Shown here: piece by piece, positions 1-64,000 of the stretch
How the letters are laid out: each line of letters starts with the position of its first letter
Numbering within the stretch: the stretch's first letter is position 1
NCBI RefSeq assembly: GCF_000733725.1
Contig: NZ_JMQM01000001.1
Location: forward strand, 1,736,001-1,800,000
DNA: 64,000 nt
From: Nitratireductor basaltis
GTDB taxonomy: Bacteria; Pseudomonadota; Alphaproteobacteria; Rhizobiales; Rhizobiaceae
Reading direction: 5' to 3'
Notes under the pieces: generated by a model
Told to the model about the DNA's origin: nothing
Seen by the model: the letters and a program-made list of their open reading frames with translations, nothing else
Databases searched by the model: none
Translations under genes and position numbers: made by a program

Positions 1-359
1 CCGATGCCGGTGATCAGCAGAGCAAAGGTCAGCGACAGGCCGTCAATGAACCAGGAGAAGGAGATGTCGAGGCTCTCGATCCAGGCATAGCCGCCCGAAA
101 CCGTGCCGCCATCAGCGACTGCACCCAGGAACCCCAGAAAATGAACGAACAGATAGAGCGGGAGCAAAGCCAGTACCCAGGCTGCATTCGCGCCCATCAT
201 CCTTGTCAGCACAGGGGCTACAGCCGCACCCAGAAAGGGCAGGATGAGAGCCAAGAATGTCAGCCACTGACCGTCCGCCGCCATGTGCATCCCCACTGCT
301 TGTTGCTGCACGCCCATGATCGAAGGATCCAAAGGCCGTGCCGTTTGGGTGTCGTGCAT
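1..359 (-). CDS. mrpA: Monovalent cation/H+ antiporter subunit A, N-terminal part (runs off the window)
   Basis: Only the first ~120 codons are present; the gene continues beyond base 1. Read on the minus strand, the peptide has hydrophobic stretches (LTFLALILPFLGAAVAPV, WVLALLPLYLFVHFLGFLGA) followed by DISFSWFIDGLSLTFALLI. That last stretch matches the N-terminal region of MrpA/MnhA/PhaA, the NuoL-like large subunit of multisubunit Na+/H+ or K+/H+ antiporters in the inner membrane. The start is uncertain: ATG at 359, 290 or 284 are all in frame, and the family usually begins just before the first membrane segment, which favours 284 or 290. Family call is from remembered sequence similarity. 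Confidence 0.75.
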   Translation of the reverse strand, partial: MHDTQTARPLDPSIMGVQQQAVGMHMAADGQWLTFLALILPFLGAAVAPVLTRMMGANAAWVLALLPLYLFVHFLGFLGAVADGGTVSGGYAWIESLDISFSWFIDGLSLTFALLITGI

Positions 360-509
360 AACCGTTGAAGCTTTTGCGGGCAAGCAATGCTGCTGCTTCT
401 CAGGCGATGCTCACAGAAACCGGACCGGCCTCGATCGCAGTTTCCTGATCTTCAACGCCTGACATTCGGCCGCCAAGAACCTAAATATGCACCAGAGACA
501 TTTGGGAAC

Positions 510-929
510 ATGAAGATGCAAGACGACACAAGGCTGAAGATCGTAAAATCCGACGAGGAATGGCGCGGCCAATTGACGCCGGAGCAGTACAAGGTCACGC
601 GCAAGCACGGCACCGAGCGCGCCTTCACCGGCCCTTACTGGGACAGCAAGGAAGACGGCATTTATCGATGTGTGTGCTGCGACAATCCGCTGTTCGATTC
701 CGAGACCAAATATGACTCCGGCACCGGCTGGCCGAGCTATTATGCACCGGTCAGCCCCGAAGCGGTCAGCGAACATTCCGACCGCTCCTGGTTCATGACC
801 CGGACGGAAGTGCGCTGCGCTGATTGTGACGCCCATCTCGGTCATGTGTTCAATGACGGACCGGAGCCAACCGGCCTGCGCTACTGCATGAACGGGCACG
901 CTCTCAAACTTGAGAAGCGCGAAGGCTGA
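510..929 (+). CDS. msrB: Peptide-methionine (R)-S-oxide reductase MsrB
   Basis: 139 aa cytoplasmic enzyme that reduces methionine-R-sulfoxide in oxidised proteins. Two CxxC zinc motifs are present (C54-C57 in [10 protein letters not shown] and C103-C106 in [13 protein letters not shown]), and the catalytic Cys is C126 in RYCMNGHAL. The usual resolving Cys in the KYDSGCGWPS motif is a Thr here ([10 protein letters not shown], residue 72). This variant occurs in part of the family and implies direct regeneration by thioredoxin or another thiol. The frame stays open upstream to about 387, but homology starts near ATG 510, so that start was chosen; ATG 516 is also possible. A strong hairpin follows the stop. 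Confidence 0.93.
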
Positions 930-931
930 CT

Positions 932-963
932 TGACCTGCGCCCGCGCAGGCGGGCGCAGGTCA
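932..963 (+). terminator. Perfect GC-rich hairpin after msrB
   Basis: TGACCTGCGCCCGC at 932-945 pairs perfectly with 950-963 around the 4-base loop GCAG. It begins three bases after the msrB stop. No T run follows at once, though CCTTTT lies about 15 bases on. It probably ends msrB transcription or protects its 3' end. It could also act as an upstream hairpin for ptrB. Confidence 0.55.
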
Positions 964-1070
964 CAAATGTTCCACCTTTTCATGCAGGATCAGCGGCATT
1001 GCAAAGCCGCTCGTTCGCTCCTGCGAACTTCTATTTCCAAGACGCGCGTTTCGGCGCCCAAAAGGCATTC

Positions 1071-3194
1071 ATGAACAAGATCTTTTTCCAGTCCGCTCCA
1101 CCCCAGGCTGCCAGAAAACCGGTCGAAGACACCCGCTTTGGCATAACCCGCCGTGACGATTATGCATGGCTGCGCGCTGAGAACTGGGAAGAGGTTCTGG
1201 CAGCACCGGAAAAGCTGCCGGAGGATATCCGCACGCATCTTGAGGCCGAAAACGCCTATCAGGCGGCTTTCATGGCCGATACGGAAGAGCTTCAAGAGAC
1301 GCTGATTGCCGAGATAAAAGGGCGAATGGAAAAGGCCCCCGTCTCCTCACCGCTCAAGCGCGGACCATTTGCCTATGGCAGCGGCTATCGGGAAGGCGCA
1401 GATCATCCCTATTTCTACCGGGTGCCACGCGATGGGGGAGCCGAGGCGATCCTCATCGACATGAACCATCATGCCGAGGGCACGGACTTCTTCACCGGCA
1501 CGGGGATAGTGAGCTCGCCGGATCACAGTCTTGGGCTGTGGGGTTATGACGACAAGGGCTCGGAGTTCTACTCACTGCGCATTCGCCACTTTGAAGACGG
1601 GGTGGATCTCCCAGAGGAGATCGAGAAAACCAGCGGCTACGGCTACTGGAACGCCTCTGGCACGGGCTTCTATTACGTACGTCTCGATGACAGTTTCCGC
1701 CCGGTGGACGTGTTGTTTCACCGGATCGGCACGGATCCGGCAGAAGACCTGCTGATCTATCATCTCGATGATCCGCGGTTCTATCTCGGCATATATGGCG
1801 ACATGCAATATCGCCATATCTTCATCTCCATCGCCGATAGCGATTCGACGGAACTGCATGTCCTGCCAAGTGACGTGCCGCACTCCCCTCCACGCCTCGT
1901 TCTGCCCCGCCAGGAGCGCGTGCATTATCAGGTCGAGGCGGCAGACGACCGCTTCTTCCTGCTGACACAGGTCGATGGCGCTGAAGATTACAAGGTCGTT
2001 CAAGGCATCTGGACGGGTGAGGAACTGGCAGACCTCCAGGAGGTCGTTCCACACGAACCGGGCCGCCTCATCGAGAGCATCTCGGTCCTGCGCGACTTCT
2101 TCATACGCGAGGAGACGGTGGATGGCCTCACACGCATCGTCGTGCGCGACCGAGAAAGCGGCGAAGAACATGTGATTGCCATGGACGAGGACGTCTATAC
2201 GCTCAGCCATCACCCGGGTCTTGAATATGACGCTGGAACGATCCTCCTCGACTATTCCTCACCAACAACGCCCTGGCGCGAATATGAATATGATCTGCGC
2301 AGCCGTGAACGCGTTCTTCTGAAGGAACAGAAGATCCCCTCCGGTCACAATCCCGCGCATTATGTCGCGCGCCGGGAGTTTGCGCGCGCCGAAGACGGCA
2401 CCTTGGTGCCGATCTCGCTTGTGCATCGCGCGGATCTGAAGCTCGACGGCTCGGCACCCTGCCTGCTGGAAGGCTATGGTGCGTACGGTCTTACATACCC
2501 GATGGGCTTTTCAGGTGCGCGGCTTTCGCTCGTCGACCGCGGTTTCGTCGTCGCCTTTGCCCATGTGCGCGGCGGCAAGGAAAAGGGCGAGAACTGGTAT
2601 CGCCAGGGCAAGATGCTCAACAAGCGCAACAGTTTCTCAGACTTCGTGGCCTCTGCCCGCCATCTGGTGAAAGAGAATTATACGCAGCACGATCGCCTCG
2701 TGGCAGAGGGCGCCTCTGCGGGCGGCCTTCTCATGGGTGCTTCGCTCAATCTCGCCCCGGATGCCTTCGCCGGTGTTGTGGCCAAATACGCCTTTGTCGA
2801 CGTGCTCAACACGATCCTGGACGACAGCCTGCCGCTCACACCCTTCGAGTGGCTGGAATGGGGCAATCCTGTCGAGGACGAGACGGCCTTCAACTACATC
2901 GCCAGCTATTCGCCCTATGACAATCTGAAGCCGGCCGACTACCCGCCGGTTCTTGCGATGACCGGCATTGCCGACCCGCGTGTCGGCTACTGGGAGCCGG
3001 CCAAATGGATCGCGAAACTGCGCGAGGTCTCCACTTCCGGCGCGCCCGCACTGCTGCGCACCAGCATGGGTTCTGGCCATTTCGGGGCGTCCGGCCGCTA
3101 TGGACGGCTGCCCGACACCGCCTATGGCTATGCCTTCGTCCTGAAGGTCACCGGGATGACGAATAGCCGTCCGGTTTCGCCTCGACAGCCTTGA
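1071..3194 (+). CDS. ptrB: Oligopeptidase B (protease II), S9A serine peptidase
   Basis: 707 aa, the usual length for oligopeptidase B, which cleaves short peptides after Arg/Lys in the cytoplasm. An N-terminal beta-propeller of about 400 residues is followed by an alpha/beta hydrolase domain. The nucleophile is in GASAGGLLMG (Ser about residue 549). The Asp lies in ADPRVGYWEPAKW and the His in SGHFGASGRYG. No signal peptide is seen. ATG 1071 was chosen because the conserved N-terminus starts there; the frame is open back to 999. The last 47 bases overlap, on the opposite strand, the 3' end of the diheme cytochrome gene. Confidence 0.93.
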   Translation: MNKIFFQSAPPQAARKPVEDTRFGITRRDDYAWLRAENWEEVLAAPEKLPEDIRTHLEAENAYQAAFMADTEELQETLIAEIKGRMEKAPVSSPLKRGPFAYGSGYREGADHPYFYRVPRDGGAEAILIDMNHHAEGTDFFTGTGIVSSPDHSLGLWGYDDKGSEFYSLRIRHFEDGVDLPEEIEKTSGYGYWNASGTGFYYVRLDDSFRPVDVLFHRIGTDPAEDLLIYHLDDPRFYLGIYGDMQYRHIFISIADSDSTELHVLPSDVPHSPPRLVLPRQERVHYQVEAADDRFFLLTQVDGAEDYKVVQGIWTGEELADLQEVVPHEPGRLIESISVLRDFFIREETVDGLTRIVVRDRESGEEHVIAMDEDVYTLSHHPGLEYDAGTILLDYSSPTTPWREYEYDLRSRERVLLKEQKIPSGHNPAHYVARREFARAEDGTLVPISLVHRADLKLDGSAPCLLEGYGAYGLTYPMGFSGARLSLVDRGFVVAFAHVRGGKEKGENWYRQGKMLNKRNSFSDFVASARHLVKENYTQHDRLVAEGASAGGLLMGASLNLAPDAFAGVVAKYAFVDVLNTILDDSLPLTPFEWLEWGNPVEDETAFNYIASYSPYDNLKPADYPPVLAMTGIADPRVGYWEPAKWIAKLREVSTSGAPALLRTSMGSGHFGASGRYGRLPDTAYGYAFVLKVTGMTNSRPVSPRQP

Positions 3195-4077
3195 GATAGG
3201 CTGCGATGGCCTGACGGTCCGCATCTTCAAGCTGCGCCATGTTCTTCTGGACGGAGACCATGGCGCCGCCGACCGAATCGAAATCCGGCGTGAAGCCGCT
3301 TTCGAGATAGTAGGCGATGTCGCTTTGCGACCAGCTTTCAATCCCGCCCTCACCGGGCGTGATGTTCGGCACAACGCCGTCACCCTCGGCGGAGACGGCA
3401 CCCGCCAGCCACTCATCCCGCTTGATGCCACCGGAGAAATCGCGTGGGCTGTGACACTCGCCGCAATGGCCCGGACCTTCCACGAGATAGCGCCCGCGCA
3501 AAAGCTCTTCGGGCGCATTGTCCGGCAAGGCCAGGATGGGCTCGCTGTTCAGATGCAGCGCCTTCCAAAGTCCCAGGCCACGTCGGATATTGAAGGGAAA
3601 GCCAATTTGATGGTCTTCCGCCTCACCTTCCACCGCCGGCAGTGTTTTCATGAAGGCAAAGAGATCGGCCACATCCTGCGGGTCCATCCGCGCATAGGAG
3701 GTGTAGGGAAAGGCAGGATAGTAATGGCGCCCATCCGGCGAGACACCGCGCATCATGGCGTTGAGGAAATCCTCTTCGCTCCACGCTCCGATACCGTCTT
3801 CGGGATGCGAGGAGATATTCGGTGCAACGAAGGTCCCGAATTCGGTGGCAAGCTCCAACCCGCCGCCGAGTTCCGTTCGCGCCTCGCCTTCCGCATCAGG
3901 TGCGGCGTGGCAGGAGGCACAGCCGCCTGCCCAGAACACCGCTTCACCACGCGCCGCATCGCCGGATTCCACAGAGGCAATCTCGGATGCCTCCAGGCGA
4001 TCCGGACCTGTGAGAAACCAAAAGCCAGCGCCTGCGGCCACAGCAACTGCTGCGGCAGCGAAAGCCAGTTTCCGCAT
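3148..4077 (-). CDS. Diheme c-type cytochrome
   Basis: 309 aa exported protein. An N-terminal signal-anchor (residues 5-23, Ala-rich) is followed by two haem-binding motifs, CASCH at 53-57 and CGECH at 205-209, each in a cytochrome c domain. The arrangement resembles the electron-transfer cytochromes that serve periplasmic alcohol or sorbosone dehydrogenases, but no dehydrogenase gene is nearby. It lies 6 bases downstream of the cytochrome c' gene, so the two are probably co-transcribed. Its 3' end overlaps ptrB convergently by 47 bases. Electron donor and acceptor are unknown. Confidence 0.87.
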   Translation of the reverse strand: MRKLAFAAAAVAVAAGAGFWFLTGPDRLEASEIASVESGDAARGEAVFWAGGCASCHAAPDAEGEARTELGGGLELATEFGTFVAPNISSHPEDGIGAWSEEDFLNAMMRGVSPDGRHYYPAFPYTSYARMDPQDVADLFAFMKTLPAVEGEAEDHQIGFPFNIRRGLGLWKALHLNSEPILALPDNAPEELLRGRYLVEGPGHCGECHSPRDFSGGIKRDEWLAGAVSAEGDGVVPNITPGEGGIESWSQSDIAYYLESGFTPDFDSVGGAMVSVQKNMAQLEDADRQAIAAYLKAVEAKPDGYSSSR

Positions 4078-4083
4078 GTTCAG

Positions 4084-4533
4084 CTAGTTCTTCTGAACGC
4101 GGAAATTCTCATGGCAGCTCTTGCAATTGCCCAAGACCGGGCCGATTGCCTGCTGGAATGCTGCGAGGTCTGCAGGGCCATCCTTGCCGGAAGCTTCGGC
4201 GGCGGCAGATGTGTCACCCTGGAACTTCTCAAGCGCCGCCTGCCAGCCTGCAGCATCTTCCCAGATCTTGGGAGAAGCGGTGGTATCACCTTCGCTCGTG
4301 CCCTCGGGGAAGAAATCGCCATAGGTGTGCGAAACGGCATTGAGCGTGGCGATCGCCGATTTCGCGATGGCCGGGTTGTAGTCGATGTCACCCTTCATCA
4401 TGCCACCGGAAACGCCTGCCGCCGCAGCCGCCGACTGCATCAGCAGCTTGCGCGCTGCCACCGGATCATCAGCGGCAGTAACTGCCGTCGCACTCAAACT
4501 CACTGCAAATATGGATAGGATCAAGGTCCGCAT
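4084..4533 (-). CDS. Cytochrome c' (c556-type)
   Basis: 149 aa. A Sec signal peptide occupies roughly residues 1-20 (AVTAADDP cleavage region). The mature part looks like a four-helix bundle, and the single haem motif CKSCH sits at 137-141 near the C-terminus, as expected for cytochrome c'/c556. These periplasmic monohaem proteins transfer electrons or bind NO. It is the first gene of a two-gene unit with the diheme cytochrome. The pairing suggests that the two exchange electrons; this is inference. Confidence 0.88.
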   Translation of the reverse strand: MRTLILSIFAVSLSATAVTAADDPVAARKLLMQSAAAAAGVSGGMMKGDIDYNPAIAKSAIATLNAVSHTYGDFFPEGTSEGDTTASPKIWEDAAGWQAALEKFQGDTSAAAEASGKDGPADLAAFQQAIGPVLGNCKSCHENFRVQKN

Positions 4534-4589
4534 GGCTGTCTCCTGACTATAAAGAATGCGATGAGAGCATCATGAATCGTTTGCGCGCA

Positions 4590-4608
4590 ATGCCTGCCGT
4601 GCAGGCAT
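4590..4608. repeat. Inverted repeat upstream of the cytochrome c' gene
   Basis: ATGCCTGC-CGT-GCAGGCAT, 8-base arms with a 3-base centre, in the 185-base divergent gap between the cytochrome c' gene and marR. A second small dyad, CACG-AA-CGTG, lies at 4611-4620. Either could be a regulator site, for example for the MarR protein; no further evidence. Confidence 0.35.
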
Positions 4609-4718
4609 CACACGAACGTGATTGGGCGCATAAAAACGTATCAGCTTCTGTGAGGGTGGCGGATCGTCTGGGAGCGGCTGACTTTGAAAACACTACGACA
4701 TTCGAATAAACACCACCT

Positions 4719-5153
4719 ATGACAACATGTATCACAAAACAGGCAGCAGAGCTCCGCCGCGCCATCGGCCTCCTGTCGCGGCGTTTCAAGAGCGCCGAAG
4801 CGGAAGTCGGGTCGGGAAAGCTGCTCAACCCTCTCGACATGCAGATATTGTTGTTCGTTGCAGACCAACCAACCTGCATGGCGACAGAAGTAGCGCGCCA
4901 TTTGATGGTTGCGGCGACAACGATGTCCTCGGCGACCGACCGGTTGACGCGTCAGGGGCTTCTTTCGCGAGAACGGCCGGATGACAACCGCCGGGCGGTT
5001 TCCCTATCGCTGACAGATGCAGGTCAGGCATATGTATCAGCGCTTGTGCGGGTTCAGACGGATCACTGCCAATCCATGCTTGAAAAACTCTCGCCAGAGG
5101 AACGGGACCAGTTCATCCGTATCTTCGCGAAAATCTCATACTACGATTATTGA
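4719..5153 (+). CDS. MarR-family transcriptional regulator
   Basis: 144 aa winged-helix regulator. The helix-turn-helix region is CMATEVARHLMVAATTMSSA, followed by the wing LLSRERPDDNRRAVSLSLTDAG, which carries the family's D-x-R-x3-V-x-L-T pattern. It lies 55 bases upstream of an SDR gene on the same strand, which may be its target. MarR proteins usually bind their own promoter region and are released by aromatic or oxidising ligands. The ligand cannot be inferred. No clear ribosome binding site precedes ATG 4719. Confidence 0.85.
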   Translation: MTTCITKQAAELRRAIGLLSRRFKSAEAEVGSGKLLNPLDMQILLFVADQPTCMATEVARHLMVAATTMSSATDRLTRQGLLSRERPDDNRRAVSLSLTDAGQAYVSALVRVQTDHCQSMLEKLSPEERDQFIRIFAKISYYDY

Positions 5154-5208
5154 ATTTTTCGAATTTCGTACTATTCTCTCCCTACGCGGCCTTGGAGGGA
5201 GAAAACGC

Positions 5209-6189
5209 ATGACGTCCATACACGTAATAACCGGAGCGACTTCGGGCCTTGGCCTTGCCATAGCGCGACGGCTTGCATCCAAACCGGGCGGACGCATGAT
5301 CGCAGGCGCAAGGCGCCCGGAAAGCGCGACGGAGCTGAAGCGAACTGCAAAGGCCGACAGAATCGAGGTCCTGGCTCTTGATACATCGTCGCTGGCATCT
5401 GTTCGAAACTTCGTGTCGCAGGTCCGGGCAAATATCGGATCGGACCGCATCGCTTCGGTAATCTGCGTGGCAGGTCTTCAACCTCTAGGGCCGCGACGCA
5501 CTACGGCTGACGGCTTTGACGAGGTGTTTGCCACCAATGTCCTTGGTCATATCGCGCTGGTCGATGGTCTGCTTGATCGACTGGCTCCGAATGCCGCAGT
5601 CATAACCATCGGAAGCGGCACGCATGATCCCTCCAACAAGCTGGCGGCAAGGGCCGGATTCATGGGTGCAGACTTTACTGATGCGAAGGCTGCGGCGGCA
5701 GGCCGAAGCAGCCGCCGGGATCGGGACGAGCGCGAACAGGCACTGGACCGCTATGCCACTTCCAAGCTTTGCGCGATCTATCACGCGACGGCAGCGGCAA
5801 CTGAGAAAAGCTTCGCGGATGCCCGCTTCTATTGCTTTGATCCAGGGCTCATGCCGGGTACTTCGCTTGCCCGGGAACAAAACGCCTCCGTCCAGTTCGT
5901 CTGGAAGCGGCTGATGCCGGTCCTTCGCCATTTTGTCGAGGGTGTAAGTTCACCCGAGATCTCTGCCCGGCTGATTGTGGACGACCTCGTTCCAGGGGAC
6001 ACCCGATACCGGTCTGGAAGCCATATCGAGTTCACTGGAAAAGTTGCCCCGGCGAGCCAACAAGCGAATGATCTGGCTGCAGCCAAACGATTTCTCGAGG
6101 ATGCTCGTGCTCTCCTGGCTCATCCACCCCGACGATCGCCGCCGGGCCGCAGCAACCAAAAGGGTTCAACCTTGCCTATTGCTACGTAG
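5209..6189 (+). CDS. Short-chain dehydrogenase/reductase
   Basis: 326 aa NAD(P)-dependent SDR. The cofactor motif TGATSGLG is at 8-15. The catalytic triad candidates are S136 (TIGSGTHD) and Y182-x3-K186 (RYATSK). The extended size and the insert between Ser and Tyr resemble retinol dehydrogenase / protochlorophyllide reductase-like SDRs. The strong ribosome binding site GGAGGGA at 5195-5201 fixes ATG 5209, although the frame is open further upstream. The Arg/Pro/Ser-rich C-terminal tail after about residue 305 looks extra. It is probably controlled by the MarR protein just upstream. Substrate unknown. Confidence 0.85.
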   Translation: MTSIHVITGATSGLGLAIARRLASKPGGRMIAGARRPESATELKRTAKADRIEVLALDTSSLASVRNFVSQVRANIGSDRIASVICVAGLQPLGPRRTTADGFDEVFATNVLGHIALVDGLLDRLAPNAAVITIGSGTHDPSNKLAARAGFMGADFTDAKAAAAGRSSRRDRDEREQALDRYATSKLCAIYHATAAATEKSFADARFYCFDPGLMPGTSLAREQNASVQFVWKRLMPVLRHFVEGVSSPEISARLIVDDLVPGDTRYRSGSHIEFTGKVAPASQQANDLAAAKRFLEDARALLAHPPRRSPPGRSNQKGSTLPIAT

Positions 6190-6212
6190 CCACCAACAAC
6201 TACCCGCGAACC

Positions 6213-6242
6213 AAAAAAGCCCGGACGATGCCGGGCTTTTTC
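6213..6242. terminator. Bidirectional intrinsic terminator (SDR / sodB)
   Basis: AAAGCCCGG pairs with CCGGGCTTT around ACGATG. An A run lies before it and a T run after it, so it can serve both the SDR gene (+) and sodB (-), which converge here. Confidence 0.85.
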
Positions 6243-6262
6243 ATCAATGGTGAGCGTCAGCT

Positions 6263-6865
6263 TCAGCCGACAGCCTTTTCGTACATTTCGAGCACGTGGT
6301 CCCAATTGATGAGATTGTCCACAAAGGCTTCGAGATATTTCGGGCGCGCATTGCGGTAATCGATGTAATAGGAGTGCTCCCACACATCGACGCCGAGGAT
6401 CGGTGAGGCACCGTGAACAAGCGGGTTTTCGCCGTTCGGAGTCTTCATGATGGCCAGCTTGCCGTCCTTGACGGCAACCCATGCCCAGCCGGAGCCGAAC
6501 TGGGTCGCGCCCGCATTGATGAAGTCGGCGCGGAACTTGTCATAGCCGCCCAGATCGCTGTCGATCGCCTTGGCAAGCTTCTCGGGCAGCTTGTTGCCGC
6601 CGCCGTCCTTCTTCATCCACTGCCAGAAATGCACGTGGTTGTAGTGCTGGCCGGCATTGTTGAAGAGGCCCGGATTCTTGCCGTGGGACTGCTTCACGAT
6701 CTCCTCGAGGGAGAGGTTTTCCATGCCGGCTTCGGCAGCAAGCTTGTTGCCGTTGTCGACATAGGCCTTGTGGTGCTTGTCGTGGTGATACTCAAGCGTT
6801 TCCTTGGACATGTAGGGCGCAAGCGCCTCATAGTCATAAGGCAGGTCTGGCAGTTCAAAGGCCAT
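6263..6865 (-). CDS. sodB: Superoxide dismutase (Fe/Mn type)
   Basis: 200 aa, typical length. It dismutates superoxide in the cytoplasm. The metal ligands are visible in order: His in LEYHHDKHHKAYV, His in HYNHVHFWQWM, and Asp and His in VDVWEHSYYIDYRN. The pattern and the FGSGWAWV stretch fit iron SODs of alphaproteobacteria, but the metal cannot be settled by eye. It stands 97 bases downstream of the branched-chain aminotransferase gene on the same strand and ends at a shared terminator. Confidence 0.95.
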   Translation of the reverse strand: MAFELPDLPYDYEALAPYMSKETLEYHHDKHHKAYVDNGNKLAAEAGMENLSLEEIVKQSHGKNPGLFNNAGQHYNHVHFWQWMKKDGGGNKLPEKLAKAIDSDLGGYDKFRADFINAGATQFGSGWAWVAVKDGKLAIMKTPNGENPLVHGASPILGVDVWEHSYYIDYRNARPKYLEAFVDNLINWDHVLEMYEKAVG

Positions 6866-6962
6866 TGTGGTCTCCCTCGTTACCGGTTGAAATCGACTTA
6901 AAGCACATAGGCATGCGCAGTCGGGAGCACAACGTTACCGCCCGCGCAATCGTTCCTGCCTG

Positions 6963-7847
6963 TCAGGCAGCGTTGGCGGGGGCTGCGTGCGCCCATTCCC
7001 AATATAGGCTGCGTGCCTTCTTGGCTACCGGGCCAGCGGCAATGCTGCGGCCTTCGATGCCGACAACCGGCACAACCTTTGAATGGTTGCCCGTGGAAAA
7101 GATTTCATCGGCATCCAGAAAATCGGCAACCGACAACGCCTTCTCGACGATTTCGTAGCCTGCATCGCGCAAGAGCGTGATGATGCGTGCACGGGTAATG
7201 CCGGCGAGGAAGGTTCCGTTGGGCACGGGCGTGTAGATGACCCCGTCCTTGACCATGAAGATGTTGGAAGAGCCGGTCTCGGCCACGTTCCCCAGCATGT
7301 CGAGAACAAGCGCATTGTCGAAACCGCGGCGCTTGGCTTCCAGGATCGCACGGCCATTGTTCGGATAAAGACAGCCGGCCTTCGCATTGGTCGGCATCGT
7401 TTCGTAGGTCGGACGGCGGAAGGACGACACGCCCACGGTGAAGCCTTCAGGCGAGATCATGGGTGATTCGTAGAGGCACAGGCAAAAGCGCGTGGAGGAC
7501 GGATCGGCGGGCACGCCCATATAGCCGCCATGCTCGGCCCAGTACATCGGGCGGACATAAACCGCGGTGTTGCCGTCGAACTTCTTGAGCCCGTCCCAGG
7601 TGAGGCCCACGATCTCGTCGGCTGTCACGGTGGCCTCCAGACCGAGCGCCTCGGCAGACGCATTCACGCGTTCGGCGTGGAAATCGAGGTCGGGTGCCAC
7701 ACCTTCAAACCAGCGCGCGCCATCAAACACGGTGGAACCCAGCCACATGGCGTGGCTGCGCGGTCCGGCGATGGGGACGTTGCCGGAATGCCATTCGCCG
7801 TCGATGAAGGTCCAGGTGGTGGATTGTGCCTGCGGCAGAGCAGCCAT
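6963..7847 (-). CDS. ilvE: Branched-chain amino acid aminotransferase
   Basis: 294 aa PLP-dependent class IV aminotransferase that interconverts Val/Leu/Ile and their 2-oxo acids. The Schiff-base lysine is K156 in TNAKAGCLYPNN, and the phosphate-binding segment is around ETGSSNIFMVKDG and GITRARII. Class IV enzymes also include D-amino acid transaminase and aminodeoxychorismate lyase; the length and the YVRPMYWAE segment favour branched-chain use. A 13-base dyad overlaps a possible -35 upstream. Confidence 0.88.
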   Translation of the reverse strand: MAALPQAQSTTWTFIDGEWHSGNVPIAGPRSHAMWLGSTVFDGARWFEGVAPDLDFHAERVNASAEALGLEATVTADEIVGLTWDGLKKFDGNTAVYVRPMYWAEHGGYMGVPADPSSTRFCLCLYESPMISPEGFTVGVSSFRRPTYETMPTNAKAGCLYPNNGRAILEAKRRGFDNALVLDMLGNVAETGSSNIFMVKDGVIYTPVPNGTFLAGITRARIITLLRDAGYEIVEKALSVADFLDADEIFSTGNHSKVVPVVGIEGRSIAAGPVAKKARSLYWEWAHAAPANAA

Positions 7848-7872
7848 TTTTCAACTCCTTTTGCGCGTGACG

Positions 7873-7900
7873 AGCCTAGAACATGGACCTTCAAGGTCAA
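7873..7900 (-). promoter_or_regulatory. Possible ilvE promoter with a short dyad
   Basis: On the minus strand, TTGACC (7900-7895) and TAGGCT (7878-7873) are spaced 16 bases apart and could be -35 and -10. The perfect dyad GACCTT-G-AAGGTC (7898-7886) overlaps the -35, so a repressor or activator site is plausible. Weak evidence. Confidence 0.35.
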
Positions 7901-7991
7901 TCGGCAGCACGCGGCGATATATCGGTCCAGCGTTCTTGACCGAGCAGACACGCTGCGGTCAAGTGAGACAAATTTGTTTCAAGGCATGATC

Positions 7992-8654
7992 ATGAAGCCG
8001 ACCGCATATGTTTTCGACGCCTATGGCACGCTCTTTGACGTTCACTCCGCCGTGCGCAAGCACGCCGGCGATCTGGGTCCGGAAGGTCAGCAGCTTTCGC
8101 AGATATGGCGGGCGAAACAACTCGAATATTCGTGGATCGCGTCCCTTTCCGGCAGCTATCGCGACTTTTGGGAGCTGACCCGGGAGGCGCTGGACTATGC
8201 TTTCGCCAAGGTGCCCTCGGCCGATACAGCGCTTCGCCAGGCCCTGCTTGAGGCCTATTGGCAACTCGACTGCTATCCGGAAGTGCCGACGGTGCTGAAA
8301 ATCCTCAAGGACAGCGGTGCGCGGATCGCGATCCTGTCCAACGGGTCTCACGACATGCTGGGTGCGGCGATCCGCTCCGCTGCGATAGAACCGCTGTTCG
8401 ACGCTGTTTTCTCGGCCGATGACGTGCAGTGTTTCAAGACGGACCACCGCGTCTACGAGCTGGTGACCACGCAATGGCGCTGCTATCCGGAAGCGGTGTC
8501 TTTTCAGTCCTCCAACCGCTGGGACATTGCGGGCGCTACCAATTTCGGTTTCAACACGGTCTGGATCAACCGCACGAAGGAGCCGGACGAATATCCGCAT
8601 CTTCCACCGCGGCTGATCCTGCCTTCACTGGAAGGCCTGCTCACGACGAGTTGA
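7992..8654 (+). CDS. Haloacid dehalogenase, type II ((S)-2-haloacid dehalogenase-like)
   Basis: 220 aa HAD-superfamily protein. The nucleophile is D9 in VFDAYGTLFD. The conserved Ser/Thr is in ILSNGS, the Lys is in CFKTDHRVYEL (the family usually has KPD), and the acidic loop is SSNRWDIAGATNFGF. This S-x-N-x-W-D pattern is specific to L-2-haloacid dehalogenases, which convert (S)-2-haloacids to (R)-2-hydroxyacids. AAGG at 7981-7984 suits ATG 7992 better than ATG 7986. In a core-genome setting the natural substrate may not be halogenated. Confidence 0.87.
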   Translation: MKPTAYVFDAYGTLFDVHSAVRKHAGDLGPEGQQLSQIWRAKQLEYSWIASLSGSYRDFWELTREALDYAFAKVPSADTALRQALLEAYWQLDCYPEVPTVLKILKDSGARIAILSNGSHDMLGAAIRSAAIEPLFDAVFSADDVQCFKTDHRVYELVTTQWRCYPEAVSFQSSNRWDIAGATNFGFNTVWINRTKEPDEYPHLPPRLILPSLEGLLTTS

Positions 8655-8695
8655 AGCGGGGGCGCGTTGCGCCAAGCGTTGCAGAAAAGCAATAT

Positions 8696-8733
8696 CCGCC
8701 ACAAACAATGCAGCGTCGACGCGATTGTGGCGG
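8696..8733. repeat. Nested palindrome between the dehalogenase and L,D-transpeptidase genes
   Basis: CCGCCACAA (8696-8704) pairs with TTGTGGCGG (8725-8733). The loop contains the perfect 10-base palindrome GCGTCGACGC (8713-8722). There is no T run, so it is not a canonical terminator. Function unknown. Confidence 0.6.
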
Positions 8734-8854
8734 GTTACGCCCAACTTTGTGACACTTCGTCTTGCATTGCCACATTTTATGGAGATGGTCTTCGCGATAT
8801 TTGGCGAAGTCCGGTCTGCCTCAGACGCAACCGCATTTGAACAAGAAGAGACAC

Positions 8855-9607
8855 ATGCCCGACAACAGATCTCCAAACCCCGCGCTTTCGCGGCGCAAGT
8901 TCCTCTCGGCGGCTGCTGCTGGAACCGCCACCCTCGGCCTGGCTGGCTGTGTCTCCGTTCCTTCAACGCAAAAACTGGTTGTCATCGACACGCCGCCCGA
9001 ACCCGATCCGCAGTTGAGCTCGCTGGCCAGCATGTATGGCCCGCTGCAGGATGGCCCATACCTCATCCCGGCTGTCCCCTTCGACAAGATCCCGTCGCGC
9101 TTTCACCGTCAGGAAGTGGCAGACCCGACCGGCGAGCGTCCCGGCACGATTGTCGTCGATGTTTCGCAGCACTTCCTCTATCTCGTCCGTCCGCGCGGTC
9201 GCGCAATGCGCTATGGCGTCGGCCTTGGGCGTGCCGGCTTCGAGTGGTCCGGCAAGGGCGTGATCGAGCGCAAGGCCGAGTGGCCGCGCTGGCATCCGCC
9301 GGCAGAGATGATCGATCGCCAGCCGGAGCTTGAGAAGTACCGCACGACCTACAACAAGCAGACCGGCGAATGGGAAGGTGGCATGGATGGCGGCCTGAAC
9401 AACCCGCTCGGCGCCCGTGCCCACTATATCTACCAGGACGGCAAGGACACGCTCTACCGCGTTCACGGTTCGCCGGAGTGGTGGACCATCGGCAAGTCCG
9501 TTTCCTCGGGTTGCGTACGCATGATCAACCAGGACGTTATCGACCTTTACGGCCGGGTGACCACCGGTTCGCCAATCCTGGTCACGAATGGTGTCGGCGT
9601 CGCCTGA
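8855..9607 (+). CDS. Tat-exported L,D-transpeptidase (YkuD domain)
   Basis: 250 aa. The N-terminus carries a twin-arginine motif (SRRKFL, residues 12-17), a hydrophobic stretch and a lipobox-like LGLAGC with Cys 32, so it may be a Tat-exported lipoprotein. The C-terminal YkuD domain has the catalytic motif RVHGSPEWW...SSGCVRM, whose Cys forms the acyl-enzyme that builds 3-3 peptidoglycan cross-links or anchors proteins. The frame is open to 8762, but the Tat signal fixes the start at 8855. A strong terminator follows. Confidence 0.9.
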   Translation: MPDNRSPNPALSRRKFLSAAAAGTATLGLAGCVSVPSTQKLVVIDTPPEPDPQLSSLASMYGPLQDGPYLIPAVPFDKIPSRFHRQEVADPTGERPGTIVVDVSQHFLYLVRPRGRAMRYGVGLGRAGFEWSGKGVIERKAEWPRWHPPAEMIDRQPELEKYRTTYNKQTGEWEGGMDGGLNNPLGARAHYIYQDGKDTLYRVHGSPEWWTIGKSVSSGCVRMINQDVIDLYGRVTTGSPILVTNGVGVA

Positions 9608-9628
9608 CACCTTCTGCCATTGCGAATG

Positions 9629-9667
9629 AAAAGGCCGCGCCGGATTTTTCCGGAGCGGCCTTTTTTT
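9629..9667 (+). terminator. Intrinsic terminator after the L,D-transpeptidase gene
   Basis: AAGGCCGC...GCGGCCTT with inner CGG/CCG pairs, followed by a run of T. It ends 18 bases before the convergent ATPase gene's stop. Confidence 0.85.
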
Positions 9668-9685
9668 CTAGTCTGATGGCTTTTC

Positions 9686-11218
9686 CTAGCGGCGCAAACT
9701 GCCGAGGATGCCACGGATCAGCTCGCGGCCAAGTGTGGTGCCAACGGAGCGCACCACCGATTTCATCGCCGCTTCGGCAACGGTCTGGCGCTGATAGCCG
9801 CTCTTCTTCTTTTTCTTCTTGCTTCCGGAATTGCCGAAACCGGGGATTGTCCAACCACCCTCGTCTTCTTCCTCCTCCTCTTCGGCCTTTTCTGCAGCCT
9901 TGGCCGCTTTCTTGGCGCGCTCCTGGAGCATCTCGTAGGCGGATTCGCGATCGTTGAGTTCGTCATAAAGACCGGCCACCGGGCTTTGCTTGATGACCTC
10001 CTTGCGCTCGTCATCCTCCAGGGGCCCGAGACGCGATGACGGCGGACGGATCAGAGTGCGCTGGACGATGGACGGCACACCCTTCGATTCCAGTGTGGAC
10101 ACCAGCGCTTCGCCCACACCGAGCTGCGTGATACATTCATAGACATCGAATTCCGGGTTAGGGCGGAAGGTATCCGCAGCCACCTTCACCGCCTGCTGCT
10201 CGCGCGGTGTATAGGCGCGCAGTGCATGCTGGATGCGGTTGCCGAGCTGCGAGAGTACCGTGTCAGGCACGTCCAGCGGATTCTGGGTGACGAAGAACAC
10301 GCCCACGCCCTTGGAGCGAATCAGGCGCACGACCTGCTCGACGCGGTCGACGAGGATCTTCGGTGCCTCGTCGAAAAGCAGATGCGCCTCGTCGAAGAAG
10401 AAAACCAGTTTCGGCTTGTCCGGGTCACCGACCTCGGGAAGCTCTTCGAAGAGTTCCGACAGAAGCCAGAGCAGGAAGGTCGCGTATAGCCGGGGATTCA
10501 TCATCAGCTTGTCGGCGGCCAGAACATTGATCGCGCCGCGACCATCACGACTGGTGCGCATCAGATCCTCGATCTTCAGCGCCGGTTCGCCGAAGAAGTG
10601 GCTGGCACCCTGCGTTTCCAGAACCAGCAGCGAGCGCTGGATGGCGCCGATGGAGGCTTTCGATACATTTCCGTAGCGCGATGACAGTTCGGCCGAGCGT
10701 TCGCCCATATGGTTCAGCAGCGACTGCAGATCCTTCAGATCGAGAAGCAGAAGCCCCTCCTCATCCGCAAGGCGGAAGGCAATGTTCAAAACACCTTCCT
10801 GCGCATCGGAAAGATCCATCAGGCGTGAAAGGAGCAGCGGCCCCATTTCCGAGATCGTCGTGCGGATCGGGTGTCCCTTCTCGCCGAAGAGATCCCAGAA
10901 AATCGCGGGGAAATCCGTGAACTCGTAAGGGTCGAGCTTGATCGTCTCGGCGCGCTTGGCGAGAAACTCCTTGCCCTCGCCCTCGCCGGCGACTGCAATG
11001 CCGGAAAGGTCGCCCTTCACATCGGCACAGAAAACCGGCACGCCGGCATTGGAGAAGCCTTCCGCCAGGATCTGCAGCGTCACGGTCTTGCCCGTACCGG
11101 TTGCGCCTGTAATCAGCCCGTGGCGATTGGCGTAGCGAAGATCGAGGATCTCCGGCCGCTGATAGTTGTCGTCATTCTTGCGGCTGGCGCCAAGGAAAAT
11201 GCTGTTTTCGGCCGTCAT
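9686..11218 (-). CDS. HerA/FtsK-like ATPase of the DUF853 (YjgR) family
   Basis: 510 aa P-loop protein. Walker A is GATGTGKT near residues 38-45 and Walker B is LVFFFDEAHL. The family is a HerA-type helicase relative of unproven function. The C-terminus changes to a charged linker (a run of seven acidic residues, then a Lys run) and a short basic end, as in other members. A GTG at 11224 and the ATG at 11218 are both possible starts; homology cannot decide between them. No nuclease partner is encoded next to it, so the NurA-HerA end-resection role is not supported here. Confidence 0.85.
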   Translation of the reverse strand: MTAENSIFLGASRKNDDNYQRPEILDLRYANRHGLITGATGTGKTVTLQILAEGFSNAGVPVFCADVKGDLSGIAVAGEGEGKEFLAKRAETIKLDPYEFTDFPAIFWDLFGEKGHPIRTTISEMGPLLLSRLMDLSDAQEGVLNIAFRLADEEGLLLLDLKDLQSLLNHMGERSAELSSRYGNVSKASIGAIQRSLLVLETQGASHFFGEPALKIEDLMRTSRDGRGAINVLAADKLMMNPRLYATFLLWLLSELFEELPEVGDPDKPKLVFFFDEAHLLFDEAPKILVDRVEQVVRLIRSKGVGVFFVTQNPLDVPDTVLSQLGNRIQHALRAYTPREQQAVKVAADTFRPNPEFDVYECITQLGVGEALVSTLESKGVPSIVQRTLIRPPSSRLGPLEDDERKEVIKQSPVAGLYDELNDRESAYEMLQERAKKAAKAAEKAEEEEEEDEGGWTIPGFGNSGSKKKKKKSGYQRQTVAEAAMKSVVRSVGTTLGRELIRGILGSLRR

Positions 11219-11420
11219 TCCCACTGTCTCTCTTCACACGCCCACTCATCAGATGTCGGTATAGCATCCTGAACCGGTGCCACAATGCCTTGTGCACACC
11301 GCATTTGCGAAGCAGCACCGAGGCCTGCGGCCAAAGTTCCGCTTTTGGTGCATTGCGACATGAAGCGGCACACCCTAAACTTCACGCTTGATTAGCGGCG
11401 TTTGCATTCGTGGAGGAAGG

Positions 11421-12860
11421 ATGGATCGCTCTGTCCTGAAGAAGGCAGCTTTTCCGGAAGCCGGCCGTAAGGAATGGCTTGAACTGATTGCCGATTCCCT
11501 TGGCGACAAGGGCGGATATGACGCGCTTGTGCACAAGAGCGATGACGGGCTTGCCATCGAGCCTTTGTATCAGCGCGCCGATGAGCCACAGTTTCTGCCG
11601 CGCAAGAATGCAGGTTCAAGCTGGACGGTTTTCCAGCGGATCGATGATCCGGATGTGAGCCGCGCCAATGCCCAGGCCCGCGAGGATGTGGCCCAGGGCG
11701 CAACAGGCATTCAGCTGGTCTTTGAAGGCGCGCCAAGCGCATTCGGCTACGGCTTGCCCGCAAGCCCGGAGGCGCTGCGCGCCGTGCTCGACAAGGTAGC
11801 GCTGCGCGATGTGGCGCTGCGCATCGACGTGCATCCGCAAAGCCGCGCATCCATCGACTGGGTCGTGCAACTCATTCAGGAGCGCAAGACCACCCCTAGC
11901 CGCCTGCAGCTTTCCTTCGGCTTCGATCCGGCCGCACTCTTTGCCGGCACCGGGCGGCTTCGCATGTCCATCGAGGCGCTGGAGGCATCACTTCCGCAGT
12001 CGCTGGCAGGTTTCTTCGCCATGGGCGTTCCTGCTGTGCTGCTGGAAGCCGATGGCCGCGTCTTCCACAATGCCGGCGCTACGGAGGCGCAGGAGCTTGG
12101 CATCATGCTGGCCTCTGCCGTGTCGCATCTGCGCATGTTCGAAGTCGCCCGCCAGCCGCTCGTCTATGCCGCCCCCCATATCGGGTTTGTCGCCAGCGTG
12201 GACCAGGACCAGTTCCTGTCCATCGCCAAGCTGAGGGCGCTGCGTCTTCTTTGGGCTCGGATGTTGGAATCCTGCGAGATCGAGCCCATGCCGGTCTCCA
12301 TCCATACGGAAACCTCATGGCGCATGCTGACGCGTCGCGATCCGGAAACCAATATTCTCCGCAACACTATTGCCTCTTTCGCGGCAGCGGTCGGCGGTGC
12401 GGATTCGCTGACAGTCCTGCCGCATACGATCACGCATGGCCTGCCGGACGGTTTCGCCCGCAGGCTTGCGCGCAACACACAGCTCATCCTCTCCGGCGAA
12501 AGCCACCTGCATGTCGTCTCCGATCCCGCTTCGGGTTCGGGCGGCATGGAAGCGCTGACGGCCGGGCTTTGCGAAAAGGCCTGGGAAGAGTTCCGCCGCA
12601 TCGAGAGCGAAGGCGGCATCCTGCGCAGCCTTGCAGCCGGCCATATCCAGAAGCGCGTGATGGCGTCACGTGACGCGCGGCAAGAGGATCTGGCTGCCGG
12701 CAAACGCTCCATCATCGGCACCACGCTTTATGCCGCCGACAAGGAACGCCCCGTGACAGTGCTCGAGGCCGCGCAACAGGGCATGCCGAGCGATGGTGCG
12801 GTGAGCTGTGATCGCCTTGCGCCACTGCGGCTCGATGAGGGAGCAGGCGCGCCGTCATGA
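11421..12860 (+). CDS. mutA: Methylmalonyl-CoA mutase, small (beta) subunit
   Basis: 479 aa, a catalytically inactive partner of the large subunit with the same TIM-barrel fold. Family segments include [19 protein letters not shown] and [20 protein letters not shown] directly before ATG 11421 fixes the start. Its stop overlaps the ATG of mutB (ATGA), so translation is coupled. With mutB it forms the heterodimer that converts (R)-methylmalonyl-CoA to succinyl-CoA in propionyl-CoA and odd-chain fatty acid breakdown. Confidence 0.92.
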
Positions 12861-15001
12861 TCCCCGACTTCAGCAAGGTGGAATGGGCGGCTCCGCAGGA
12901 CGAAGCGGTCCCTGTAGATGGTGGGGCCCGTTGGGAGACGCCGGAAGGCCTGGCCATCAAATCCGCCTATGGCGCTGACGACCTGAAAGGCTTGCGCTTT
13001 CTCGACACGCAGCCGGGCCTCCCGCCTTTCATCCGCGGCCCCTATCCGACAATGTATGTGCAGCGGCCATGGACGATCCGCCAGTATGCGGGTTTTTCAA
13101 CGGCCGAGGAGTCCAACGCCTTTTACCGGCGCAACCTGGCGGCTGGTCAGAAGGGCTTGTCGGTCGCATTCGACCTTGCCACTCATCGCGGCTATGACAG
13201 CGACCATCCGCGTGTTGCGGGCGATGTGGGCATGGCCGGTGTGGCCATCGATTCCATCCTCGACATGCGCCAGCTTTTCGACGGTATTCCGCTCGACAAG
13301 ATGAGCGTGTCCATGACCATGAATGGCGCGGTACTGCCCATCATGGCGCTTTACATCGTGGCTGCGGAAGAACAGGGCGTTTCGCAGGAAAAGCTTTCCG
13401 GGACCATCCAGAACGACATCCTCAAGGAGTTCATGGTCCGCAACACCTATATCTATCCGCCCAAGCCCTCGATGCGGATCATTTCCGACATCTTCTCCTA
13501 CACCGCTGAGAAGATGCCGCGCTTCAACTCCATTTCCATCTCTGGCTATCACATGCAGGAAGCCGGGGCGACGGCGGATCTGGAGCTTGCCTATACGATC
13601 GCGGACGGCATCGAATATGCGCGTGCCGGCATTGCCGCCGGTCTCGACATAGACCGTTTTGCGCCGCGCCTCTCCTTCTTCTGGGCGATCGGCATGAACT
13701 TCTTCATGGAAGTCGCCAAGATGCGTGCGGCACGCCTGCTCTGGGCCACGCTCATCAAGAAGAATTTCGACCCGAAGGACCCGCGATCGCTGTCGCTGCG
13801 CACCCATTGCCAGACCTCCGGCTGGTCGCTGACGGCGCAGGATCCCTACAACAACATCATCCGCACCATGGTCGAGGCCATGGCGGCGACACAGGGCCAC
13901 ACCCAGTCGCTGCACACCAATGCCTTTGACGAGGCACTGGCGCTTCCCACCGATCATTCCGCGCGGATTGCCCGCAACACGCAGCTCATCCTGCAGCACG
14001 AATCCGGCACCACGCGCATGATCGACCCCTGGGGCGGTTCGGCCTATGTGGAACGCCTGACGCATGATCTGGCCGTGCGCGCGCTATCGCATATCGAGGA
14101 AGTCGAGACGCTTGGCGGCATGGCAGCGGCCATCGAACAGGGCATCCCCAAGATGCGTGTCGAGGAAGCTGCGGCACGCACGCAGGCGCGCATCGACAGC
14201 GGGGAGCAACCGGTTGTCGGCGTCAATCAGCACCGGCCGGAAGCCGACCAGGAGGTCGAGGTCCTGAAGGTCGACAATGCCGAGGTACGCGCGCGCCAGC
14301 TTGCCAAGCTGCAGCAGCTGAAAGGCACGCGCGATGTGTCAGCAGTCGAAACCGCTCTCACCGAACTGACCAACGCGGCTCAGGGCAACGGCAACCTCCT
14401 CGAATTTGCCGTGCGCGCAGCCCGCGCCAATGCCACCGTTGGCGAGATATCAACGGCGCTGGAAAAGGCCTTTGGGCGCCATGTCGCCGAAATCCGCACC
14501 ATTTCCGGTGTCTATCGCAACGCCATCGGCCAGAATGCCGCCGTCGACCGCGCGCAGGAAATGGTCGAGCACTTCCGCAACGAGACGGGGGCCGCACCTT
14601 CCATCCTGGTCGCCAAGGTCGGTCAGGACGGTCATGATCGCGGTCAGAAGGTCATCGCCACCGCCTTCGGCGACCTCGGCTTCGACGTTACTGTCGGTGC
14701 CATGTTCCAGACGCCGGAAGAAGTGGCCGATCTGGCGGACGAGAAAGACGTCGACATCATCGGCGTCTCGTCTCTCGCCGCCGGTCACCTCACCCTCATC
14801 CCCGAATTGCGCCAGGCCCTCGACAAGCGCGGCCGCAGTGACATCCTGATCGTGGCGGGCGGCGTGATCCCGCCGGATGACTTCGATGCTGTACGCGAAG
14901 CCGGTGCAGCCGAAATCTTCCCGCCGGGAACAGTCATCGCCGAAGCCGCGCAGAAGCTCATCAACCGTCTCCTCGCAGAGCGCAAGCAACTGGCCTCTTG
15001 A
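12857..15001 (+). CDS. mutB: Methylmalonyl-CoA mutase, large (catalytic) subunit
   Basis: 714 aa adenosylcobalamin enzyme. The N-terminal TIM barrel carries TVRQYAGFS-type sequence (here [17 protein letters not shown]) and [11 protein letters not shown]. The C-terminal B12-binding domain has DGHDRG, the base-off/His-on cobalamin motif, at about residues 594-599. ATG overlaps the mutA stop. A MeaB-type G-protein chaperone, often adjacent, is not next to it; a toxin-antitoxin pair begins 60 bases later. Confidence 0.95.
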
Positions 15002-15014
15002 AGTGGTGGCCGCC

Positions 15015-15034
15015 AAGTTATACCTTAAGTTATA
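15015..15034 (+). promoter_or_regulatory. Direct repeats upstream of the toxin-antitoxin pair
   Basis: AAGTTATA at 15015-15022 is repeated at 15027-15034, with starts 12 bases apart, on a patch more AT-rich than its surroundings. The second copy extends to the palindrome GTTATAAC. Its position about 27 bases before the antitoxin ATG fits an autoregulatory operator for an AbrB-type antitoxin. Inference from position and repeat. Confidence 0.5.
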
Positions 15035-15060
15035 ACAGAAGCGCTGCTCGGAGAGCGGTC

Positions 15061-15282
15061 ATGAATGTCACTATTCGCAAAATCGGCAACTCTGAAGGTG
15101 TGATATTGCCCAAGGAACTGCTCCGCCGTTACAACCTGAAGGCTGGTGACGTGGTCAACGTTGTCGATGAAGGTGACAAGGTCAGTCTTCAGCCTTCCGA
15201 AGATGCTTTCGAGCGCCAGATGCGTGAGGCGCGCAAAATCATGGATCGCTACAGCGTGGCTCTGCAAAAGCTGGCGGAATGA
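15061..15282 (+). CDS. AbrB/MazE-fold antitoxin
   Basis: 73 aa. The N-terminal swapped-hairpin DNA-binding signature reads VTIRKIGNSEGVILPKELL followed by GDVVNVV. The charged C-terminal tail (about 50-73) is expected to wrap the toxin. GGAGAG at 15050-15055 supports ATG 15061. It overlaps the toxin start by 4 bases (ATGA). It should neutralise the Doc toxin and repress the operon through the direct repeats upstream. Pairing of an AbrB-fold antitoxin with Doc is known; the classical phage P1 Phd has another fold. Confidence 0.87.
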   Translation: MNVTIRKIGNSEGVILPKELLRRYNLKAGDVVNVVDEGDKVSLQPSEDAFERQMREARKIMDRYSVALQKLAE

Positions 15283-15671
15283 CCGTCACGTTCCTCACGC
15301 GCCGCGTGGTGGAAGCGATCCACGACGAGCAGCTAGCTCGTCATGGTGGCGCAAGAGGCATCCGTGACGAGAACGGGCTTGAATCGGCTCTCGCGCGCGC
15401 AGAGCAGAAGACACATTACGCCCAGCCGGACATTTTTGAACTGGCAGCAGCCTATGCCTTCGGACTTGCCCGCAACCACGCCTTCACCGACGGAAACAAG
15501 CGCACCGCGATCGTATCTGCAGCGACGTTCCTGGCCGTGAACGGGTTCGAGCTGACCTGTGACAATGGCACGCTTTACACATTCACCATGGAGTTAAGCT
15601 CCGGCAACATCTCTGAAGAGGGTGCTGCGGCGTTCTTCCGCGACTTTACCATGCCCGTAGAAGCTTCCTGA
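15279..15671 (+). CDS. doc: Doc-type (death-on-curing) toxin, Fic fold
   Basis: 130 aa. The Fic/Doc motif HAFTDGNKRTA sits at about residues 67-77. Doc proteins phosphorylate EF-Tu and stop translation; they usually have a shortened motif. Here the motif keeps the Gly-Asn-Lys-Arg core like Doc but lacks the second Arg of classical AMP-transferring Fic proteins. It overlaps the antitoxin gene, which is the normal antitoxin-first order. Function is assigned from motif and context. Confidence 0.9.
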   Translation: MTVTFLTRRVVEAIHDEQLARHGGARGIRDENGLESALARAEQKTHYAQPDIFELAAAYAFGLARNHAFTDGNKRTAIVSAATFLAVNGFELTCDNGTLYTFTMELSSGNISEEGAAAFFRDFTMPVEAS

Positions 15672-15726
15672 CGCGACATAGGCAGGCCAGCGCAGCTGTG
15701 GCATGACTCAGGCTGGGGGTCGTGCC

Positions 15727-17067
15727 ATGCTCAACAGACGCAGCCTATTGAAAGCCACCGCGGGTCTTGCGGTCAGCGCGCTTTGTCCGATTACCGGATT
15801 GGCGCAGAGCGGACGCAGCATCACGGAATTTGGCGTCAGCCCCGAAACCGCAAACAGCCAGAGCCGCGCCTTCGCCACCGCGCTTCATCGGGCCAGTTTC
15901 GACAACATCCCCCTGCATCTTCCGCCGGGCCGCTACCATGTCGGCCAGATCGCACTGCCGCGCAACCTGCATCTGACGGGCATTGCAGGCATGAGCGAGC
16001 TTGTTTTCACCGGGGGTTCCTACCTCGCGGACGGCAAGGACATGCAGCGTCTGACATTGGACGGAATAACGTTCAACGGTGCGCTATTGCCCCTCAGCGA
16101 TCCGTCCGGTGCGCTTTTGAGCCTTGATGGCGTGAAACAGCTGTCGGTCACGAATTGCACCATCCGGGACAGCAGTTCCGGAGGGCTCTATCTGAAGCGG
16201 GCGGCGGGACGTGTCAGCTCCAACAATATCGAGCAGATGGGCGATGTCGGCATTTTCAGCCGAGATGCCGAAGGTCTTGATATCGACAACAATCGCGTCA
16301 GCCATTGTGGGAATGGCGGCATCCTTGTCCATCGCTCCAGCCCTGGCTCGGATGGCAGCCGGGTTAACGGCAACCGCGTCTCTCATATCCGCGCGGATCT
16401 TGGTGGCACCGGCCCCTTCGGCAATGGCATCAATGTCTATCGCGCAGGCGATGTGGCCATTGAGGGCAATCACGTCTCCGACTGCGCCTTTTCCGCCATC
16501 CGTTCGAATGGCGGCAGCAATCTGCGCGTTGCGGGAAATCACTGCCTGCGCTCCGGCGAAACCGCGATCTACAGCGAGTTTTCGTTCGAGGGCGCAGTGA
16601 TTTCCGACAATATTGTCGATGGCGCAGCCAATGGCATTTCCATCGTCAATTTCAACGAGGGCGGCAGGCTTGCCACCTGTTCGGGCAATCTGGTGCGCAA
16701 TCTTTCGCTGGACGGTCCCTATCAGCCCGGCGATCCCGGTTTCGGTCTCGGCATCACGGTGGAAGCGGACTGTGCGGTGAGCGGCAATGTCATCGAGAAT
16801 GCGCCGCGTTTCGGCATGTTGCTCGGCTGGGGCCCGTTCCTGCGCAATGTGAGCGCGACAGGTAATGTGATCCGGCGTTCCGGCACGGGCATTGCCGTCT
16901 CGATGGTGGAAGGGGCCGGCAAGGCTGTCATCGCCGACAATGTTATCTCGGAAATGCAGGACGGTGCCATTCGCGGCTATCGCTGGGCCGAGGCGGTGAC
17001 GGGAGACCTTATCGGCCAGCCCTCCCCCGCCCCGCATCTTGTGCTCTCAGGCAATTCTGCCGGATAG
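15727..17067 (+). CDS. Tat-exported right-handed beta-helix protein (TIGR03808-like)
   Basis: 446 aa. The N-terminal NRRSLLK motif with a following hydrophobic segment is a twin-arginine signal ending near ITGLAQSG. The rest is built of repeating short strands with N-x-V/I and G-N-x-V turns (NNRVSHCGNGGI, NGNRVSHI, EGNHVSDCAFSAIRSN, SDNIVDGAANGISI, TGNVIRRSGTGIAV), typical of a parallel beta-helix. It resembles the alphaproteobacterial family of twin-arginine-translocated repeat proteins of unknown role. A carbohydrate-binding or lyase activity is possible, but no catalytic residues can be named. ATG 15727 is chosen for the signal; 15703 is upstream in frame. Confidence 0.83.
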   Translation: MLNRRSLLKATAGLAVSALCPITGLAQSGRSITEFGVSPETANSQSRAFATALHRASFDNIPLHLPPGRYHVGQIALPRNLHLTGIAGMSELVFTGGSYLADGKDMQRLTLDGITFNGALLPLSDPSGALLSLDGVKQLSVTNCTIRDSSSGGLYLKRAAGRVSSNNIEQMGDVGIFSRDAEGLDIDNNRVSHCGNGGILVHRSSPGSDGSRVNGNRVSHIRADLGGTGPFGNGINVYRAGDVAIEGNHVSDCAFSAIRSNGGSNLRVAGNHCLRSGETAIYSEFSFEGAVISDNIVDGAANGISIVNFNEGGRLATCSGNLVRNLSLDGPYQPGDPGFGLGITVEADCAVSGNVIENAPRFGMLLGWGPFLRNVSATGNVIRRSGTGIAVSMVEGAGKAVIADNVISEMQDGAIRGYRWAEAVTGDLIGQPSPAPHLVLSGNSAG

Positions 17068-17068
17068 G

Positions 17069-17482
17069 TCAGGCGGCGTAGACACTCTCCAGATCGCGGA
17101 AGCCCTTCACCTCGATCGGGTTGCCGAAGGGGTCGTTGAAGAACATGGTCCACTGCTCGCCGGGCTCCCCCTCGAAGCGGACGGTCGGCTTGATGATGAA
17201 GTCGACACCGGCTTCTTCCAGCCGCCCTGCCAGGGCCTTCCAGTCGTCAAGCTGCAGGATGACGCCCAGATGCGGCATGGGCACCATGTGCTCGCCCACC
17301 TTGCCGGTGGCGGCCGTCTTGAAGGGCTCGCCCAGATGCAGCGAGATCTGGTGGCCGAAGAAGTCGAAATCCACCCATGTCGGCGCGCTGCGGCCCTCGC
17401 GGCAGTCGAGCACTTCGCCATAGAAGCGGCGCGCCTCGTCGAGGTCTTTCACATTATAGGCAAGATGGAAGATGGATTTCAC
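17069..17482 (-). CDS. VOC-superfamily (glyoxalase/dioxygenase-like) protein
   Basis: 137 aa, two beta-alpha-beta-beta-beta modules. Candidate metal ligands are His 6 (IFHLAYNV), a His in MPHLGVIL and a Glu in NPIEVKGF, the usual H-H-E set spread over the fold. The FFNDPFGNPIEVKGF ending is typical. Reaction unknown; a ring-cleaving dioxygenase or glyoxalase-like role is possible. Its stop lies 2 bases from the convergent beta-helix gene. Confidence 0.8.
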   Translation of the reverse strand: MKSIFHLAYNVKDLDEARRFYGEVLDCREGRSAPTWVDFDFFGHQISLHLGEPFKTAATGKVGEHMVPMPHLGVILQLDDWKALAGRLEEAGVDFIIKPTVRFEGEPGEQWTMFFNDPFGNPIEVKGFRDLESVYAA

Positions 17483-17554
17483 GGTTGATGCTCCGCTGGT
17501 TGTTTTCGGTGCAGAGCTACGGCATTTCGTAGCGCCTTTCCAGAGCCAGATGGA

Positions 17555-18280
17555 TCAGTCGGTGCGGGCCATTCCCGCAATGGCGAAGCCGCCGTCTATT
17601 GCGATCGTGTGACCGGTCACGCCGGACGCTTCTGCCGACAAGAGCCAGGCGACCGCATTGGCAACTTCGCGCGGCTGTATCAGGCGGCGCTGCGGGGACG
17701 TGTCCCGCCAGGCGGCAGAAAGCTGCGGACTTGCGCCATCGCCCGGACCGGGTGCGATGCAGTTCACGCGAACGCCGCGGCTTGCCAGTTCCACTGCCAT
17801 GCTCTCGCTCAGGAGCTTCACGCCGGCTTTCGATGCGCCATAGGCGGCGTGCCCTGCATTGGCGCGCAGGCCGGAGGCGGAACTCAGATTGACGATGGCA
17901 AGCTCGTCGCCCATCCGGTCGAGTGCTGCCTGGCTGGCGATCAGCGTGCCAACAAGATTGACCTCGAGCAATTGCCGGAAAAGCTCCGCGCTTGTGTGCT
18001 CGAACAGCACTTCGCGGCGAAGCCCGGCGCAATTGACGAGTGCGTGGAGCGGGCCGAGTGCATCGGCAGCCTGATCGAAGGCTTCGCCCACTTCCTCCTC
18101 GTCCGACACGTCGGCGAGCAGGAAGAGCGCCTCCTCGCCCGTCAGCATCTCTTCGGCTTCGGCCAGGGCTTCCGCGTCGGCATCGACCAGCGCAACCGCA
18201 AAACCGTCGTCAAGAAGCCGCTCGGCGACGGCGAGGCCGATGCCGGTTGCAGCTCCGGAGACGATGGCGGCTTTGCTCAT
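17555..18280 (-). CDS. Short-chain dehydrogenase/reductase
   Basis: 241 aa classical SDR. The cofactor motif GAATGIG is at about residues 9-15 and VNCAG at about 87-91. The catalytic Ser is in LSSASG and YGASK carries Tyr and Lys. The C-terminal GHTIAIDGGF is the usual ending. Acidic residues after the second strand (DADAEA) favour NAD(H). It overlaps the upstream thiolase gene by 4 bases. The pair resembles a beta-oxidation-like side pathway, in which this enzyme would oxidise a 3-hydroxyacyl substrate; that is inference. Confidence 0.86.
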   Translation of the reverse strand: MSKAAIVSGAATGIGLAVAERLLDDGFAVALVDADAEALAEAEEMLTGEEALFLLADVSDEEEVGEAFDQAADALGPLHALVNCAGLRREVLFEHTSAELFRQLLEVNLVGTLIASQAALDRMGDELAIVNLSSASGLRANAGHAAYGASKAGVKLLSESMAVELASRGVRVNCIAPGPGDGASPQLSAAWRDTSPQRRLIQPREVANAVAWLLSAEASGVTGHTIAIDGGFAIAGMARTD

Positions 18281-19443
18281 TTGATCCTTTCGAGGATGGA
18301 GACATAATTGGCGACGGCCGCACCGCCCATATTGAAGATGCCGGCGAGCTTGGCATCCGGCACCTGAATGCCGCCTGCCTCACCGGTCAGCTGAGCCGCA
18401 CTCAAAGCATGCATGGAAACACCCGTTGCGCCAATGGGATGGCCCTTGGCCTTCAAGCCGCCGGACGGGTTGACCGGCAGGCGCCCGCCCATTTCCGTCT
18501 GGCCTTCCTCGGCGACCCTGGCACCCTCGCCCGGACGTGCCAGGCCCATCGCCTCATATTCGATCAGTTCGGCAATGGTGAAGCAGTCATGGGTTTCGAC
18601 AAATGACAGGTCGTCGATCTTCACACCCGCATTGCCAAGTGCGCGCTTCCAGGCTTCCGCACAGCCTTCAAAGGCGAGAATGTCGCGCTTGGACATGGGC
18701 AGGAAGTCCTGCACATGCTCGTTGGCGCGGAAGGCGACAGCGCGCTTCATGGAAAGCGAGGTCTGCGTGTCGGCCAGAACGATGGCAGCCGCCCCGTCTG
18801 ACACCAGCGAGCAATCGGTGCGCTTGAGCGGGCCTGCCACATAGGGGTTGCGCTCACTTTCTTCGCGGCAGAACTCGTAGCCCAGATCCTTCTGCATCTG
18901 CGCCAGCGGATTTTTCGCACCATTCTTGTGGTTCTTGGCGGCAATGCGGGCCAGTGCATCGGACTGGTCGCCATAACGCTGAAAATAGGCAGAGGCGATC
19001 TTGCCGAAAACGCCTGCGAAGCCACCGGGAATGTCGCCCTCTTCTGGCAGATAGGACGCCTTCAGCAGGTTCCTGGCTATCTCCGGTCCAGGCGTCGTCG
19101 TCATCTGCTCGGCACCCACGACCAGCACAATGCGCGCGGCCTTTGCGTCGATGGCGCGCAGTCCCTGGCGGATGGCGGCAGAACCCGTGGCGCAGGCATT
19201 TTCCACGCGCGTTGCAGGCTTGAAACGCAGGCCGTCATCGGCCTGCAGCACCAGACTGGCGGTGAAATCCTGAGCCGAGAAACCGGCATTGAAGTGGCCC
19301 AGCACGATCTCGTCGACATCCGAGGCTTCCAGCCCCGCATGTTCCAGCGCATCCCGCGCCACGGTCACGATCAGCTCTTCAAGCGTCTGGTCGCCAAGCT
19401 TGCCGAATTTGGAATGGGCCCAGCCCACAATGCTCGCGCTCAT
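18277..19443 (-). CDS. Thiolase-family acyl-CoA acetyltransferase (SCP2-type)
   Basis: 388 aa. The acyl-accepting Cys is C84 in ENACATGSAA, and the C-terminal NPSGGLKAKGHPIGATG carries the catalytic His. Unlike classical FadA/PhaA, the second Cys motif (CxGxG) is absent and the end reads FNMGGAAVANYVSILE, as in sterol-carrier-type thiolases. Such proteins act in degradation of fatty acids, steroids or aromatics. It is the first gene of a pair with an SDR and diverges from betI. Confidence 0.86.
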   Translation of the reverse strand: MSASIVGWAHSKFGKLGDQTLEELIVTVARDALEHAGLEASDVDEIVLGHFNAGFSAQDFTASLVLQADDGLRFKPATRVENACATGSAAIRQGLRAIDAKAARIVLVVGAEQMTTTPGPEIARNLLKASYLPEEGDIPGGFAGVFGKIASAYFQRYGDQSDALARIAAKNHKNGAKNPLAQMQKDLGYEFCREESERNPYVAGPLKRTDCSLVSDGAAAIVLADTQTSLSMKRAVAFRANEHVQDFLPMSKRDILAFEGCAEAWKRALGNAGVKIDDLSFVETHDCFTIAELIEYEAMGLARPGEGARVAEEGQTEMGGRLPVNPSGGLKAKGHPIGATGVSMHALSAAQLTGEAGGIQVPDAKLAGIFNMGGAAVANYVSILERIK

Positions 19444-19558
19444 TTCAGCCTCCCTGAAGTTGGGTCGAAGAATGCCATCTCGAAACCCGGTCGTCTCGGA
19501 AAAAATGGCTCATAATTGTTGCAGCGCACACAAAACCGCTTTGCACTAACATTTTTTA

Positions 19559-19578
19559 TTGATTGACCAGTCAATCAA
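19559..19578. promoter_or_regulatory. BetI operator, perfect palindrome
   Basis: TTGATTGAC-CA-GTCAATCAA, perfect 9-base arms around a 2-base centre, 17 bases before the betI start. It resembles the known bet operators to which BetI binds and from which choline releases it. The T-rich stretch just upstream (ATTTTTTATT) could be part of the promoter. Confidence 0.85.
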
Positions 19579-19594
19579 CCCTAGATCCCTCCTC

Positions 19595-20185
19595 ATGCCC
19601 AAGATCGGAATGGAACCCCTGCGCCGTGAAGCGCTCATCAACGCCGCCATTTCAGCCATTGCTGAAAAGGGAACGCTTGCCGTGACCATGGCGGATATTG
19701 CCAAACGTGCCGATGTCTCGAGCGCGCTTGCCCATCATTATTTCGGCTCGAAGGAGGATCTGCTGGCCGCCACGATGCGCCACATACTCTCCGAGCTGGG
19801 AGCGGATGCACGCATGGCTGTATCGGGCAAGTCGGGCATGGCGCGCCTTTCCGCGCTTATCCATGTCAATTTCTCGCCCAAGCAGTTCCAGCCGGAGACG
19901 GTTGCCGCCTGGCTTGCCTTCTATGTCGAGGCGCAGCGTGCGCCTGCCCTGCGCCGCCTGCTGCGGGTCTATACGCGCCGGCTGCACACCAATCTGCTGG
20001 TGGCGCTGGAACCGCTCATGTCGCGCCTGCAGGCAGAGCGCACCGCGCGCGGCATCGGCGCCCTGATCGACGGGCTCTATATCCGCCATGCGCTGGCCGA
20101 AGGCCCCAGCGACGCCGATACGGCGATCGCGCTGGTGGAAGACTATCTCTCGCTTCAGCTTTCGCGGAAGGAGGGTGCACGGTGA
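19595..20185 (+). CDS. betI: Transcriptional repressor BetI (TetR family)
   Basis: 196 aa. The helix-turn-helix is [24 protein letters not shown]-like, with the typical N-terminus [15 protein letters not shown]. It represses the bet operon and responds to choline. ATG 19595 is chosen because BetI proteins begin PKxGMxP; an in-frame ATG at 19559 lies inside the operator and is unlikely to be used. The stop overlaps the GTG of betA. Confidence 0.95.
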
Positions 20186-21840
20186 GTGCTCCGCTTGAGG
20201 CCGATTACGTGATTGTCGGCGCAGGCTCGGCCGGTTGCGCGCTGGCCTATCGTCTTTCGGAAGACGGCAGGAACTCGGTGATCGTGATCGAGTATGGCGG
20301 CAGCGATGCCGGTCCGCTGATCCAGATGCCCACGGCCTTTTCCATCCCGATGAATATGCGCCGCTATGACTGGGGATACTCCACCCAGCCCGAGCCGCAT
20401 CTGGGCGGGCGTGTGCTTGCCACACCACGCGGCAAGGTGCTGGGCGGTTCTTCCTCCATCAATGGCATGGTCTATGTGCGCGGCCATGCGCGCGACTTCG
20501 ACCATTGGGCGGAATGCGGTGCGGCGGGCTGGGCCTATCGCGACGTGCTGCCATACTTCAAACGCTTGGAAACCTCCCATGGCGGGGAGGAAGGCTGGCG
20601 CGGGACCGACGGCCCGCTGCATGTCCAGCGCGGCAAGCGCACCAACCCGCTCTACCAGGCCTTTGCCGAGGCTGGCCGCGAGGCCGGATTTGAGGTCACG
20701 GCAGACTATAACGGCTCCAAGCAAGAGGGCTTCGGCCCCATGGAGCAGACGATCCACAAGGGGCGGCGCTGGTCTGCGGCCAATGCCTATTTGCGCCCTG
20801 CCCTGAAGCGGGCAAATGTGAGTCTTGTCAGAGGCTTCGCGCGAAAGATTGTCATAGAGAATCACAAGGCCACCGGTGTCGATATCGAGTGGGCAAACCG
20901 TATCCGCACAGTTAAAGCAAAACGTGAAGTTGTGGTCGCAGCCTCGGCCATCAACTCGCCCGCATTGCTGATGCATTCGGGCATCGGCCCAGCCGCACAA
21001 CTGCAGGCGATGGGCATCGACGTGGTGGCGGACCGCCCCGGCGTTGGCGAAAATCTGCAGGACCATCTGGAGCTTTACATCCAGCAGGAATGCTCCAAGC
21101 CCATCACGCTCTATTCCCACCTCAACCTTTTCGCCAAAGCGCTGATCGGCGCGCGCTGGCTCCTTTTCAAGGACGGGCTCGGCGCGACCAACCATTTCGA
21201 GGCGGCGGCTTTCGTGCGCTCGAAGCCGGGCGTGGACTATCCCGATATCCAGTATCACTTCCTGCCGGCAGCCATCCGCTATGACGGCAAGGCAGCGGCA
21301 GAAGCACATGGATTTCAGGCCCATGTCGGGCCGATGCGCTCCAAGTCGCGCGGCAATATTCGCCTCGCCTCGCCCAATCCGTGGAAGGCGCCGGAAATCC
21401 GTTTCAACTACATGTCCCATGACGAGGACTGGGAGGATTTCCGCCACTGTATCAGGCTGACGCGTGAACTCTTTGCGCAGCCGGCCTTCAAGCCCTATTG
21501 CGGCGAGGAGATCCAACCCGGCGCGGATGTGACATCAAACGAGGCGCTCAACGCCTTCATCGCCGAACATGTGGAAAGCGCCTATCATCCCTGTGGCACG
21601 TGCCGGATGGGTGATGCCGATGATCCATCAAGCGTGGTCGACCCTCAGCTTCGCGTCATCGGTGTCGAGGGGCTTCGGGTTGCGGACAGTTCCATCTTTC
21701 CGCGCATCACCAATGGCAATCTCAATGCCCCATCCATTATGGTGGGCGAAAAGGCGGCGGACCATATTCTGGGCCGCACCCTGCCGCCTCTCGATCAGGA
21801 ACTCTGGATCAACCCGCGCTGGCGGGAATCGGACCGATAG
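20182..21840 (+). CDS. betA: Choline dehydrogenase
   Basis: 552 aa GMC-family flavoprotein of the membrane-associated respiratory type. The N-terminal FAD motif is [14 protein letters not shown] (about 11-24). The GMC signatures include [18 protein letters not shown] and the C-terminal [31 protein letters not shown] carries an active-site His. It oxidises choline to betaine aldehyde. It starts with GTG inside the betI stop (GTGA), so translation is coupled, and is followed 8 bases later by betB. Confidence 0.95.
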
Positions 21841-21848
21841 GAAGAACC

Positions 21849-23312
21849 ATGCGCGCACAGCCTCAAGCATCGCACTATATCAATGGCTCCTATGTGGAAG
21901 ACCCGCAGGGCGAGGTTCTGGAAAGCATCTATCCGGCCACCGGCGAGGTGATCGCGAAGCTCAACCTTGCTACACCCAATATCGTGGAGCTGGCAGTGGA
22001 AGCCGCGCGCTCCGCGCAGACCACCTGGGCGAAGACGCCGCTTGCCGAGCGCGGGCGTATCCTGCGCCGGGCCGCGGACATCCTGCGCGAGCGCAATCAG
22101 GAACTCTCCGAGCTCGAAACGCTCGACACCGGCAAGGCCATTCAAGAAACGCTGGTGGCGGACGCCGCTTCTGCCGCCGAGGCGCTTGAATATTGCGGCA
22201 GCGTGATTGCGGGCGAACAGGGCAGCTTTGTCGATCTGGGCGGCCCCTTCGGCTACACGAAGCGCATGCCGCTTGGCGTGTGCGTGGGCATTGGCGCGTG
22301 GAACTATCCGATACAGATTGCAGCATGGAAGGCGGCTCCTGCGCTTGCCATGGGCAATGCCATGGTCTTCAAGCCATCGGAAAACACGCCGCTTTCCGCA
22401 CTGATGCTTGCTGAAATCCTCGTTGAAGCCGGCCTGCCCGAAGGCCTCTTCAATGTGGTGCAGGGCGCGCGCGCGGTTGCCGAAGCCCTTATCGATCATC
22501 CCAGCGTCGCAAAGGTCTCGCTCACCGGTTCGGCCGAAACCGGCCGCAAGGTGATGTCGCGTGCGGGCGGGCAGATGAAGCACGCCACGATGGAGCTTGG
22601 CGGCAAGTCTCCGCTCATCGTCTTCGATGATGCGGAACTGGAAAACGCCATCAGCGGCGCCATTCTCGGCAATTTCTATTCCACCGGCCAGATCTGCTCC
22701 AACGGCACGCGCGTCTTCCTGCAGGAAGGCATCAGGGACCGCTTCCTCGACCGCCTCGTCGAGCGCACCCGCGCCATTCGACTCGGCGATCCTCTCGATC
22801 CGGAAACGCATCTGGGTCCCCTCATCTCGAAGGCCCAGCGCGAGCGCGTGCTCTCCTATATCGAGAGCGGAAAAAGCGAAGGCGCCAGCCTTCTGTGCGG
22901 CGGCGGCATTCCCGAGTTGCAGGGCTTTGAGAGCGGTTTCTATATCGAGCCGACCGTCTTTGCCGATGTGCAAGACGACATGACCATTGCGCGCGAGGAA
23001 ATCTTCGGGCCGGTGATGAGCGTTCTCACCTTCAAGGACGAGGACGAGGTCATTTCGCGCGCCAATGACACGCAGTTCGGTCTGGCCGCCGGTGTCTTCA
23101 CCGCAGACATCAAGCGCGGGCATCGCGTGGTGGACCAGCTTGAAGCGGGAACCTGCTGGATCAACACCTACAATCTCACGCCCGTCGAGCTTCCCTTCGG
23201 CGGCGTGAAGGCGTCTGGCATCGGCCGCGAAAACGCCCGCGAGGCGCTCGCGCATTACTCCCAGGTGAAGTCCGTCTATGTGGAAATGGGAGATGTCGAA
23301 AGCGCCTATTGA
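21849..23312 (+). CDS. betB: Betaine aldehyde dehydrogenase
   Basis: 487 aa NAD(P)-dependent aldehyde dehydrogenase completing choline to glycine betaine, an osmoprotectant and carbon/nitrogen source. The catalytic Cys is in [12 protein letters not shown], the general base Glu in [12 protein letters not shown], and the cofactor segment is [11 protein letters not shown]. Third gene of betIAB. No betC (choline sulfatase), common in rhizobia between betI and betA, is present here. Confidence 0.95.
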
Positions 23313-23371
23313 AGACGCGCTTTCGACTTGCGAAGCGAACCCATCATCGCTATAAGCCCGCCGTCAGGTCA

Positions 23372-23448
23372 CGGAGTGTAGCGCAGCCTGGTAGCGCACC
23401 TCGTTCGGGACGAGGGGGTCGCAGGTTCGAATCCTGCCACTCCGACCA
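23372..23448 (+). tRNA. tRNA-Pro (anticodon CGG)
   Basis: 77 bases including an encoded CCA. The acceptor stem CGGAGTG pairs with CACTCCG, the anticodon loop TTCGGGA reads CGG, and the T arm is GCAGGTTCGAATCCTGC. It lies between betB and an AT-rich gene, a typical position for insertion of foreign DNA. I found no second copy of its 3' end within the window. Confidence 0.95.
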
Positions 23449-23478
23449 TGATATTTCGATAATATACCCGCGAATACT

Positions 23479-23967
23479 TTGGATACTTTCGACCTCCCCC
23501 CCTCGATAGCTGAGTTGGTCCGTGCTCGGAACCTTCTGCGGGATGCCTTCGATAACATACTTCCCTTCACGTTTGACGGGAAACTCGTAGGAGACCTTGG
23601 TGAAGCCCTTGCGGTGCAGCTATATGGTATCACACTGCTAAATGGAAATACCCGCGGTGTCGACGGAATAAGCCCAGATGGTCGTCTAGTTCAAATAAAA
23701 GCCACCTCTACAGGGCGTGGTCCGGCTTTTACTTACACTGAATTACACAATGAAGCACAGCATCTACTATTTTTGGAGCTTCGACTGGATGATTGTAAGG
23801 GGGAGGTAGTATACAACGGCCCAGAGAGCATCGTGAGGAGTTATCTTCCATCAAGTTGGGCTAATCAACGCGCATTGTCTGCGCCACAGATCAGGCGAGC
23901 AAATTCGGAAGTACATAGCCACCAGCGCTTACTTCGTGTAGACCTTCCTGACGGAGCTGTCAGATAG
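23479..23967 (+). CDS. AT-rich nuclease-like protein (DUF6998-like)
   Basis: 162 aa if started at TTG 23479. No ATG or ribosome binding site lies between the in-frame stop at 23449 and this codon, so the start is uncertain. Residues 34-80 contain the order G-D-L-G-E42, then V-D62-G, then Q72-I-K74. This resembles the E...D...(E/Q)xK layout of PD-(D/E)xK nucleases. I associate it with the DUF6998 family, from memory. Base composition is visibly AT-richer and codon choice differs from its neighbours, and it sits directly behind tRNA-Pro, so acquisition by transfer is likely. Function unproven. Confidence 0.6.
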
Positions 23968-24027
23968 AGGACCATAGCTATCTGTTCAACTTAGCACCAC
24001 CATTCCCCCTTGCCTCCCATCCATAAT

Positions 24028-24042
24028 GTTCTATATTTGTTC
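24028..24042 (+). promoter_or_regulatory. LexA (SOS) box of alphaproteobacterial type
   Basis: GTTC-TATATTT-GTTC matches the GTTC-N7-GTTC direct repeat bound by LexA in Rhizobiales and other alphaproteobacteria. It ends 2 bases before the ATG of the radical SAM gene, so bound LexA would block the start region. It implies induction by DNA damage. Confidence 0.8.
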
Positions 24043-24044
24043 TC

Positions 24045-25274
24045 ATGAAGAGAACACTCAAGGACAAGCTCGCCATCCTTGCGGATGCGGCGAAATATGA
24101 TGCTTCCTGTGCGTCTTCGGGGACTTCGCGGCGCGATTCTTCGAAGGGCGGGATTGGCAGTGCGGGCGGGACCGGGATCTGTCATGCCTATACGCCGGAC
24201 GGGCGCTGCATCAGCCTGTTGAAGATCCTGATGACGAATTTTTGCATCTTCGACTGCGCCTATTGCATCAACCGGGTTTCGAGCAGCGTCGAGCGGGCGC
24301 GGTTTACGCCGGAAGAGGTGGTGACGCTGACGCTGGAATTTTATCGCCGCAACTATATCGAAGGGCTGTTCCTGTCGTCGGGCATCATCCGCAGCGCCGA
24401 TGACACCATGAGCGACATGGTGCGGATTGCGCGCATGCTGCGCGAGGACCACCAGTTCAAGGGCTACATTCACCTCAAGACCATTCCCGAGGCGAGCGAG
24501 GAGCTGATTGCCGAAGCCGGGCTTTATGCCGACCGCATGTCAATCAATGTGGAGCTGCCGCGCGATGACAGTACGCGCCTTCTCGCCCCGCAGAAAAAGC
24601 CCGAAACCATCCGTTCCGCCATGGCGGGCGTGCGCCAGCGGCTCGATGCCGCCAAGGAGCGCAGCCATTCGGGCCGCAAGGCCAAGCGCTTTGCGCCCGC
24701 CGGCCAGTCGACGCAGATGATTGTGGGGGCGGATGGTGCCAATGACCGCGACATTCTCACCACCTCCTCGCGGCTTTATGCGGGCTACAAGCTGCGCCGC
24801 GTCTATTACTCCGCCTTCTCGCCCATTCCCGATGCCTCCAAGGCCCTGCCGCTCATCAAACCGCCCCTGATGCGCGAGCACCGGCTTTACCAGGCCGACT
24901 GGCTGTTGCGCTTCTACGGCTTCGAGGTGGATGAGCTGGCAAGTGTCGCGCCTTCGGGCAATCTCGACCTTGCCATCGACCCCAAGCTTGCCTGGGCGCT
25001 GGCCAACCGCGCGCTCTTTCCTGTGGATGTGAACCAGGCCAGCCGAGAGCTCTTGCTGCGTATCCCAGGCTTCGGCACGCGCACGGTGGATCGCATCATC
25101 GCCGCCCGGCGTTCGGGCATTTTGCGTTATGGCGATCTGGTGCGCATCGGCGCAGTCATGAGCAAGGCCAAGCCTTTCGTGCAGTTTCCCGACTGGTCGC
25201 CGGGCGGGCTGACCGACAGCGCCAATCTGCGCGCGCGGTTCACGCCGCAGCCGGAGCAGCTGGTGCTGCTTTGA
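24045..25274 (+). CDS. Putative DNA modification/repair radical SAM protein
   Basis: 409 aa. The radical SAM cluster motif C67-x3-C71-x2-C74 lies in TNFCIFDCAYCINR. The C-terminal part has a helix-hairpin-helix (LLLRIPGFGTRTVDRIIAARR), which suggests DNA contact. This family is consistently found next to UdgX/DUF4130 genes and is named a putative DNA modification/repair protein; its reaction is not known. Its stop overlaps the next ATG (TGATG), and a LexA box lies just before its start, so it leads an SOS operon. Confidence 0.88.
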   Translation: MKRTLKDKLAILADAAKYDASCASSGTSRRDSSKGGIGSAGGTGICHAYTPDGRCISLLKILMTNFCIFDCAYCINRVSSSVERARFTPEEVVTLTLEFYRRNYIEGLFLSSGIIRSADDTMSDMVRIARMLREDHQFKGYIHLKTIPEASEELIAEAGLYADRMSINVELPRDDSTRLLAPQKKPETIRSAMAGVRQRLDAAKERSHSGRKAKRFAPAGQSTQMIVGADGANDRDILTTSSRLYAGYKLRRVYYSAFSPIPDASKALPLIKPPLMREHRLYQADWLLRFYGFEVDELASVAPSGNLDLAIDPKLAWALANRALFPVDVNQASRELLLRIPGFGTRTVDRIIAARRSGILRYGDLVRIGAVMSKAKPFVQFPDWSPGGLTDSANLRARFTPQPEQLVLL

Positions 25275-26728
25275 TGTATCGCGTGGATCTGCCCGCGACC
25301 GGATTTTTCGAAGCGTGGCGGTCGGCCGCCCGGCGGCTCGCCAGTCACGCTGTCGCGCCTGAGATGGTGCAGTGGTGTCGCGGTGCCGGGGCCGACCTGT
25401 TCGAAGCCGCACCGCCACCCGATAAGGAGGGCCCGCACAAGGTCTCCGCGCCTGCCTCCTTCCTGCAACTTGCAGAAACGGTTCTGTGCCACCGCGATGG
25501 CGAGGCGCCTGCAGCACTTTACGCAGCCCTTGTTCGCCATCAGCAAGACAGGGGCGCGCTTTTAAATCCGGCCGATCTACTCACCCGCAAGCTTCAGGCC
25601 TTCGCCAAGACAATCCGTCGCGACATTCACAAGATGCATGCTTTCGTACGTTTTCGCGAATTGCCGAGCGACAGCGCGCGGCGACGCTTTGGCGCCTGGT
25701 TCGAGCCGGACCACCTCATCCTGGAAGCCGGAACACCCTTTTTTGCCAAGCGCTTCGGTGACATGGACTGGATGATCGCCACGCCGGAGGGTGTCGCGCG
25801 GTTCGAAGAGGGTGCGCTGACCTATCATCCGCCGACCACGCGGCCCGACCTGCCTCATGACGCTTCCGAAGAGCTTTGGGGCACCTATTTCGCCAATATC
25901 TTCAATCCCGCGCGCATCCATCTTCAGGCCATGCGCTCGGAGATGCCGAAGAAATATTGGAAGAACATGCCTGAAACGCAGCTCATCCCCGAAATGCTCG
26001 CGCATGCGGAAACGCGCGTGGAAAACATGCGGAAGGCAATGCCAGCCGAAGGCCCCAAGCGGGCCGAACGCATTCTCGACCGGCTGCGCACGCCCGAACC
26101 TCCCGCCATGCCGGAGACGCTTGAAGCCGCCCGCGAAGCTGCCGCCGCCTGCAGGCGCTGCGGCCTTTGCGAAGCGGCAACGCAGACCGTTTTCGGTGAA
26201 GGGCCGGAAGATGCGCGGCTGATGATCGTCGGCGAACAGCCCGGAGACATGGAGGATCTTGCAGGTCGCCCCTTTGTCGGACCGGCGGGCACGCTTCTGC
26301 GGGAGGTCATGGATGAAGTGGGCACAAAGCCCGCCTGGATGACCAATGCGGTGAAGCACTTCAAGTTCAAGACGCAGGGCAAGAAGCGCCTGCACCAGAG
26401 CCCCAACCGCCACGAGATCGAACATTGCCGCTGGTGGCTCGATCTGGAGCGCAAATTTTTAAAGCCCGGCCTCACACTCGCACTGGGTGCCTCCGCGGCT
26501 TTCGCCCTGACGGGCAATGCCAGCGCCATGACCCCGCGCCGCGGCAAGATCGAAACGGCTCGAGACGGCACCCCCGTCCTCATCACCTGGCACCCCAGCT
26601 TCATCCTGCGTATACCCCGCGAAGAACAGCCCCTCCGGCGACGGGAACTTGCCGACGATCTGAGACGGGCGGAGGATTTTCTTCGTCAGGCAGGCGGCGA
26701 AGCCGCGCCATCCGCCCTTGTCACATGA
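25274..26728 (+). CDS. DUF4130 - UdgX fusion, uracil-DNA glycosylase superfamily
   Basis: 484 aa. Residues about 1-255 are the DUF4130 domain; about 285-480 form a family 4-like uracil-DNA glycosylase domain. C293, C296 or C299, and C385 can ligate a 4Fe-4S cluster. Motif GEQPGDMEDLAGRPFVG (320-336) and KRLHQSP with H374 are the UdgX signature. In mycobacterial UdgX the equivalent His forms a covalent bond with the uracil site, making a suicide enzyme. The second active-site motif is TWHPSFILR (about 438-446). It is translationally coupled to the radical SAM gene. ATG 25274 is used rather than the TTG one codon earlier. Confidence 0.9.
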   Translation: MYRVDLPATGFFEAWRSAARRLASHAVAPEMVQWCRGAGADLFEAAPPPDKEGPHKVSAPASFLQLAETVLCHRDGEAPAALYAALVRHQQDRGALLNPADLLTRKLQAFAKTIRRDIHKMHAFVRFRELPSDSARRRFGAWFEPDHLILEAGTPFFAKRFGDMDWMIATPEGVARFEEGALTYHPPTTRPDLPHDASEELWGTYFANIFNPARIHLQAMRSEMPKKYWKNMPETQLIPEMLAHAETRVENMRKAMPAEGPKRAERILDRLRTPEPPAMPETLEAAREAAAACRRCGLCEAATQTVFGEGPEDARLMIVGEQPGDMEDLAGRPFVGPAGTLLREVMDEVGTKPAWMTNAVKHFKFKTQGKKRLHQSPNRHEIEHCRWWLDLERKFLKPGLTLALGASAAFALTGNASAMTPRRGKIETARDGTPVLITWHPSFILRIPREEQPLRRRELADDLRRAEDFLRQAGGEAAPSALVT

Positions 26729-26821
26729 GGTGGAGATGCTTGACGTCCTCCCCTGCCCTCTGCACAAGCGTGGTCGAATTCAATCACGAGCTTTTTGCTC
26801 GGCTTTATGGGCAGGTTTCTG

Positions 26822-27829
26822 ATGGAAAGTCCGGTTCTCGTTGAGGTTTTGCGCGGCGATGTGGTGGAGAGTGTTCATCGCGGGGTGATTGCCGTGGTGG
26901 ATGCCGAAGGCGATTGCGTGTTCGAACGTGGAGACACGAAGCGCGCCATATTTCCGCGGTCGGCGGTAAAGGCAATCCAGGCGCTGCCCTTCATGGAAAG
27001 CGGTGCGGCGGATGCCTTCGGTTTTGGCAGAAAGGAAATCGCGCTCGCCTGCGCTTCCCATTCGGGCGAGCCGGAGCATGCAGAGCTAGCGCGCACCATG
27101 GTCGCCAAGGCCGGACTTGATGAAAGCGCCTATGAGTGCGGCGCGCATTGGCCGATGGAGCAGAAGCCGGCACTCGCGCTGGCGGCGACCGGCGCGAGGC
27201 CCAATCAGTTTCATAACAATTGCTCGGGCAAGCATGCCGGATTTCTGTGCACCTGCGCGCATAAGGGCATCAGCACGAAGGGCTATGTGACGGCCGGTCA
27301 CGAGATCCAGCGCATGGCGGCCACAGCACTCGAAGAGGTTACCGGCGCGCGGCTTCAGGCCGATCAATGCGGCATTGATGGCTGCTCCATCCCCACCTAC
27401 GCCGTGCCTATCCGCAATCTCGCGCAGGGCTTTGCGCGGCTTGCCACCGGCTCCGGCCTTTCTGAAAAGCGCTTCGAGGCGGCGCGGCGCATTTTCGATG
27501 CCTGCACGAGCGAGCCGTTTTACGTTGCCGGCACCGACCGCGCCGACACGAAGATGATGCAGGCCGGAAAGGGCCGCATCTTCACCAAGACGGGTGCCGA
27601 AGGCGTCTTCTGCGCCGCGATCCCGGAACTGGGTCTAGGCATCGCTCTCAAATGCGATGATGGCGCAACGCGCGGTGCGGAAGTGATGATCGCGCAGACG
27701 CTCGCCCGCCTGCTGCCCGAAGGTGACGATCTGCGCGCAGAGCTTGAGGTTCAGGCACGACCGGAACTGAAGAACTGGCGCGGCATCAAGGTCGGCGCGC
27801 TGCGGCCCTCGTCCGCTCTCACGCAATAA
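26822..27829 (+). CDS. L-asparaginase (Rhizobium etli type II / AnsA-like)
   Basis: 335 aa. Segments SAVKAIQALPFMESGAAD, SHSGEPEHAE, NNCSGKHAGFL and DGCSIPTYAVP are characteristic of the thermolabile rhizobial asparaginase family, which is unrelated to E. coli AnsA/AnsB. It hydrolyses asparagine to aspartate and ammonia. The active-site Ser-Lys pair in SGKHAG and the zinc-binding Cys described in this family are consistent with NNCSGKH. The start at 26822 was taken from homology; the frame is open to 26795. Confidence 0.87.
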   Translation: MESPVLVEVLRGDVVESVHRGVIAVVDAEGDCVFERGDTKRAIFPRSAVKAIQALPFMESGAADAFGFGRKEIALACASHSGEPEHAELARTMVAKAGLDESAYECGAHWPMEQKPALALAATGARPNQFHNNCSGKHAGFLCTCAHKGISTKGYVTAGHEIQRMAATALEEVTGARLQADQCGIDGCSIPTYAVPIRNLAQGFARLATGSGLSEKRFEAARRIFDACTSEPFYVAGTDRADTKMMQAGKGRIFTKTGAEGVFCAAIPELGLGIALKCDDGATRGAEVMIAQTLARLLPEGDDLRAELEVQARPELKNWRGIKVGALRPSSALTQ

Positions 27830-27841
27830 GGTGGTTCGGCG

Positions 27842-28480
27842 TCAGACGCCGAACACCTCGTCATAAACCTTCACCGCGGCATCGGCGCGCTGGCGCACTT
27901 CCGCGGCACTCGCACCTTCACTGTAGAGGCTGGAACCGAGGCCGAAGGTGCGGATACCGACCTTTGCATATTCGGCGAAGTTCTTCTCCGACACGCCGCC
28001 GACAGCACCGATGGGCAGGTCCTTGGGCAGCACGGCCGACATGGCCTTGATGCCCGATGCGCCGAGAATGCCCGCGGGGAAGAATTTCAGGCATGTCGCT
28101 CCAGCGCGAGCCGCCGCCAGCGCATCTGTCGGCGAGAACACACCGGGCATGGAGACCATGCCCTTCGCCACGGTCTGCCGGATGACATCGGGCTCGGTGT
28201 TCGGGCTGACAACGATGGAGCCGCCCGCATCATGCACGGCGTTCACATCTTCCACGGTGAGAACCGTACCTGCACCGATCAGCACACCCTTCGGTGCACG
28301 CCTGGCGGCGATCTCGATGGATTTGAGCGGATCGGGCGAGTTGAGCGGCACTTCGATGGCCTCGAAACCGGCCTCCAGAAGCTCGTCCACGATCCCACCC
28401 ACTTCATCGGGCTTCACGCCGCGCAAGATGCCGACGAGATCGCGCTTCAGCTTCGGCCAGGTGACGGTTTGACTGCTCAT
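27842..28480 (-). CDS. dgoA: 2-dehydro-3-deoxy-6-phosphogalactonate aldolase
   Basis: 212 aa class I aldolase of the KDPG/KDPGal family, splitting 2-keto-3-deoxy-6-phosphogalactonate into pyruvate and glyceraldehyde 3-phosphate. The Schiff-base Lys lies in CLKFFPAGILGASGIKA, the Glu in AIEVPLNSPD, and GAGTVL is typical. The EVPLNSP form rather than EVTLRTP favours the KDPGal branch. It overlaps the kinase stop by one base, so the pair forms the De Ley-Doudoroff galactonate route. Confidence 0.92.
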   Translation of the reverse strand: MSSQTVTWPKLKRDLVGILRGVKPDEVGGIVDELLEAGFEAIEVPLNSPDPLKSIEIAARRAPKGVLIGAGTVLTVEDVNAVHDAGGSIVVSPNTEPDVIRQTVAKGMVSMPGVFSPTDALAAARAGATCLKFFPAGILGASGIKAMSAVLPKDLPIGAVGGVSEKNFAEYAKVGIRTFGLGSSLYSEGASAAEVRQRADAAVKVYDEVFGV

Positions 28481-29415
28481 CAGGTATTCCCCCAGAAAGA
28501 TTGTGCTGCGGCGAAAAGGCCGCGCCGTGCCAGCGCCTCGCCATCAAGCGCCTGCGCATGAATGTCAGCGCGAGCCAGTGCCGCGCGATAAAGATCGGAA
28601 AGCGGTCCCGCGGCAACAAGGCCGACTTCTTCAGGCTCGAACGCGCGCTTCGCCGACGCGATCTCAGACCCTATGACCAGACCGGAAAGCCGCGAGGCCA
28701 GATCCCCTGCCTCCACGCCCTTGAGAAGAGCAGAGGCACGGATGGAGAAAAGCGCTTCGGTGAAGCCTCGCCCTTCAAGCATCTCATCGAGGGCCGAAGC
28801 AAATGCAGGATTTTCCGCATCGGCCTTCGCTTCGCCCAGCGTGTCGCGCAGGATCGAGTGCTTTGAGACCAGGCCGTGCATCTCGCCGGTCATGAAGGTG
28901 GTGAAGTGGACAAGCCTGCCCTCATCCACCTGAGCCCATTTCGAGTGTGTTCCCGGCATGCAGAAAATGCCGCTGGTCCGTGAACCGGCGACAGCGCCTG
29001 CAAGCTGCGTCTCCTCACCGCGCATGACATCCTCGCGACCGTCATCCATCTGGCAGGCGCCAGGCAGGATGCGAATGTCGCGCGTGGCATGAGCCACTTT
29101 GACCGCACTTTCATGAGCAGCAGCGAGATCGGCCGGCGTCTTCATATATTCCGCCTCGACCCAGCCACCGCGCGCACCGGCCATGCCGCAGATGATCACC
29201 GGCAGGCCAACTGGAGCGCCCATCTGCCCCAGATGCTTTTCCATGATCGCTTCGAAACGATCCGGCATGGCTGCGCGCATTCCCTCATCACTCGACCGGC
29301 TCTCCCGCACATCGCCTGAACGATCGAGCAGCCAGACGCGCATATTGGTCGTGCCCCAGTCGACAGCAGCACAGAACAGGTCGGACTTCGCGTTCACCGG
29401 ATCAACTCCACCCAA
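28480..29415 (-). CDS. dgoK: 2-dehydro-3-deoxygalactonokinase
   Basis: 311 aa sugar kinase. N-terminal AAVDWGTTNMRVWLLD is the phosphate-binding loop of the ASKHA fold, with PGTHSKW and GEMHGL as family motifs. It phosphorylates 2-keto-3-deoxygalactonate for the aldolase encoded next. No transporter or galactonate dehydratase lies here, so the pathway's earlier steps are elsewhere. Promoter and terminator of the neighbouring frc operon lie in the 165-base gap upstream. Confidence 0.92.
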   Translation of the reverse strand: MGGVDPVNAKSDLFCAAVDWGTTNMRVWLLDRSGDVRESRSSDEGMRAAMPDRFEAIMEKHLGQMGAPVGLPVIICGMAGARGGWVEAEYMKTPADLAAAHESAVKVAHATRDIRILPGACQMDDGREDVMRGEETQLAGAVAGSRTSGIFCMPGTHSKWAQVDEGRLVHFTTFMTGEMHGLVSKHSILRDTLGEAKADAENPAFASALDEMLEGRGFTEALFSIRASALLKGVEAGDLASRLSGLVIGSEIASAKRAFEPEEVGLVAAGPLSDLYRAALARADIHAQALDGEALARRGLFAAAQSFWGNT

Positions 29416-29534
29416 TGAGAAAATGTCTGCGCCTTTTCATTCAGACGGCAGGCTTGCGGCTTGCGCGCACTTGATAAGCGCGGAGTTGCGATCGGTCCAG
29501 TTCTTCCAAGGCATTTTCGGTTCGCTGAGATGCG

Positions 29535-29562
29535 GAAAGCCCGGCAATGATGCCGGGCTTTC
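29535..29562. terminator. Intrinsic terminator downstream of frcA
   Basis: GAAAGCCCGGC pairs with GCCGGGCTTTC around the 6-base loop, with short T-rich ends on both strands. It lies 18 bases after the frcA stop and separates the frc operon from dgoKA. Confidence 0.8.
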
Positions 29563-29579
29563 AGTCCAGATGGCCAAAA

Positions 29580-30362
29580 TCAGGCGACAGCGGCTTCGCT
29601 CGGAGGCTCCATTGCGCCTGTCATATAGGCAACGGCGTCAGACATTGTGTGCTGTTTCGGATCGATGACACAAAGACGCTGACCGAGCCGATGCACATGC
29701 ACGCGGTCCGCCACCTCGAAGACGTGAGGCATGTTGTGCGATATGAGCACTATGGGCAATCCACGGGATTTCACATCCTGGATGAGATCAAGCACCTTGC
29801 GTGATTCCTTCACGCCAAGTGCGGCGGTCGGCTCGTCCATGATGATGACCTTCGAACCGAATGTCGCGGCGCGCACCACCGCCACGCCCTGGCGCTGTCC
29901 GCCAGAAAGCGTCTCAACCGCCTGGCGGATGTTCTGGATCGTCAGCAAGCCAAGTTCGTTGAGCTTCTGGCGCGCAACCTCCTCCATCCTGTCGCGGTCC
30001 AGGGCACGCAACCAGCGCCCCCGGAAGCCCGGTTTGCGAAGCTCTCTGCCCAGGAACATGTTGTCGGCTATGGACAGCGCGGGCGACAGGGCGAGGGTCT
30101 GGTGCACCGTTTCGATGCCCGCATCACGCGCTTCCAGCGGCGAGCGGAAATCCACCTTCTGCCCGTCAAGGCGTATCTCACCTTCATCCGGACGTATGGC
30201 TCCGGAGATCGCCTTGATGAGGGTGGTCTTGCCGGCGCCATTATCACCGATGACAGCGAGCACTTCGCCGGGATAGAGATCGAAATCCGCATGATTGAGG
30301 GCAACGACCCGCCCATAGCGCTTCACCAATCCGCGGGCTGTAAGAATGGGTTGAGCCGTCAT
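29580..30362 (-). CDS. frcA: Fructose ABC transporter, ATP-binding protein
   Basis: 260 aa. Walker A is GDNGAGKTT, the ABC signature LSGGQRQGVAV, Walker B VIIMDEPTAAL, and the switch His is in LISHNMPH. It energises sugar import with FrcC and FrcB at the inner membrane. It has one nucleotide-binding domain, unlike the fused two-domain RbsA type, as in Sinorhizobium FrcA. ATG 30362 overlaps the frcC stop (ATGA); an open frame further upstream lies within frcC. Confidence 0.92.
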   Translation of the reverse strand: MTAQPILTARGLVKRYGRVVALNHADFDLYPGEVLAVIGDNGAGKTTLIKAISGAIRPDEGEIRLDGQKVDFRSPLEARDAGIETVHQTLALSPALSIADNMFLGRELRKPGFRGRWLRALDRDRMEEVARQKLNELGLLTIQNIRQAVETLSGGQRQGVAVVRAATFGSKVIIMDEPTAALGVKESRKVLDLIQDVKSRGLPIVLISHNMPHVFEVADRVHVHRLGQRLCVIDPKQHTMSDAVAYMTGAMEPPSEAAVA

Positions 30363-31438
30363 GCCGATACCTTTCTTATCCACTGGTCCATTGCCACGGC
30401 TATGATGGTCAACCAGCCAATGGCGAAGACCTGCCACAGCACATCCACCCCAGCCAGGCGCAGTCCGGAATTGAAGACGCCGACGATCAGGGCTCCGACC
30501 AGTGGGCCGATGATCGAGCCACGGCCGCCAAAAAGCGAAATACCTCCGATCACGACAGCGGTGATCGACTGAAGGTTTGCTTCCTGAAAACTCTGGGGAG
30601 AAACCGAGCCCACGCGACCAATGGCAGCCCAGGCTGCAATGCCGCAGACGAGACCGGCAAGCGCGTAGACCTGGACGAGCGTGCGGCTGGTTCTGATGCC
30701 GGCCAGTTCCGCGGCATCCTTGTCATCACCCACGGCATATACATGTCGGCCCCAGGCGGTGCGGTTCAAGACATACCAGAGGACGGCGAAGATCAGCACC
30801 ATCAACATGGAGCCGAAGGTGAATTGGGCGCCACCTATGTTGATGCTTTCGCCAAAGAACTTGAGAAGCGGAGCCTGCGCGTCAATGTCCTGGCTGCGAA
30901 TGGACTGAGCGCCCGAGAGCCAGAGGTTCAAGGCGAAGAAGATGTTCCAGGTGCCAAGCGTCACGATGAAGGGAGGCAATCTGACCTTCGTGACGAGGAA
31001 TCCGTTGAGCATCCCCGCCAGGGCGCCACAGATGAAGCCTATTCCGATCGCGACAGGTGTGGGCAGCCCCATCTGGACACCCAGATTGCCCATGATCACC
31101 GAAGCCAACACCATATTCGCCCCAACGGACAAATCGATGCCGGCCGTCAGGATGACCAGGCTTTGCGCCGCTGCGAGAATGCCAATGATCGAAACCTGCT
31201 GCATGATCAGCGACAGGTTGAACGCGCTGAAGAAGCGATCGCCTGCGATGAACCCGAAGGCAATGATGCTGATGGCCAGCACGATCACCGGCACCATCGT
31301 GGGATTGCCATGGAGAAAATGTTGAAGGCGGTCCACGAAATTCTTCTCGTGGCCTTCGAAGGCGGCTACCGACTGGTCGCTGCGATCGAGCACCTCCTCG
31401 AATTCCTGCTTGCGCGGGGCCGCGCCTGCGTCACTCAT
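30359..31438 (-). CDS. frcC: Fructose ABC transporter, permease
   Basis: 359 aa, with a cytoplasmic N-terminal tail (~55 aa) followed by eight or more membrane segments (VPVIVLAISIIAFGFIAG, LVILTAGIDLSVGANMVL, IGIGFICGALAGMLNGFL and others). Family motifs are TAGIDLSVG and the ATP-binding-protein contact AELAGIRTS. GGAGG about 5-10 bases before ATG 31438 fixes the start. It forms the import channel with FrcA. A hairpin separates it from frcB. Confidence 0.92.
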   Translation of the reverse strand: MSDAGAAPRKQEFEEVLDRSDQSVAAFEGHEKNFVDRLQHFLHGNPTMVPVIVLAISIIAFGFIAGDRFFSAFNLSLIMQQVSIIGILAAAQSLVILTAGIDLSVGANMVLASVIMGNLGVQMGLPTPVAIGIGFICGALAGMLNGFLVTKVRLPPFIVTLGTWNIFFALNLWLSGAQSIRSQDIDAQAPLLKFFGESINIGGAQFTFGSMLMVLIFAVLWYVLNRTAWGRHVYAVGDDKDAAELAGIRTSRTLVQVYALAGLVCGIAAWAAIGRVGSVSPQSFQEANLQSITAVVIGGISLFGGRGSIIGPLVGALIVGVFNSGLRLAGVDVLWQVFAIGWLTIIAVAMDQWIRKVSA

Positions 31439-31441
31439 TCT

Positions 31442-31459
31442 ATCCTCCCGTGAACTGAG
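31442..31459 (-). repeat. Leader repeat copy 1 (before frcC)
   Basis: CTCAGTTCACGGGAGGAT on the minus strand, containing the frcC Shine-Dalgarno. An identical 18-base copy precedes frcB at 32565-32582. The match extends well beyond the Shine-Dalgarno core, so it reflects duplication or a shared regulatory element. Confidence 0.6.
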
Positions 31460-31488
31460 ACGGCGTTGGCTGCCTTGAAAACGGGAAC

Positions 31489-31511
31489 GCGGAAGCGATA
31501 CACGCTTCCGC
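31489..31511 (-). promoter_or_regulatory. Intercistronic hairpin between frcB and frcC
   Basis: GCGGAAGCG pairs perfectly with CGCTTCCGC around 5 bases, 16 bases after the frcB stop. It has no T run. In ABC operons such a hairpin behind the binding-protein gene usually stabilises that mRNA part and lowers expression of the permease. Role inferred from position. Confidence 0.65.
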
Positions 31512-31526
31512 ATTCACGTGGTCGCG

Positions 31527-32558
31527 TCAGCCCCAGCAGCGATCAAGCCCCTCTTCGGAATCGATGGACTCGACCCCTTCGACAGGCTTGTCGGTCACCA
31601 GCGTCACGCCGGTGTTGAAGAAGTCGAGACCCGGGCTTGTTTCGGGAAGCTCGCCGCTTTCGGCGTATTTCTTGATGGCTTCGATGCCCATGGATGCCAT
31701 CAGCAGCGGATATTGCTGGGAGGTTGCGCCGATAATGCCTTCCTTGACATTCTGCACGCCCGGGCAGCCGCCATCGACGGATACGATCAATACATCCGCT
31801 TCCTTGCCAAACGACTTGAGCGCCTCATAGGCACCTGCGGCTGCCGGCTCGTTGATCGTGTAGACGACATTGATGTCCGGATCCTTCTGCAGAAGGTTTT
31901 CCATGGCCTTGCGCCCACCCTCTTCGTTGCCGCTGGTCACATCATTGCCGACGATCCGCGCATCATCCTCGTCGCCGATCATGTTCTCGTCCTTCAGATC
32001 GATGCCGAAGCCCTGCAGGAAGCCCTGGTTGCGCAGCACATCCACCGAAGGCTGGCTTGGCGCCAGATCCAGCAAGGCGATCTTGGCATTCTGCGCCTCG
32101 TCACCCAGGGTTTTGGCGGCCCATTGACCGATCAGTTCGCCTGCCTTGAAATTGTCGGTCGCGAAGGTTGCGTCGGCAGAATCAATGGGCTCGAGCGGCG
32201 TATCGAGCGCGATGACGAGTATACCGGCGTCGCGCGCCTTTTTCACCGCCGGCACGATGGCCTTGGTGTCGGATGCCGTCAGAAGAATGCCTTTCGCGCC
32301 GGAAGCAATGCAGGATTCGATGGCCTGCACCTGTGTCTCGTGGTCACCATCGATCTTGCCGGCATAGGTGGAAAGTTCAACGCCAAGCTCTCCGGCCTTG
32401 GCAGTTGCGCCCTCCTTCATCTTCACGAAGAACGGGTTGATATCCGTCTTGGTGATCAGGCAGGCACCGACTTCCTGTGCAGATGCCGGGCCTGAAAGGG
32501 CAAGCATCGAGGCACCGGCGATCGCGAGCGCGCTCGCCTTGAGAACTGTTCTTTTCAT
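31527..32558 (-). CDS. frcB: Fructose ABC transporter, periplasmic binding protein
   Basis: 343 aa. Signal peptide residues 1-23 ([15 protein letters not shown]...PASAQE). The mature protein is closely similar to Sinorhizobium FrcB as I remember it ([43 protein letters not shown], ending in GLDRCWG). It binds fructose, and in the Sinorhizobium system also ribose and mannose, in the periplasm. It is first in frcBCA; expression probably starts at the promoter in the operator region shared with frcR. Confidence 0.94.
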
Positions 32559-32564
32559 CACATG

Positions 32565-32582
32565 ATCCTCCCGTGAACTGAG
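32565..32582 (-). repeat. Leader repeat copy 2 (before frcB)
   Basis: Identical to the 18-base element before frcC, again containing GGGAGGAT as the ribosome binding site for frcB. Confidence 0.6.
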
Positions 32583-32653
32583 CGGTGGGTTTGCACTCAA
32601 TCCAGCGCCACCACCGCGGTCGTGACAACCATAGGAAACTACCGTGAGGGACG

Positions 32654-32694
32654 AGTGTCAATATATAAATCATTCTTATTTAATAATTGACACT
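32654..32694. promoter_or_regulatory. Divergent frcB / frcR operator-promoter
   Basis: AGTGTCAAT (32654-32662) is inverted at ATTGACACT (32686-32694), with an AT-rich, imperfectly symmetric middle of 23 bases. Each arm contains an outward-facing TTGACA -35 box (32687-32692 for frcR, 32661-32656 on the minus strand for frcB). AACAAT at 32710-32715 is a -10 for frcR at 17-base spacing; the frcB -10 is less clear. The likely ligand-responsive repressor is FrcR. Confidence 0.7.
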
Positions 32695-32743
32695 TGCAGT
32701 TTGTGGCGAAACAATCGGCGCGAGTTGATGGAGGATGTGGCCG

Positions 32744-33958
32744 ATGGATGCGAGTAATTCGCCGGGCCGGAAAAGAGATACGGCGCAAGGACGCGGCACA
32801 AATCAGAGCGGCATGCGCGACCATAATGAGCGGTTGGTGCTATCGCTTCTGAGGCAGCATGGCAGCCTGGCCAAGAGCGACATTGCGCGTCTGACCGGTC
32901 TTTCGGCCCAGACCGTCTCCGTTATCATGCGTGAACTGGAAGAAGAGCATCTGCTTGCGCGAGGCACGCCGAAGCGTGGCCGTGTGGGCCAGCCTTCAAT
33001 CCCCATGCATCTAAACCCGGACGGGGCCTATTTTCTCGGCCTGAAGATCGGGCGCAGAAGCTGCGAACTGGCGCTGATCGACTTCACGGGCAAGCTACGC
33101 CGAATGACCCAGCGCGCGCATCAATATCCAACACCGGCGGAGACAATTTCCTGGGTGGTGGACGAAATTGCGGCCATGAAGGAGAACGGTCTTTCGGTGG
33201 AGTGGAACCGCATCGGCGGTCTTGGGATCGCCATGCCCTTCCAGCTTTGGAACTGGGCCGATACTGCCGGTGCACCGCATGGTGCCATGGACGGTTGGCG
33301 CGAGCGGGATATCCGCGCGGAACTCAGCTCCCTTTGCCCCTTCCCGGTCTATCTGCAGAATGACGGGACCTGCGCCTGTGGCGCGGAGCTGGTATTTGGC
33401 GACACCGGCATTACCGGCGACTTCCTCTATTTTTATGTCGGCGCATTCATCGGTGGCGGCATTGCCATGGGCGGGCGCGTTTACGCGGGCCGGAGCGGGA
33501 ATGCTGGCGCGCTTGGTTCCATGCCCGTGCCCGGTCCGGGGAACTCCTACCGCCAGCTCATCGATGTAGCCTCGATCCATGTGCTTGAAAGCACGCTGCG
33601 CAAGGCCGGCTTTGACGCGCAGTTCCTGTGGACGTCGCCGGAAGACTGGGGCGATATCGACGACCACTTCGAGAACTGGCTCACTGAGGCCGCAGAAGGC
33701 CTGGCACATGCCATCGTGGCGGCTTCATCGGTGGTCGATTTCGAAGCCGCGATAATCGAGGGATGGCTGCCCCGCAGCCTTCGAGCGCGCCTGGTTGAAG
33801 AGGTTCAAAGGGCGCTTGACGAAAAGGATTCCGAAGGTCTTGTGCTTCCGGCGGTACGCGAGGGAAGCGTCGGTCGTCATGCCCGGGCGCTTGGTGGCGC
33901 CAGTCTGCCGCTGGCCGAGCGTTTCCTGATCGGCGCACCGTTCAACATCCACTCCTGA
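32744..33958 (+). CDS. frcR: ROK-family transcriptional regulator of the frc genes
   Basis: 404 aa. The N-terminal winged helix is SLAKSDIARLTGLSAQTVSVIM (about 45-66), followed by the ROK sugar-kinase-like fold. The GMPxxxxWNW-like region and the glycines of GAFIGGGIAMGG match; the ROK zinc-binding Cys cluster (CxCGxxGC) is not evident. Transcribed away from frcB from the shared palindrome and followed by frcK. ATG 32744 has GGAGG at proper distance; ATG 32735 is too close to it. Confidence 0.87.
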   Translation: MDASNSPGRKRDTAQGRGTNQSGMRDHNERLVLSLLRQHGSLAKSDIARLTGLSAQTVSVIMRELEEEHLLARGTPKRGRVGQPSIPMHLNPDGAYFLGLKIGRRSCELALIDFTGKLRRMTQRAHQYPTPAETISWVVDEIAAMKENGLSVEWNRIGGLGIAMPFQLWNWADTAGAPHGAMDGWRERDIRAELSSLCPFPVYLQNDGTCACGAELVFGDTGITGDFLYFYVGAFIGGGIAMGGRVYAGRSGNAGALGSMPVPGPGNSYRQLIDVASIHVLESTLRKAGFDAQFLWTSPEDWGDIDDHFENWLTEAAEGLAHAIVAASSVVDFEAAIIEGWLPRSLRARLVEEVQRALDEKDSEGLVLPAVREGSVGRHARALGGASLPLAERFLIGAPFNIHS

Positions 33959-33978
33959 ACATCACGAAAGACATCATC

Positions 33979-34905
33979 ATGATCCTTTGCTGCGGCGAAG
34001 CCCTTATCGACATGCTGCCCCGGGAGACGCGTGAGGGTGGCCACGCCTTTGCCCCGCATATCGGTGGCTCCGTGTTCAACTCTGCCATTGCGCTGGGGCG
34101 GCTCGGAGTGCCTGTGGGCTTCTATTCGGGCCTTTCGACCGACCTGTTCGGCACCATGCTCAGGGAGGCCCTGGAAGAGAGCCGTGTGGATCTGTCGCGC
34201 GTTCGGTTCTCCGACCTGCCAACCACGCTTGCCTTCGTGCATCTCGATGACGGCCATGCGAGCTATCGCTTCTACGACGAGAACTCGGCCGGAAGGATGC
34301 TTGATGCTGCCTCGCTTCCCGCCCTGGAGGGGATTTCAGGACTGCTGTTCGGTGGGATCAGTCTTGTGAACGAACCTGCGGCCAGCGCCTATGAGGCACT
34401 CATGGCGCGGGCGGCGAAGGATCGGGTGGTGATGCTTGATCCCAATATCCGGCCCGCCTTCATTACCGATGCAGATGAACATCGCAGGCGCCTCGCAAGG
34501 CTCGTCAAGCAGGCCGATATCGTGAAGATTTCGGTCGAGGATCTGGAATGGCTGAAGCCGAATACCGGGACCGCCGAAGCAGCATCGCAACTGCTCGAAG
34601 CGGGATGTCATATCGTGGTGGTGACCAGCGGTGGCGACGGGGCGCGTGTCTTCCTGCGCGATGAGGAGCTGCATGTGCCCGCCCACAAGGTCGAGGTGGT
34701 GGACACGGTTGGTGCGGGCGACACGTTCAATGCCGGGCTGCTCGCAGCCCTCCACGAAGGCGGCAAGCTTGGCAAGGCCGAGATCGCATCGCTCAAGGGT
34801 GCCGACCTCAGCGAAGCGCTCAGCTTTGCAGCACGCGTTGCAGCGATCACCGTTTCGCGTGCGGGCGCCAATCCGCCTTGGGCGAACGAGCTTGAGGCGG
34901 CGTGA
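33979..34905 (+). CDS. frcK: Fructokinase / PfkB-family sugar kinase
   Basis: 308 aa ribokinase-fold kinase. The first signature is GGSVFNSAIALGRLG (about 28-42) and the second DTVGAGDTFNAG with the catalytic Asp in GAGD. It phosphorylates the imported sugar, as frcK does in Sinorhizobium, where it lies with frcBCA. Here it is split off to the other strand behind frcR, 20 bases downstream. It ends 1 base before the convergent cysQ stop. Confidence 0.9.
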   Translation: MILCCGEALIDMLPRETREGGHAFAPHIGGSVFNSAIALGRLGVPVGFYSGLSTDLFGTMLREALEESRVDLSRVRFSDLPTTLAFVHLDDGHASYRFYDENSAGRMLDAASLPALEGISGLLFGGISLVNEPAASAYEALMARAAKDRVVMLDPNIRPAFITDADEHRRRLARLVKQADIVKISVEDLEWLKPNTGTAEAASQLLEAGCHIVVVTSGGDGARVFLRDEELHVPAHKVEVVDTVGAGDTFNAGLLAALHEGGKLGKAEIASLKGADLSEALSFAARVAAITVSRAGANPPWANELEAA

Positions 34906-35760
34906 TCAGGCCTTCGCCGCCTTGCCTGTTGCAACGAAGTTCGGGTTCCTGAACTGCTCCAGACCCTCGCCCTTTTTCGGCCCATAGGCGAGGAGGCTGC
35001 CGTCTTCGTGGGTGGTGCGGCCGCCTGCGGCGCGCAGGACCGCGTCCCCTGCTGCCGTGTCCCATTGCATGGTGGGGCCAAAGCGGGGGTAGAGATCGGC
35101 CTCGCCTTCCGCGATCAGGCAGAATTTGAGTGAGGAGCCGACTGACACGGTGGTCGCGCCGGGATACCGGGCGATGAAGGATTCCGTCTCGGGTGTCAGA
35201 TGCGAGCGTGAGGCGACGATGACGGGGGGATTGGGAGCCTCGCGCACCTGAATGGCTTCGCGGCTTATGATCCGGCCATCTTCGATCTTCGCCTTTTCCG
35301 CCGAACCCGGTCGTCCGCTCCACAGCGTCTGACGGGCTGGCGCATAGACGACGCCCACTTCCGGGACGCCCTTGCGCACCAGCGCGATATTGACCGTGAA
35401 GTCGGGGCGCTGGTTGATGAATTCGCGTGTTCCATCGAGCGGATCGACCAGCAGGAAACCATCCTCGCCGCAAGCCGGGATGACACCACCCGAAGCCGCC
35501 TCTTCCGAGACGCAAGGGGTGGCACCGAGTTCCTTTGCCAGTTGCTTCAGGATGATGGCCTCGGCCGCACGATCGGCAATGGTGACGGGAGAGGCATCGG
35601 CCTTCTCCTCCACCGCACAGCCCTTCTCGCGCACATCCATGATGGCCGTGCCTGCTTCGATGGCGATGGCCTCGAAAAGCGCGACCAGCGCCCCATCGTC
35701 ATGGGGCGCGTGCGCGGGCTTCAGTGTTTCGGTCAGCAAATGCCCTTGTCCTTCAGCCAT
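34906..35760 (-). CDS. cysQ: 3'(2'),5'-bisphosphate nucleotidase CysQ
   Basis: 284 aa inositol monophosphatase-fold enzyme removing the 3' phosphate of PAP/PAPS. Metal-binding motifs are visible: [19 protein letters not shown] and the C-terminal [16 protein letters not shown]. It prevents toxic PAP build-up from the sulfate activation route encoded just upstream. Its start lies inside cysNC (28-base overlap), so it is the third gene of a cysD-cysNC-cysQ unit. Confidence 0.93.
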
Positions 35761-37646
35761 GCTTCCAGTTCATCGGCCAGATCTTCCGGCGCGCGCCCTG
35801 CCGTCTTCAGGTGGATATCGGCACGCTCGGGCTCCTCGTAAGGGGAATCCACGCCCGTGAAGTTCTTTATCTCACCCTTCAGCGCGCGGGCATAGAGGCC
35901 CTTGGGGTCACGCTTTGCGCATTCCTCGAAAGGCGTGTCGACGAAGACCTCGACAAACTCGCCCTCCTCCATCAGTTCGCGCGCCATGCGGCGTTCCGCA
36001 CGGAAGGGCGAGATGAAGGAGACAAGCACGATGAGGCCCGCATCCGCCATCAGCTTGGCGACCTCGGCCACGCGGCGGATGTTCTCCACGCGGTCTTCCT
36101 CGGTGAAGCCCAGATCGCGGTTCAGCCCGTGGCGCACATTGTCGCCATCCAGGATATAGGTATGGCGGCCATCGGCATGAAGCTTCTTCTCCAGAAGATT
36201 GGCGATGGTCGACTTGCCCGAACCCGAAAGCCCGGTGAACCACAGGACCGCGGGCTTCTGGTGCTTCTGCTCGGCACGCGACTGCTTCGTCACATCCAGC
36301 GCCTGCCAATGGATGTTGGCCGCACGGCGCAACGGATGAAGGATCATGCCTGCGCCAACCGTGCGGTTGGTGATGCGGTCGATCAGGATGAAGGAGCCCG
36401 TGGTGCGGTTGTCGGCAAAGCTGTCGAAGGCAATCGGGGCCTGAAGCGACAGATTGCATTCGCCAACCTCGTTCATCTCCAGATGCTTGGCGGCCTCATG
36501 GGCGAAATTGTTGATATTGGTGCGGTGCTTCAGCGCCGAGACCGTGGCACTCACCTCGTCGGTTTCGGTGCGCAGCACGTAAGGACGACCGGGCATCATG
36601 GCCTGCTCGTCGAACCAGACCAGGGTTGCCGCCAGCTGATCGGCCACATGCGGGCGCGCATCGGGGGTGACCAGCATGTTGCCGCGCGAGACCTCGATCT
36701 CGTCTTCCAGCACCAGCGTGACAGCTTCACCCTCCGCCGCACGGCTCAGGTCGCCATCATAGGTCACGATGCGCCTGACGCGGGAGGGCTTGCCGGATTT
36801 GGCGACCACCACCTGATCACCCACCGCAACAGAGCCGGATGCAACCGTGCCTGCGAAACCGCGGAAGTCGAGATTGGGGCGGTTCACATATTGAACGGGA
36901 AAGCGGAACGGCTTGGCGCTCAAGCCCCGCTCGATATCCACCGTTTCCAGATGGCCGATCAGGGTCGGGCCATCATACCAGCTCATATTCTCCGACGGTC
37001 GCGAGACATTGTCGCCGAAGCGCGCCGACATGGGGATCGGCATGACGCTGGCAAAACCCAGATCCTTTGCAAAGGCGCGGTATTCCTCGACGATCTCGCC
37101 AAAACGTTCCTTCGAGAAGCCGACGAGATCGATCTTGTTGACCGCCAGCACGATGTTGCGGATGCCAAGAAGCGAGGCAATGATCGAGTGACGGCGCGTC
37201 TGCGGCAGCACACCCTGGCGCGCATCGACCAGCACCACGGCCAGATCGGCGGTGGAAGCACCTGTTGCCATGTTGCGGGTATATTGCTCGTGGCCCGGCG
37301 TGTCGGCGACGATGAATTTGCGCTTCGGGGTGGAGAAGAAGCGATAGGCGACATCGATGGTGATGCCCTGCTCGCGCTCGGCCTCAAGACCGTCGACCAG
37401 AAGGGCCAGATCGATATCCTCGCCCGTCGTGCCGTGCTTCTTCGAATCCTTTTCCAGCGCTGCCAGCTGATCCTCGAATATCAGCTTGGTGTCATAGAGA
37501 AGTCGACCGATCAGGGTCGACTTTCCGTCATCGACCGAGCCGCAGGTCAGGAAGCGCAGAAGCGTCTTGTTTTCCTGGGCGGCGAGATAATCGCGGATGC
37601 CTTCAACGGCAGCTTCAGTGGCGGGGTTCAGGTTTGCGTCCAGCAT
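35733..37646 (-). CDS. cysNC: Fused sulfate adenylyltransferase GTPase subunit / APS kinase
   Basis: 637 aa. Residues about 25-440 are an EF-Tu-like GTPase (G1 [11 protein letters not shown]3 [12 protein letters not shown]4 NKIDL) that drives APS synthesis with CysD. Residues about 460-637 are APS kinase ([37 protein letters not shown]). This CysN-CysC (NodQ-like) fusion is common in rhizobia. It makes PAPS from sulfate, ATP and GTP. It overlaps the cysD stop by one base. Confidence 0.95.
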
Positions 37647-38566
37647 CAGAAATATCCCTCGCGCTTCTTCTTCTCCATGGAGCCTGCCTCATCCTTGTCG
37701 ATGGCGCGACCCTGGCGCTCGGAGGTGCGGGCGGTCAGCATTTCGGCCACGATGGCTTCAAGCGTGTCGGCGGATGATTCGATCGCACCCGTCAGCGGGT
37801 AGCAGCCAAGGGTGCGGAAGCGCACCATGCGCTCCTGCAGGCTCTCGCCCGGCTGCAGCTCCATGCGGTCATCATCCTTCATGATGAGCATGCCGTCGCG
37901 CTCCACCACGGGGCGTTTGGCGGCGTAATAGAGCGGCACGATGGGGATCTCTTCCTGCAGGATATATTGCCAGATATCGAGCTCGGTCCAGTTGGACAGC
38001 GGGAAGACGCGGATCGATTCACCCGGTGCCACGCGTGTATTGTAGGTCTTCCACATTTCCGGACGCTGGTCCTTCGGGTCCCAGCCATGGGTCTTGGTGC
38101 GGAAGGAGAAGATGCGCTCCTTGGCGCGGCTTTTCTCTTCATCACGGCGCGCGCCGCCGAAGGCTGCATCGAAGCCGTATTTGTCGAGCGCCTGGCGCAG
38201 CGCCACCGTCTTCATCACATGGGTATGCACATTGGAGCCGTGCGAGAAGGGGCCGATCCCCTCGCGCACGCCTTCCTCGTTAATATGCACCAGCAGATCA
38301 AAACCCTTCTCGCGCGCCATGCGGTCGCGAAACTCGATCATCTCGCGGAACTTCCAGGTCGTGTCGACATGCAGGAAGGGAAATGGCGGCTTGGCGGGAT
38401 AGAACGCCTTCATCGCCAGATGCAGCAGGACGGAAGAATCCTTGCCCACCGAGTAGAGCATCACGGGCTTGGAGAAGCTTGCCGCCACCTCACGCATGAT
38501 ATGGATCGATTCCGCCTCCAGACGCTGGAGATGGGAGAGCCTGAGATGGGAGATTGGTGCATTCAT
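37646..38566 (-). CDS. cysD: Sulfate adenylyltransferase subunit 2
   Basis: 306 aa PP-loop enzyme. The ATP pyrophosphatase motif [13 protein letters not shown] is at about 39-51, and other family parts are [12 protein letters not shown] and [18 protein letters not shown]. With the CysN half of the next gene it makes APS from ATP and sulfate. It is first in the operon and has a 76-base leader downstream of a strong palindrome. Confidence 0.95.
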
Positions 38567-38638
38567 GCCGGTACCCTTCGAGCAGTGCGGCCACAGGTGG
38601 CGTGGCTGAGCCTGCTTTAGGGAGTACCACCGGCAGCT

Positions 38639-38663
38639 TAGGGGCTACAGGAAGTAGCCCCTA
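38639..38663. promoter_or_regulatory. Perfect palindrome upstream of cysD
   Basis: TAGGGGCTAC (38639-38648) and its exact complement at 38654-38663 around AGGAA. It begins 73 bases upstream of the cysD start. It is not followed by T residues. It may be an operator for a LysR-type sulfur regulator or a leader RNA hairpin. I do not recognise the motif. Confidence 0.6.
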
Positions 38664-38743
38664 TAGTATCGGCAGAATGCGAGTGCGTTTTGCGCGGCGT
38701 CGGGAATAGGCGGAATGTTCTTCCGCCGTCACCGAAATCCGCC

Positions 38744-39865
38744 TCAGGCGGCGCCAACAGCCTTTCGAATTTCTGCAATCACCCGATCCTGATCATCCGC
38801 TCTCAGATAGGGATGCATGGGCAGGCACAGGATGCGGTTAGGCAGGGTTTCCGAAACTTCCAGGCCCGTGGGCGTACGCGGATACGCCTTGTAGGCGTCC
38901 TGCACGTGGAGCGGGCGCTCGTAATAGATAACCGACGGTATGCCTTCATCCTTGAGATGCGCGCGCACCGCATCGCGCTTCGGCGTCTCGATGGCGTATT
39001 GCGCCCATGCGGAGCGCTCACCTTCCGGCAGCACGGGCACTGTGACGACATCGCCGAGGCCATCCCTGTAGCGATCCGCCACCTTCTGGCGAAGCTCCAT
39101 CTCCTCAGGAAGAATGGAAAGCTTTTCCAGCAGGATTGCCGCCTGGATCGTGTCGAGGCGTGAGTTCAGCCCTACCCGCACATTGTCATACTGGCTTGCA
39201 CCCTTTCCGTGAAAGGCAACTGAGCGCAGCGCATCGGCAAGATCACCGTCATCGGTAAACATGGCTCCGCCGTCGCCGTAGCAGCCAAGCGGCTTTGCAG
39301 GATAAAAACTTGTGCCGGCAACATCACCAAAGGCACCACACATGGTGTTACCGCTGGCACCACCCATGGACTGCGCCGCGTCCTCAATCACGAACAGGCC
39401 TTCGCGTTCCGCAATACCCGCGATCTTCTGATAATTCGCGGCAAGACCGAAAAGGTCGACGGGGATGACCGCCTTTGGCTCAAGCTCCCCTTTCTCGCGC
39501 ACCATCGCAATGGCTGCTTCGAGACTTTCGATGTCGATATTGTAGCTGTCCGCTTCAATGTCGACGAAGACGGGTGAGGCACCGGCCAGCGCCACCACTT
39601 CCGCCGTCGCGGCAAAGGTGAAGCTTGGCACGAAAACAGCGTCGCCGGGGCCGATGCCCTTTGCCATCAGCGGAATCAGCAGCGCATCGGTGCCGTTGGC
39701 GCAGGCGACAACATGCTTCACGCCGACATATTCGGCGAGCGCCTGTTCAAGCTCGCCCACTTCCGGGCCGAGAATATAGCGCCCTTCCGCGATGACCTTT
39801 GCCACCCGTTCGTTGAGACGTGTCTCTATGCGTGCGCGCTGGGCGCCCAAATCTATGAATTGCAT
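38744..39865 (-). CDS. DegT/DnrJ/EryC1-family sugar aminotransferase (WbpE-like)
   Basis: 373 aa PLP enzyme. The lysine is in SFYPAKPLGCYGDGGAM. Segments FIDLGAQRARIETRL, YILGPEVGELE and CANGTDALLIP closely match Pseudomonas WbpE/Bordetella WlbC, which aminate the 3-keto group of UDP-N-acetylglucosaminuronate derivatives for O-antigen. The other wbp enzymes are not adjacent. The exact sugar is therefore inference. Other polysaccharide genes follow within 7 kb. Confidence 0.87.
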   Translation of the reverse strand: MQFIDLGAQRARIETRLNERVAKVIAEGRYILGPEVGELEQALAEYVGVKHVVACANGTDALLIPLMAKGIGPGDAVFVPSFTFAATAEVVALAGASPVFVDIEADSYNIDIESLEAAIAMVREKGELEPKAVIPVDLFGLAANYQKIAGIAEREGLFVIEDAAQSMGGASGNTMCGAFGDVAGTSFYPAKPLGCYGDGGAMFTDDGDLADALRSVAFHGKGASQYDNVRVGLNSRLDTIQAAILLEKLSILPEEMELRQKVADRYRDGLGDVVTVPVLPEGERSAWAQYAIETPKRDAVRAHLKDEGIPSVIYYERPLHVQDAYKAYPRTPTGLEVSETLPNRILCLPMHPYLRADDQDRVIAEIRKAVGAA

Positions 39866-40089
39866 TGTCTAACCTGCCGCCGCCGGAACCCCGGATCAAT
39901 TTGTCACGTGATAGGGGTTGTGCGTGGGTTGCGCAACATTGCGGAACGTTCAACATGTTGAGAGCATTGTTACACGCGGTGATGCTGCTGCTGCCTGCGA
40001 AGATTTGCGTTCAGCCATCATCCCATCTAACTACAACCGCATGGCGCATTCGCGCTGATTAGTGGCGGCAATCAGGAGAACAGCCAGGA

Positions 40090-41445
40090 ATGAGTGCTCC
40101 GTTCAAAGCGTATGACGTTCGCGGACAGATCCCCTCCCAGATCAATGTGCCATTCGCCTATCGCTTTGCGCAGGCGGTCAAGGCCTCCCTTGATCCACAG
40201 CGCGTGGTTGTTGGCCACGACATGCGCGTCGACAGCCCTGCACTGGCACAAGCATTGATGCAGGGATTGATGGATAGCGGCGTCGACGTGTTGCCGGTGG
40301 GTCGCTGCGGCACTGAAGAAGTCTATTTCCACACCGCGCATTCCGGAGCCGATGCCGGTCTGATGGTGACGGCCAGCCACAACCCGCCGGATTACAACGG
40401 CATCAAGATGGTGCTTAAGGGTGCCGCGGCTGCCACACCGGAAAACGCCTTCAACGCGATCGAGAAACTGGTGCGTTCAGATGATGCGCTCCCGCAGGTT
40501 ACCGACCACGCGGACCGCGGAGCCTTCCACGACCACTGCAACCGCGAGGACTATATTGCGCGGCTTCTTCAGGAAGTGACATCCAGGCAGCTCAAGCCAC
40601 TCAAGATCGTCACCCATGCCGGCAATGGTTGCGCGGGGCCGATCATCGATCTTTTGGAGCGTCACCTGCCCTTCACCTTCATCAAGGTGGACCATGAGCC
40701 GGACCCGAAGCTGCCGAATGGCGTGCCAAATCCGCTGTTGCCTGAGAAGCGCCAGAAGGCGAGCCAGGCCGTTCTCGACCACGGCGCGGATCTCGGCATT
40801 GCCTGGGACGGCGATTTCGACCGCTGCTTCCTCTATGACCACAAGGGCCGCTTCGTCGAAGGCTATTATCTGGTGGGCATGATCGCCAAGCACATGCTTG
40901 AGAAGGAGCCGGGCAGCACGATACTTTACGATCCGCGCCTGACCTGGAACACGATCGACATCGTGGAAAGCAATGGCGGCGTGGCCAAGCCCTGCCGCAC
41001 GGGCCACGCCTATTTCAAGCAGATGATGCGCGAGGAAAACGCCATCTATGGCGGCGAGATGAGCGCGCATCACTATTTCCGCGATTTCAGCTATTGCGAT
41101 TCGGGCATGCTGGCCTGGCTGGACGTCGTCTCGGAGCTTTCAGCTTCCGGCGCGCGGCTGGCCGATGTTCTGGAAGAGCGCATTGCCGCCTATCCCTGCT
41201 CGGGCGAGCTGAACTTTACCGTGGACGACGCCAAGGCCGTGCAGGAACGTGTCGCGGAGCATTTCCAGTCCGCCAATCCGGAAGTGGAGAGCATTGACGG
41301 TCTCGGCATGGTCTTCGACGACTGGCGCTTCAATCTGCGTGCCTCCAACACCGAACCTCTCCTGCGCCTGAATGTCGAGACGCGCGGCGACAAGGCGCTT
41401 CTAGAAAAGAAGGTCGAAGAGTTGCGCGGCCTGATTCAGGCCTGA
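40090..41445 (+). CDS. manB: Phosphomannomutase / phosphoglucomutase
   Basis: 451 aa alpha-D-phosphohexomutase. The N-terminal KAYDVRGQ is followed by the phosphoserine loop VTASHNPPDYNG (Ser near 98), the metal-binding loop DGDFDRC, the sugar-binding loop GGEMSAHHYF and the phosphate-binding RASNTEPLLRLN. It interconverts hexose 6- and 1-phosphates to supply GDP-mannose or UDP-glucose for polysaccharides. CAGGA precedes ATG 40090. Confidence 0.92.
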   Translation: MSAPFKAYDVRGQIPSQINVPFAYRFAQAVKASLDPQRVVVGHDMRVDSPALAQALMQGLMDSGVDVLPVGRCGTEEVYFHTAHSGADAGLMVTASHNPPDYNGIKMVLKGAAAATPENAFNAIEKLVRSDDALPQVTDHADRGAFHDHCNREDYIARLLQEVTSRQLKPLKIVTHAGNGCAGPIIDLLERHLPFTFIKVDHEPDPKLPNGVPNPLLPEKRQKASQAVLDHGADLGIAWDGDFDRCFLYDHKGRFVEGYYLVGMIAKHMLEKEPGSTILYDPRLTWNTIDIVESNGGVAKPCRTGHAYFKQMMREENAIYGGEMSAHHYFRDFSYCDSGMLAWLDVVSELSASGARLADVLEERIAAYPCSGELNFTVDDAKAVQERVAEHFQSANPEVESIDGLGMVFDDWRFNLRASNTEPLLRLNVETRGDKALLEKKVEELRGLIQA

Positions 41446-41465
41446 GACGCCTGACGAGACGGATG

Positions 41466-41496
41466 AAAAAGGGCGGCCCATCGAGCCGCCCTTTTT
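41466..41496. terminator. Bidirectional intrinsic terminator
   Basis: AAAAAGGGCGGC pairs with GCCGCCCTTTTT around a 7-base loop, between the convergent phosphomannomutase and DUF2793 genes. Confidence 0.9.
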
Positions 41497-41500
41497 CGTG

Positions 41501-42574
41501 TCAGCCGATCTTCATGCCCCAGAAACAGGTTTCATCCGCGGCGAAATAGCCGTCGGCACCCGTGAAGCCGCCCTGCAGCGCCACCGTGTCTCCGGTCGAC
41601 AGTGAGGCGAATGCCTCGATCCGGAGTGTGGTCTGTTCCGAGACATGGGCACCGGTCAGGCTCTGCGTCGATCCCCGGACCGGTGCGACATCATTGAGGA
41701 GAAAGCGCGCGCGCATGCGTGCATCCAGCGACGCATTCACCTTGAAAAGCAGATTGGCGCCCAGAAAATAGGTGCCATCGGCAGGCGCGGTGAACAGGCC
41801 TGTACCGGCATCGAAAACCGATTGATCATTGTAGTCGGCATTGTTGATGCCGATGGTCGTCCAGCTGTCGAGGGCGGCGTAATTGTCGTAATTGGTGAAG
41901 GCCTTGAAGCGGGGAAGATTGGGCTGATCGACCACCGCATCCGCAGCGCGCAATACGAGCGCATCGCGAAAGCTCACACCATCCGCGCTGGTCTTGAAGA
42001 TCAGGTCGTCACTGCCGGCCAAACCAAATTCGGCACGCGCGGACCAGCCGGATTGGAAGATCAGCGACAAAACATTCCCCGCACCCTCCTTGTTCATGAC
42101 GAGGCGCAAATCGCCGCTTTCCCCCTCCCCGCTTTCTGCCGCCGCGAAAAGTGCATTGTTCAGCTTGGCGGAGAAGCGGTTGGTGTCATCGGGAGCCGTG
42201 CCGATGCCAAGCCGGGCCACCTGTTCTCCATTGCCGCCGGAAGTTATCTGCCACATGCCATCAAGCCAGATGGCAACGGAGGCTTCATCCTCGATGACCG
42301 CCTGCCAGCCCGGCTGCGGCTCGTAGAAAACCCAGATGCCGTCCTGGAATGCGGCCACCTGCCCCGCGCGCCCTTCCCAAAGCCCGCTTGCGCCCGCAGC
42401 AACAATATACCGCGCGCCTTCCGCCACTGCACTTGGCGGTTCGCTCAGCGCCCGGCTTTTCACCGAAAGCTGCACCAGCGCATCAAGCCGCAACAACGCC
42501 TCGTTATGCGTCACATGTTTCTGGGCCTGTGACGGCATGATGAAAGGCAGTTTCAGAAGAGCGGTATCGTCCAT
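41501..42574 (-). CDS. DUF2793 protein with C1q/TNF-like C-terminal domain (tail-fibre-like)
   Basis: 357 aa. Residues about 8-105 are a DUF2793 domain (LPFIMPSQAQKHVTHNEALLRLD, then beta-rich repeats with QDGIWVFYEPQPGWQAVIEDE). The last ~130 residues (NYDNYAALD...FTAPADGTYFLGANLLF...GDTVALQGGF...CFWGMKIG) look like a C1q/TNF jelly roll, as used for receptor binding. DUF2793 proteins occur as tail fibres of prophages and of gene transfer agents (Rhodobacter rcc00171). No other phage gene is nearby. GGAAGGA suits ATG 42574 better than 42583. Confidence 0.75.
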   Translation of the reverse strand: MDDTALLKLPFIMPSQAQKHVTHNEALLRLDALVQLSVKSRALSEPPSAVAEGARYIVAAGASGLWEGRAGQVAAFQDGIWVFYEPQPGWQAVIEDEASVAIWLDGMWQITSGGNGEQVARLGIGTAPDDTNRFSAKLNNALFAAAESGEGESGDLRLVMNKEGAGNVLSLIFQSGWSARAEFGLAGSDDLIFKTSADGVSFRDALVLRAADAVVDQPNLPRFKAFTNYDNYAALDSWTTIGINNADYNDQSVFDAGTGLFTAPADGTYFLGANLLFKVNASLDARMRARFLLNDVAPVRGSTQSLTGAHVSEQTTLRIEAFASLSTGDTVALQGGFTGADGYFAADETCFWGMKIG

Positions 42575-42652
42575 GGGTGGCATCCTTCCTGCAGATCAAG
42601 CTGCGGAAAGGGTAAGGGCGTGGACGGATGCGGGGATAAAATTGGCAGTTTC

Positions 42653-42727
42653 TGGCTGGGGCGGCAGGATTCGAACCTGCGCATGGCGGTACCAAAAACC
42701 GCTGCCTTACCACTTGGCTACGCCCCA
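42653..42727 (-). tRNA. tRNA-Gln (anticodon TTG)
   Basis: 75 bases with encoded CCA. The acceptor stem TGGGGCG pairs with CGCCCCA, the anticodon stem-loop GCGGT-TTTTGGT-ACCGC reads TTG, and the T arm is GCAGGTTCGAATCCTGC. It lies between the DUF2793 gene and the polysaccharide genes. Confidence 0.95.
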
Positions 42728-43001
42728 ACTTTCCGAGGAAAACGCCTCGGACGCGAAACAGTGCTCCCTATAAGGATTCGCCGCGCCAAGTGCAATCTCT
42801 CTGACATGAGTTTGACATCAAAAAGGTCATTCTGGTGTTGATGCCCCCGAAGCTGCGGGGAACGAAGATGTTAAGGAATGCTTACGCATTCGACCTTACG
42901 GGCAAATACTGGTAGAAGAACCGGTCAGCTTTGGGTATTTGCGTTCCCGTCAAGCCGGTGCTTCGGCGGCTTGAGAGATGTTTTGAGAGTTGGTTTTGAA
43001 G

Positions 43002-44939
43002 ATGACGATGAACCAGATGCGTGAGTGGATCATCTCGCGCCCCCGGCGCACCAAGCGGCTCATGCTGGTCACGGTCGACTTCTTCAGCCTAGTATTCATC
43101 ATCTGGGCTGCTTTCTGCTACCGCTTCAACCAGCTCTTCATTCCCAATTTCGAGCAGATGCTTTTCATGGTCGCGGGTCCGGTCATCGCGATCCCCGTTT
43201 TCGTGAAAATGGGCCTTTACCGCGCCGTGCTGCGCTATTTGCGCGAGCGGGCGCTGTGGACGATCTTCATTGCGGTCTCCATTTCGTCGCTCATCTGGGT
43301 GAGCATGGTCTTTCTCACCCTTTCCTATGGTGCCAGCGGCATTCCGCGTACCATCGCGGTGCTCTACTGGGTCGGCGGCTTCTGCGCGGTTGCGGGAAGC
43401 CGGTTTGCCGTGAAAGCGCTTCTGCGCGGACGCTCGGGTCGTGGTGCGGACAAGACGCCCGTGCTGATCTACGGCGTCGGTGACGCAGCCGTGCAGCTTG
43501 CGGATGCGCTGCACAATTCGCCCGACCGGCAGGTCGTCGGCTTCATCAGCGACGACAAGGGCATGGCGGGCATGGATATTATGGGCCTGCGCATCTATCC
43601 GGAAGGCAATATCGACGATCTGGTTGCCAATGTCGGCATAAAGGAAGTCATCATCGCCTCCACATCTGCCGGGCCGCGGCGCAGGCGCGAACTGGTTGCC
43701 AAGCTTGGTCACCACGGGCTGAAGATAAGGCTGCTTCCTCCGCTCGCCGATCTCGCGGCAGGCCGCTATCTTGTTAGCCATATCCGCGACATCGACATTG
43801 ACGACCTGCTTGGCCGCTCCCCCGTGCCTGCCGATCCGGAACTGGTGCGCGAGGCCGTCGAGGGGCGCACGATCCTCGTCACGGGTGCTGCCGGCTCGAT
43901 CGGCTCTGCCGTGTGCCGCGCCATCGCACAGGCCAATCCGCGCAAGCTCGTGCTTCTGGAGGTCAACGAGCTTGGCCTCTACCAGATCGAGCGCGAGATG
44001 CGCCGCCACGGCTTTCCCGTGGTTCCGGTTCTGGGCACGATCACCGATGCTGCCATGCTGGCACGCATATTCCGGCAGCATCGCATCCAGACAGTCTATC
44101 ACTGTGCGGCCTTCAAGCATGTCTCGCTGGTTGAGAAGAATGTCCTGCAGGGCGTGCACAACAATGTCTTCGGCACATTGGCACTGGTGCAGGAGGCTCA
44201 TGCCGCCAATGTCGAGAAATTCGTTCTGATCTCATCCGACAAGGCCGTTCGTCCGTCCAGCGTGATGGGCGCGACCAAGCGCTGGGCGGAGCTCATCTTG
44301 CGCCACTACGGGCGGCAGCTTGAAGAAAAGGCTGCAGGTGGCGTCTATTCCTCCGTACGCTTCGGCAATGTGATCGGTTCCAGCGGCTCGGTCGTCCCGC
44401 TCTTCAAGGAGCAGATTGCGGCTGGCGGCCCGGTGACGCTCACCGATGATGAGATGACGCGCTACTTCATGTCGGTGCGCGAGGCGGCAGAACTCATCAT
44501 CCAGGCCTCCACCCTTTCATCCTGCGGCGACATTCTGCTTCTGGACATGGGCGAGCCGGTGCGTATCCGCGATCTCGCGCGTGACATGGTCATGCTCGCC
44601 GGACTTACCGTGCGCGACGAGCAAAACCCGGCAGGGGACATCGAGATCGTCACGATTGGCATGCGTGATGGCGAGAAACTGCATGAGGAACTCTTCTACG
44701 ATCCCGTCGGCGTGACGCCGACACAACATCCGAAGATCCTGCGCGCCAAGCCGCAGAACCGCATGTCGAACCAGGTACCGGCCATGCTGGAGGCACTGCG
44801 CCAAGCGCTGGAAACAGGCGACGAGCAGGTGGTTCGCGATGTGCTGTTCGGCGAATTGCAAAAGCGGCGTGACCAGCAGCCGCTGACCATCGAAGCAAAG
44901 TTGCAACCGGAAACGGCCAATCTGCCACGTCATTCCTGA
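43002..44939 (+). CDS. CapD/FlaA1-like nucleoside-diphosphate-sugar epimerase/dehydratase, membrane form
   Basis: 645 aa. Four N-terminal membrane segments (LVTVDFFSLVFIIWAAFCY, MLFMVAGPVIAIPVFV, LWTIFIAVSISSLIWVSMVF, AVLYWVGGFCAVAG) precede a Rossmann linker (LIYGVGDAA) and an SDR domain with TGAAGSIGSAVC and the catalytic region SSDKAVRPSSVMGATKR. Such proteins make UDP-4-keto-6-deoxy-GlcNAc-type sugars (4,6-dehydratase/5-epimerase) for capsule or O-antigen. In-frame starts TTG 42990 and ATG 43008 are also possible. It is 13 bases upstream of the ExoY-like gene. Confidence 0.87.
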   Translation: MTMNQMREWIISRPRRTKRLMLVTVDFFSLVFIIWAAFCYRFNQLFIPNFEQMLFMVAGPVIAIPVFVKMGLYRAVLRYLRERALWTIFIAVSISSLIWVSMVFLTLSYGASGIPRTIAVLYWVGGFCAVAGSRFAVKALLRGRSGRGADKTPVLIYGVGDAAVQLADALHNSPDRQVVGFISDDKGMAGMDIMGLRIYPEGNIDDLVANVGIKEVIIASTSAGPRRRRELVAKLGHHGLKIRLLPPLADLAAGRYLVSHIRDIDIDDLLGRSPVPADPELVREAVEGRTILVTGAAGSIGSAVCRAIAQANPRKLVLLEVNELGLYQIEREMRRHGFPVVPVLGTITDAAMLARIFRQHRIQTVYHCAAFKHVSLVEKNVLQGVHNNVFGTLALVQEAHAANVEKFVLISSDKAVRPSSVMGATKRWAELILRHYGRQLEEKAAGGVYSSVRFGNVIGSSGSVVPLFKEQIAAGGPVTLTDDEMTRYFMSVREAAELIIQASTLSSCGDILLLDMGEPVRIRDLARDMVMLAGLTVRDEQNPAGDIEIVTIGMRDGEKLHEELFYDPVGVTPTQHPKILRAKPQNRMSNQVPAMLEALRQALETGDEQVVRDVLFGELQKRRDQQPLTIEAKLQPETANLPRHS

Positions 44940-44952
44940 GGCCCACCCCTAA

Positions 44953-45549
44953 ATGAACGACAACACGCGCAGCAGCGTGGACCCTCAGGCCACCAGAGGG
45001 TTCTACCCACGGCTTGGCAAGCGGCTTCTAGACCTTTGCCTGACTATTCCCTGCGGTCTGGTGGCGCTGCCCGTAATCGGGATTGCAGCAATCGCCATCC
45101 GAAGGAATTCACACGGCCCGGCGATCTTCGCGCAGGAGCGCGTGGGACTGAATGGCCGCGTCTTTCGCTGTTACAAGCTGCGCAGCATGTATGTGGACGC
45201 ACCTTCCGTGCCGACGCATGAGGCGGCACAGGCCACGATCACGCCTGTCGGGCGGTTCCTGCGCCGCACCAAGATCGACGAGCTGCCGCAGCTTTGGAAT
45301 GTCCTGCTCGGCGACATGAGCCTCGTCGGTCCGCGCCCCTGCCTGCCAAGTCAGCACGAACTGATCGCGGCGCGCCAAAGCCGCCGGGTGCTGGAGATTC
45401 GCCCCGGCATTACGGGGCTTGCGCAGGTGCAGGGGATCGACATGTCCCGACCGCAAATCCTGGCCGAGGCCGACCTGCGCTATATGCGCAGCATGTCGGC
45501 CCTGCTTGATCTCAGGCTGTTGGTTCAAACGGTGATGGGCGGCTCATAG
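44953..45549 (+). CDS. Sugar-phosphate transferase initiating polysaccharide synthesis (ExoY-like)
   Basis: 198 aa bacterial sugar transferase (polyisoprenyl-phosphate hexose-1-phosphate transferase). One N-terminal membrane segment ([24 protein letters not shown]), then [34 protein letters not shown] and [13 protein letters not shown]. It moves a sugar phosphate onto undecaprenyl phosphate at the inner membrane. Small size fits the single-helix ExoY/PglC-like group. Forms a pair with the CapD-like gene; its last 6 bases overlap galE convergently. Confidence 0.88.
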
Positions 45550-46533
45550 CCGGTTGCGGCGGGCCAGTACCTCTTCCCATTGCAGCGCATGGGTGATGAT
45601 CGTGTCGAGATCGTCATAACGCGGCTCCCAGCCCAACTCCTGGCGGCACTTGTCTGAGCTTGCCACCACGGCCATGACATCGCCTGTACGACGCGGAGCG
45701 TGCTTGACCTGGAAGTCGCGTCCAGACAGCCGCTTGACGGTCTCGATCACCTCGAAGACCGTGTGCCCCCGTCCATAGCCGGCATTGGCGATCAGACTCT
45801 CGCCACCGGCGCGCAATCGTTGCAGCGCGAGATAGTGGGCGCTGACCAGATCGCTTACATGGATGAAGTCACGGATGCAGGTTCCGTCACGGGAGGGATA
45901 GTCCGTGCCGAAGACTTCGATCAGAGGTCTCTTGCCGGTGGCCGCCTCGCAGGCGACCTTTATGAGATGGGTCGCGCCCTTGGTCGATTGCCCGGTGCGA
46001 AGGCGCGGATCGGCACCCGACACGTTGAAATAGCGCAGGGCCGTAAAACTGAGATCATGCGCTGCAGCGGTATCCTGCAGCATGCGCTCGATCATCATTT
46101 TCGAAGCGCCATAGGGCGTTTCGGGGCGAAGGGCCGCTTCCTCGCGCACCGGCGCGCGGTCGGGAATGCCATAGACGGCTGCGGTGGAGGAAAAGACGAA
46201 GTGGCGAACACCGCAATTGACGGCAGCCTGAAGCAGGCTGTGCGTCTTCATGGTGTTGTTGTGGTAGTAGCCCAGGGGATCGCCAAGCGATTCGGGAACG
46301 ATCACCGAGCCGGCGAAATGGATGATCGCCTCGACGCGGTGACGGCGGATGATCTCTTCCATCACCTTGCGGTCGCCGATGTCCTGAACGACAAGACGAG
46401 CGGCCTCCGGCACGGCCCAGTCGAAGCCGGTGGAAAGACGGTCGACAACGACGACTTCCTCGTCCCTGTCGATCAGTTCCCATGCCATATGGCTGCCGAT
46501 ATAGCCGGCACCGCCCGTTACCAAGACCGCCAA
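45544..46533 (-). CDS. galE: UDP-glucose 4-epimerase
   Basis: 329 aa extended SDR. The NAD motif TGGAGYIGSH is at about 5-14, the catalytic Ser/Thr in FSSTAAVYG, and Tyr-Lys in YGASK. ALRYFNVSGAD and the C-terminal half bind the nucleotide sugar. It interconverts UDP-glucose and UDP-galactose for polysaccharide synthesis. The start is taken as TTG 46533: AGGGGA lies 5 bases before it and GalE proteins begin right at the VLVTGG strand. ATG 46554 and 46548 are upstream in frame. Confidence 0.9.
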   Translation of the reverse strand: MAVLVTGGAGYIGSHMAWELIDRDEEVVVVDRLSTGFDWAVPEAARLVVQDIGDRKVMEEIIRRHRVEAIIHFAGSVIVPESLGDPLGYYHNNTMKTHSLLQAAVNCGVRHFVFSSTAAVYGIPDRAPVREEAALRPETPYGASKMMIERMLQDTAAAHDLSFTALRYFNVSGADPRLRTGQSTKGATHLIKVACEAATGKRPLIEVFGTDYPSRDGTCIRDFIHVSDLVSAHYLALQRLRAGGESLIANAGYGRGHTVFEVIETVKRLSGRDFQVKHAPRRTGDVMAVVASSDKCRQELGWEPRYDDLDTIITHALQWEEVLARRNRL

Positions 46534-46582
46534 AGGTATTCCCCTCATTTTCATGCCGCGTGGGCCGAAGGGCCAAAAGAAA

Positions 46583-46610
46583 AGGCCGCGGGCAATCTAA
46601 CCCGCGGCCT
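46583..46610 (-). terminator. Intrinsic terminator after bioY
   Basis: AGGCCGCGGG pairs perfectly with CCCGCGGCCT around 8 bases. On the minus strand it is followed by TTTCTTTT. It separates bioY from galE. Confidence 0.85.
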
Positions 46611-46645
46611 CTTCGCAAATCGTTAGCGTCAGGCGAATTCGCCGA

Positions 46646-47251
46646 TCAGCGACCGCCGAGACCGAAGCCACGCAGTGCTGCCCAGCCGGCAGAGGTCACG
46701 CAGGCGGCGAGTGCAGCCTTGACGAGATCCGGCAGGATGAAGGGTGCAACGCCGAACTGCCAGGCCTTGTCGGCACCGATAAGGACAGCAAGCCAGGCAA
46801 AGCCCAGCGCCAGAACAACCGCGCTTGCGGCAACAGTAGCGGCACCCATCTTGAGCGGGTTGCGGTCGAAGCCGCGGTCAGCGGCAGCACCGACAATGGC
46901 GGCCATGGCGACAAAGCCAAGCAGGTATCCGCCCGTCGGGCCAACCATGTATGCAAGGCCGATGCCCTTTTCAGGCGTGCCCTGGAAGACCGGGAGGCCC
47001 ATTGCGCCTTCGGCGATGTAGAGAAGCAGCGTTGCAACGCCGAGACGGAAGCCGAAACCTGCCGCGATCAGCATGATGACAAGGCTCTGCATCGACATGT
47101 CGACAGGGCCGAGCACGACCTTGGTCTTTGCCGACAGTGCCAGAAGCAGCGAACCGGTGAGCGCGAGACCGGCCTGAGCGGCCAGACGTGCAGCCCCGGA
47201 TTCGGGCAGAGCGAGGGAAACGAGCGGGCGTGATGCAATCGCCTCAGACAT
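46646..47251 (-). CDS. bioY: Biotin transporter BioY
   Basis: 201 aa integral membrane S-component of an ECF biotin transporter, with six predicted membrane segments. Family parts are VDMSMQSLVIMLIAAGFGFRLG and GLAYMVGPTGGYLLGF. BioY can work alone or with BioM/BioN; those genes are not here. AGGAGG before ATG 47251 fixes the start. A partial match to the BioR operator lies upstream. Confidence 0.92.
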   Translation of the reverse strand: MSEAIASRPLVSLALPESGAARLAAQAGLALTGSLLLALSAKTKVVLGPVDMSMQSLVIMLIAAGFGFRLGVATLLLYIAEGAMGLPVFQGTPEKGIGLAYMVGPTGGYLLGFVAMAAIVGAAADRGFDRNPLKMGAATVAASAVVLALGFAWLAVLIGADKAWQFGVAPFILPDLVKAALAACVTSAGWAALRGFGLGGR

Positions 47252-47284
47252 GGTGCCTCCTGAAAAGAATGAGCGCATTCGCGT

Positions 47285-47294
47285 TCCTCTATAA
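47285..47294 (-). promoter_or_regulatory. Possible BioR operator upstream of bioY
   Basis: TTATAGAGGA on the minus strand matches 8 of 10 positions of the palindromic TTATAGATAA / TTATCTATAA BioR site of alphaproteobacteria, about 34 bases before the bioY start. Only one half is well preserved, so confidence is low. Confidence 0.35.
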
Positions 47295-47370
47295 TTGCTT
47301 CCATGTTAAGCGGCAACAGATCAGCGAACGCTCTCCCCTGTTCAGCCGCTTTGCGCAGGAGTTTTATTTC

Positions 47371-48270
47371 ATGGATTTCGACACGCGTTTCGAGCCCCGA
47401 TACGGCGAGGCCGTGCCCGTTGCCGAAAACGTGCTGCGGCTGACCGTGCAGAATCCATCCGCCTTCACCTTTCACGGCACCAATAGCTATATTGTCGGTC
47501 GCGAGACGCTGGCCATCATCGATCCGGGACCGGAAGACGAGATGCATCTGGCAACGCTTCTTGAAGCGGTCGATGGCCGGCCGGTCAGCCACATCTTTGT
47601 CAGTCACACCCACAAGGACCATTCCCCGCTGGCGCGCAAGCTTGCCGAGGAGACAGGCGCGGTCATATGCGCGGAAGGTCCCCACCGCCCTGCCCGGCCC
47701 TTGCATGTGGGCGAGGTCAATCCGCTGCAGGAAAGTGCCGATGTGGACTTCACGCCCGACCACGCGCTTGGTGACGGCGAGGTCATAACGGGTGATGGTT
47801 GGTCGATCCGCACGCTCCACACGCCCGGCCATGCGGCCAATCATTCGGTGTTCGCACTCGAAGGCACCGGCATTCTCTTCTCCGCCGATCACGTCATGGC
47901 CTGGGCAACCTCCATTGTCGCACCTCCCGACGGCTCCATGAGCGACTTCATGGCAAGTCTCGACCGGCTTCTGGAGCGCGATGATCGCGTGCTTCTGCCC
48001 GGGCATGGCGGTGCAGTGACAAAGCCTCGCGCCTTCATGCGGGGTTTGCGCACGCATCGCCGCATGCGCGAGCGAGCCATCCTGCAGCGCATCATGGACG
48101 GTGACCGCAACATTCCCGAGATTGTGGCGGCAATCTACCGGGATACCGATCCGCGCCTGCATGGCGCGGCAGCACTGTCCGTGCTGGCGCATCTTGAAGA
48201 TCTGGTCGGCAAGAACCTGGTGTCCTGCGAAGGTGAACCGGCGATCGATACCACCTATTTGCCGGCCTGA
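47371..48270 (+). CDS. MBL-fold metallo-hydrolase
   Basis: 299 aa. The metal-binding motif HTHKDH is at 79-84, with HTPGHAANH and FSADHVM following in order. The C-terminal ~60 residues (GLRTHRRMRERAILQRI...) form the winged-helix extension seen in LACTB2-like proteins, which include endoribonucleases and thioesterase-like hydrolases. Substrate unknown. AGGAG about 10 bases before ATG 47371 fixes the start; the upstream open frame overlaps the bioY promoter. Confidence 0.87.
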   Translation: MDFDTRFEPRYGEAVPVAENVLRLTVQNPSAFTFHGTNSYIVGRETLAIIDPGPEDEMHLATLLEAVDGRPVSHIFVSHTHKDHSPLARKLAEETGAVICAEGPHRPARPLHVGEVNPLQESADVDFTPDHALGDGEVITGDGWSIRTLHTPGHAANHSVFALEGTGILFSADHVMAWATSIVAPPDGSMSDFMASLDRLLERDDRVLLPGHGGAVTKPRAFMRGLRTHRRMRERAILQRIMDGDRNIPEIVAAIYRDTDPRLHGAAALSVLAHLEDLVGKNLVSCEGEPAIDTTYLPA

Positions 48271-48273
48271 GCG

Positions 48274-49044
48274 TCAGATTTCCGTCAGTTCCTGAAGCCG
48301 CTTGTCGAGCTCGGTCAGAAAGCGACGGATCCGCTCGGCGTTTTCGCCCATGTCATGGCTGCCATAGCGTGATGCTGAACGCATATCGACGAAGGTCGCG
48401 TTATCCTGATCCTCGATGCGGATGACCACATCGGAATCAAATCCGAGCAAATAGGATTTCGCGACTGCTTCAATCGTCGTGACTGCCGGGTCACCGCCAC
48501 GCGCCGTGACCTTCCAGCCGCGATCGGCAATCAGTTCATCCAGAACATCCTCCACGCTTTCGCGAGCGAATTCGTAGCGGCGGCCCGTGATGTCCGGGTA
48601 GGATTTTGCGATGCGTTCCGCGCGCGCCGCATCAAGCGCCGTAACGGGGTTGGCGTCAGCATCCCTCAATCGCTCGGCGGCCTGAAATTCCGGCGGGTCC
48701 TGCAGATCGGTCGAGATGTCGACCAGCTGCGGGTTCGTCACGATGTTGAAAAGCGAAACGCCGTAGGGCACGAGCACGAGGACTGAAAGAAACAGGCCCA
48801 GCGTGGCGGCACCAAGCCCCCGCCATCCATGCTGCCACATCTGCACGAAGCCGCTGATGGCAAGCACGAGACCGGTCAGCCCAAGCAGACCGCAGATCGC
48901 GATCAGCCACAGAAATGGCAGCGTTTCGACAAGATCATAGCGATGCGCGAGCGCCGAGGAGACAGCCAGCACCAGCGCGAAGGAGGCGACACCTCTCGCC
49001 CGGTAGGCTGCAGGCGCATAACGCTGCTCTATGATGGCGACCAT
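48274..49044 (-). CDS. DUF1499 membrane protein
   Basis: 256 aa. Three hydrophobic segments lie in the first ~115 residues (ASFALVLAVSSALA, LPFLWLIAICGLLGLTGLVLAISGF, LGAATLGLFLSVLVLVPYGVSLF). The rest is a soluble DUF1499 domain (PDITGRRYEFARESVEDVLDELIADRGW; DVVIRIEDQDNATFVDMRSASRYGSHDMG). The role of this domain is unknown. The upstream frame is open to 49134, but similarity starts at 49044. Its stop lies 3 bases from the convergent MBL gene. Confidence 0.82.
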   Translation of the reverse strand: MVAIIEQRYAPAAYRARGVASFALVLAVSSALAHRYDLVETLPFLWLIAICGLLGLTGLVLAISGFVQMWQHGWRGLGAATLGLFLSVLVLVPYGVSLFNIVTNPQLVDISTDLQDPPEFQAAERLRDADANPVTALDAARAERIAKSYPDITGRRYEFARESVEDVLDELIADRGWKVTARGGDPAVTTIEAVAKSYLLGFDSDVVIRIEDQDNATFVDMRSASRYGSHDMGENAERIRRFLTELDKRLQELTEI

Positions 49045-49167
49045 GAATGTCCTGCACGGCTTGTTTGCGTGGGAAGTCGGCGAGCTATAAACGCCCGGCT
49101 GCGGCAGGTCAAAGGCACTTGAGGAACGGTCCACCGGGCCGCATGGCAGCCCGGCATCCGATATTCC

Positions 49168-50796
49168 TCAGACCGCTTGTGGCAGCGTGTAACCTTCCAT
49201 CTGACGTCGCAATGTCGTCTTCTGGATCTTGCCGGTGGCGGTATGCGGCAGCTCGTCGACGAACACGACGTCGTCGGGCAACCACCATTTGGCGACCTTG
49301 TCGGACAGGAAGGTGATGAGGTCTTCTCTGGTGGGATCACAGCCTTCCTTCTTCACCACCACCAATAGTGGTCGCTCGTCCCATTTCGGGTGATGCACGC
49401 CGATGACGGCGGCTTCCGCGACTTCCGGATGGCCAACAGCGAGGTTTTCCAGCTCGATCGTCGAAATCCATTCACCGCCCGACTTGATGACATCCTTCGC
49501 GCGGTCCGTGATCTTGAGATAGCCATACCGGTCAATATGCGCGACGTCACCTGTGTCGAACCAGCCTTCTTCATCGAACTGCTCTGCACCGGCGCCACCA
49601 TAGTAGCTGCTGGAAACGGCAGGCCCGCGCACCTGCAGGCGCCCGAAGGTCTTGCCGTCCCAGGGCAGTTCCTCGCCATTGTCGTTGACGATACGCATTT
49701 CCACGCCAAATGGCGCATGGCCCTGCTTGTCCTGAATGTCCAGCCGCGCCTCGCCTTCCAGATCCTCGTATTCGGGCTTCAGCGAGCAAAGGGAGCCCAG
49801 CGGCGACATTTCCGTCATGCCCCAGGCATGTATGACTTCGACATCATAGATGTCCTGGAATTTCTGCGTCATGGAGCGCGGGCAGGCCGAGCCGCCAATC
49901 ACGACGCGCCTGAGATGGGGCAGTTTCTTGCCGGTCTTTTCCAGATATTGCAGCAGCATGAGCCAGACCGTCGGCACGGCTGCGGTAAAGGTCACGCGCT
50001 CGCTGTCGAGCATCTCGTAGAGCCCCTCGCCATCCAGCCTTGGCCCCGGCATGACCAGCTTGGCGCCGACCATGGGCGCGCTTTGGGCAAGGCCCCAGGC
50101 ATTGGCGTGGAACATGGGCACGACAGGAAGAACCACATCGCGCGCCGAAAGCCCCATCGCATCGGGCTGAACCGCCATCATGGCATGAAGCACATTGGAA
50201 CGGTGGCTGTAGACGACGCCCTTGGGGTCCCCGGTGGTGCCGGAGGTGTAGCACATGCCCGCCGCCGTCGTTTCCTCGAAGCTTTCCCAGGCAAAGGCCT
50301 CATCGCCGTCTGCAATCCAATCCTCATAGGCGACTGCATCGAGTGTGGTCTCCGGCATGTTCGCGCTGTCGGTCATGATGACGATGCGCCTGAGCGTCTT
50401 GACCTGCGGGCAGATCTTCTCGGCAAGCTGCACGAAGGTCAGATCGACAAACAGGCAGGCATCTTCCGCGTGGTTCATGATCCAGGCGATCTGGTCGGGG
50501 AAAAGGCGCGGATTGAGCGTGTGATAGACGCCGCCCATGCCCATCGCGCCGTACCAGACCTCAAGATGACGGGCAGTGTTCCAGCCAAGCGTTGCCACGC
50601 GGTCTCCCTTGCCGAAACCCTCCTGCACCAGCTTCGAAGCAACCTTGCGTGACCGGCTGGCAAGCGCTCCATAGGTCGTGCGTGCAATCGCACCTTCGAC
50701 CGTGCGCGTTACCACTTCGCGCTCACCATGCTGCCGTGCCGCGTGATCCAAGATCTTGTGGCACAGAAGCGGCCAGTCCTGCATCAAACCCTGCAT
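49168..50796 (-). CDS. Medium/long-chain acyl-CoA ligase (AMP-forming)
   Basis: 542 aa ANL-superfamily enzyme that activates a carboxylic acid through an acyl-AMP. P-loop motif [13 protein letters not shown]4/A5 [13 protein letters not shown]7 [13 protein letters not shown]8 [21 protein letters not shown], and the A10 Lys in TATGKIQKT. Close to alphaproteobacterial long-chain-fatty-acid-CoA ligases of unassigned chain length. GAGGAGG precedes ATG 50796. A hairpin with TGAGGAA/TTCCTCA outer arms (49120-49170) overlaps its 3' end and may end transcription. Confidence 0.88.
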
Positions 50797-50952
50797 ATGA
50801 AACCTCCTCCTCAAGGTCTGACATCTTGTGAAGCGGTCATGCGAATGTCCAGTGCCTCAGACCGGACATAATCATTTCTTTTAATCATTATTATCTGGAA
50901 CTTATGGGGATCATTGGCGTTAGGGGGAGTCGCAGCAGGGAAGACCGACCAC

Positions 50953-51348
50953 ATGGAAATCACACTAGCCGACGCGCCAGCCCCGCACGATGTGCCGCTG
51001 GAAATCGTGGAGATGGACCTCGCATTGCGCCATCAGGATCTTGTTGCCAAGGGCTTCGAAGGAGCCGTGCAGGAAGCGCTGGAACATGTGGGCGGACGCA
51101 TCCTGTTCAAGATGCGCCTTTGCGGTCATGCGGATTGCGACTGGGTCGCGGCGGTGGAACTGCAAAGCGACAGCAACGATACCTTGGCCATCATCTCCCA
51201 ATCCACGGAAGGCGGGCCTCTCAAGGTTGAAGATGCGCGCAGCAGCGATCTGCCGGTGGCAGCCATCGCAACCGGCTTTGCCAGCCTCGAGCGCTTTTTC
51301 CCGCCGGTTCCCGAAAATCTGCGACCCGTCGAGCCAGCGCCTGTTTCG

Positions 51349-51360
<12 letters not shown>
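50953..51360 (+). CDS. Hypothetical protein
   Basis: 135 aa, acidic, no signal peptide or membrane segment. It contains a Cys pair in CGHADCDW (about 52-57) and a mixed alpha/beta pattern. I do not recognise the family. ATG 50953 is preferred over 50914 because AGGGAAG lies upstream at a usable distance. Its last 12 bases overlap the 3' end of ppdK on the opposite strand. Codon use is like its neighbours. Confidence 0.65.
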
Positions 51361-54015
<2,655 letters not shown>

Positions 54016-54087
54016 CGACACCCTCCACTACCGAAGCACCGGCACATGCCGGACAAGGCGCAGAGTTAGGCGGCTCTACCACCAGTG

Positions 54088-54144
54088 GCAAGGGGCCAAT
54101 CACCTTCATTCGTTGGTGAATCGATTGAAGGTGATGCCCCTTGC
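54088..54144. repeat. Long hairpin in the ppdK leader
   Basis: GCAAGGGGC-(CA)-ATCACCTTCA (54088-54108) pairs with TGAAGGTGATGCCCCTTGC (54126-54144): 19 base pairs with one 2-base bulge. The 17-base loop has a small ATTC/GAAT stem. It lies 73 bases before the ppdK start and has no T run. It may be a mobile intergenic repeat or a leader RNA structure. Confidence 0.65.
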
Positions 54145-54171
54145 ACGAAGCGTCAGACGCCGATGTTCCCG

Positions 54172-54570
54172 TCAGGCGGCGACGGGCTCGACCTTTGCAG
54201 GCAGCAGCTTGCGCAAGCGACCGGCGGAAAGACCGACATCGGGCAGTTTCTGTACTGCCATGAGGTAGTTCAGGCGGAAATGCGGGTCTTCATTCTCGCC
54301 AAGGCCTATGAAGGACGCCGCTCTTTCCTTGAAGGCTTCCATATGGGTTTCCGTGAATGCTTCATCGGCAGCCATCTCGTCCAGGTCGACAATCAGCTGC
54401 CCAAGCGGACGCAGCCACGCAAAGCGCGGGTCGTTGATGGTGGCGAACAGCAGCGTGTAGGGGTTGGCCAGGCGCTGATCATCACCCGCTTCGGCAGAGA
54501 TGAGTGCCTTGTGAAATGCCTGAAGTGCACCGGAAAGCGTTCTGGCGCGCATGGTCAGTTCATTGCTCAT
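54172..54570 (-). CDS. Hypothetical protein, all-helical
   Basis: 132 aa with no signal peptide or membrane segment. Sequence suggests an all-alpha protein (RARTLSGALQAFHKALISAE; YTLLFATINDPRFAWLRPLGQLIVDLDEMAADE). I recognise no characterised family, though the good codon use and length suggest a real conserved gene. It is transcribed toward ppdK on the same strand, with the long hairpin between them. Confidence 0.65.
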   Translation of the reverse strand: MSNELTMRARTLSGALQAFHKALISAEAGDDQRLANPYTLLFATINDPRFAWLRPLGQLIVDLDEMAADEAFTETHMEAFKERAASFIGLGENEDPHFRLNYLMAVQKLPDVGLSAGRLRKLLPAKVEPVAA

Positions 54571-54813
54571 TTCTCTGCCCTTTCATTTTTGGGAGATGCG
54601 ATGGGCGGGGTGCCGATCGCTCTGGACCAATATGGTGTTCCAGCGCCTGCAATATAAGGAGCCGATGCTTGCAGGCAGAGCATGGGAGGCATGCGCTAAA
54701 AGTGTCGGTACGCCGGATTGCCCCTCTGTCAGGAGTGTTCAGCATGCGGCTTGCGCATCGCGCTCTCCTTTTACAGTATCAAGCGAACATTCGACGAACA
54801 TCGGGAGGCAGAA

Positions 54814-55155
54814 ATGCGCAAAACGGGCAAGCTGGACTATCTCGAAATGCCTGCGGGCAACGGTTCTCTGCCGGAGGTGAAGCATTTCTACGAGAAGGCC
54901 TTTTCCTGGAGCTTCACCGACTACGGCCCTGGCTATTGCGCCTTTGATGAAGGGCTGGACGGTGGCTTTGACGGCAATCCGGAAAATCCGAAGCCTCTTC
55001 CCGTCCTCTATTCTGATGATCTGGAGGAAACACAGCGCGTCGTCGAGACCGCCGGTGGCAGGATCGTGAAGCCGATCTTCTCCTTTCCCGGCGGGCGCCG
55101 CTTCCACTTCACCGATCCGGCGGGAAACGAGCTGGCGGTGTGGAGCGAAGACTGA
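54814..55155 (+). CDS. VOC-superfamily protein (bleomycin-resistance-like fold)
   Basis: 113 aa, one compact VOC domain: LDYLEMPAGNGSLPEVKHFYEKAFSW at the N-terminus and FHFTDPAGNELAVWSED at the end. The metal-ligand His at the first strand is replaced by Glu or Tyr (DYLEMP), so metal catalysis is doubtful. GGGAGG seven bases before ATG 54814 fixes the start; the frame is open to 54718. Its stop lies 2 bases from the convergent smc stop. Confidence 0.8.
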   Translation: MRKTGKLDYLEMPAGNGSLPEVKHFYEKAFSWSFTDYGPGYCAFDEGLDGGFDGNPENPKPLPVLYSDDLEETQRVVETAGGRIVKPIFSFPGGRRFHFTDPAGNELAVWSED

Positions 55156-55157
55156 GG

Positions 55158-58100
55158 CTACCCAGCCTCGCGCAGCTGCTCTGCCGTCTGCAAGTCCACA
55201 CTGACGAGCTGGCTTACACCTTGTTCTGCCATGGTCACGCCGAACAGGCGGTCCATGCGGGCCATGGTGATGGGGTTGTGGGTGATGATGACGAAGCGGG
55301 TTTCGGTCGATTTCGCCATCTCATCCATAAGATTGCAGAAGCGCTCGACATTGTGGTCGTCGAGCGGCGCGTCGACCTCGTCCAGCACGCAGATGGGTGC
55401 GGGATTGGTGAGGAAGACGGCGAAGATCAGCGCCATGGCGGTCAGTGCCTGCTCGCCGCCTGACAGAAGCGTCATTGTCTGCGGGCGTTTGCCGGGCGGG
55501 CGGGCGAGGATTTCCAGACCCGCTTCCAGCGGATCGTCGCTTTCGACAAGCTGAAGCTCTGCCGTGCCTCCACCGAAGAGATGGGTGAAGAGCCGCTTGA
55601 ACTGCTCGTTTACAACGTCAAATGCGGCAAGCAGCCGCTCGCGACCTTCCCGGTTGAGGCTCTGGATCGCCGAACGAAGCTTGCGAATGGCCTCGATGAT
55701 GTCCTCGCGCTCGGAAATGATCGTCTCCAGCCGCTCGGACAGTTCGCGCTGCTCTTCCTCGGCGCGCAGATTGACGGCACCCAGGCGCTCGCGCTCCATC
55801 TTCAGCCGCTCAAGCTTGCGCTCCACCTCGGCCGCTTCAGGCATGGGACCATCGGGATCAAGCTCGGCCTGACGGGCTACCAGATGCGGCAGCACGCCGA
55901 GCGTTTCCTGAATGCGCGCTTCGGCCTGACGGCGCATCTCCTCGGCTGCAGCCTCGCGCTCTTCGGCGCGGGCGCGCTGTTCGCGGGACGTGGCCAGCGC
56001 CTGAATGGCGTCGGTTGCGCCCTTGTCGAAACGGGCCTGCTCGTTTTCCGCCTGCTGGAGCTTGTCGGCAGCTTCCTTGCGCAGTTTTTCAGCCTGAGAG
56101 ATTTCGGACAGAAGCGCCCTGCCCTTTTCCTCGATCTCATCGGGCGCATCGGCCAGCGACTGCAACTCGCCCGCCGCTTCCTTTCGGCGTTCGACAAGTG
56201 CTGCAATCTGCCTGTCGGCATTGGCCGCACGCGCGGTCCAGCTTTCGCGTTCGCGTGCGATGTTCTCCAGCCGCTGACGGCGGGTACCGGCCTCACGCTT
56301 CAACCCTTCATGGGCGGCGCGTGTTTCGGCCGCACGCGCGCGGGCTTCTGCCAGCGCCGACTGCGCCTGATCCAATTCCGCCTGCAAGGCGGAAAGATCG
56401 GGAGCGGCCTCGAAAGCGGCCTTCGCCTCGGCTTGCGCCTTCCGAGCCTCTTCCACGTCACCCGCCATACGTTCGCGCTGCTCCTGAAGCGCGGAGCGGC
56501 GGGTGGCGAGTTCACCGGACTGGCGCTCGGCCTGCGCGACAGCATCGCGCGCCGAACTCGCCTTGCGCTGCGCCTCGCGCAAGCGGTCACGCCAGCCGCG
56601 CTCGGCTTCGACCTTCTCCTTCAACGCGGCTTCGGCTGCAACAAGTGCGGCCTGGGCGGCCTCGACGGCCTGGCGCGCGCCTTCGGCCTCGCGCTCTAGT
56701 TCGGCAAGCCGGTTCTTCTGCGCCAGTTTCTGGGCCGCAGCCGTTGGCGCATCGGCACTGGCGCAATAACCGTCCCAGCGCAACAGAGCACCATCGCGGG
56801 TGACAAGACGCTGGCCGGTCTTCAATTCCTGCTGCAGGCGCGGACCATCGGCCGCTTCGACCACGCCGATCTGGGCAAGCTTGCGGGAAAGCTGCACAGG
56901 CGCCTTCACCACATCGGCAAGCGGCATCACGTCAGCGGGCAGAGCGGGATCATCCCTGCTTGACACCATACCGCCCCAATGGACGGGCGCAGCCGGATCA
57001 AGCGGCACGTCAAGATCTTCGCCAAGTGCGGCACCAAGGGCCGTCTCGAAACCGGGTGAGACGGACAGGCTCTCAAGCACTGCGGGAAAGGCATCGTCAG
57101 AACCGGCTGAAAGAATGCGCTCCAGCGTTCGCGCCTCGGTCTCGATTCCCTGCAACCGCGCGCGCGCTTCGGAAACCGGCTGACGAGCAGCACTCTCGGC
57201 GGCACGTGCGGCGGACACGGCCCGTTCGGCTTCCAGCGCGCCCTTTTCGGCAGCTTCCTGTTCACCGAGAACAGCCTCAAGCTCGGCCTTTTTCTGGTCC
57301 GGGTCCGGCAGTTCCGCGATCCTGGCGGAGAGTGCCTCGACCTGGTGATCAAGCTCGGCAAGCTGGCGCGAAAGGCGCTCGGTACGCTCGGCAGTGTCGC
57401 GCACCGCGCGTTCCGCCTGGTTGCGGCTGGCGCTCGCTTCCGCCTTTTTTGCGGTCACGGCAGCCAATGCATTTTCCCGCTCGCTGAGGGTCGCGGCGGC
57501 AGCTTCCATGGCAGCCAGCGTCTCAGCCTCACGCGTACCGCTGTCAGCCTCCTGCGCGTTCAAGGCCTCAGCCTCGTCGGCCAATCGCTTCAGGATGTCG
57601 GCATTGTCACGGACCATCTGCTCTTCGCGCTCGATATCCGCATCCATCTGCTGAACGCGCTTTTCGAGCTCGGCGGCGCGATTGCGAATGCGCCTCGCCT
57701 CTTCCTCGACCTGGGTACGGGCGATGGTGAGGCGCTGGAGCGCGGCTGCGGCGGAAGCCTCCGCCTCGCGCAATTCCGGCAGGCGCTTGGCGGAGATAGC
57801 TTGCGCCTTGGCAGCTTCCATCTGTGCTGCGGCAGCTTCCGCCACGGCGGCGGTGGCCTTTGCGTGAGCGGACTTCGCATCCGCCTCCGCCTGTTTGGCG
57901 CTCGCCCAGCGCAGATGCAGAAGCGTTGCGTCGGCCTTGCGGATTTCAGCTGACAGGTTCTTGAAGCGGGCTGCCTGACGGGCCTGTCGTTTCAGGCTTT
58001 CGATCTGGCTTTCAAGCTCGCCCACCACATCGTCGAGGCGTTCAAGATTCTGCTCGGCGGCGCGCAGGCGAAGCTCGGCTTCGTGGCGGCGTGTATGCAG

Positions 58101-58616
58101 GCCGGAAATGCCGGCAGCCTCTTCCAGAAGCTGACGGCGCGCCTGTGGCTTGGCCTGGATCAGTTCGCCAATGCGCCCCTGCCCGACCATGGAAGGCGAA
58201 CGCGCGCCAGTCGACTGGTCAGCAAAAAGCAGCTGCACATCGCGCGCACGTGCTTCCTTGCCATTGATGCGATAGACGGACCCGGCCTCACGCTCGATCC
58301 GGCGGGACACCTGCAGTTCGTCGGAATCGTTGAAGCTCGGCGGCGCGGTGCGGTCGGAATTGTCGAGGAAAAGCGTGACTTCCGCCGTGTTGCGCGCGGG
58401 GCGGTTGCCCGAACCGGAGAAGATGACATCATCCATGCCCGAGGCGCGCATGTTCTTGTATGAGCTTTCGCCCATTACCCAGCGCAGCGCCTCGACCAGA
58501 TTGGATTTTCCGCAGCCATTGGGGCCGACGACACCAGTCAGGCCGCGCTCGATCATGAACTCGCCGGGTTCGACGAAGGACTTGAAACCGAGCAGCCTGA
58601 GCTTGGTGAACTTCAT
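55158..58616 (-). CDS. smc: Chromosome segregation protein SMC
   Basis: 1152 aa. The N-terminal head carries Walker A GPNGCGKSN (31-39). Two long Ala/Glu/Arg-rich coiled coils flank a hinge near residues 510-620. The C-terminal head has the signature LLSGGEQALTAM (about 1050) and Walker B VLDEVDAPLDD. It compacts and segregates the chromosome with ScpA/ScpB, which are not encoded here. Third in the same-strand order DUF721, dsbA-like, smc. Confidence 0.96.
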   Translation of the reverse strand: MKFTKLRLLGFKSFVEPGEFMIERGLTGVVGPNGCGKSNLVEALRWVMGESSYKNMRASGMDDVIFSGSGNRPARNTAEVTLFLDNSDRTAPPSFNDSDELQVSRRIEREAGSVYRINGKEARARDVQLLFADQSTGARSPSMVGQGRIGELIQAKPQARRQLLEEAAGISGLHTRRHEAELRLRAAEQNLERLDDVVGELESQIESLKRQARQAARFKNLSAEIRKADATLLHLRWASAKQAEADAKSAHAKATAAVAEAAAAQMEAAKAQAISAKRLPELREAEASAAAALQRLTIARTQVEEEARRIRNRAAELEKRVQQMDADIEREEQMVRDNADILKRLADEAEALNAQEADSGTREAETLAAMEAAAATLSERENALAAVTAKKAEASASRNQAERAVRDTAERTERLSRQLAELDHQVEALSARIAELPDPDQKKAELEAVLGEQEAAEKGALEAERAVSAARAAESAARQPVSEARARLQGIETEARTLERILSAGSDDAFPAVLESLSVSPGFETALGAALGEDLDVPLDPAAPVHWGGMVSSRDDPALPADVMPLADVVKAPVQLSRKLAQIGVVEAADGPRLQQELKTGQRLVTRDGALLRWDGYCASADAPTAAAQKLAQKNRLAELEREAEGARQAVEAAQAALVAAEAALKEKVEAERGWRDRLREAQRKASSARDAVAQAERQSGELATRRSALQEQRERMAGDVEEARKAQAEAKAAFEAAPDLSALQAELDQAQSALAEARARAAETRAAHEGLKREAGTRRQRLENIARERESWTARAANADRQIAALVERRKEAAGELQSLADAPDEIEEKGRALLSEISQAEKLRKEAADKLQQAENEQARFDKGATDAIQALATSREQRARAEEREAAAEEMRRQAEARIQETLGVLPHLVARQAELDPDGPMPEAAEVERKLERLKMERERLGAVNLRAEEEQRELSERLETIISEREDIIEAIRKLRSAIQSLNREGRERLLAAFDVVNEQFKRLFTHLFGGGTAELQLVESDDPLEAGLEILARPPGKRPQTMTLLSGGEQALTAMALIFAVFLTNPAPICVLDEVDAPLDDHNVERFCNLMDEMAKSTETRFVIITHNPITMARMDRLFGVTMAEQGVSQLVSVDLQTAEQLREAG

Positions 58617-58667
58617 GCGCGCGGTCTCCCGCGCGCGCTAACGGCAAGTTGTGCCCTGCCGTTCAGG

Positions 58668-59384
58668 TCAGAGCATCGGGTCGATGATTGCCGACATTTC
58701 CTCAATCGACAGTGCTCCCGCGTACTTCTTCCCATTGATGAAGAAGGTGGGCGTGGCCGTTACGTCGAAGTCATTGGCCGCGCGCTGACGTACTGCTCTC
58801 ACATCATTGAGAAGTTCCTGGTTCGTCAAGCAAGCCTCGAAGGATTGCTGTGTAAAACCGGCCAGTTTGGCAATATTGAGCAGTGCAGTGCGTGCATCCT
58901 GCACCGGAGCCCAGTTGCTCTGCTGCTTGAAGAGCGCGTCAACCATGGGGAAATACTTGCCGTCTGCGCAGCGTGCGAGCATGAAGCCGGCTTCCGCGCG
59001 CGGATCGAACGGGAACTCGCGGAAAATCAGACGCACCTTGCCGGTGTCGATATACTTTTCCTGAAGCTTGGGCAGCGTGTTGTTGTGGAAGGTCGCGCAG
59101 TGGCTGCAGGTCATGGAAGCATATTCCACGATGGTCACGGGCGCATCTTCCGAACCCTTCGCCATTTCTGGCAGCGGGCCCGGCTTCATGAGTTCGCTGA
59201 CATCGACCTCGCCCTGCGCGGGCGGCGCATCAACCGCGGCGGTTGTCTCGCCCGAAACGTTCTCGGGCAGCGCTTCGGCCTTGGTTTCCGCATCGGCGCT
59301 ATCGCTGCAAGCGGCGAGAAGGCCGATGGCGGGCAGCCCGGCAAGCGTTCCAAGTAGACGGCGGCGAGAAAGCGGCTGAACCAT
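58668..59384 (-). CDS. DsbA-family thiol:disulfide oxidoreductase, Tat/lipobox signal
   Basis: 238 aa. N-terminal SRRRLL twin-arginine motif, hydrophobic segment and lipobox LLAAC with Cys 26, so it may be a membrane-anchored periplasmic lipoprotein. After a ~50-residue acidic linker comes a thioredoxin fold with active site C93-S94-H95-C96 (SMTCSHCATFH) and cis-Pro loop TATPTFFING. Similar to the DsbA/DsbG-like proteins found beside smc in Rhizobiales. It probably oxidises or isomerises exported proteins. The frame is open upstream to 59492. Confidence 0.88.
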   Translation of the reverse strand: MVQPLSRRRLLGTLAGLPAIGLLAACSDSADAETKAEALPENVSGETTAAVDAPPAQGEVDVSELMKPGPLPEMAKGSEDAPVTIVEYASMTCSHCATFHNNTLPKLQEKYIDTGKVRLIFREFPFDPRAEAGFMLARCADGKYFPMVDALFKQQSNWAPVQDARTALLNIAKLAGFTQQSFEACLTNQELLNDVRAVRQRAANDFDVTATPTFFINGKKYAGALSIEEMSAIIDPML

Positions 59385-59517
59385 GATCTGTGTCGTTCCC
59401 GTTCGTGTGTGATTTAGCGGTGCGATAGAAACCGAAGAATGTGGCGTGAAATAAGGCACATAACGCTGCCTTGCCAAACTGTAATATTGCAAGAAGCGCT
59501 CACAATAGCGCGAGCAG

Positions 59518-60015
59518 CTATTTTTTGCTGCCCATTATGCTTTCGCCAAGGCGCTTCAGGCTCTCGCGCAGCGCGTCATCCTCGATGCCTGCCGTGACCT
59601 GCTCCAGGCGGCTGCGCTCGGCCTCGCGAAGCGGACGCGGCGCCTTGGGCTTGCGGCTCACTGGACCGGTCATGGGCTTTTGAACAAGCTTCACGCGCCC
59701 AATGGCGTTGAAACCCAGAAAGGCATTGGCGCGGGCAATGATTTCCTGCGCCTCGTGCTGCACGCGGATTGCCGCCATGCCATCGCAGGCGATGATAAGG
59801 GTGGCTGGCTCGAAGGGGTCATCCTCATGCGCACGCCGCGGCCAGGCGATCCGTTCGGGACGTGTCTGGCTTGCGAGCCTGTCGCCCACGATTTCCGCCC
59901 AGCTTTGCACCAGATCGATGGAAAGCCCTGCGCGTTTGCGCAACACCGGGTCCAGCAGATCCGTCGCCAGATCGCTCACCGGCACGGGATTGCCGCCGTT
60001 CCATTTACCAGCCAT
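59518..60015 (-). CDS. DUF721 protein (DciA-like)
   Basis: 165 aa. The DUF721 core is LLDPVLRKRAG...LVQSWAEIVGDRLASQTRPERIAWPRR...ATLIIACDGMAAIRVQHEAQEIIARANAFLGFNAIGRVKLVQ. DUF721 proteins include DciA, the loader of replicative helicase DnaB in bacteria lacking DnaC/DnaI. A DciA role here is inferred from family and the presence of a basic/flexible C-terminus. ATG 60015 was preferred; GTG 60048 is in frame and overlaps the mutY promoter. Divergent from mutY. Confidence 0.82.
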   Translation of the reverse strand: MAGKWNGGNPVPVSDLATDLLDPVLRKRAGLSIDLVQSWAEIVGDRLASQTRPERIAWPRRAHEDDPFEPATLIIACDGMAAIRVQHEAQEIIARANAFLGFNAIGRVKLVQKPMTGPVSRKPKAPRPLREAERSRLEQVTAGIEDDALRESLKRLGESIMGSKK

Positions 60016-60068
60016 CGGTTTCAAGTTCCTGCTTTTGATTGGCGCCACAGTATCCTATCTCACGCCTC

Positions 60069-61184
60069 ATGACACGCGCCGCCGAACAGGTTTTCGACAC
60101 TTCAAGAGATTTCGCACCCGCCCTCATCGGCTGGTATGACCGCCACCACCGCAGTCTGCCATGGCGCGTGAACCCGGATGAGCGGCAGCAGGGGGTGGTG
60201 CCTGATCCCTACCGCGTCTGGCTGTCTGAAATCATGCTGCAGCAGACGACCGTTGCAGCGGTCAAAGCCTATTTCGAGAAGTTCGTGCGGCTCTGGCCGG
60301 ATGTCGTGGCGCTTGCCAGGGCCGAAAGCGACGACGTGATGAAGGCTTGGGCGGGGCTTGGCTACTATTCGCGCGCCCGAAACCTGAAGAAATGTGCCGA
60401 GATTGTTGCGTTCGAGCATGGCGGGCGCTTTCCGGACACCGAGGCAGGGCTTAAAGCGCTGCCGGGCATTGGCGACTACACAGCAGCCGCCATCGCGGCC
60501 ATTGCGTTCGACAGGCCGGCAGTGGTCGTGGATGGCAATATCGAACGGGTCGTCACCCGCTTTCTTGTCTGCGAAACCCCGCTGCCGCAGGCCAAGCCGG
60601 AAATCCGAGCCTTTCTCTCAACCGTGCTGCCGAAGGATCGTCCGGGTGACTTTGCGCAGGCAATGATGGATCTGGGCGCCACGGTCTGCACGCCGAAATC
60701 ACCCGCCTGCATTTTGTGCCCCCTGTCGGATGGCTGCCGGGCGCGCAGCGAGGGCACGCAGACGCGCTTTCCCCTCAAGGCGCCGAAGGCGCAGAAACCG
60801 GAGCGTGTGGGAGCCGCATTCGTCGCGGTGCGCGGCGATGGCGCGGTCCTCCTGCGCAAGCGTATCGAGAGCGGGCTTCTGGGTGGCATGAGCGAGGTGC
60901 CGGGTACGGCCTGGACCGCCCGGCAGGACGGGCAAACGGAAGTGGAAGCAGCCCCCTTCGCCGCCGACTGGAAACGCTGCGGCGAGATACGCCATGTCTT
61001 CACACATTTCGCACTGACACTCACAGTCTACCGGGCCGACCTTGCTGCCCATCCCGCCCCTGAAGATCATTGGTGGTCGCCGCGCGATCAGATTGCTGGG
61101 GAAGCGCTTCCCTCTGTCATGAAAAAGGTCGTTGAAAAGGCTATACCCGGCGCCACCAAGGCAAGAGGGAAAGCCACATCATGA
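60069..61184 (+). CDS. mutY: Adenine DNA glycosylase MutY
   Basis: 371 aa. It removes adenine mispaired with 8-oxoguanine. E54 lies in SEIMLQQTTV, the helix-hairpin-helix is LPGIGDYTAAAI (131-142), and the catalytic Asp is D155 in VVVDGNIER. The 4Fe-4S cluster is C207-x6-C214-x2-C217-x5-C223. The C-terminal NUDIX-like domain (from about 240) recognises 8-oxoG. ATG 60069 is chosen over the upstream frame at 60039. Its stop overlaps the next gene's ATG. Confidence 0.95.
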   Translation: MTRAAEQVFDTSRDFAPALIGWYDRHHRSLPWRVNPDERQQGVVPDPYRVWLSEIMLQQTTVAAVKAYFEKFVRLWPDVVALARAESDDVMKAWAGLGYYSRARNLKKCAEIVAFEHGGRFPDTEAGLKALPGIGDYTAAAIAAIAFDRPAVVVDGNIERVVTRFLVCETPLPQAKPEIRAFLSTVLPKDRPGDFAQAMMDLGATVCTPKSPACILCPLSDGCRARSEGTQTRFPLKAPKAQKPERVGAAFVAVRGDGAVLLRKRIESGLLGGMSEVPGTAWTARQDGQTEVEAAPFAADWKRCGEIRHVFTHFALTLTVYRADLAAHPAPEDHWWSPRDQIAGEALPSVMKKVVEKAIPGATKARGKATS

Positions 61185-61792
61185 GCGAAGTACGCCACAT
61201 CGTCTTCGATATCGGCAAGGTTCTAATCCACTACGATCCGAACATCCCCTATTCGCGCCTCATCCCGAACGAGGAGGAGCGTCGCTGGTTCTTCGAGAAT
61301 GTGTGCACCCATGAATGGAATCTGGAGCAGGATCGCGGGCGCGACTGGGCTGAAGCCGAAGCTCTGCTGATCGCGGACCATCCCGAGCATGAGGAAAACA
61401 TCCGGAATTTCCGCAAGCATTGGCACGAGATGGTGAGCCACTCCTATGACGACAGCGTCGCCATATTGGAGGACGTAATCGCCAAGGGTTATGACGTAAC
61501 CATGCTCACCAATTTTGCGGCGGACACTTTCTCTCACGCGCAGCAGATGTATCCGTTCCTGACGAAATCGCGCGGGGTGACGGTTTCAGGCGAGGTCAAG
61601 CTGATCAAGCCGGACATTGCCATCTACGATCATCATGCAAAGAGCTTTGGGCTCGATCCTGCTTCAACGCTCTTCATCGACGACAGTGCGGCCAATGTCG
61701 AAGGGGCAAAGGCTGCCGGCTGGCAGGCGGTGCAGTTCACCGGTGCGGAAAAGCTGAGGCAGGATTTGCGGGCCGCCGGCATCGATATCTGA
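61181..61792 (+). CDS. HAD-family hydrolase (YihX-like)
   Basis: 203 aa HAD-IA phosphatase. The nucleophile is D10 in VFDIGKVLIHYD; the second conserved position of DxD is Gly, as in YihX-like enzymes. MLTNFAAD carries motif II, the Lys is in VKLIKPD, and motif IV is FIDDSAANVEGA. Possible activity on sugar phosphates such as glucose 1-phosphate; unproven. It overlaps mutY by 4 bases, so the two are co-translated. Convergent with ccrM. Confidence 0.86.
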   Translation: MSEVRHIVFDIGKVLIHYDPNIPYSRLIPNEEERRWFFENVCTHEWNLEQDRGRDWAEAEALLIADHPEHEENIRNFRKHWHEMVSHSYDDSVAILEDVIAKGYDVTMLTNFAADTFSHAQQMYPFLTKSRGVTVSGEVKLIKPDIAIYDHHAKSFGLDPASTLFIDDSAANVEGAKAAGWQAVQFTGAEKLRQDLRAAGIDI

Positions 61793-61842
61793 TTCCGGCA
61801 GCCCCCTCCCCCTCGGAGGTGTTCCTATCGAGGCAGGCGCGC

Positions 61843-62985
<1,143 letters not shown>

Positions 62986-62998
62986 TCAACTCATACTG

Positions 62999-63013
62999 TT
63001 AACGTGCTGTTAT
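62999..63013. promoter_or_regulatory. Possible CtrA box upstream of ccrM
   Basis: TTAA-CGTGCTG-TTAT matches 7 of 8 fixed positions of the CtrA site TTAA-N7-TTAA. Caulobacter ccrM is activated by CtrA. The site is very close to the start codon, so an effect on a promoter further upstream or a very short leader would be needed. Confidence 0.45.
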
Positions 63014-63235
63014 GGTTACCGAGGATGGTAAAGAAAGCGTAAGGGCGGGCTGAGAATTTGCCGGATTGCAGCAGCGAAAGGCGCACCGGATTGATAATGA
63101 ACGCACCAAGGTCTAAATGAGGGGCCTGCCCTGTTCGCCCGGCTTCGAATGCAGCGACCCTGCTGCTCACAAGCACCAGCCATCGCATCTGTTTCGCGAC
63201 TTCAGCCACCCCGTCTAGGCAAAGAGAGTTTGTCC

Positions 63236-63925
63236 ATGCCAAAGCCTGATCTCATTATCTTCGACTGCGACGGTGTGCTCGTCGATTCCGAAATCGTCGC
63301 AGCGCGGGTGGGGTCGGAGTTGCTGCGCGAGGCGGGGCACGAGATCACACCGGAGGAACTGGCGCAGCAATATGCGGGCCTGACTTTCCGCGACATCCTC
63401 ATCAAGATCGAGAAGGACGCGCAGATCCTCTTCAAGGCAACCATGATCGAGGAATGCGAGGCGCTGGTGGACAAGCGCCTGCGCGCCGAAGTGAAGGCCA
63501 TTCCCGGCACGGCCGAAGCAGTGCAGAGTCTCGGCATACCCCATTGCATCTGCTCCAACTCGTCCACGCAGCGCATCGAGGCGATGCTGACGCGCACGCG
63601 TCTCCTGCCACTGTTCGAAGGCGTGATCTATTCCTCGCTCGAGACACCTACCAAATTGCCGAAACCGGCTCCAGATGTCTTCCTGCATGCCGCGGAAGAA
63701 AAGGGCGCTGAGCCGAAGACCACCTTTGTGATCGAGGATTCGGTGCACGGCATCACAGGCGCGCGCGCCGCCGGTATGCGCGTTATCGGCTTCACCGGTG
63801 CATCCCACACTCACCCGCTTCACGCTGACATGCTCATGGAAGCGGGCGCGGAGACGACAATCAGCCGGATGGCAGACCTCAACAAGACCATAGAAGCGCT
63901 GAGCAGTTTTACGGCGGATATCTGA
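63236..63925 (+). CDS. HAD-family phosphatase (beta-phosphoglucomutase-like)
   Basis: 229 aa HAD-IA protein. Motif I is IIFDCDGVLVDSE with D10 and D12, motif II is CICSNSS, the Lys is in KLPKPAPDVFL, and motif IV is FVIEDSVHGITGARAAGM. This group includes sugar-phosphate phosphatases and mutases; in rhizobia several lie near ccrM. Substrate unknown. AAGAGAG before ATG 63236 supports that start; the frame is open back to 63149. Confidence 0.87.
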   Translation: MPKPDLIIFDCDGVLVDSEIVAARVGSELLREAGHEITPEELAQQYAGLTFRDILIKIEKDAQILFKATMIEECEALVDKRLRAEVKAIPGTAEAVQSLGIPHCICSNSSTQRIEAMLTRTRLLPLFEGVIYSSLETPTKLPKPAPDVFLHAAEEKGAEPKTTFVIEDSVHGITGARAAGMRVIGFTGASHTHPLHADMLMEAGAETTISRMADLNKTIEALSSFTADI

Positions 63926-63938
63926 GCGCATTGAAAAT

Positions 63939-63956
63939 GTAATGCATCTGCATTAC
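63939..63956. promoter_or_regulatory. Perfect palindrome upstream of the last gene
   Basis: GTAATGCA-TC-TGCATTAC, 8-base arms with a 2-base centre, 32 bases before the ATG of the next gene. It resembles Fur-family (Zur-type) operators of alphaproteobacteria, which contain GTAATG...CATTAC, but this is from memory of a general pattern. A repressor site is likely. Confidence 0.55.
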
Positions 63957-63988
63957 CTTCAGAGCCAGCCATTCTGAAGGATATCGCC

Positions 63989-64000
63989 ATGGCCGACCTT
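63989..64000 (+). CDS. First codons of a gene running off the window
   Basis: ATG at 63989 preceded by GAAGGAT at a normal distance; only four codons (MADL) are visible. Nothing can be said about function except that a palindromic operator-like site lies just upstream. Confidence 0.5.

What the first reader, a model, noticed from the sequence alone, without database searches (positions are those of the whole stretch)
24028..26728. SOS-controlled radical SAM + DUF4130-UdgX operon
A GTTC-N7-GTTC LexA box ends 2 bases before a radical SAM gene that is translationally coupled to a DUF4130-UdgX fusion. UdgX is a suicide glycosylase-like protein that bonds covalently to uracil sites (known for mycobacteria). 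The radical SAM partner has a helix-hairpin-helix but no known reaction. Damage-induced pairing suggests a dedicated pathway that alters or resolves the UdgX-bound lesion. What DUF4130 and the radical SAM enzyme do is open.
Basis: partly seen in the sequence, partly recalled or inferred. Interest (0 to 1): 0.75.

Follow-up and report, generated by a model that had tools for sequence, protein, structure and literature searches.

The report
SOS-controlled radical-SAM/DUF4130-UdgX DNA-repair operon
A two-gene DNA-repair operon very probably is under the cell's DNA-damage switch, as it seems to be in many related bacteria, but the uracil-trapping part is an optional add-on and the chemistry of the other two proteins is still unknown.

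Summary
GTTCTATATTTGTTC (24028-24042) ends 2 nt before the ATG of a radical SAM gene (TIGR03916), whose stop overlaps a DUF4130-UdgX gene by 1 nt. One such box is weak evidence (110 in the genome, 102 for the reversed control pattern). Comparison makes it strong: an exact box lies at the same gene start in 156 of 163 alphaproteobacterial loci (control windows 5 of 2,882). In 28 operons of other classes the alpha-type box is absent and 24 have the E. coli-type box instead (19 exact); four have neither.

SOS control of this pair, and its link with UDG, were already in print. UdgX cannot be the general reason for the pathway: 30 operons examined lack it, 28 of them keep a LexA-type box, and none of 31 UdgX-less genomes searched has UdgX over the cut-off. 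Stand-alone UdgX genes seldom carry the box (2 of 19). The SOS-controlled core is the radical SAM enzyme plus DUF4130.

Most likely the core is a radical, DNA-acting repair enzyme with an optional uracil trap. Three extra invariant cysteines suggest a second Fe-S cluster; the confident DUF4130 model has no significant match among solved folds. A new member of a known kind, with an open and testable reaction.

The parts
24028..24042 (+). LexA (SOS) box GTTC-N7-GTTC
   Evidence: same position in 156 of 163 alphaproteobacterial loci against 5 of 2,882 control windows
24010..24037 (+). possible sigma-70-like promoter, TTGCCT - 16 nt - TATATT, whose -10 lies inside the LexA box; a start just downstream would give a (nearly) leaderless mRNA. 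Weak on its own
   Evidence: 1 found, 0.9 expected in shuffles; TANNNT within 3 nt of the box in 71 of 155 loci against 7 of 155 control stretches, and the box ends 2 nt before ATG in 46 of 155
24045..25274 (+). radical SAM gene, 409 aa, TIGR03916 rSAM_link_UDG, with C-terminal helix-hairpin-helix
   Evidence: structure model pLDDT 84.5; radical SAM folds best in PDB
24243..24266 (+). codons of C67-x3-C71-x2-C74, the radical SAM [4Fe-4S] motif
   Evidence: invariant in 197 of 197 aligned loci
24108..24209 (+). stretch holding codons of three further invariant cysteines C22, C46 (with H47) and C55; candidate ligands of a second Fe-S cluster (inferred)
   Evidence: C22 in 196 (one gap), C46, H47 and C55 in 197 of 197; 52 of 52 including Bacteroidota, Clostridia and Acinetobacter rows
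25274..26728 (+). DUF4130-UdgX fusion gene, 484 aa from ATG 25274, overlapping the stop of gene 1 by 1 nt
25274..25981 (+). DUF4130 / TIGR03915 domain (residues 1-236)
   Evidence: model pLDDT 90.7; no PDB or viral fold match at E <= 0.001, best PDB sequence match E 0.47
25982..26725 (+). UdgX domain (TIGR03914, 278.2 bits, cut-off 189.95)
   Evidence: best PDB sequence matches are UdgX-type entries, e.g. 6ajo, E 1.8e-47
26381..26395 (+). R-loop KKRLH with the cross-linking histidine (H374 of gene 2, equivalent to H109 of M. smegmatis UdgX)
   Evidence: alignment; His kept in 158 of 160 operon UdgX domains

Best explanation
This is a LexA-repressed DNA-repair operon. On DNA damage LexA leaves a box that overlaps the likely promoter and nearly touches the start codon (comparative evidence, strong), and both proteins are made together (1-nt overlap, seen). 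The conserved core is the radical SAM enzyme with its helix-hairpin-helix tail plus DUF4130 (shown by co-occurrence). Inferred: the two form one DNA-acting enzyme. DUF4130 and the hairpin motifs hold damaged DNA, and the radical SAM site uses a 5'-deoxyadenosyl radical, probably with a second Fe-S cluster bound by C22, C46 and C55, to reverse or trim a base or sugar lesion. UdgX is a module fused onto DUF4130 and gained or lost repeatedly. Inferred: it removes deoxyuridine near such damage and caps the abasic site covalently, so that the site is not cut while the core works.
For: Box at the same gene start in 156 of 163 alphaproteobacterial loci against 5 of 2,882 controls. In 28 loci of other classes the E. 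coli-type box takes its place: 19 exact, 24 with up to one mismatch, against 6 and 57 of 955 controls. No alpha-type box was found in those 28 and no exact E. coli-type box in the 163. The genome has LexA with an exact box about 50 nt upstream, and exact boxes before ssb, uvrA, an ImuA-like gene and a ligase-associated DNA-damage helicase. Radical SAM and DUF4130 co-occur in 64 of 65 genomes, and the 65th has a truncated DUF4130. UdgX presence changes at least 15 times on a 98-row tree, at least 10 forced by well-supported branches. UdgX catalytic residues are kept: His in 158 of 160, motif A GEQPGD nearly throughout. Six cysteines are invariant apart from one gap. HhH hits; weak sequence matches of the C-terminus to ComEA and RuvA.
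Against: No experiment in any call shows DNA binding, radical chemistry or a phenotype. In the window's own order UdgX is almost always present (64 of 65 genomes), so within that group the two look inseparable. Four genomes keep DUF4130 (one only a fragment) without the radical SAM gene, with the box still upstream; two of these still have DUF4130 and UdgX in one open frame, so the fusion may have value alone. The second cluster is inferred from invariance only: residues 22-43 are modelled below pLDDT 50. Recurring weak likeness of the DUF4130 model to DHH-type phosphatases (E 0.011 or higher) is not significant. Seven of 163 alphaproteobacterial loci lack an exact box, and four of 28 of other classes have neither box type. 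recA of this genome has only one-mismatch boxes in the stretch scanned.
Confidence: 0.5

Rival explanations
1. One reading: the radical SAM enzyme and DUF4130 act on the UdgX-DNA cross-link, releasing or altering the bound lesion.
For: UdgX is fused to DUF4130 and keeps its cross-linking residues. In the window's order 64 of 65 radical SAM genomes have UdgX over the cut-off.
Against: UdgX-less operons with their LexA-type box: 12 of 13 alphaproteobacterial loci and 16 of 17 of other classes; none of 31 genomes searched has UdgX over the cut-off anywhere. UdgX over the cut-off without a radical SAM gene in 25 of 89 genomes (three of these keep DUF4130 or a piece of it). All 20 stand-alone UdgX genes fetched keep the R-loop, 15 of them in genomes without a radical SAM gene over the cut-off, so UdgX manages without the partner.
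Confidence: 0.12
2. A SplB-like direct reversal enzyme for UV photoproducts, as PMC3765255 implies by speaking of SplB-like radical SAM photolyases.
For: SOS control; named so in PMC3765255; radical SAM fold.
Against: Best solved folds are HydE, PFL-activating enzyme, biotin synthase, ThiH, MiaB, RimO, LIAS and viperin; no SplB entry is among the 50 listed of 81 with E <= 0.001. Three extra invariant cysteines and a helix-hairpin-helix tail, which SplB lacks as far as I recall. This genome also has a separate radical SAM gene of the PA0069 family behind its own exact box.
Confidence: 0.15
3. The radical SAM protein is a maturase: it modifies or activates DUF4130 (a protein substrate), and DUF4130 is the actual DNA enzyme.
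For: Nearly strict co-occurrence and adjacency; protein- and cofactor-modifying enzymes (PFL-activating enzyme, HydE) among the best folds.
Against: The helix-hairpin-helix tail points to nucleic acid. DUF4130 persists without the radical SAM gene in four genomes, in three of them with most or all of the domain. The nearly invariant DUF4130 residues are largely aromatic, basic, Pro and acidic; I saw no glycyl-radical motif, but searched for none.
Confidence: 0.15
4. A mutagenesis factor and not a repair enzyme: the pair changes lesions so that translesion polymerases can pass them.
For: PMC3765255 calls DUF4130 a predicted mutagenesis-related enzyme; SOS control fits either.
Against: I recognised no translesion polymerase among the flanking ORFs listed, but ran no family search on them; nothing here tests mutation rates.
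Confidence: 0.1

Closest known systems
TIGR03916/TIGR03915/TIGR03914 gene set (rSAM_link_UDG, SAM_7_link_chp, UDG_fam_dom) of NCBIfam; COG4277 and COG1573 by recall
   Same: The two window proteins match all three models over their cut-offs.
   Different: Nothing in kind; this is one more instance.
SOS-regulated COG1573-COG4277 two-gene operon in Bacteroidetes (PMC8565304), which cites SOS control of a UDG-based system also for Verrucomicrobia and Alphaproteobacteria (C. crescentus, da Rocha 2008)
   Same: Same kind of gene pair under LexA.
   Different: That text calls it a UDG-based base excision system. The survey here puts the SOS box with the radical SAM-DUF4130 core, including operons without UdgX.
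UdgX of Mycobacterium smegmatis (PDB 6ajo and others)
   Same: GEQPGD motif, R-loop with cross-linking His, HPS motif ending in Arg.
   Different: Here it is the C-terminal half of a DUF4130 fusion in an SOS operon.
SplB spore photoproduct lyase
   Same: Radical SAM enzyme linked to SOS (PMC3765255, PMC8565304; passages).
   Different: Not among the best folds listed; extra cysteines and HhH tail.
Methylthiotransferases MiaB/RimO and lipoyl synthase
   Same: Among the structural matches. As recalled, they too carry three cysteines upstream of CxxxCxxC that bind a second cluster.
   Different: Different spacing of those cysteines (recalled); none of them is in the sequence matches listed.

Membership tests
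TIGR03916 radical SAM family | score over the curated cut-off | tested here: met
   583.3 bits, cut-off 343.5
TIGR03916 radical SAM family | CxxxCxxC cluster motif | tested here: met
   C67-C71-C74, invariant in 197 of 197
TIGR03915 / DUF4130 | score over the curated cut-off | tested here: met
   179.4 bits against 112.25; Pfam 120.9 against 27
UdgX | score over the TIGR03914 cut-off | tested here: met
   278.2 bits against 189.95
UdgX | motif A GEQPG, R-loop R107 and H109, motif B HPS | tested here: met
   GEQPGD, KKRLH, HPSFILR in the window protein; signature residues from PMC10359453 (passages)
UdgX | covalent bond with uracil-derived abasic DNA | not testable with these tools
   needs a gel assay
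LexA (SOS) regulon, alphaproteobacterial type | GTTC-N7-GTTC box at the gene start, conserved in relatives | tested here: met
LexA (SOS) regulon, alphaproteobacterial type | genome encodes LexA and has the same box before lexA and other damage-response genes | tested here: met
   lexA; ssb, uvrA, ImuA-like, damage-response helicase; recA only with one-mismatch sites
LexA (SOS) regulon, alphaproteobacterial type | LexA binding and damage induction | not testable with these tools
SplB photolyase | closest solved fold is SplB | tested here: not met
   none among the 50 rows listed of 81 at E <= 0.001
Radical SAM enzymes with a second Fe-S cluster | three or more further invariant cysteines | tested here: met
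   C22, C46, C55
Radical SAM enzymes with a second Fe-S cluster | cysteines close together in space / cluster present | tested here: inconclusive
   residues 22-43 below pLDDT 50; distances were not measured

The most novel reading that the evidence does not exclude
The radical SAM-DUF4130 pair is a new class of direct-reversal DNA repair enzyme: a two-cluster radical SAM protein that works on damaged DNA presented by DUF4130, a fold without a significant match among solved structures. It has been kept under LexA in classes with different LexA boxes, and has recruited the suicidal glycosylase UdgX, gained or lost many times, as an optional cap for uracil sites.
Probability: 0.25. Interest if true: 0.85.

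Novelty: new member of a known kind. Interest (0 to 1): 0.45.

Why it matters
The pair is common (65 of 297 genomes of the order, 84 of 398 of the phylum) and DNA damage very likely switches it on, yet I found no report of its reaction. Showing that the SOS box goes with the radical SAM-DUF4130 core and not with UdgX tells experimenters which gene to test and against what: lesions other than UdgX adducts. It also gives UdgX, whose physiological role PMC10359453 calls largely unknown (passage), a concrete setting in which to look.

Tried and rejected
Tried and set aside. (1) Judging the box by count alone: 110 in the genome against 102 for the reversed pattern, so it says nothing without position and relatives. 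(2) SplB kinship: not supported by the fold list. (3) A known fold for DUF4130: none at E <= 0.001 in PDB or viral models; the recurring matches to phosphatases that I recall as DHH-type (E 0.011 or higher, query TM-scores up to 0.31) are not significant. (4) A defence-system role: no PADLOC match at E <= 0.01 for either protein. (5) A phage role: of the two Acinetobacter 'phage' records I looked at one, a 240 kb contig with glyS, glyQ and other chromosomal genes around the pair, and read it as mislabelled chromosome; the other 8 phage records are unannotated contigs from faecal samples and one of them (L202) was fetched. (6) Functional papers: searches found none on the radical SAM-DUF4130 pair; the library holds open-licence papers only. 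(7) PDB comparison by VIA-align was not available.

Rows dropped or not examined. L031 duplicates L008 and was left out of the 163. L106, L111, L132-L159 and L199-L202 are not in the alphaproteobacterial count. L108 (named only 'Proteobacteria bacterium') was counted there. 16 further alphaproteobacterial genomes over the cut-off were not fetched. One search kept the best 80 of 587 confirmed loci, so it leans to near relatives. The tree used 98 of 197 rows: all UdgX-less rows, the rows of other classes, the window and every third of the rest; it is a quick tree and warns of long branches among the outgroup. Of 28 stand-alone UdgX copies that I count in the list, 20 were fetched; L262 had no upstream sequence, hence 19. 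L025 could not be labelled for UdgX. L003 was not among the 31 genomes; its genome (G186) has no UdgX over the cut-off. Those 31 include L111 and L132, which have no LexA-type box. Of 110 exact boxes in the genome, I fetched stretches for 14, picked by eye, plus the lexA one.
Full report
What is there. The window holds GTTCTATATTTGTTC at 24028-24042, two bases before the ATG (24045) of a 409-residue radical SAM protein. That gene's TGA overlaps the ATG of a 484-residue protein by one base. Protein 1 is TIGR03916 rSAM_link_UDG; protein 2 is TIGR03915/DUF4130 followed by TIGR03914 UdgX. A weak promoter-like pair puts its -10 (TATATT) inside the box (0.9 such pairs expected by chance).

Is the box real? 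On counts alone it could be chance: 2 in the window against 1.38 expected, and 110 in the genome against 102 for the pattern read backwards. Three facts make it real. First, the genome has a LexA gene with an exact box about 50 nt upstream. Of 14 further exact boxes whose surroundings I fetched, picked by eye from the 110, several precede damage-response genes: ssb and uvrA (within about 150 nt of their starts), an ImuA-like gene (13 nt; 40 bits, below that model's cut-off), a ligase-associated DNA-damage DEXH helicase (6 nt), and a second radical SAM gene of the PA0069 family (74 nt). The rest lie by genes I do not recognise as SOS genes, and recA has only one-mismatch sites in the stretch scanned. 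Second, I collected 163 distinct alphaproteobacterial loci of the radical SAM gene: all 65 over the cut-off among 297 genomes of the order (further stretches), 78 and 20. An exact box, in either orientation, lies in the 270-nt window at the gene start in 156 of 163, against 5 of 2,882 random windows of the same loci. In 155 loci measured, the box ends exactly two bases before the ATG in 46, and a TANNNT hexamer lies within three bases of it in 71 against 7 control stretches. This suggests that LexA sits on the -10 of a nearly leaderless transcript. Third, in 28 loci from other classes of the phylum the alpha-type box is absent from all 28, while the E. coli-type CTGT-N8-ACAG is exact in 19 and present with up to one mismatch in 24, against 6 and 57 of 955 control windows; four have neither. 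No alphaproteobacterial locus of 163 has an exact E. coli-type box there. So clades with different LexA boxes mostly carry their own box on this operon.

Was this known? In kind, yes. PMC8565304 (passages read) reports a two-gene COG1573-COG4277 operon in the SOS network of Bacteroidetes and says that SOS control of a UDG-based excision system was reported for Verrucomicrobia and Alphaproteobacteria, citing Erill 2016 and da Rocha 2008. Neither of those two papers is held, so I have not seen them. [quoted passage not shown] Literature searches for UdgX with radical SAM, DUF4130, and the family names found no functional study of the pair. PMC12700426, PMC1839093, PMC6473078 and PMC12907096 (passages) gave context on Caulobacter and Dinoroseobacter; no passage seen names this pair.

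What belongs together? In 297 genomes of the order, the radical SAM family is over its cut-off in 65, DUF4130 in 68 and UdgX in 89 (overlaps recounted). 64 of the 65 radical SAM genomes have DUF4130; the other (G186) has a truncated DUF4130. 64 of 65 have UdgX over the cut-off, and 25 of the 89 UdgX genomes have no radical SAM gene over its cut-off (three of these keep DUF4130 or a piece). Elsewhere UdgX is more often missing: 13 of 159 alphaproteobacterial loci with enough downstream sequence and 17 of 28 of other classes lack it. Of these UdgX-less operons, 12 of 13 keep the exact alpha-type box and 16 of 17 keep the E. coli-type box (11 exact, 5 with one mismatch). A search of 31 genomes with UdgX-less operons (29 of these 30, plus L108 and L111) found none with UdgX over the cut-off anywhere; weaker matches there look like ordinary UDGs. 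On a tree of 98 radical SAM proteins, presence of UdgX needs at least 15 changes, 10 of them forced by well-supported branches. In reverse, of 20 stand-alone UdgX genes fetched (19 with upstream sequence), only 2 have an exact box within 600 nt upstream, though all 20 keep the R-loop. So the SOS box goes with the radical SAM-DUF4130 core, and UdgX is an accessory.

Evidence the other way. Four genomes keep DUF4130 without the radical SAM gene, and in all four a box is still there, about 160-220 nt upstream of the DUF4130 match in three and 21 nt in the fourth. Two keep DUF4130 and UdgX in one open frame (one of them with a divergent junction), one DUF4130 alone, and one UdgX with a DUF4130 fragment. 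Within the window's order UdgX is nearly always present. So UdgX, or the fusion, can be worth keeping under LexA by itself.

The UdgX domain looks active. Its best solved relatives include the M. smegmatis UdgX entry 6ajo (E 1.8e-47). It has GEQPGD, KKRLH and HPSFILR, and the cross-linking histidine is kept in 158 of 160 operon UdgX domains, motif A nearly throughout. PMC10359453 and PMC10776899 (passages) give the roles of these residues; the first calls the physiological role largely unknown.

The radical SAM protein. Besides C67-C71-C74, three further cysteines are invariant: C46 and C55 in 197 of 197 and C22 in 196 with one gap, with H47 next to C46. They hold also in rows from Bacteroidota, Clostridia and Acinetobacter. 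Enzymes such as MiaB, RimO and lipoyl synthase, which appear among the structural matches, are recalled to bind a second cluster with three N-terminal cysteines. I infer a second cluster here, but the stretch 22-43 is modelled below pLDDT 50, so geometry was not tested. SplB is not among the 50 matches listed. The C-terminal part resembles helix-hairpin-helix proteins, weakly.

DUF4130. Its model is confident (pLDDT 90.7) but has no match at E <= 0.001 in PDB or in viral models and no PDB sequence match better than E 0.47. Invariant or nearly invariant residues include R116, H119, R126, F127, W142, E144, P145, R160, W166, W202, Y205, R214 and W229. They are largely aromatic and basic, which fits DNA or lesion binding, but that is inference.

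Mechanism. I commit to a SOS-induced, DNA-acting radical enzyme made of the radical SAM protein and DUF4130, with UdgX as an optional cap for uracil sites. Shown by comparison: the conserved boxes, the coupling in this window, the near-obligate core and the optional UdgX. Inferred: LexA binding itself, complex formation, DNA as substrate, the second cluster and the kind of lesion.

History of this copy. In the sampled tree the window protein groups with three Paracoccus or same-family proteins (SH-aLRT 99), and its closest named records are an Afifella MAG contig (81 percent) and a Paracoccus albus plasmid (81.7 percent). Same-genus copies are 66-72 percent identical in DNA over the main aligned pieces, and 8 of 16 genomes of the genus, the own one included, have the family over its cut-off. 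158 records of the plasmid collection carry a relative, although some of these, such as a 4.09 Mb Acinetobacter record, are probably chromosomes. The operon therefore seems to move between alphaproteobacteria.

Noticed in passing
23372-23448 and 23479-23967: A tRNA-Pro gene is followed by a low-G+C (about 0.50) DUF6998 gene with weak likeness to type II methyl-directed restriction enzymes and to a phage family, just upstream of the operon. This looks like an insertion hot spot, and the operon itself is closer to Paracoccus copies than to same-genus ones.
   Followed up: partly
L106, L133, L134, L135 (upstream of the radical SAM gene): The Xanthomonas operon and three close to it have neither LexA box type but share a palindrome GTCTCA-N5-TGAGAC that begins 48-51 nt upstream of the first matched codon (one mismatch in L133). 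It may be the site of another LexA-like repressor.
   Followed up: partly
L195, L196, L197, L198: Four genomes lack the radical SAM gene but keep the LexA box upstream of what remains: DUF4130 plus UdgX in two, DUF4130 alone in one, UdgX with a DUF4130 fragment in one.
   Followed up: partly
L201 (CAKLQH020000003.1); a second such record was not opened: A record filed as 'Acinetobacter phage MD-2021a' is a 240 kb contig that carries glyS, glyQ and other chromosomal genes around the pair; it looks like mislabelled bacterial chromosome.
   Followed up: partly
L235 (own genome, C1:1857703 box): A second radical SAM gene, PA0069 family, starts 74 nt after its own exact GTTC-N7-GTTC box in the same genome.
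   Followed up: no
L041 and L077, upstream of the radical SAM gene: Two loci carry two exact LexA boxes each, which might mean tighter repression.
   Followed up: no
L249, L250, L251: Three same-family genomes without the radical SAM gene keep a stand-alone UdgX that scores over 320 bits against the operon-UdgX profile and may be left over from a decayed fusion operon.
   Followed up: no
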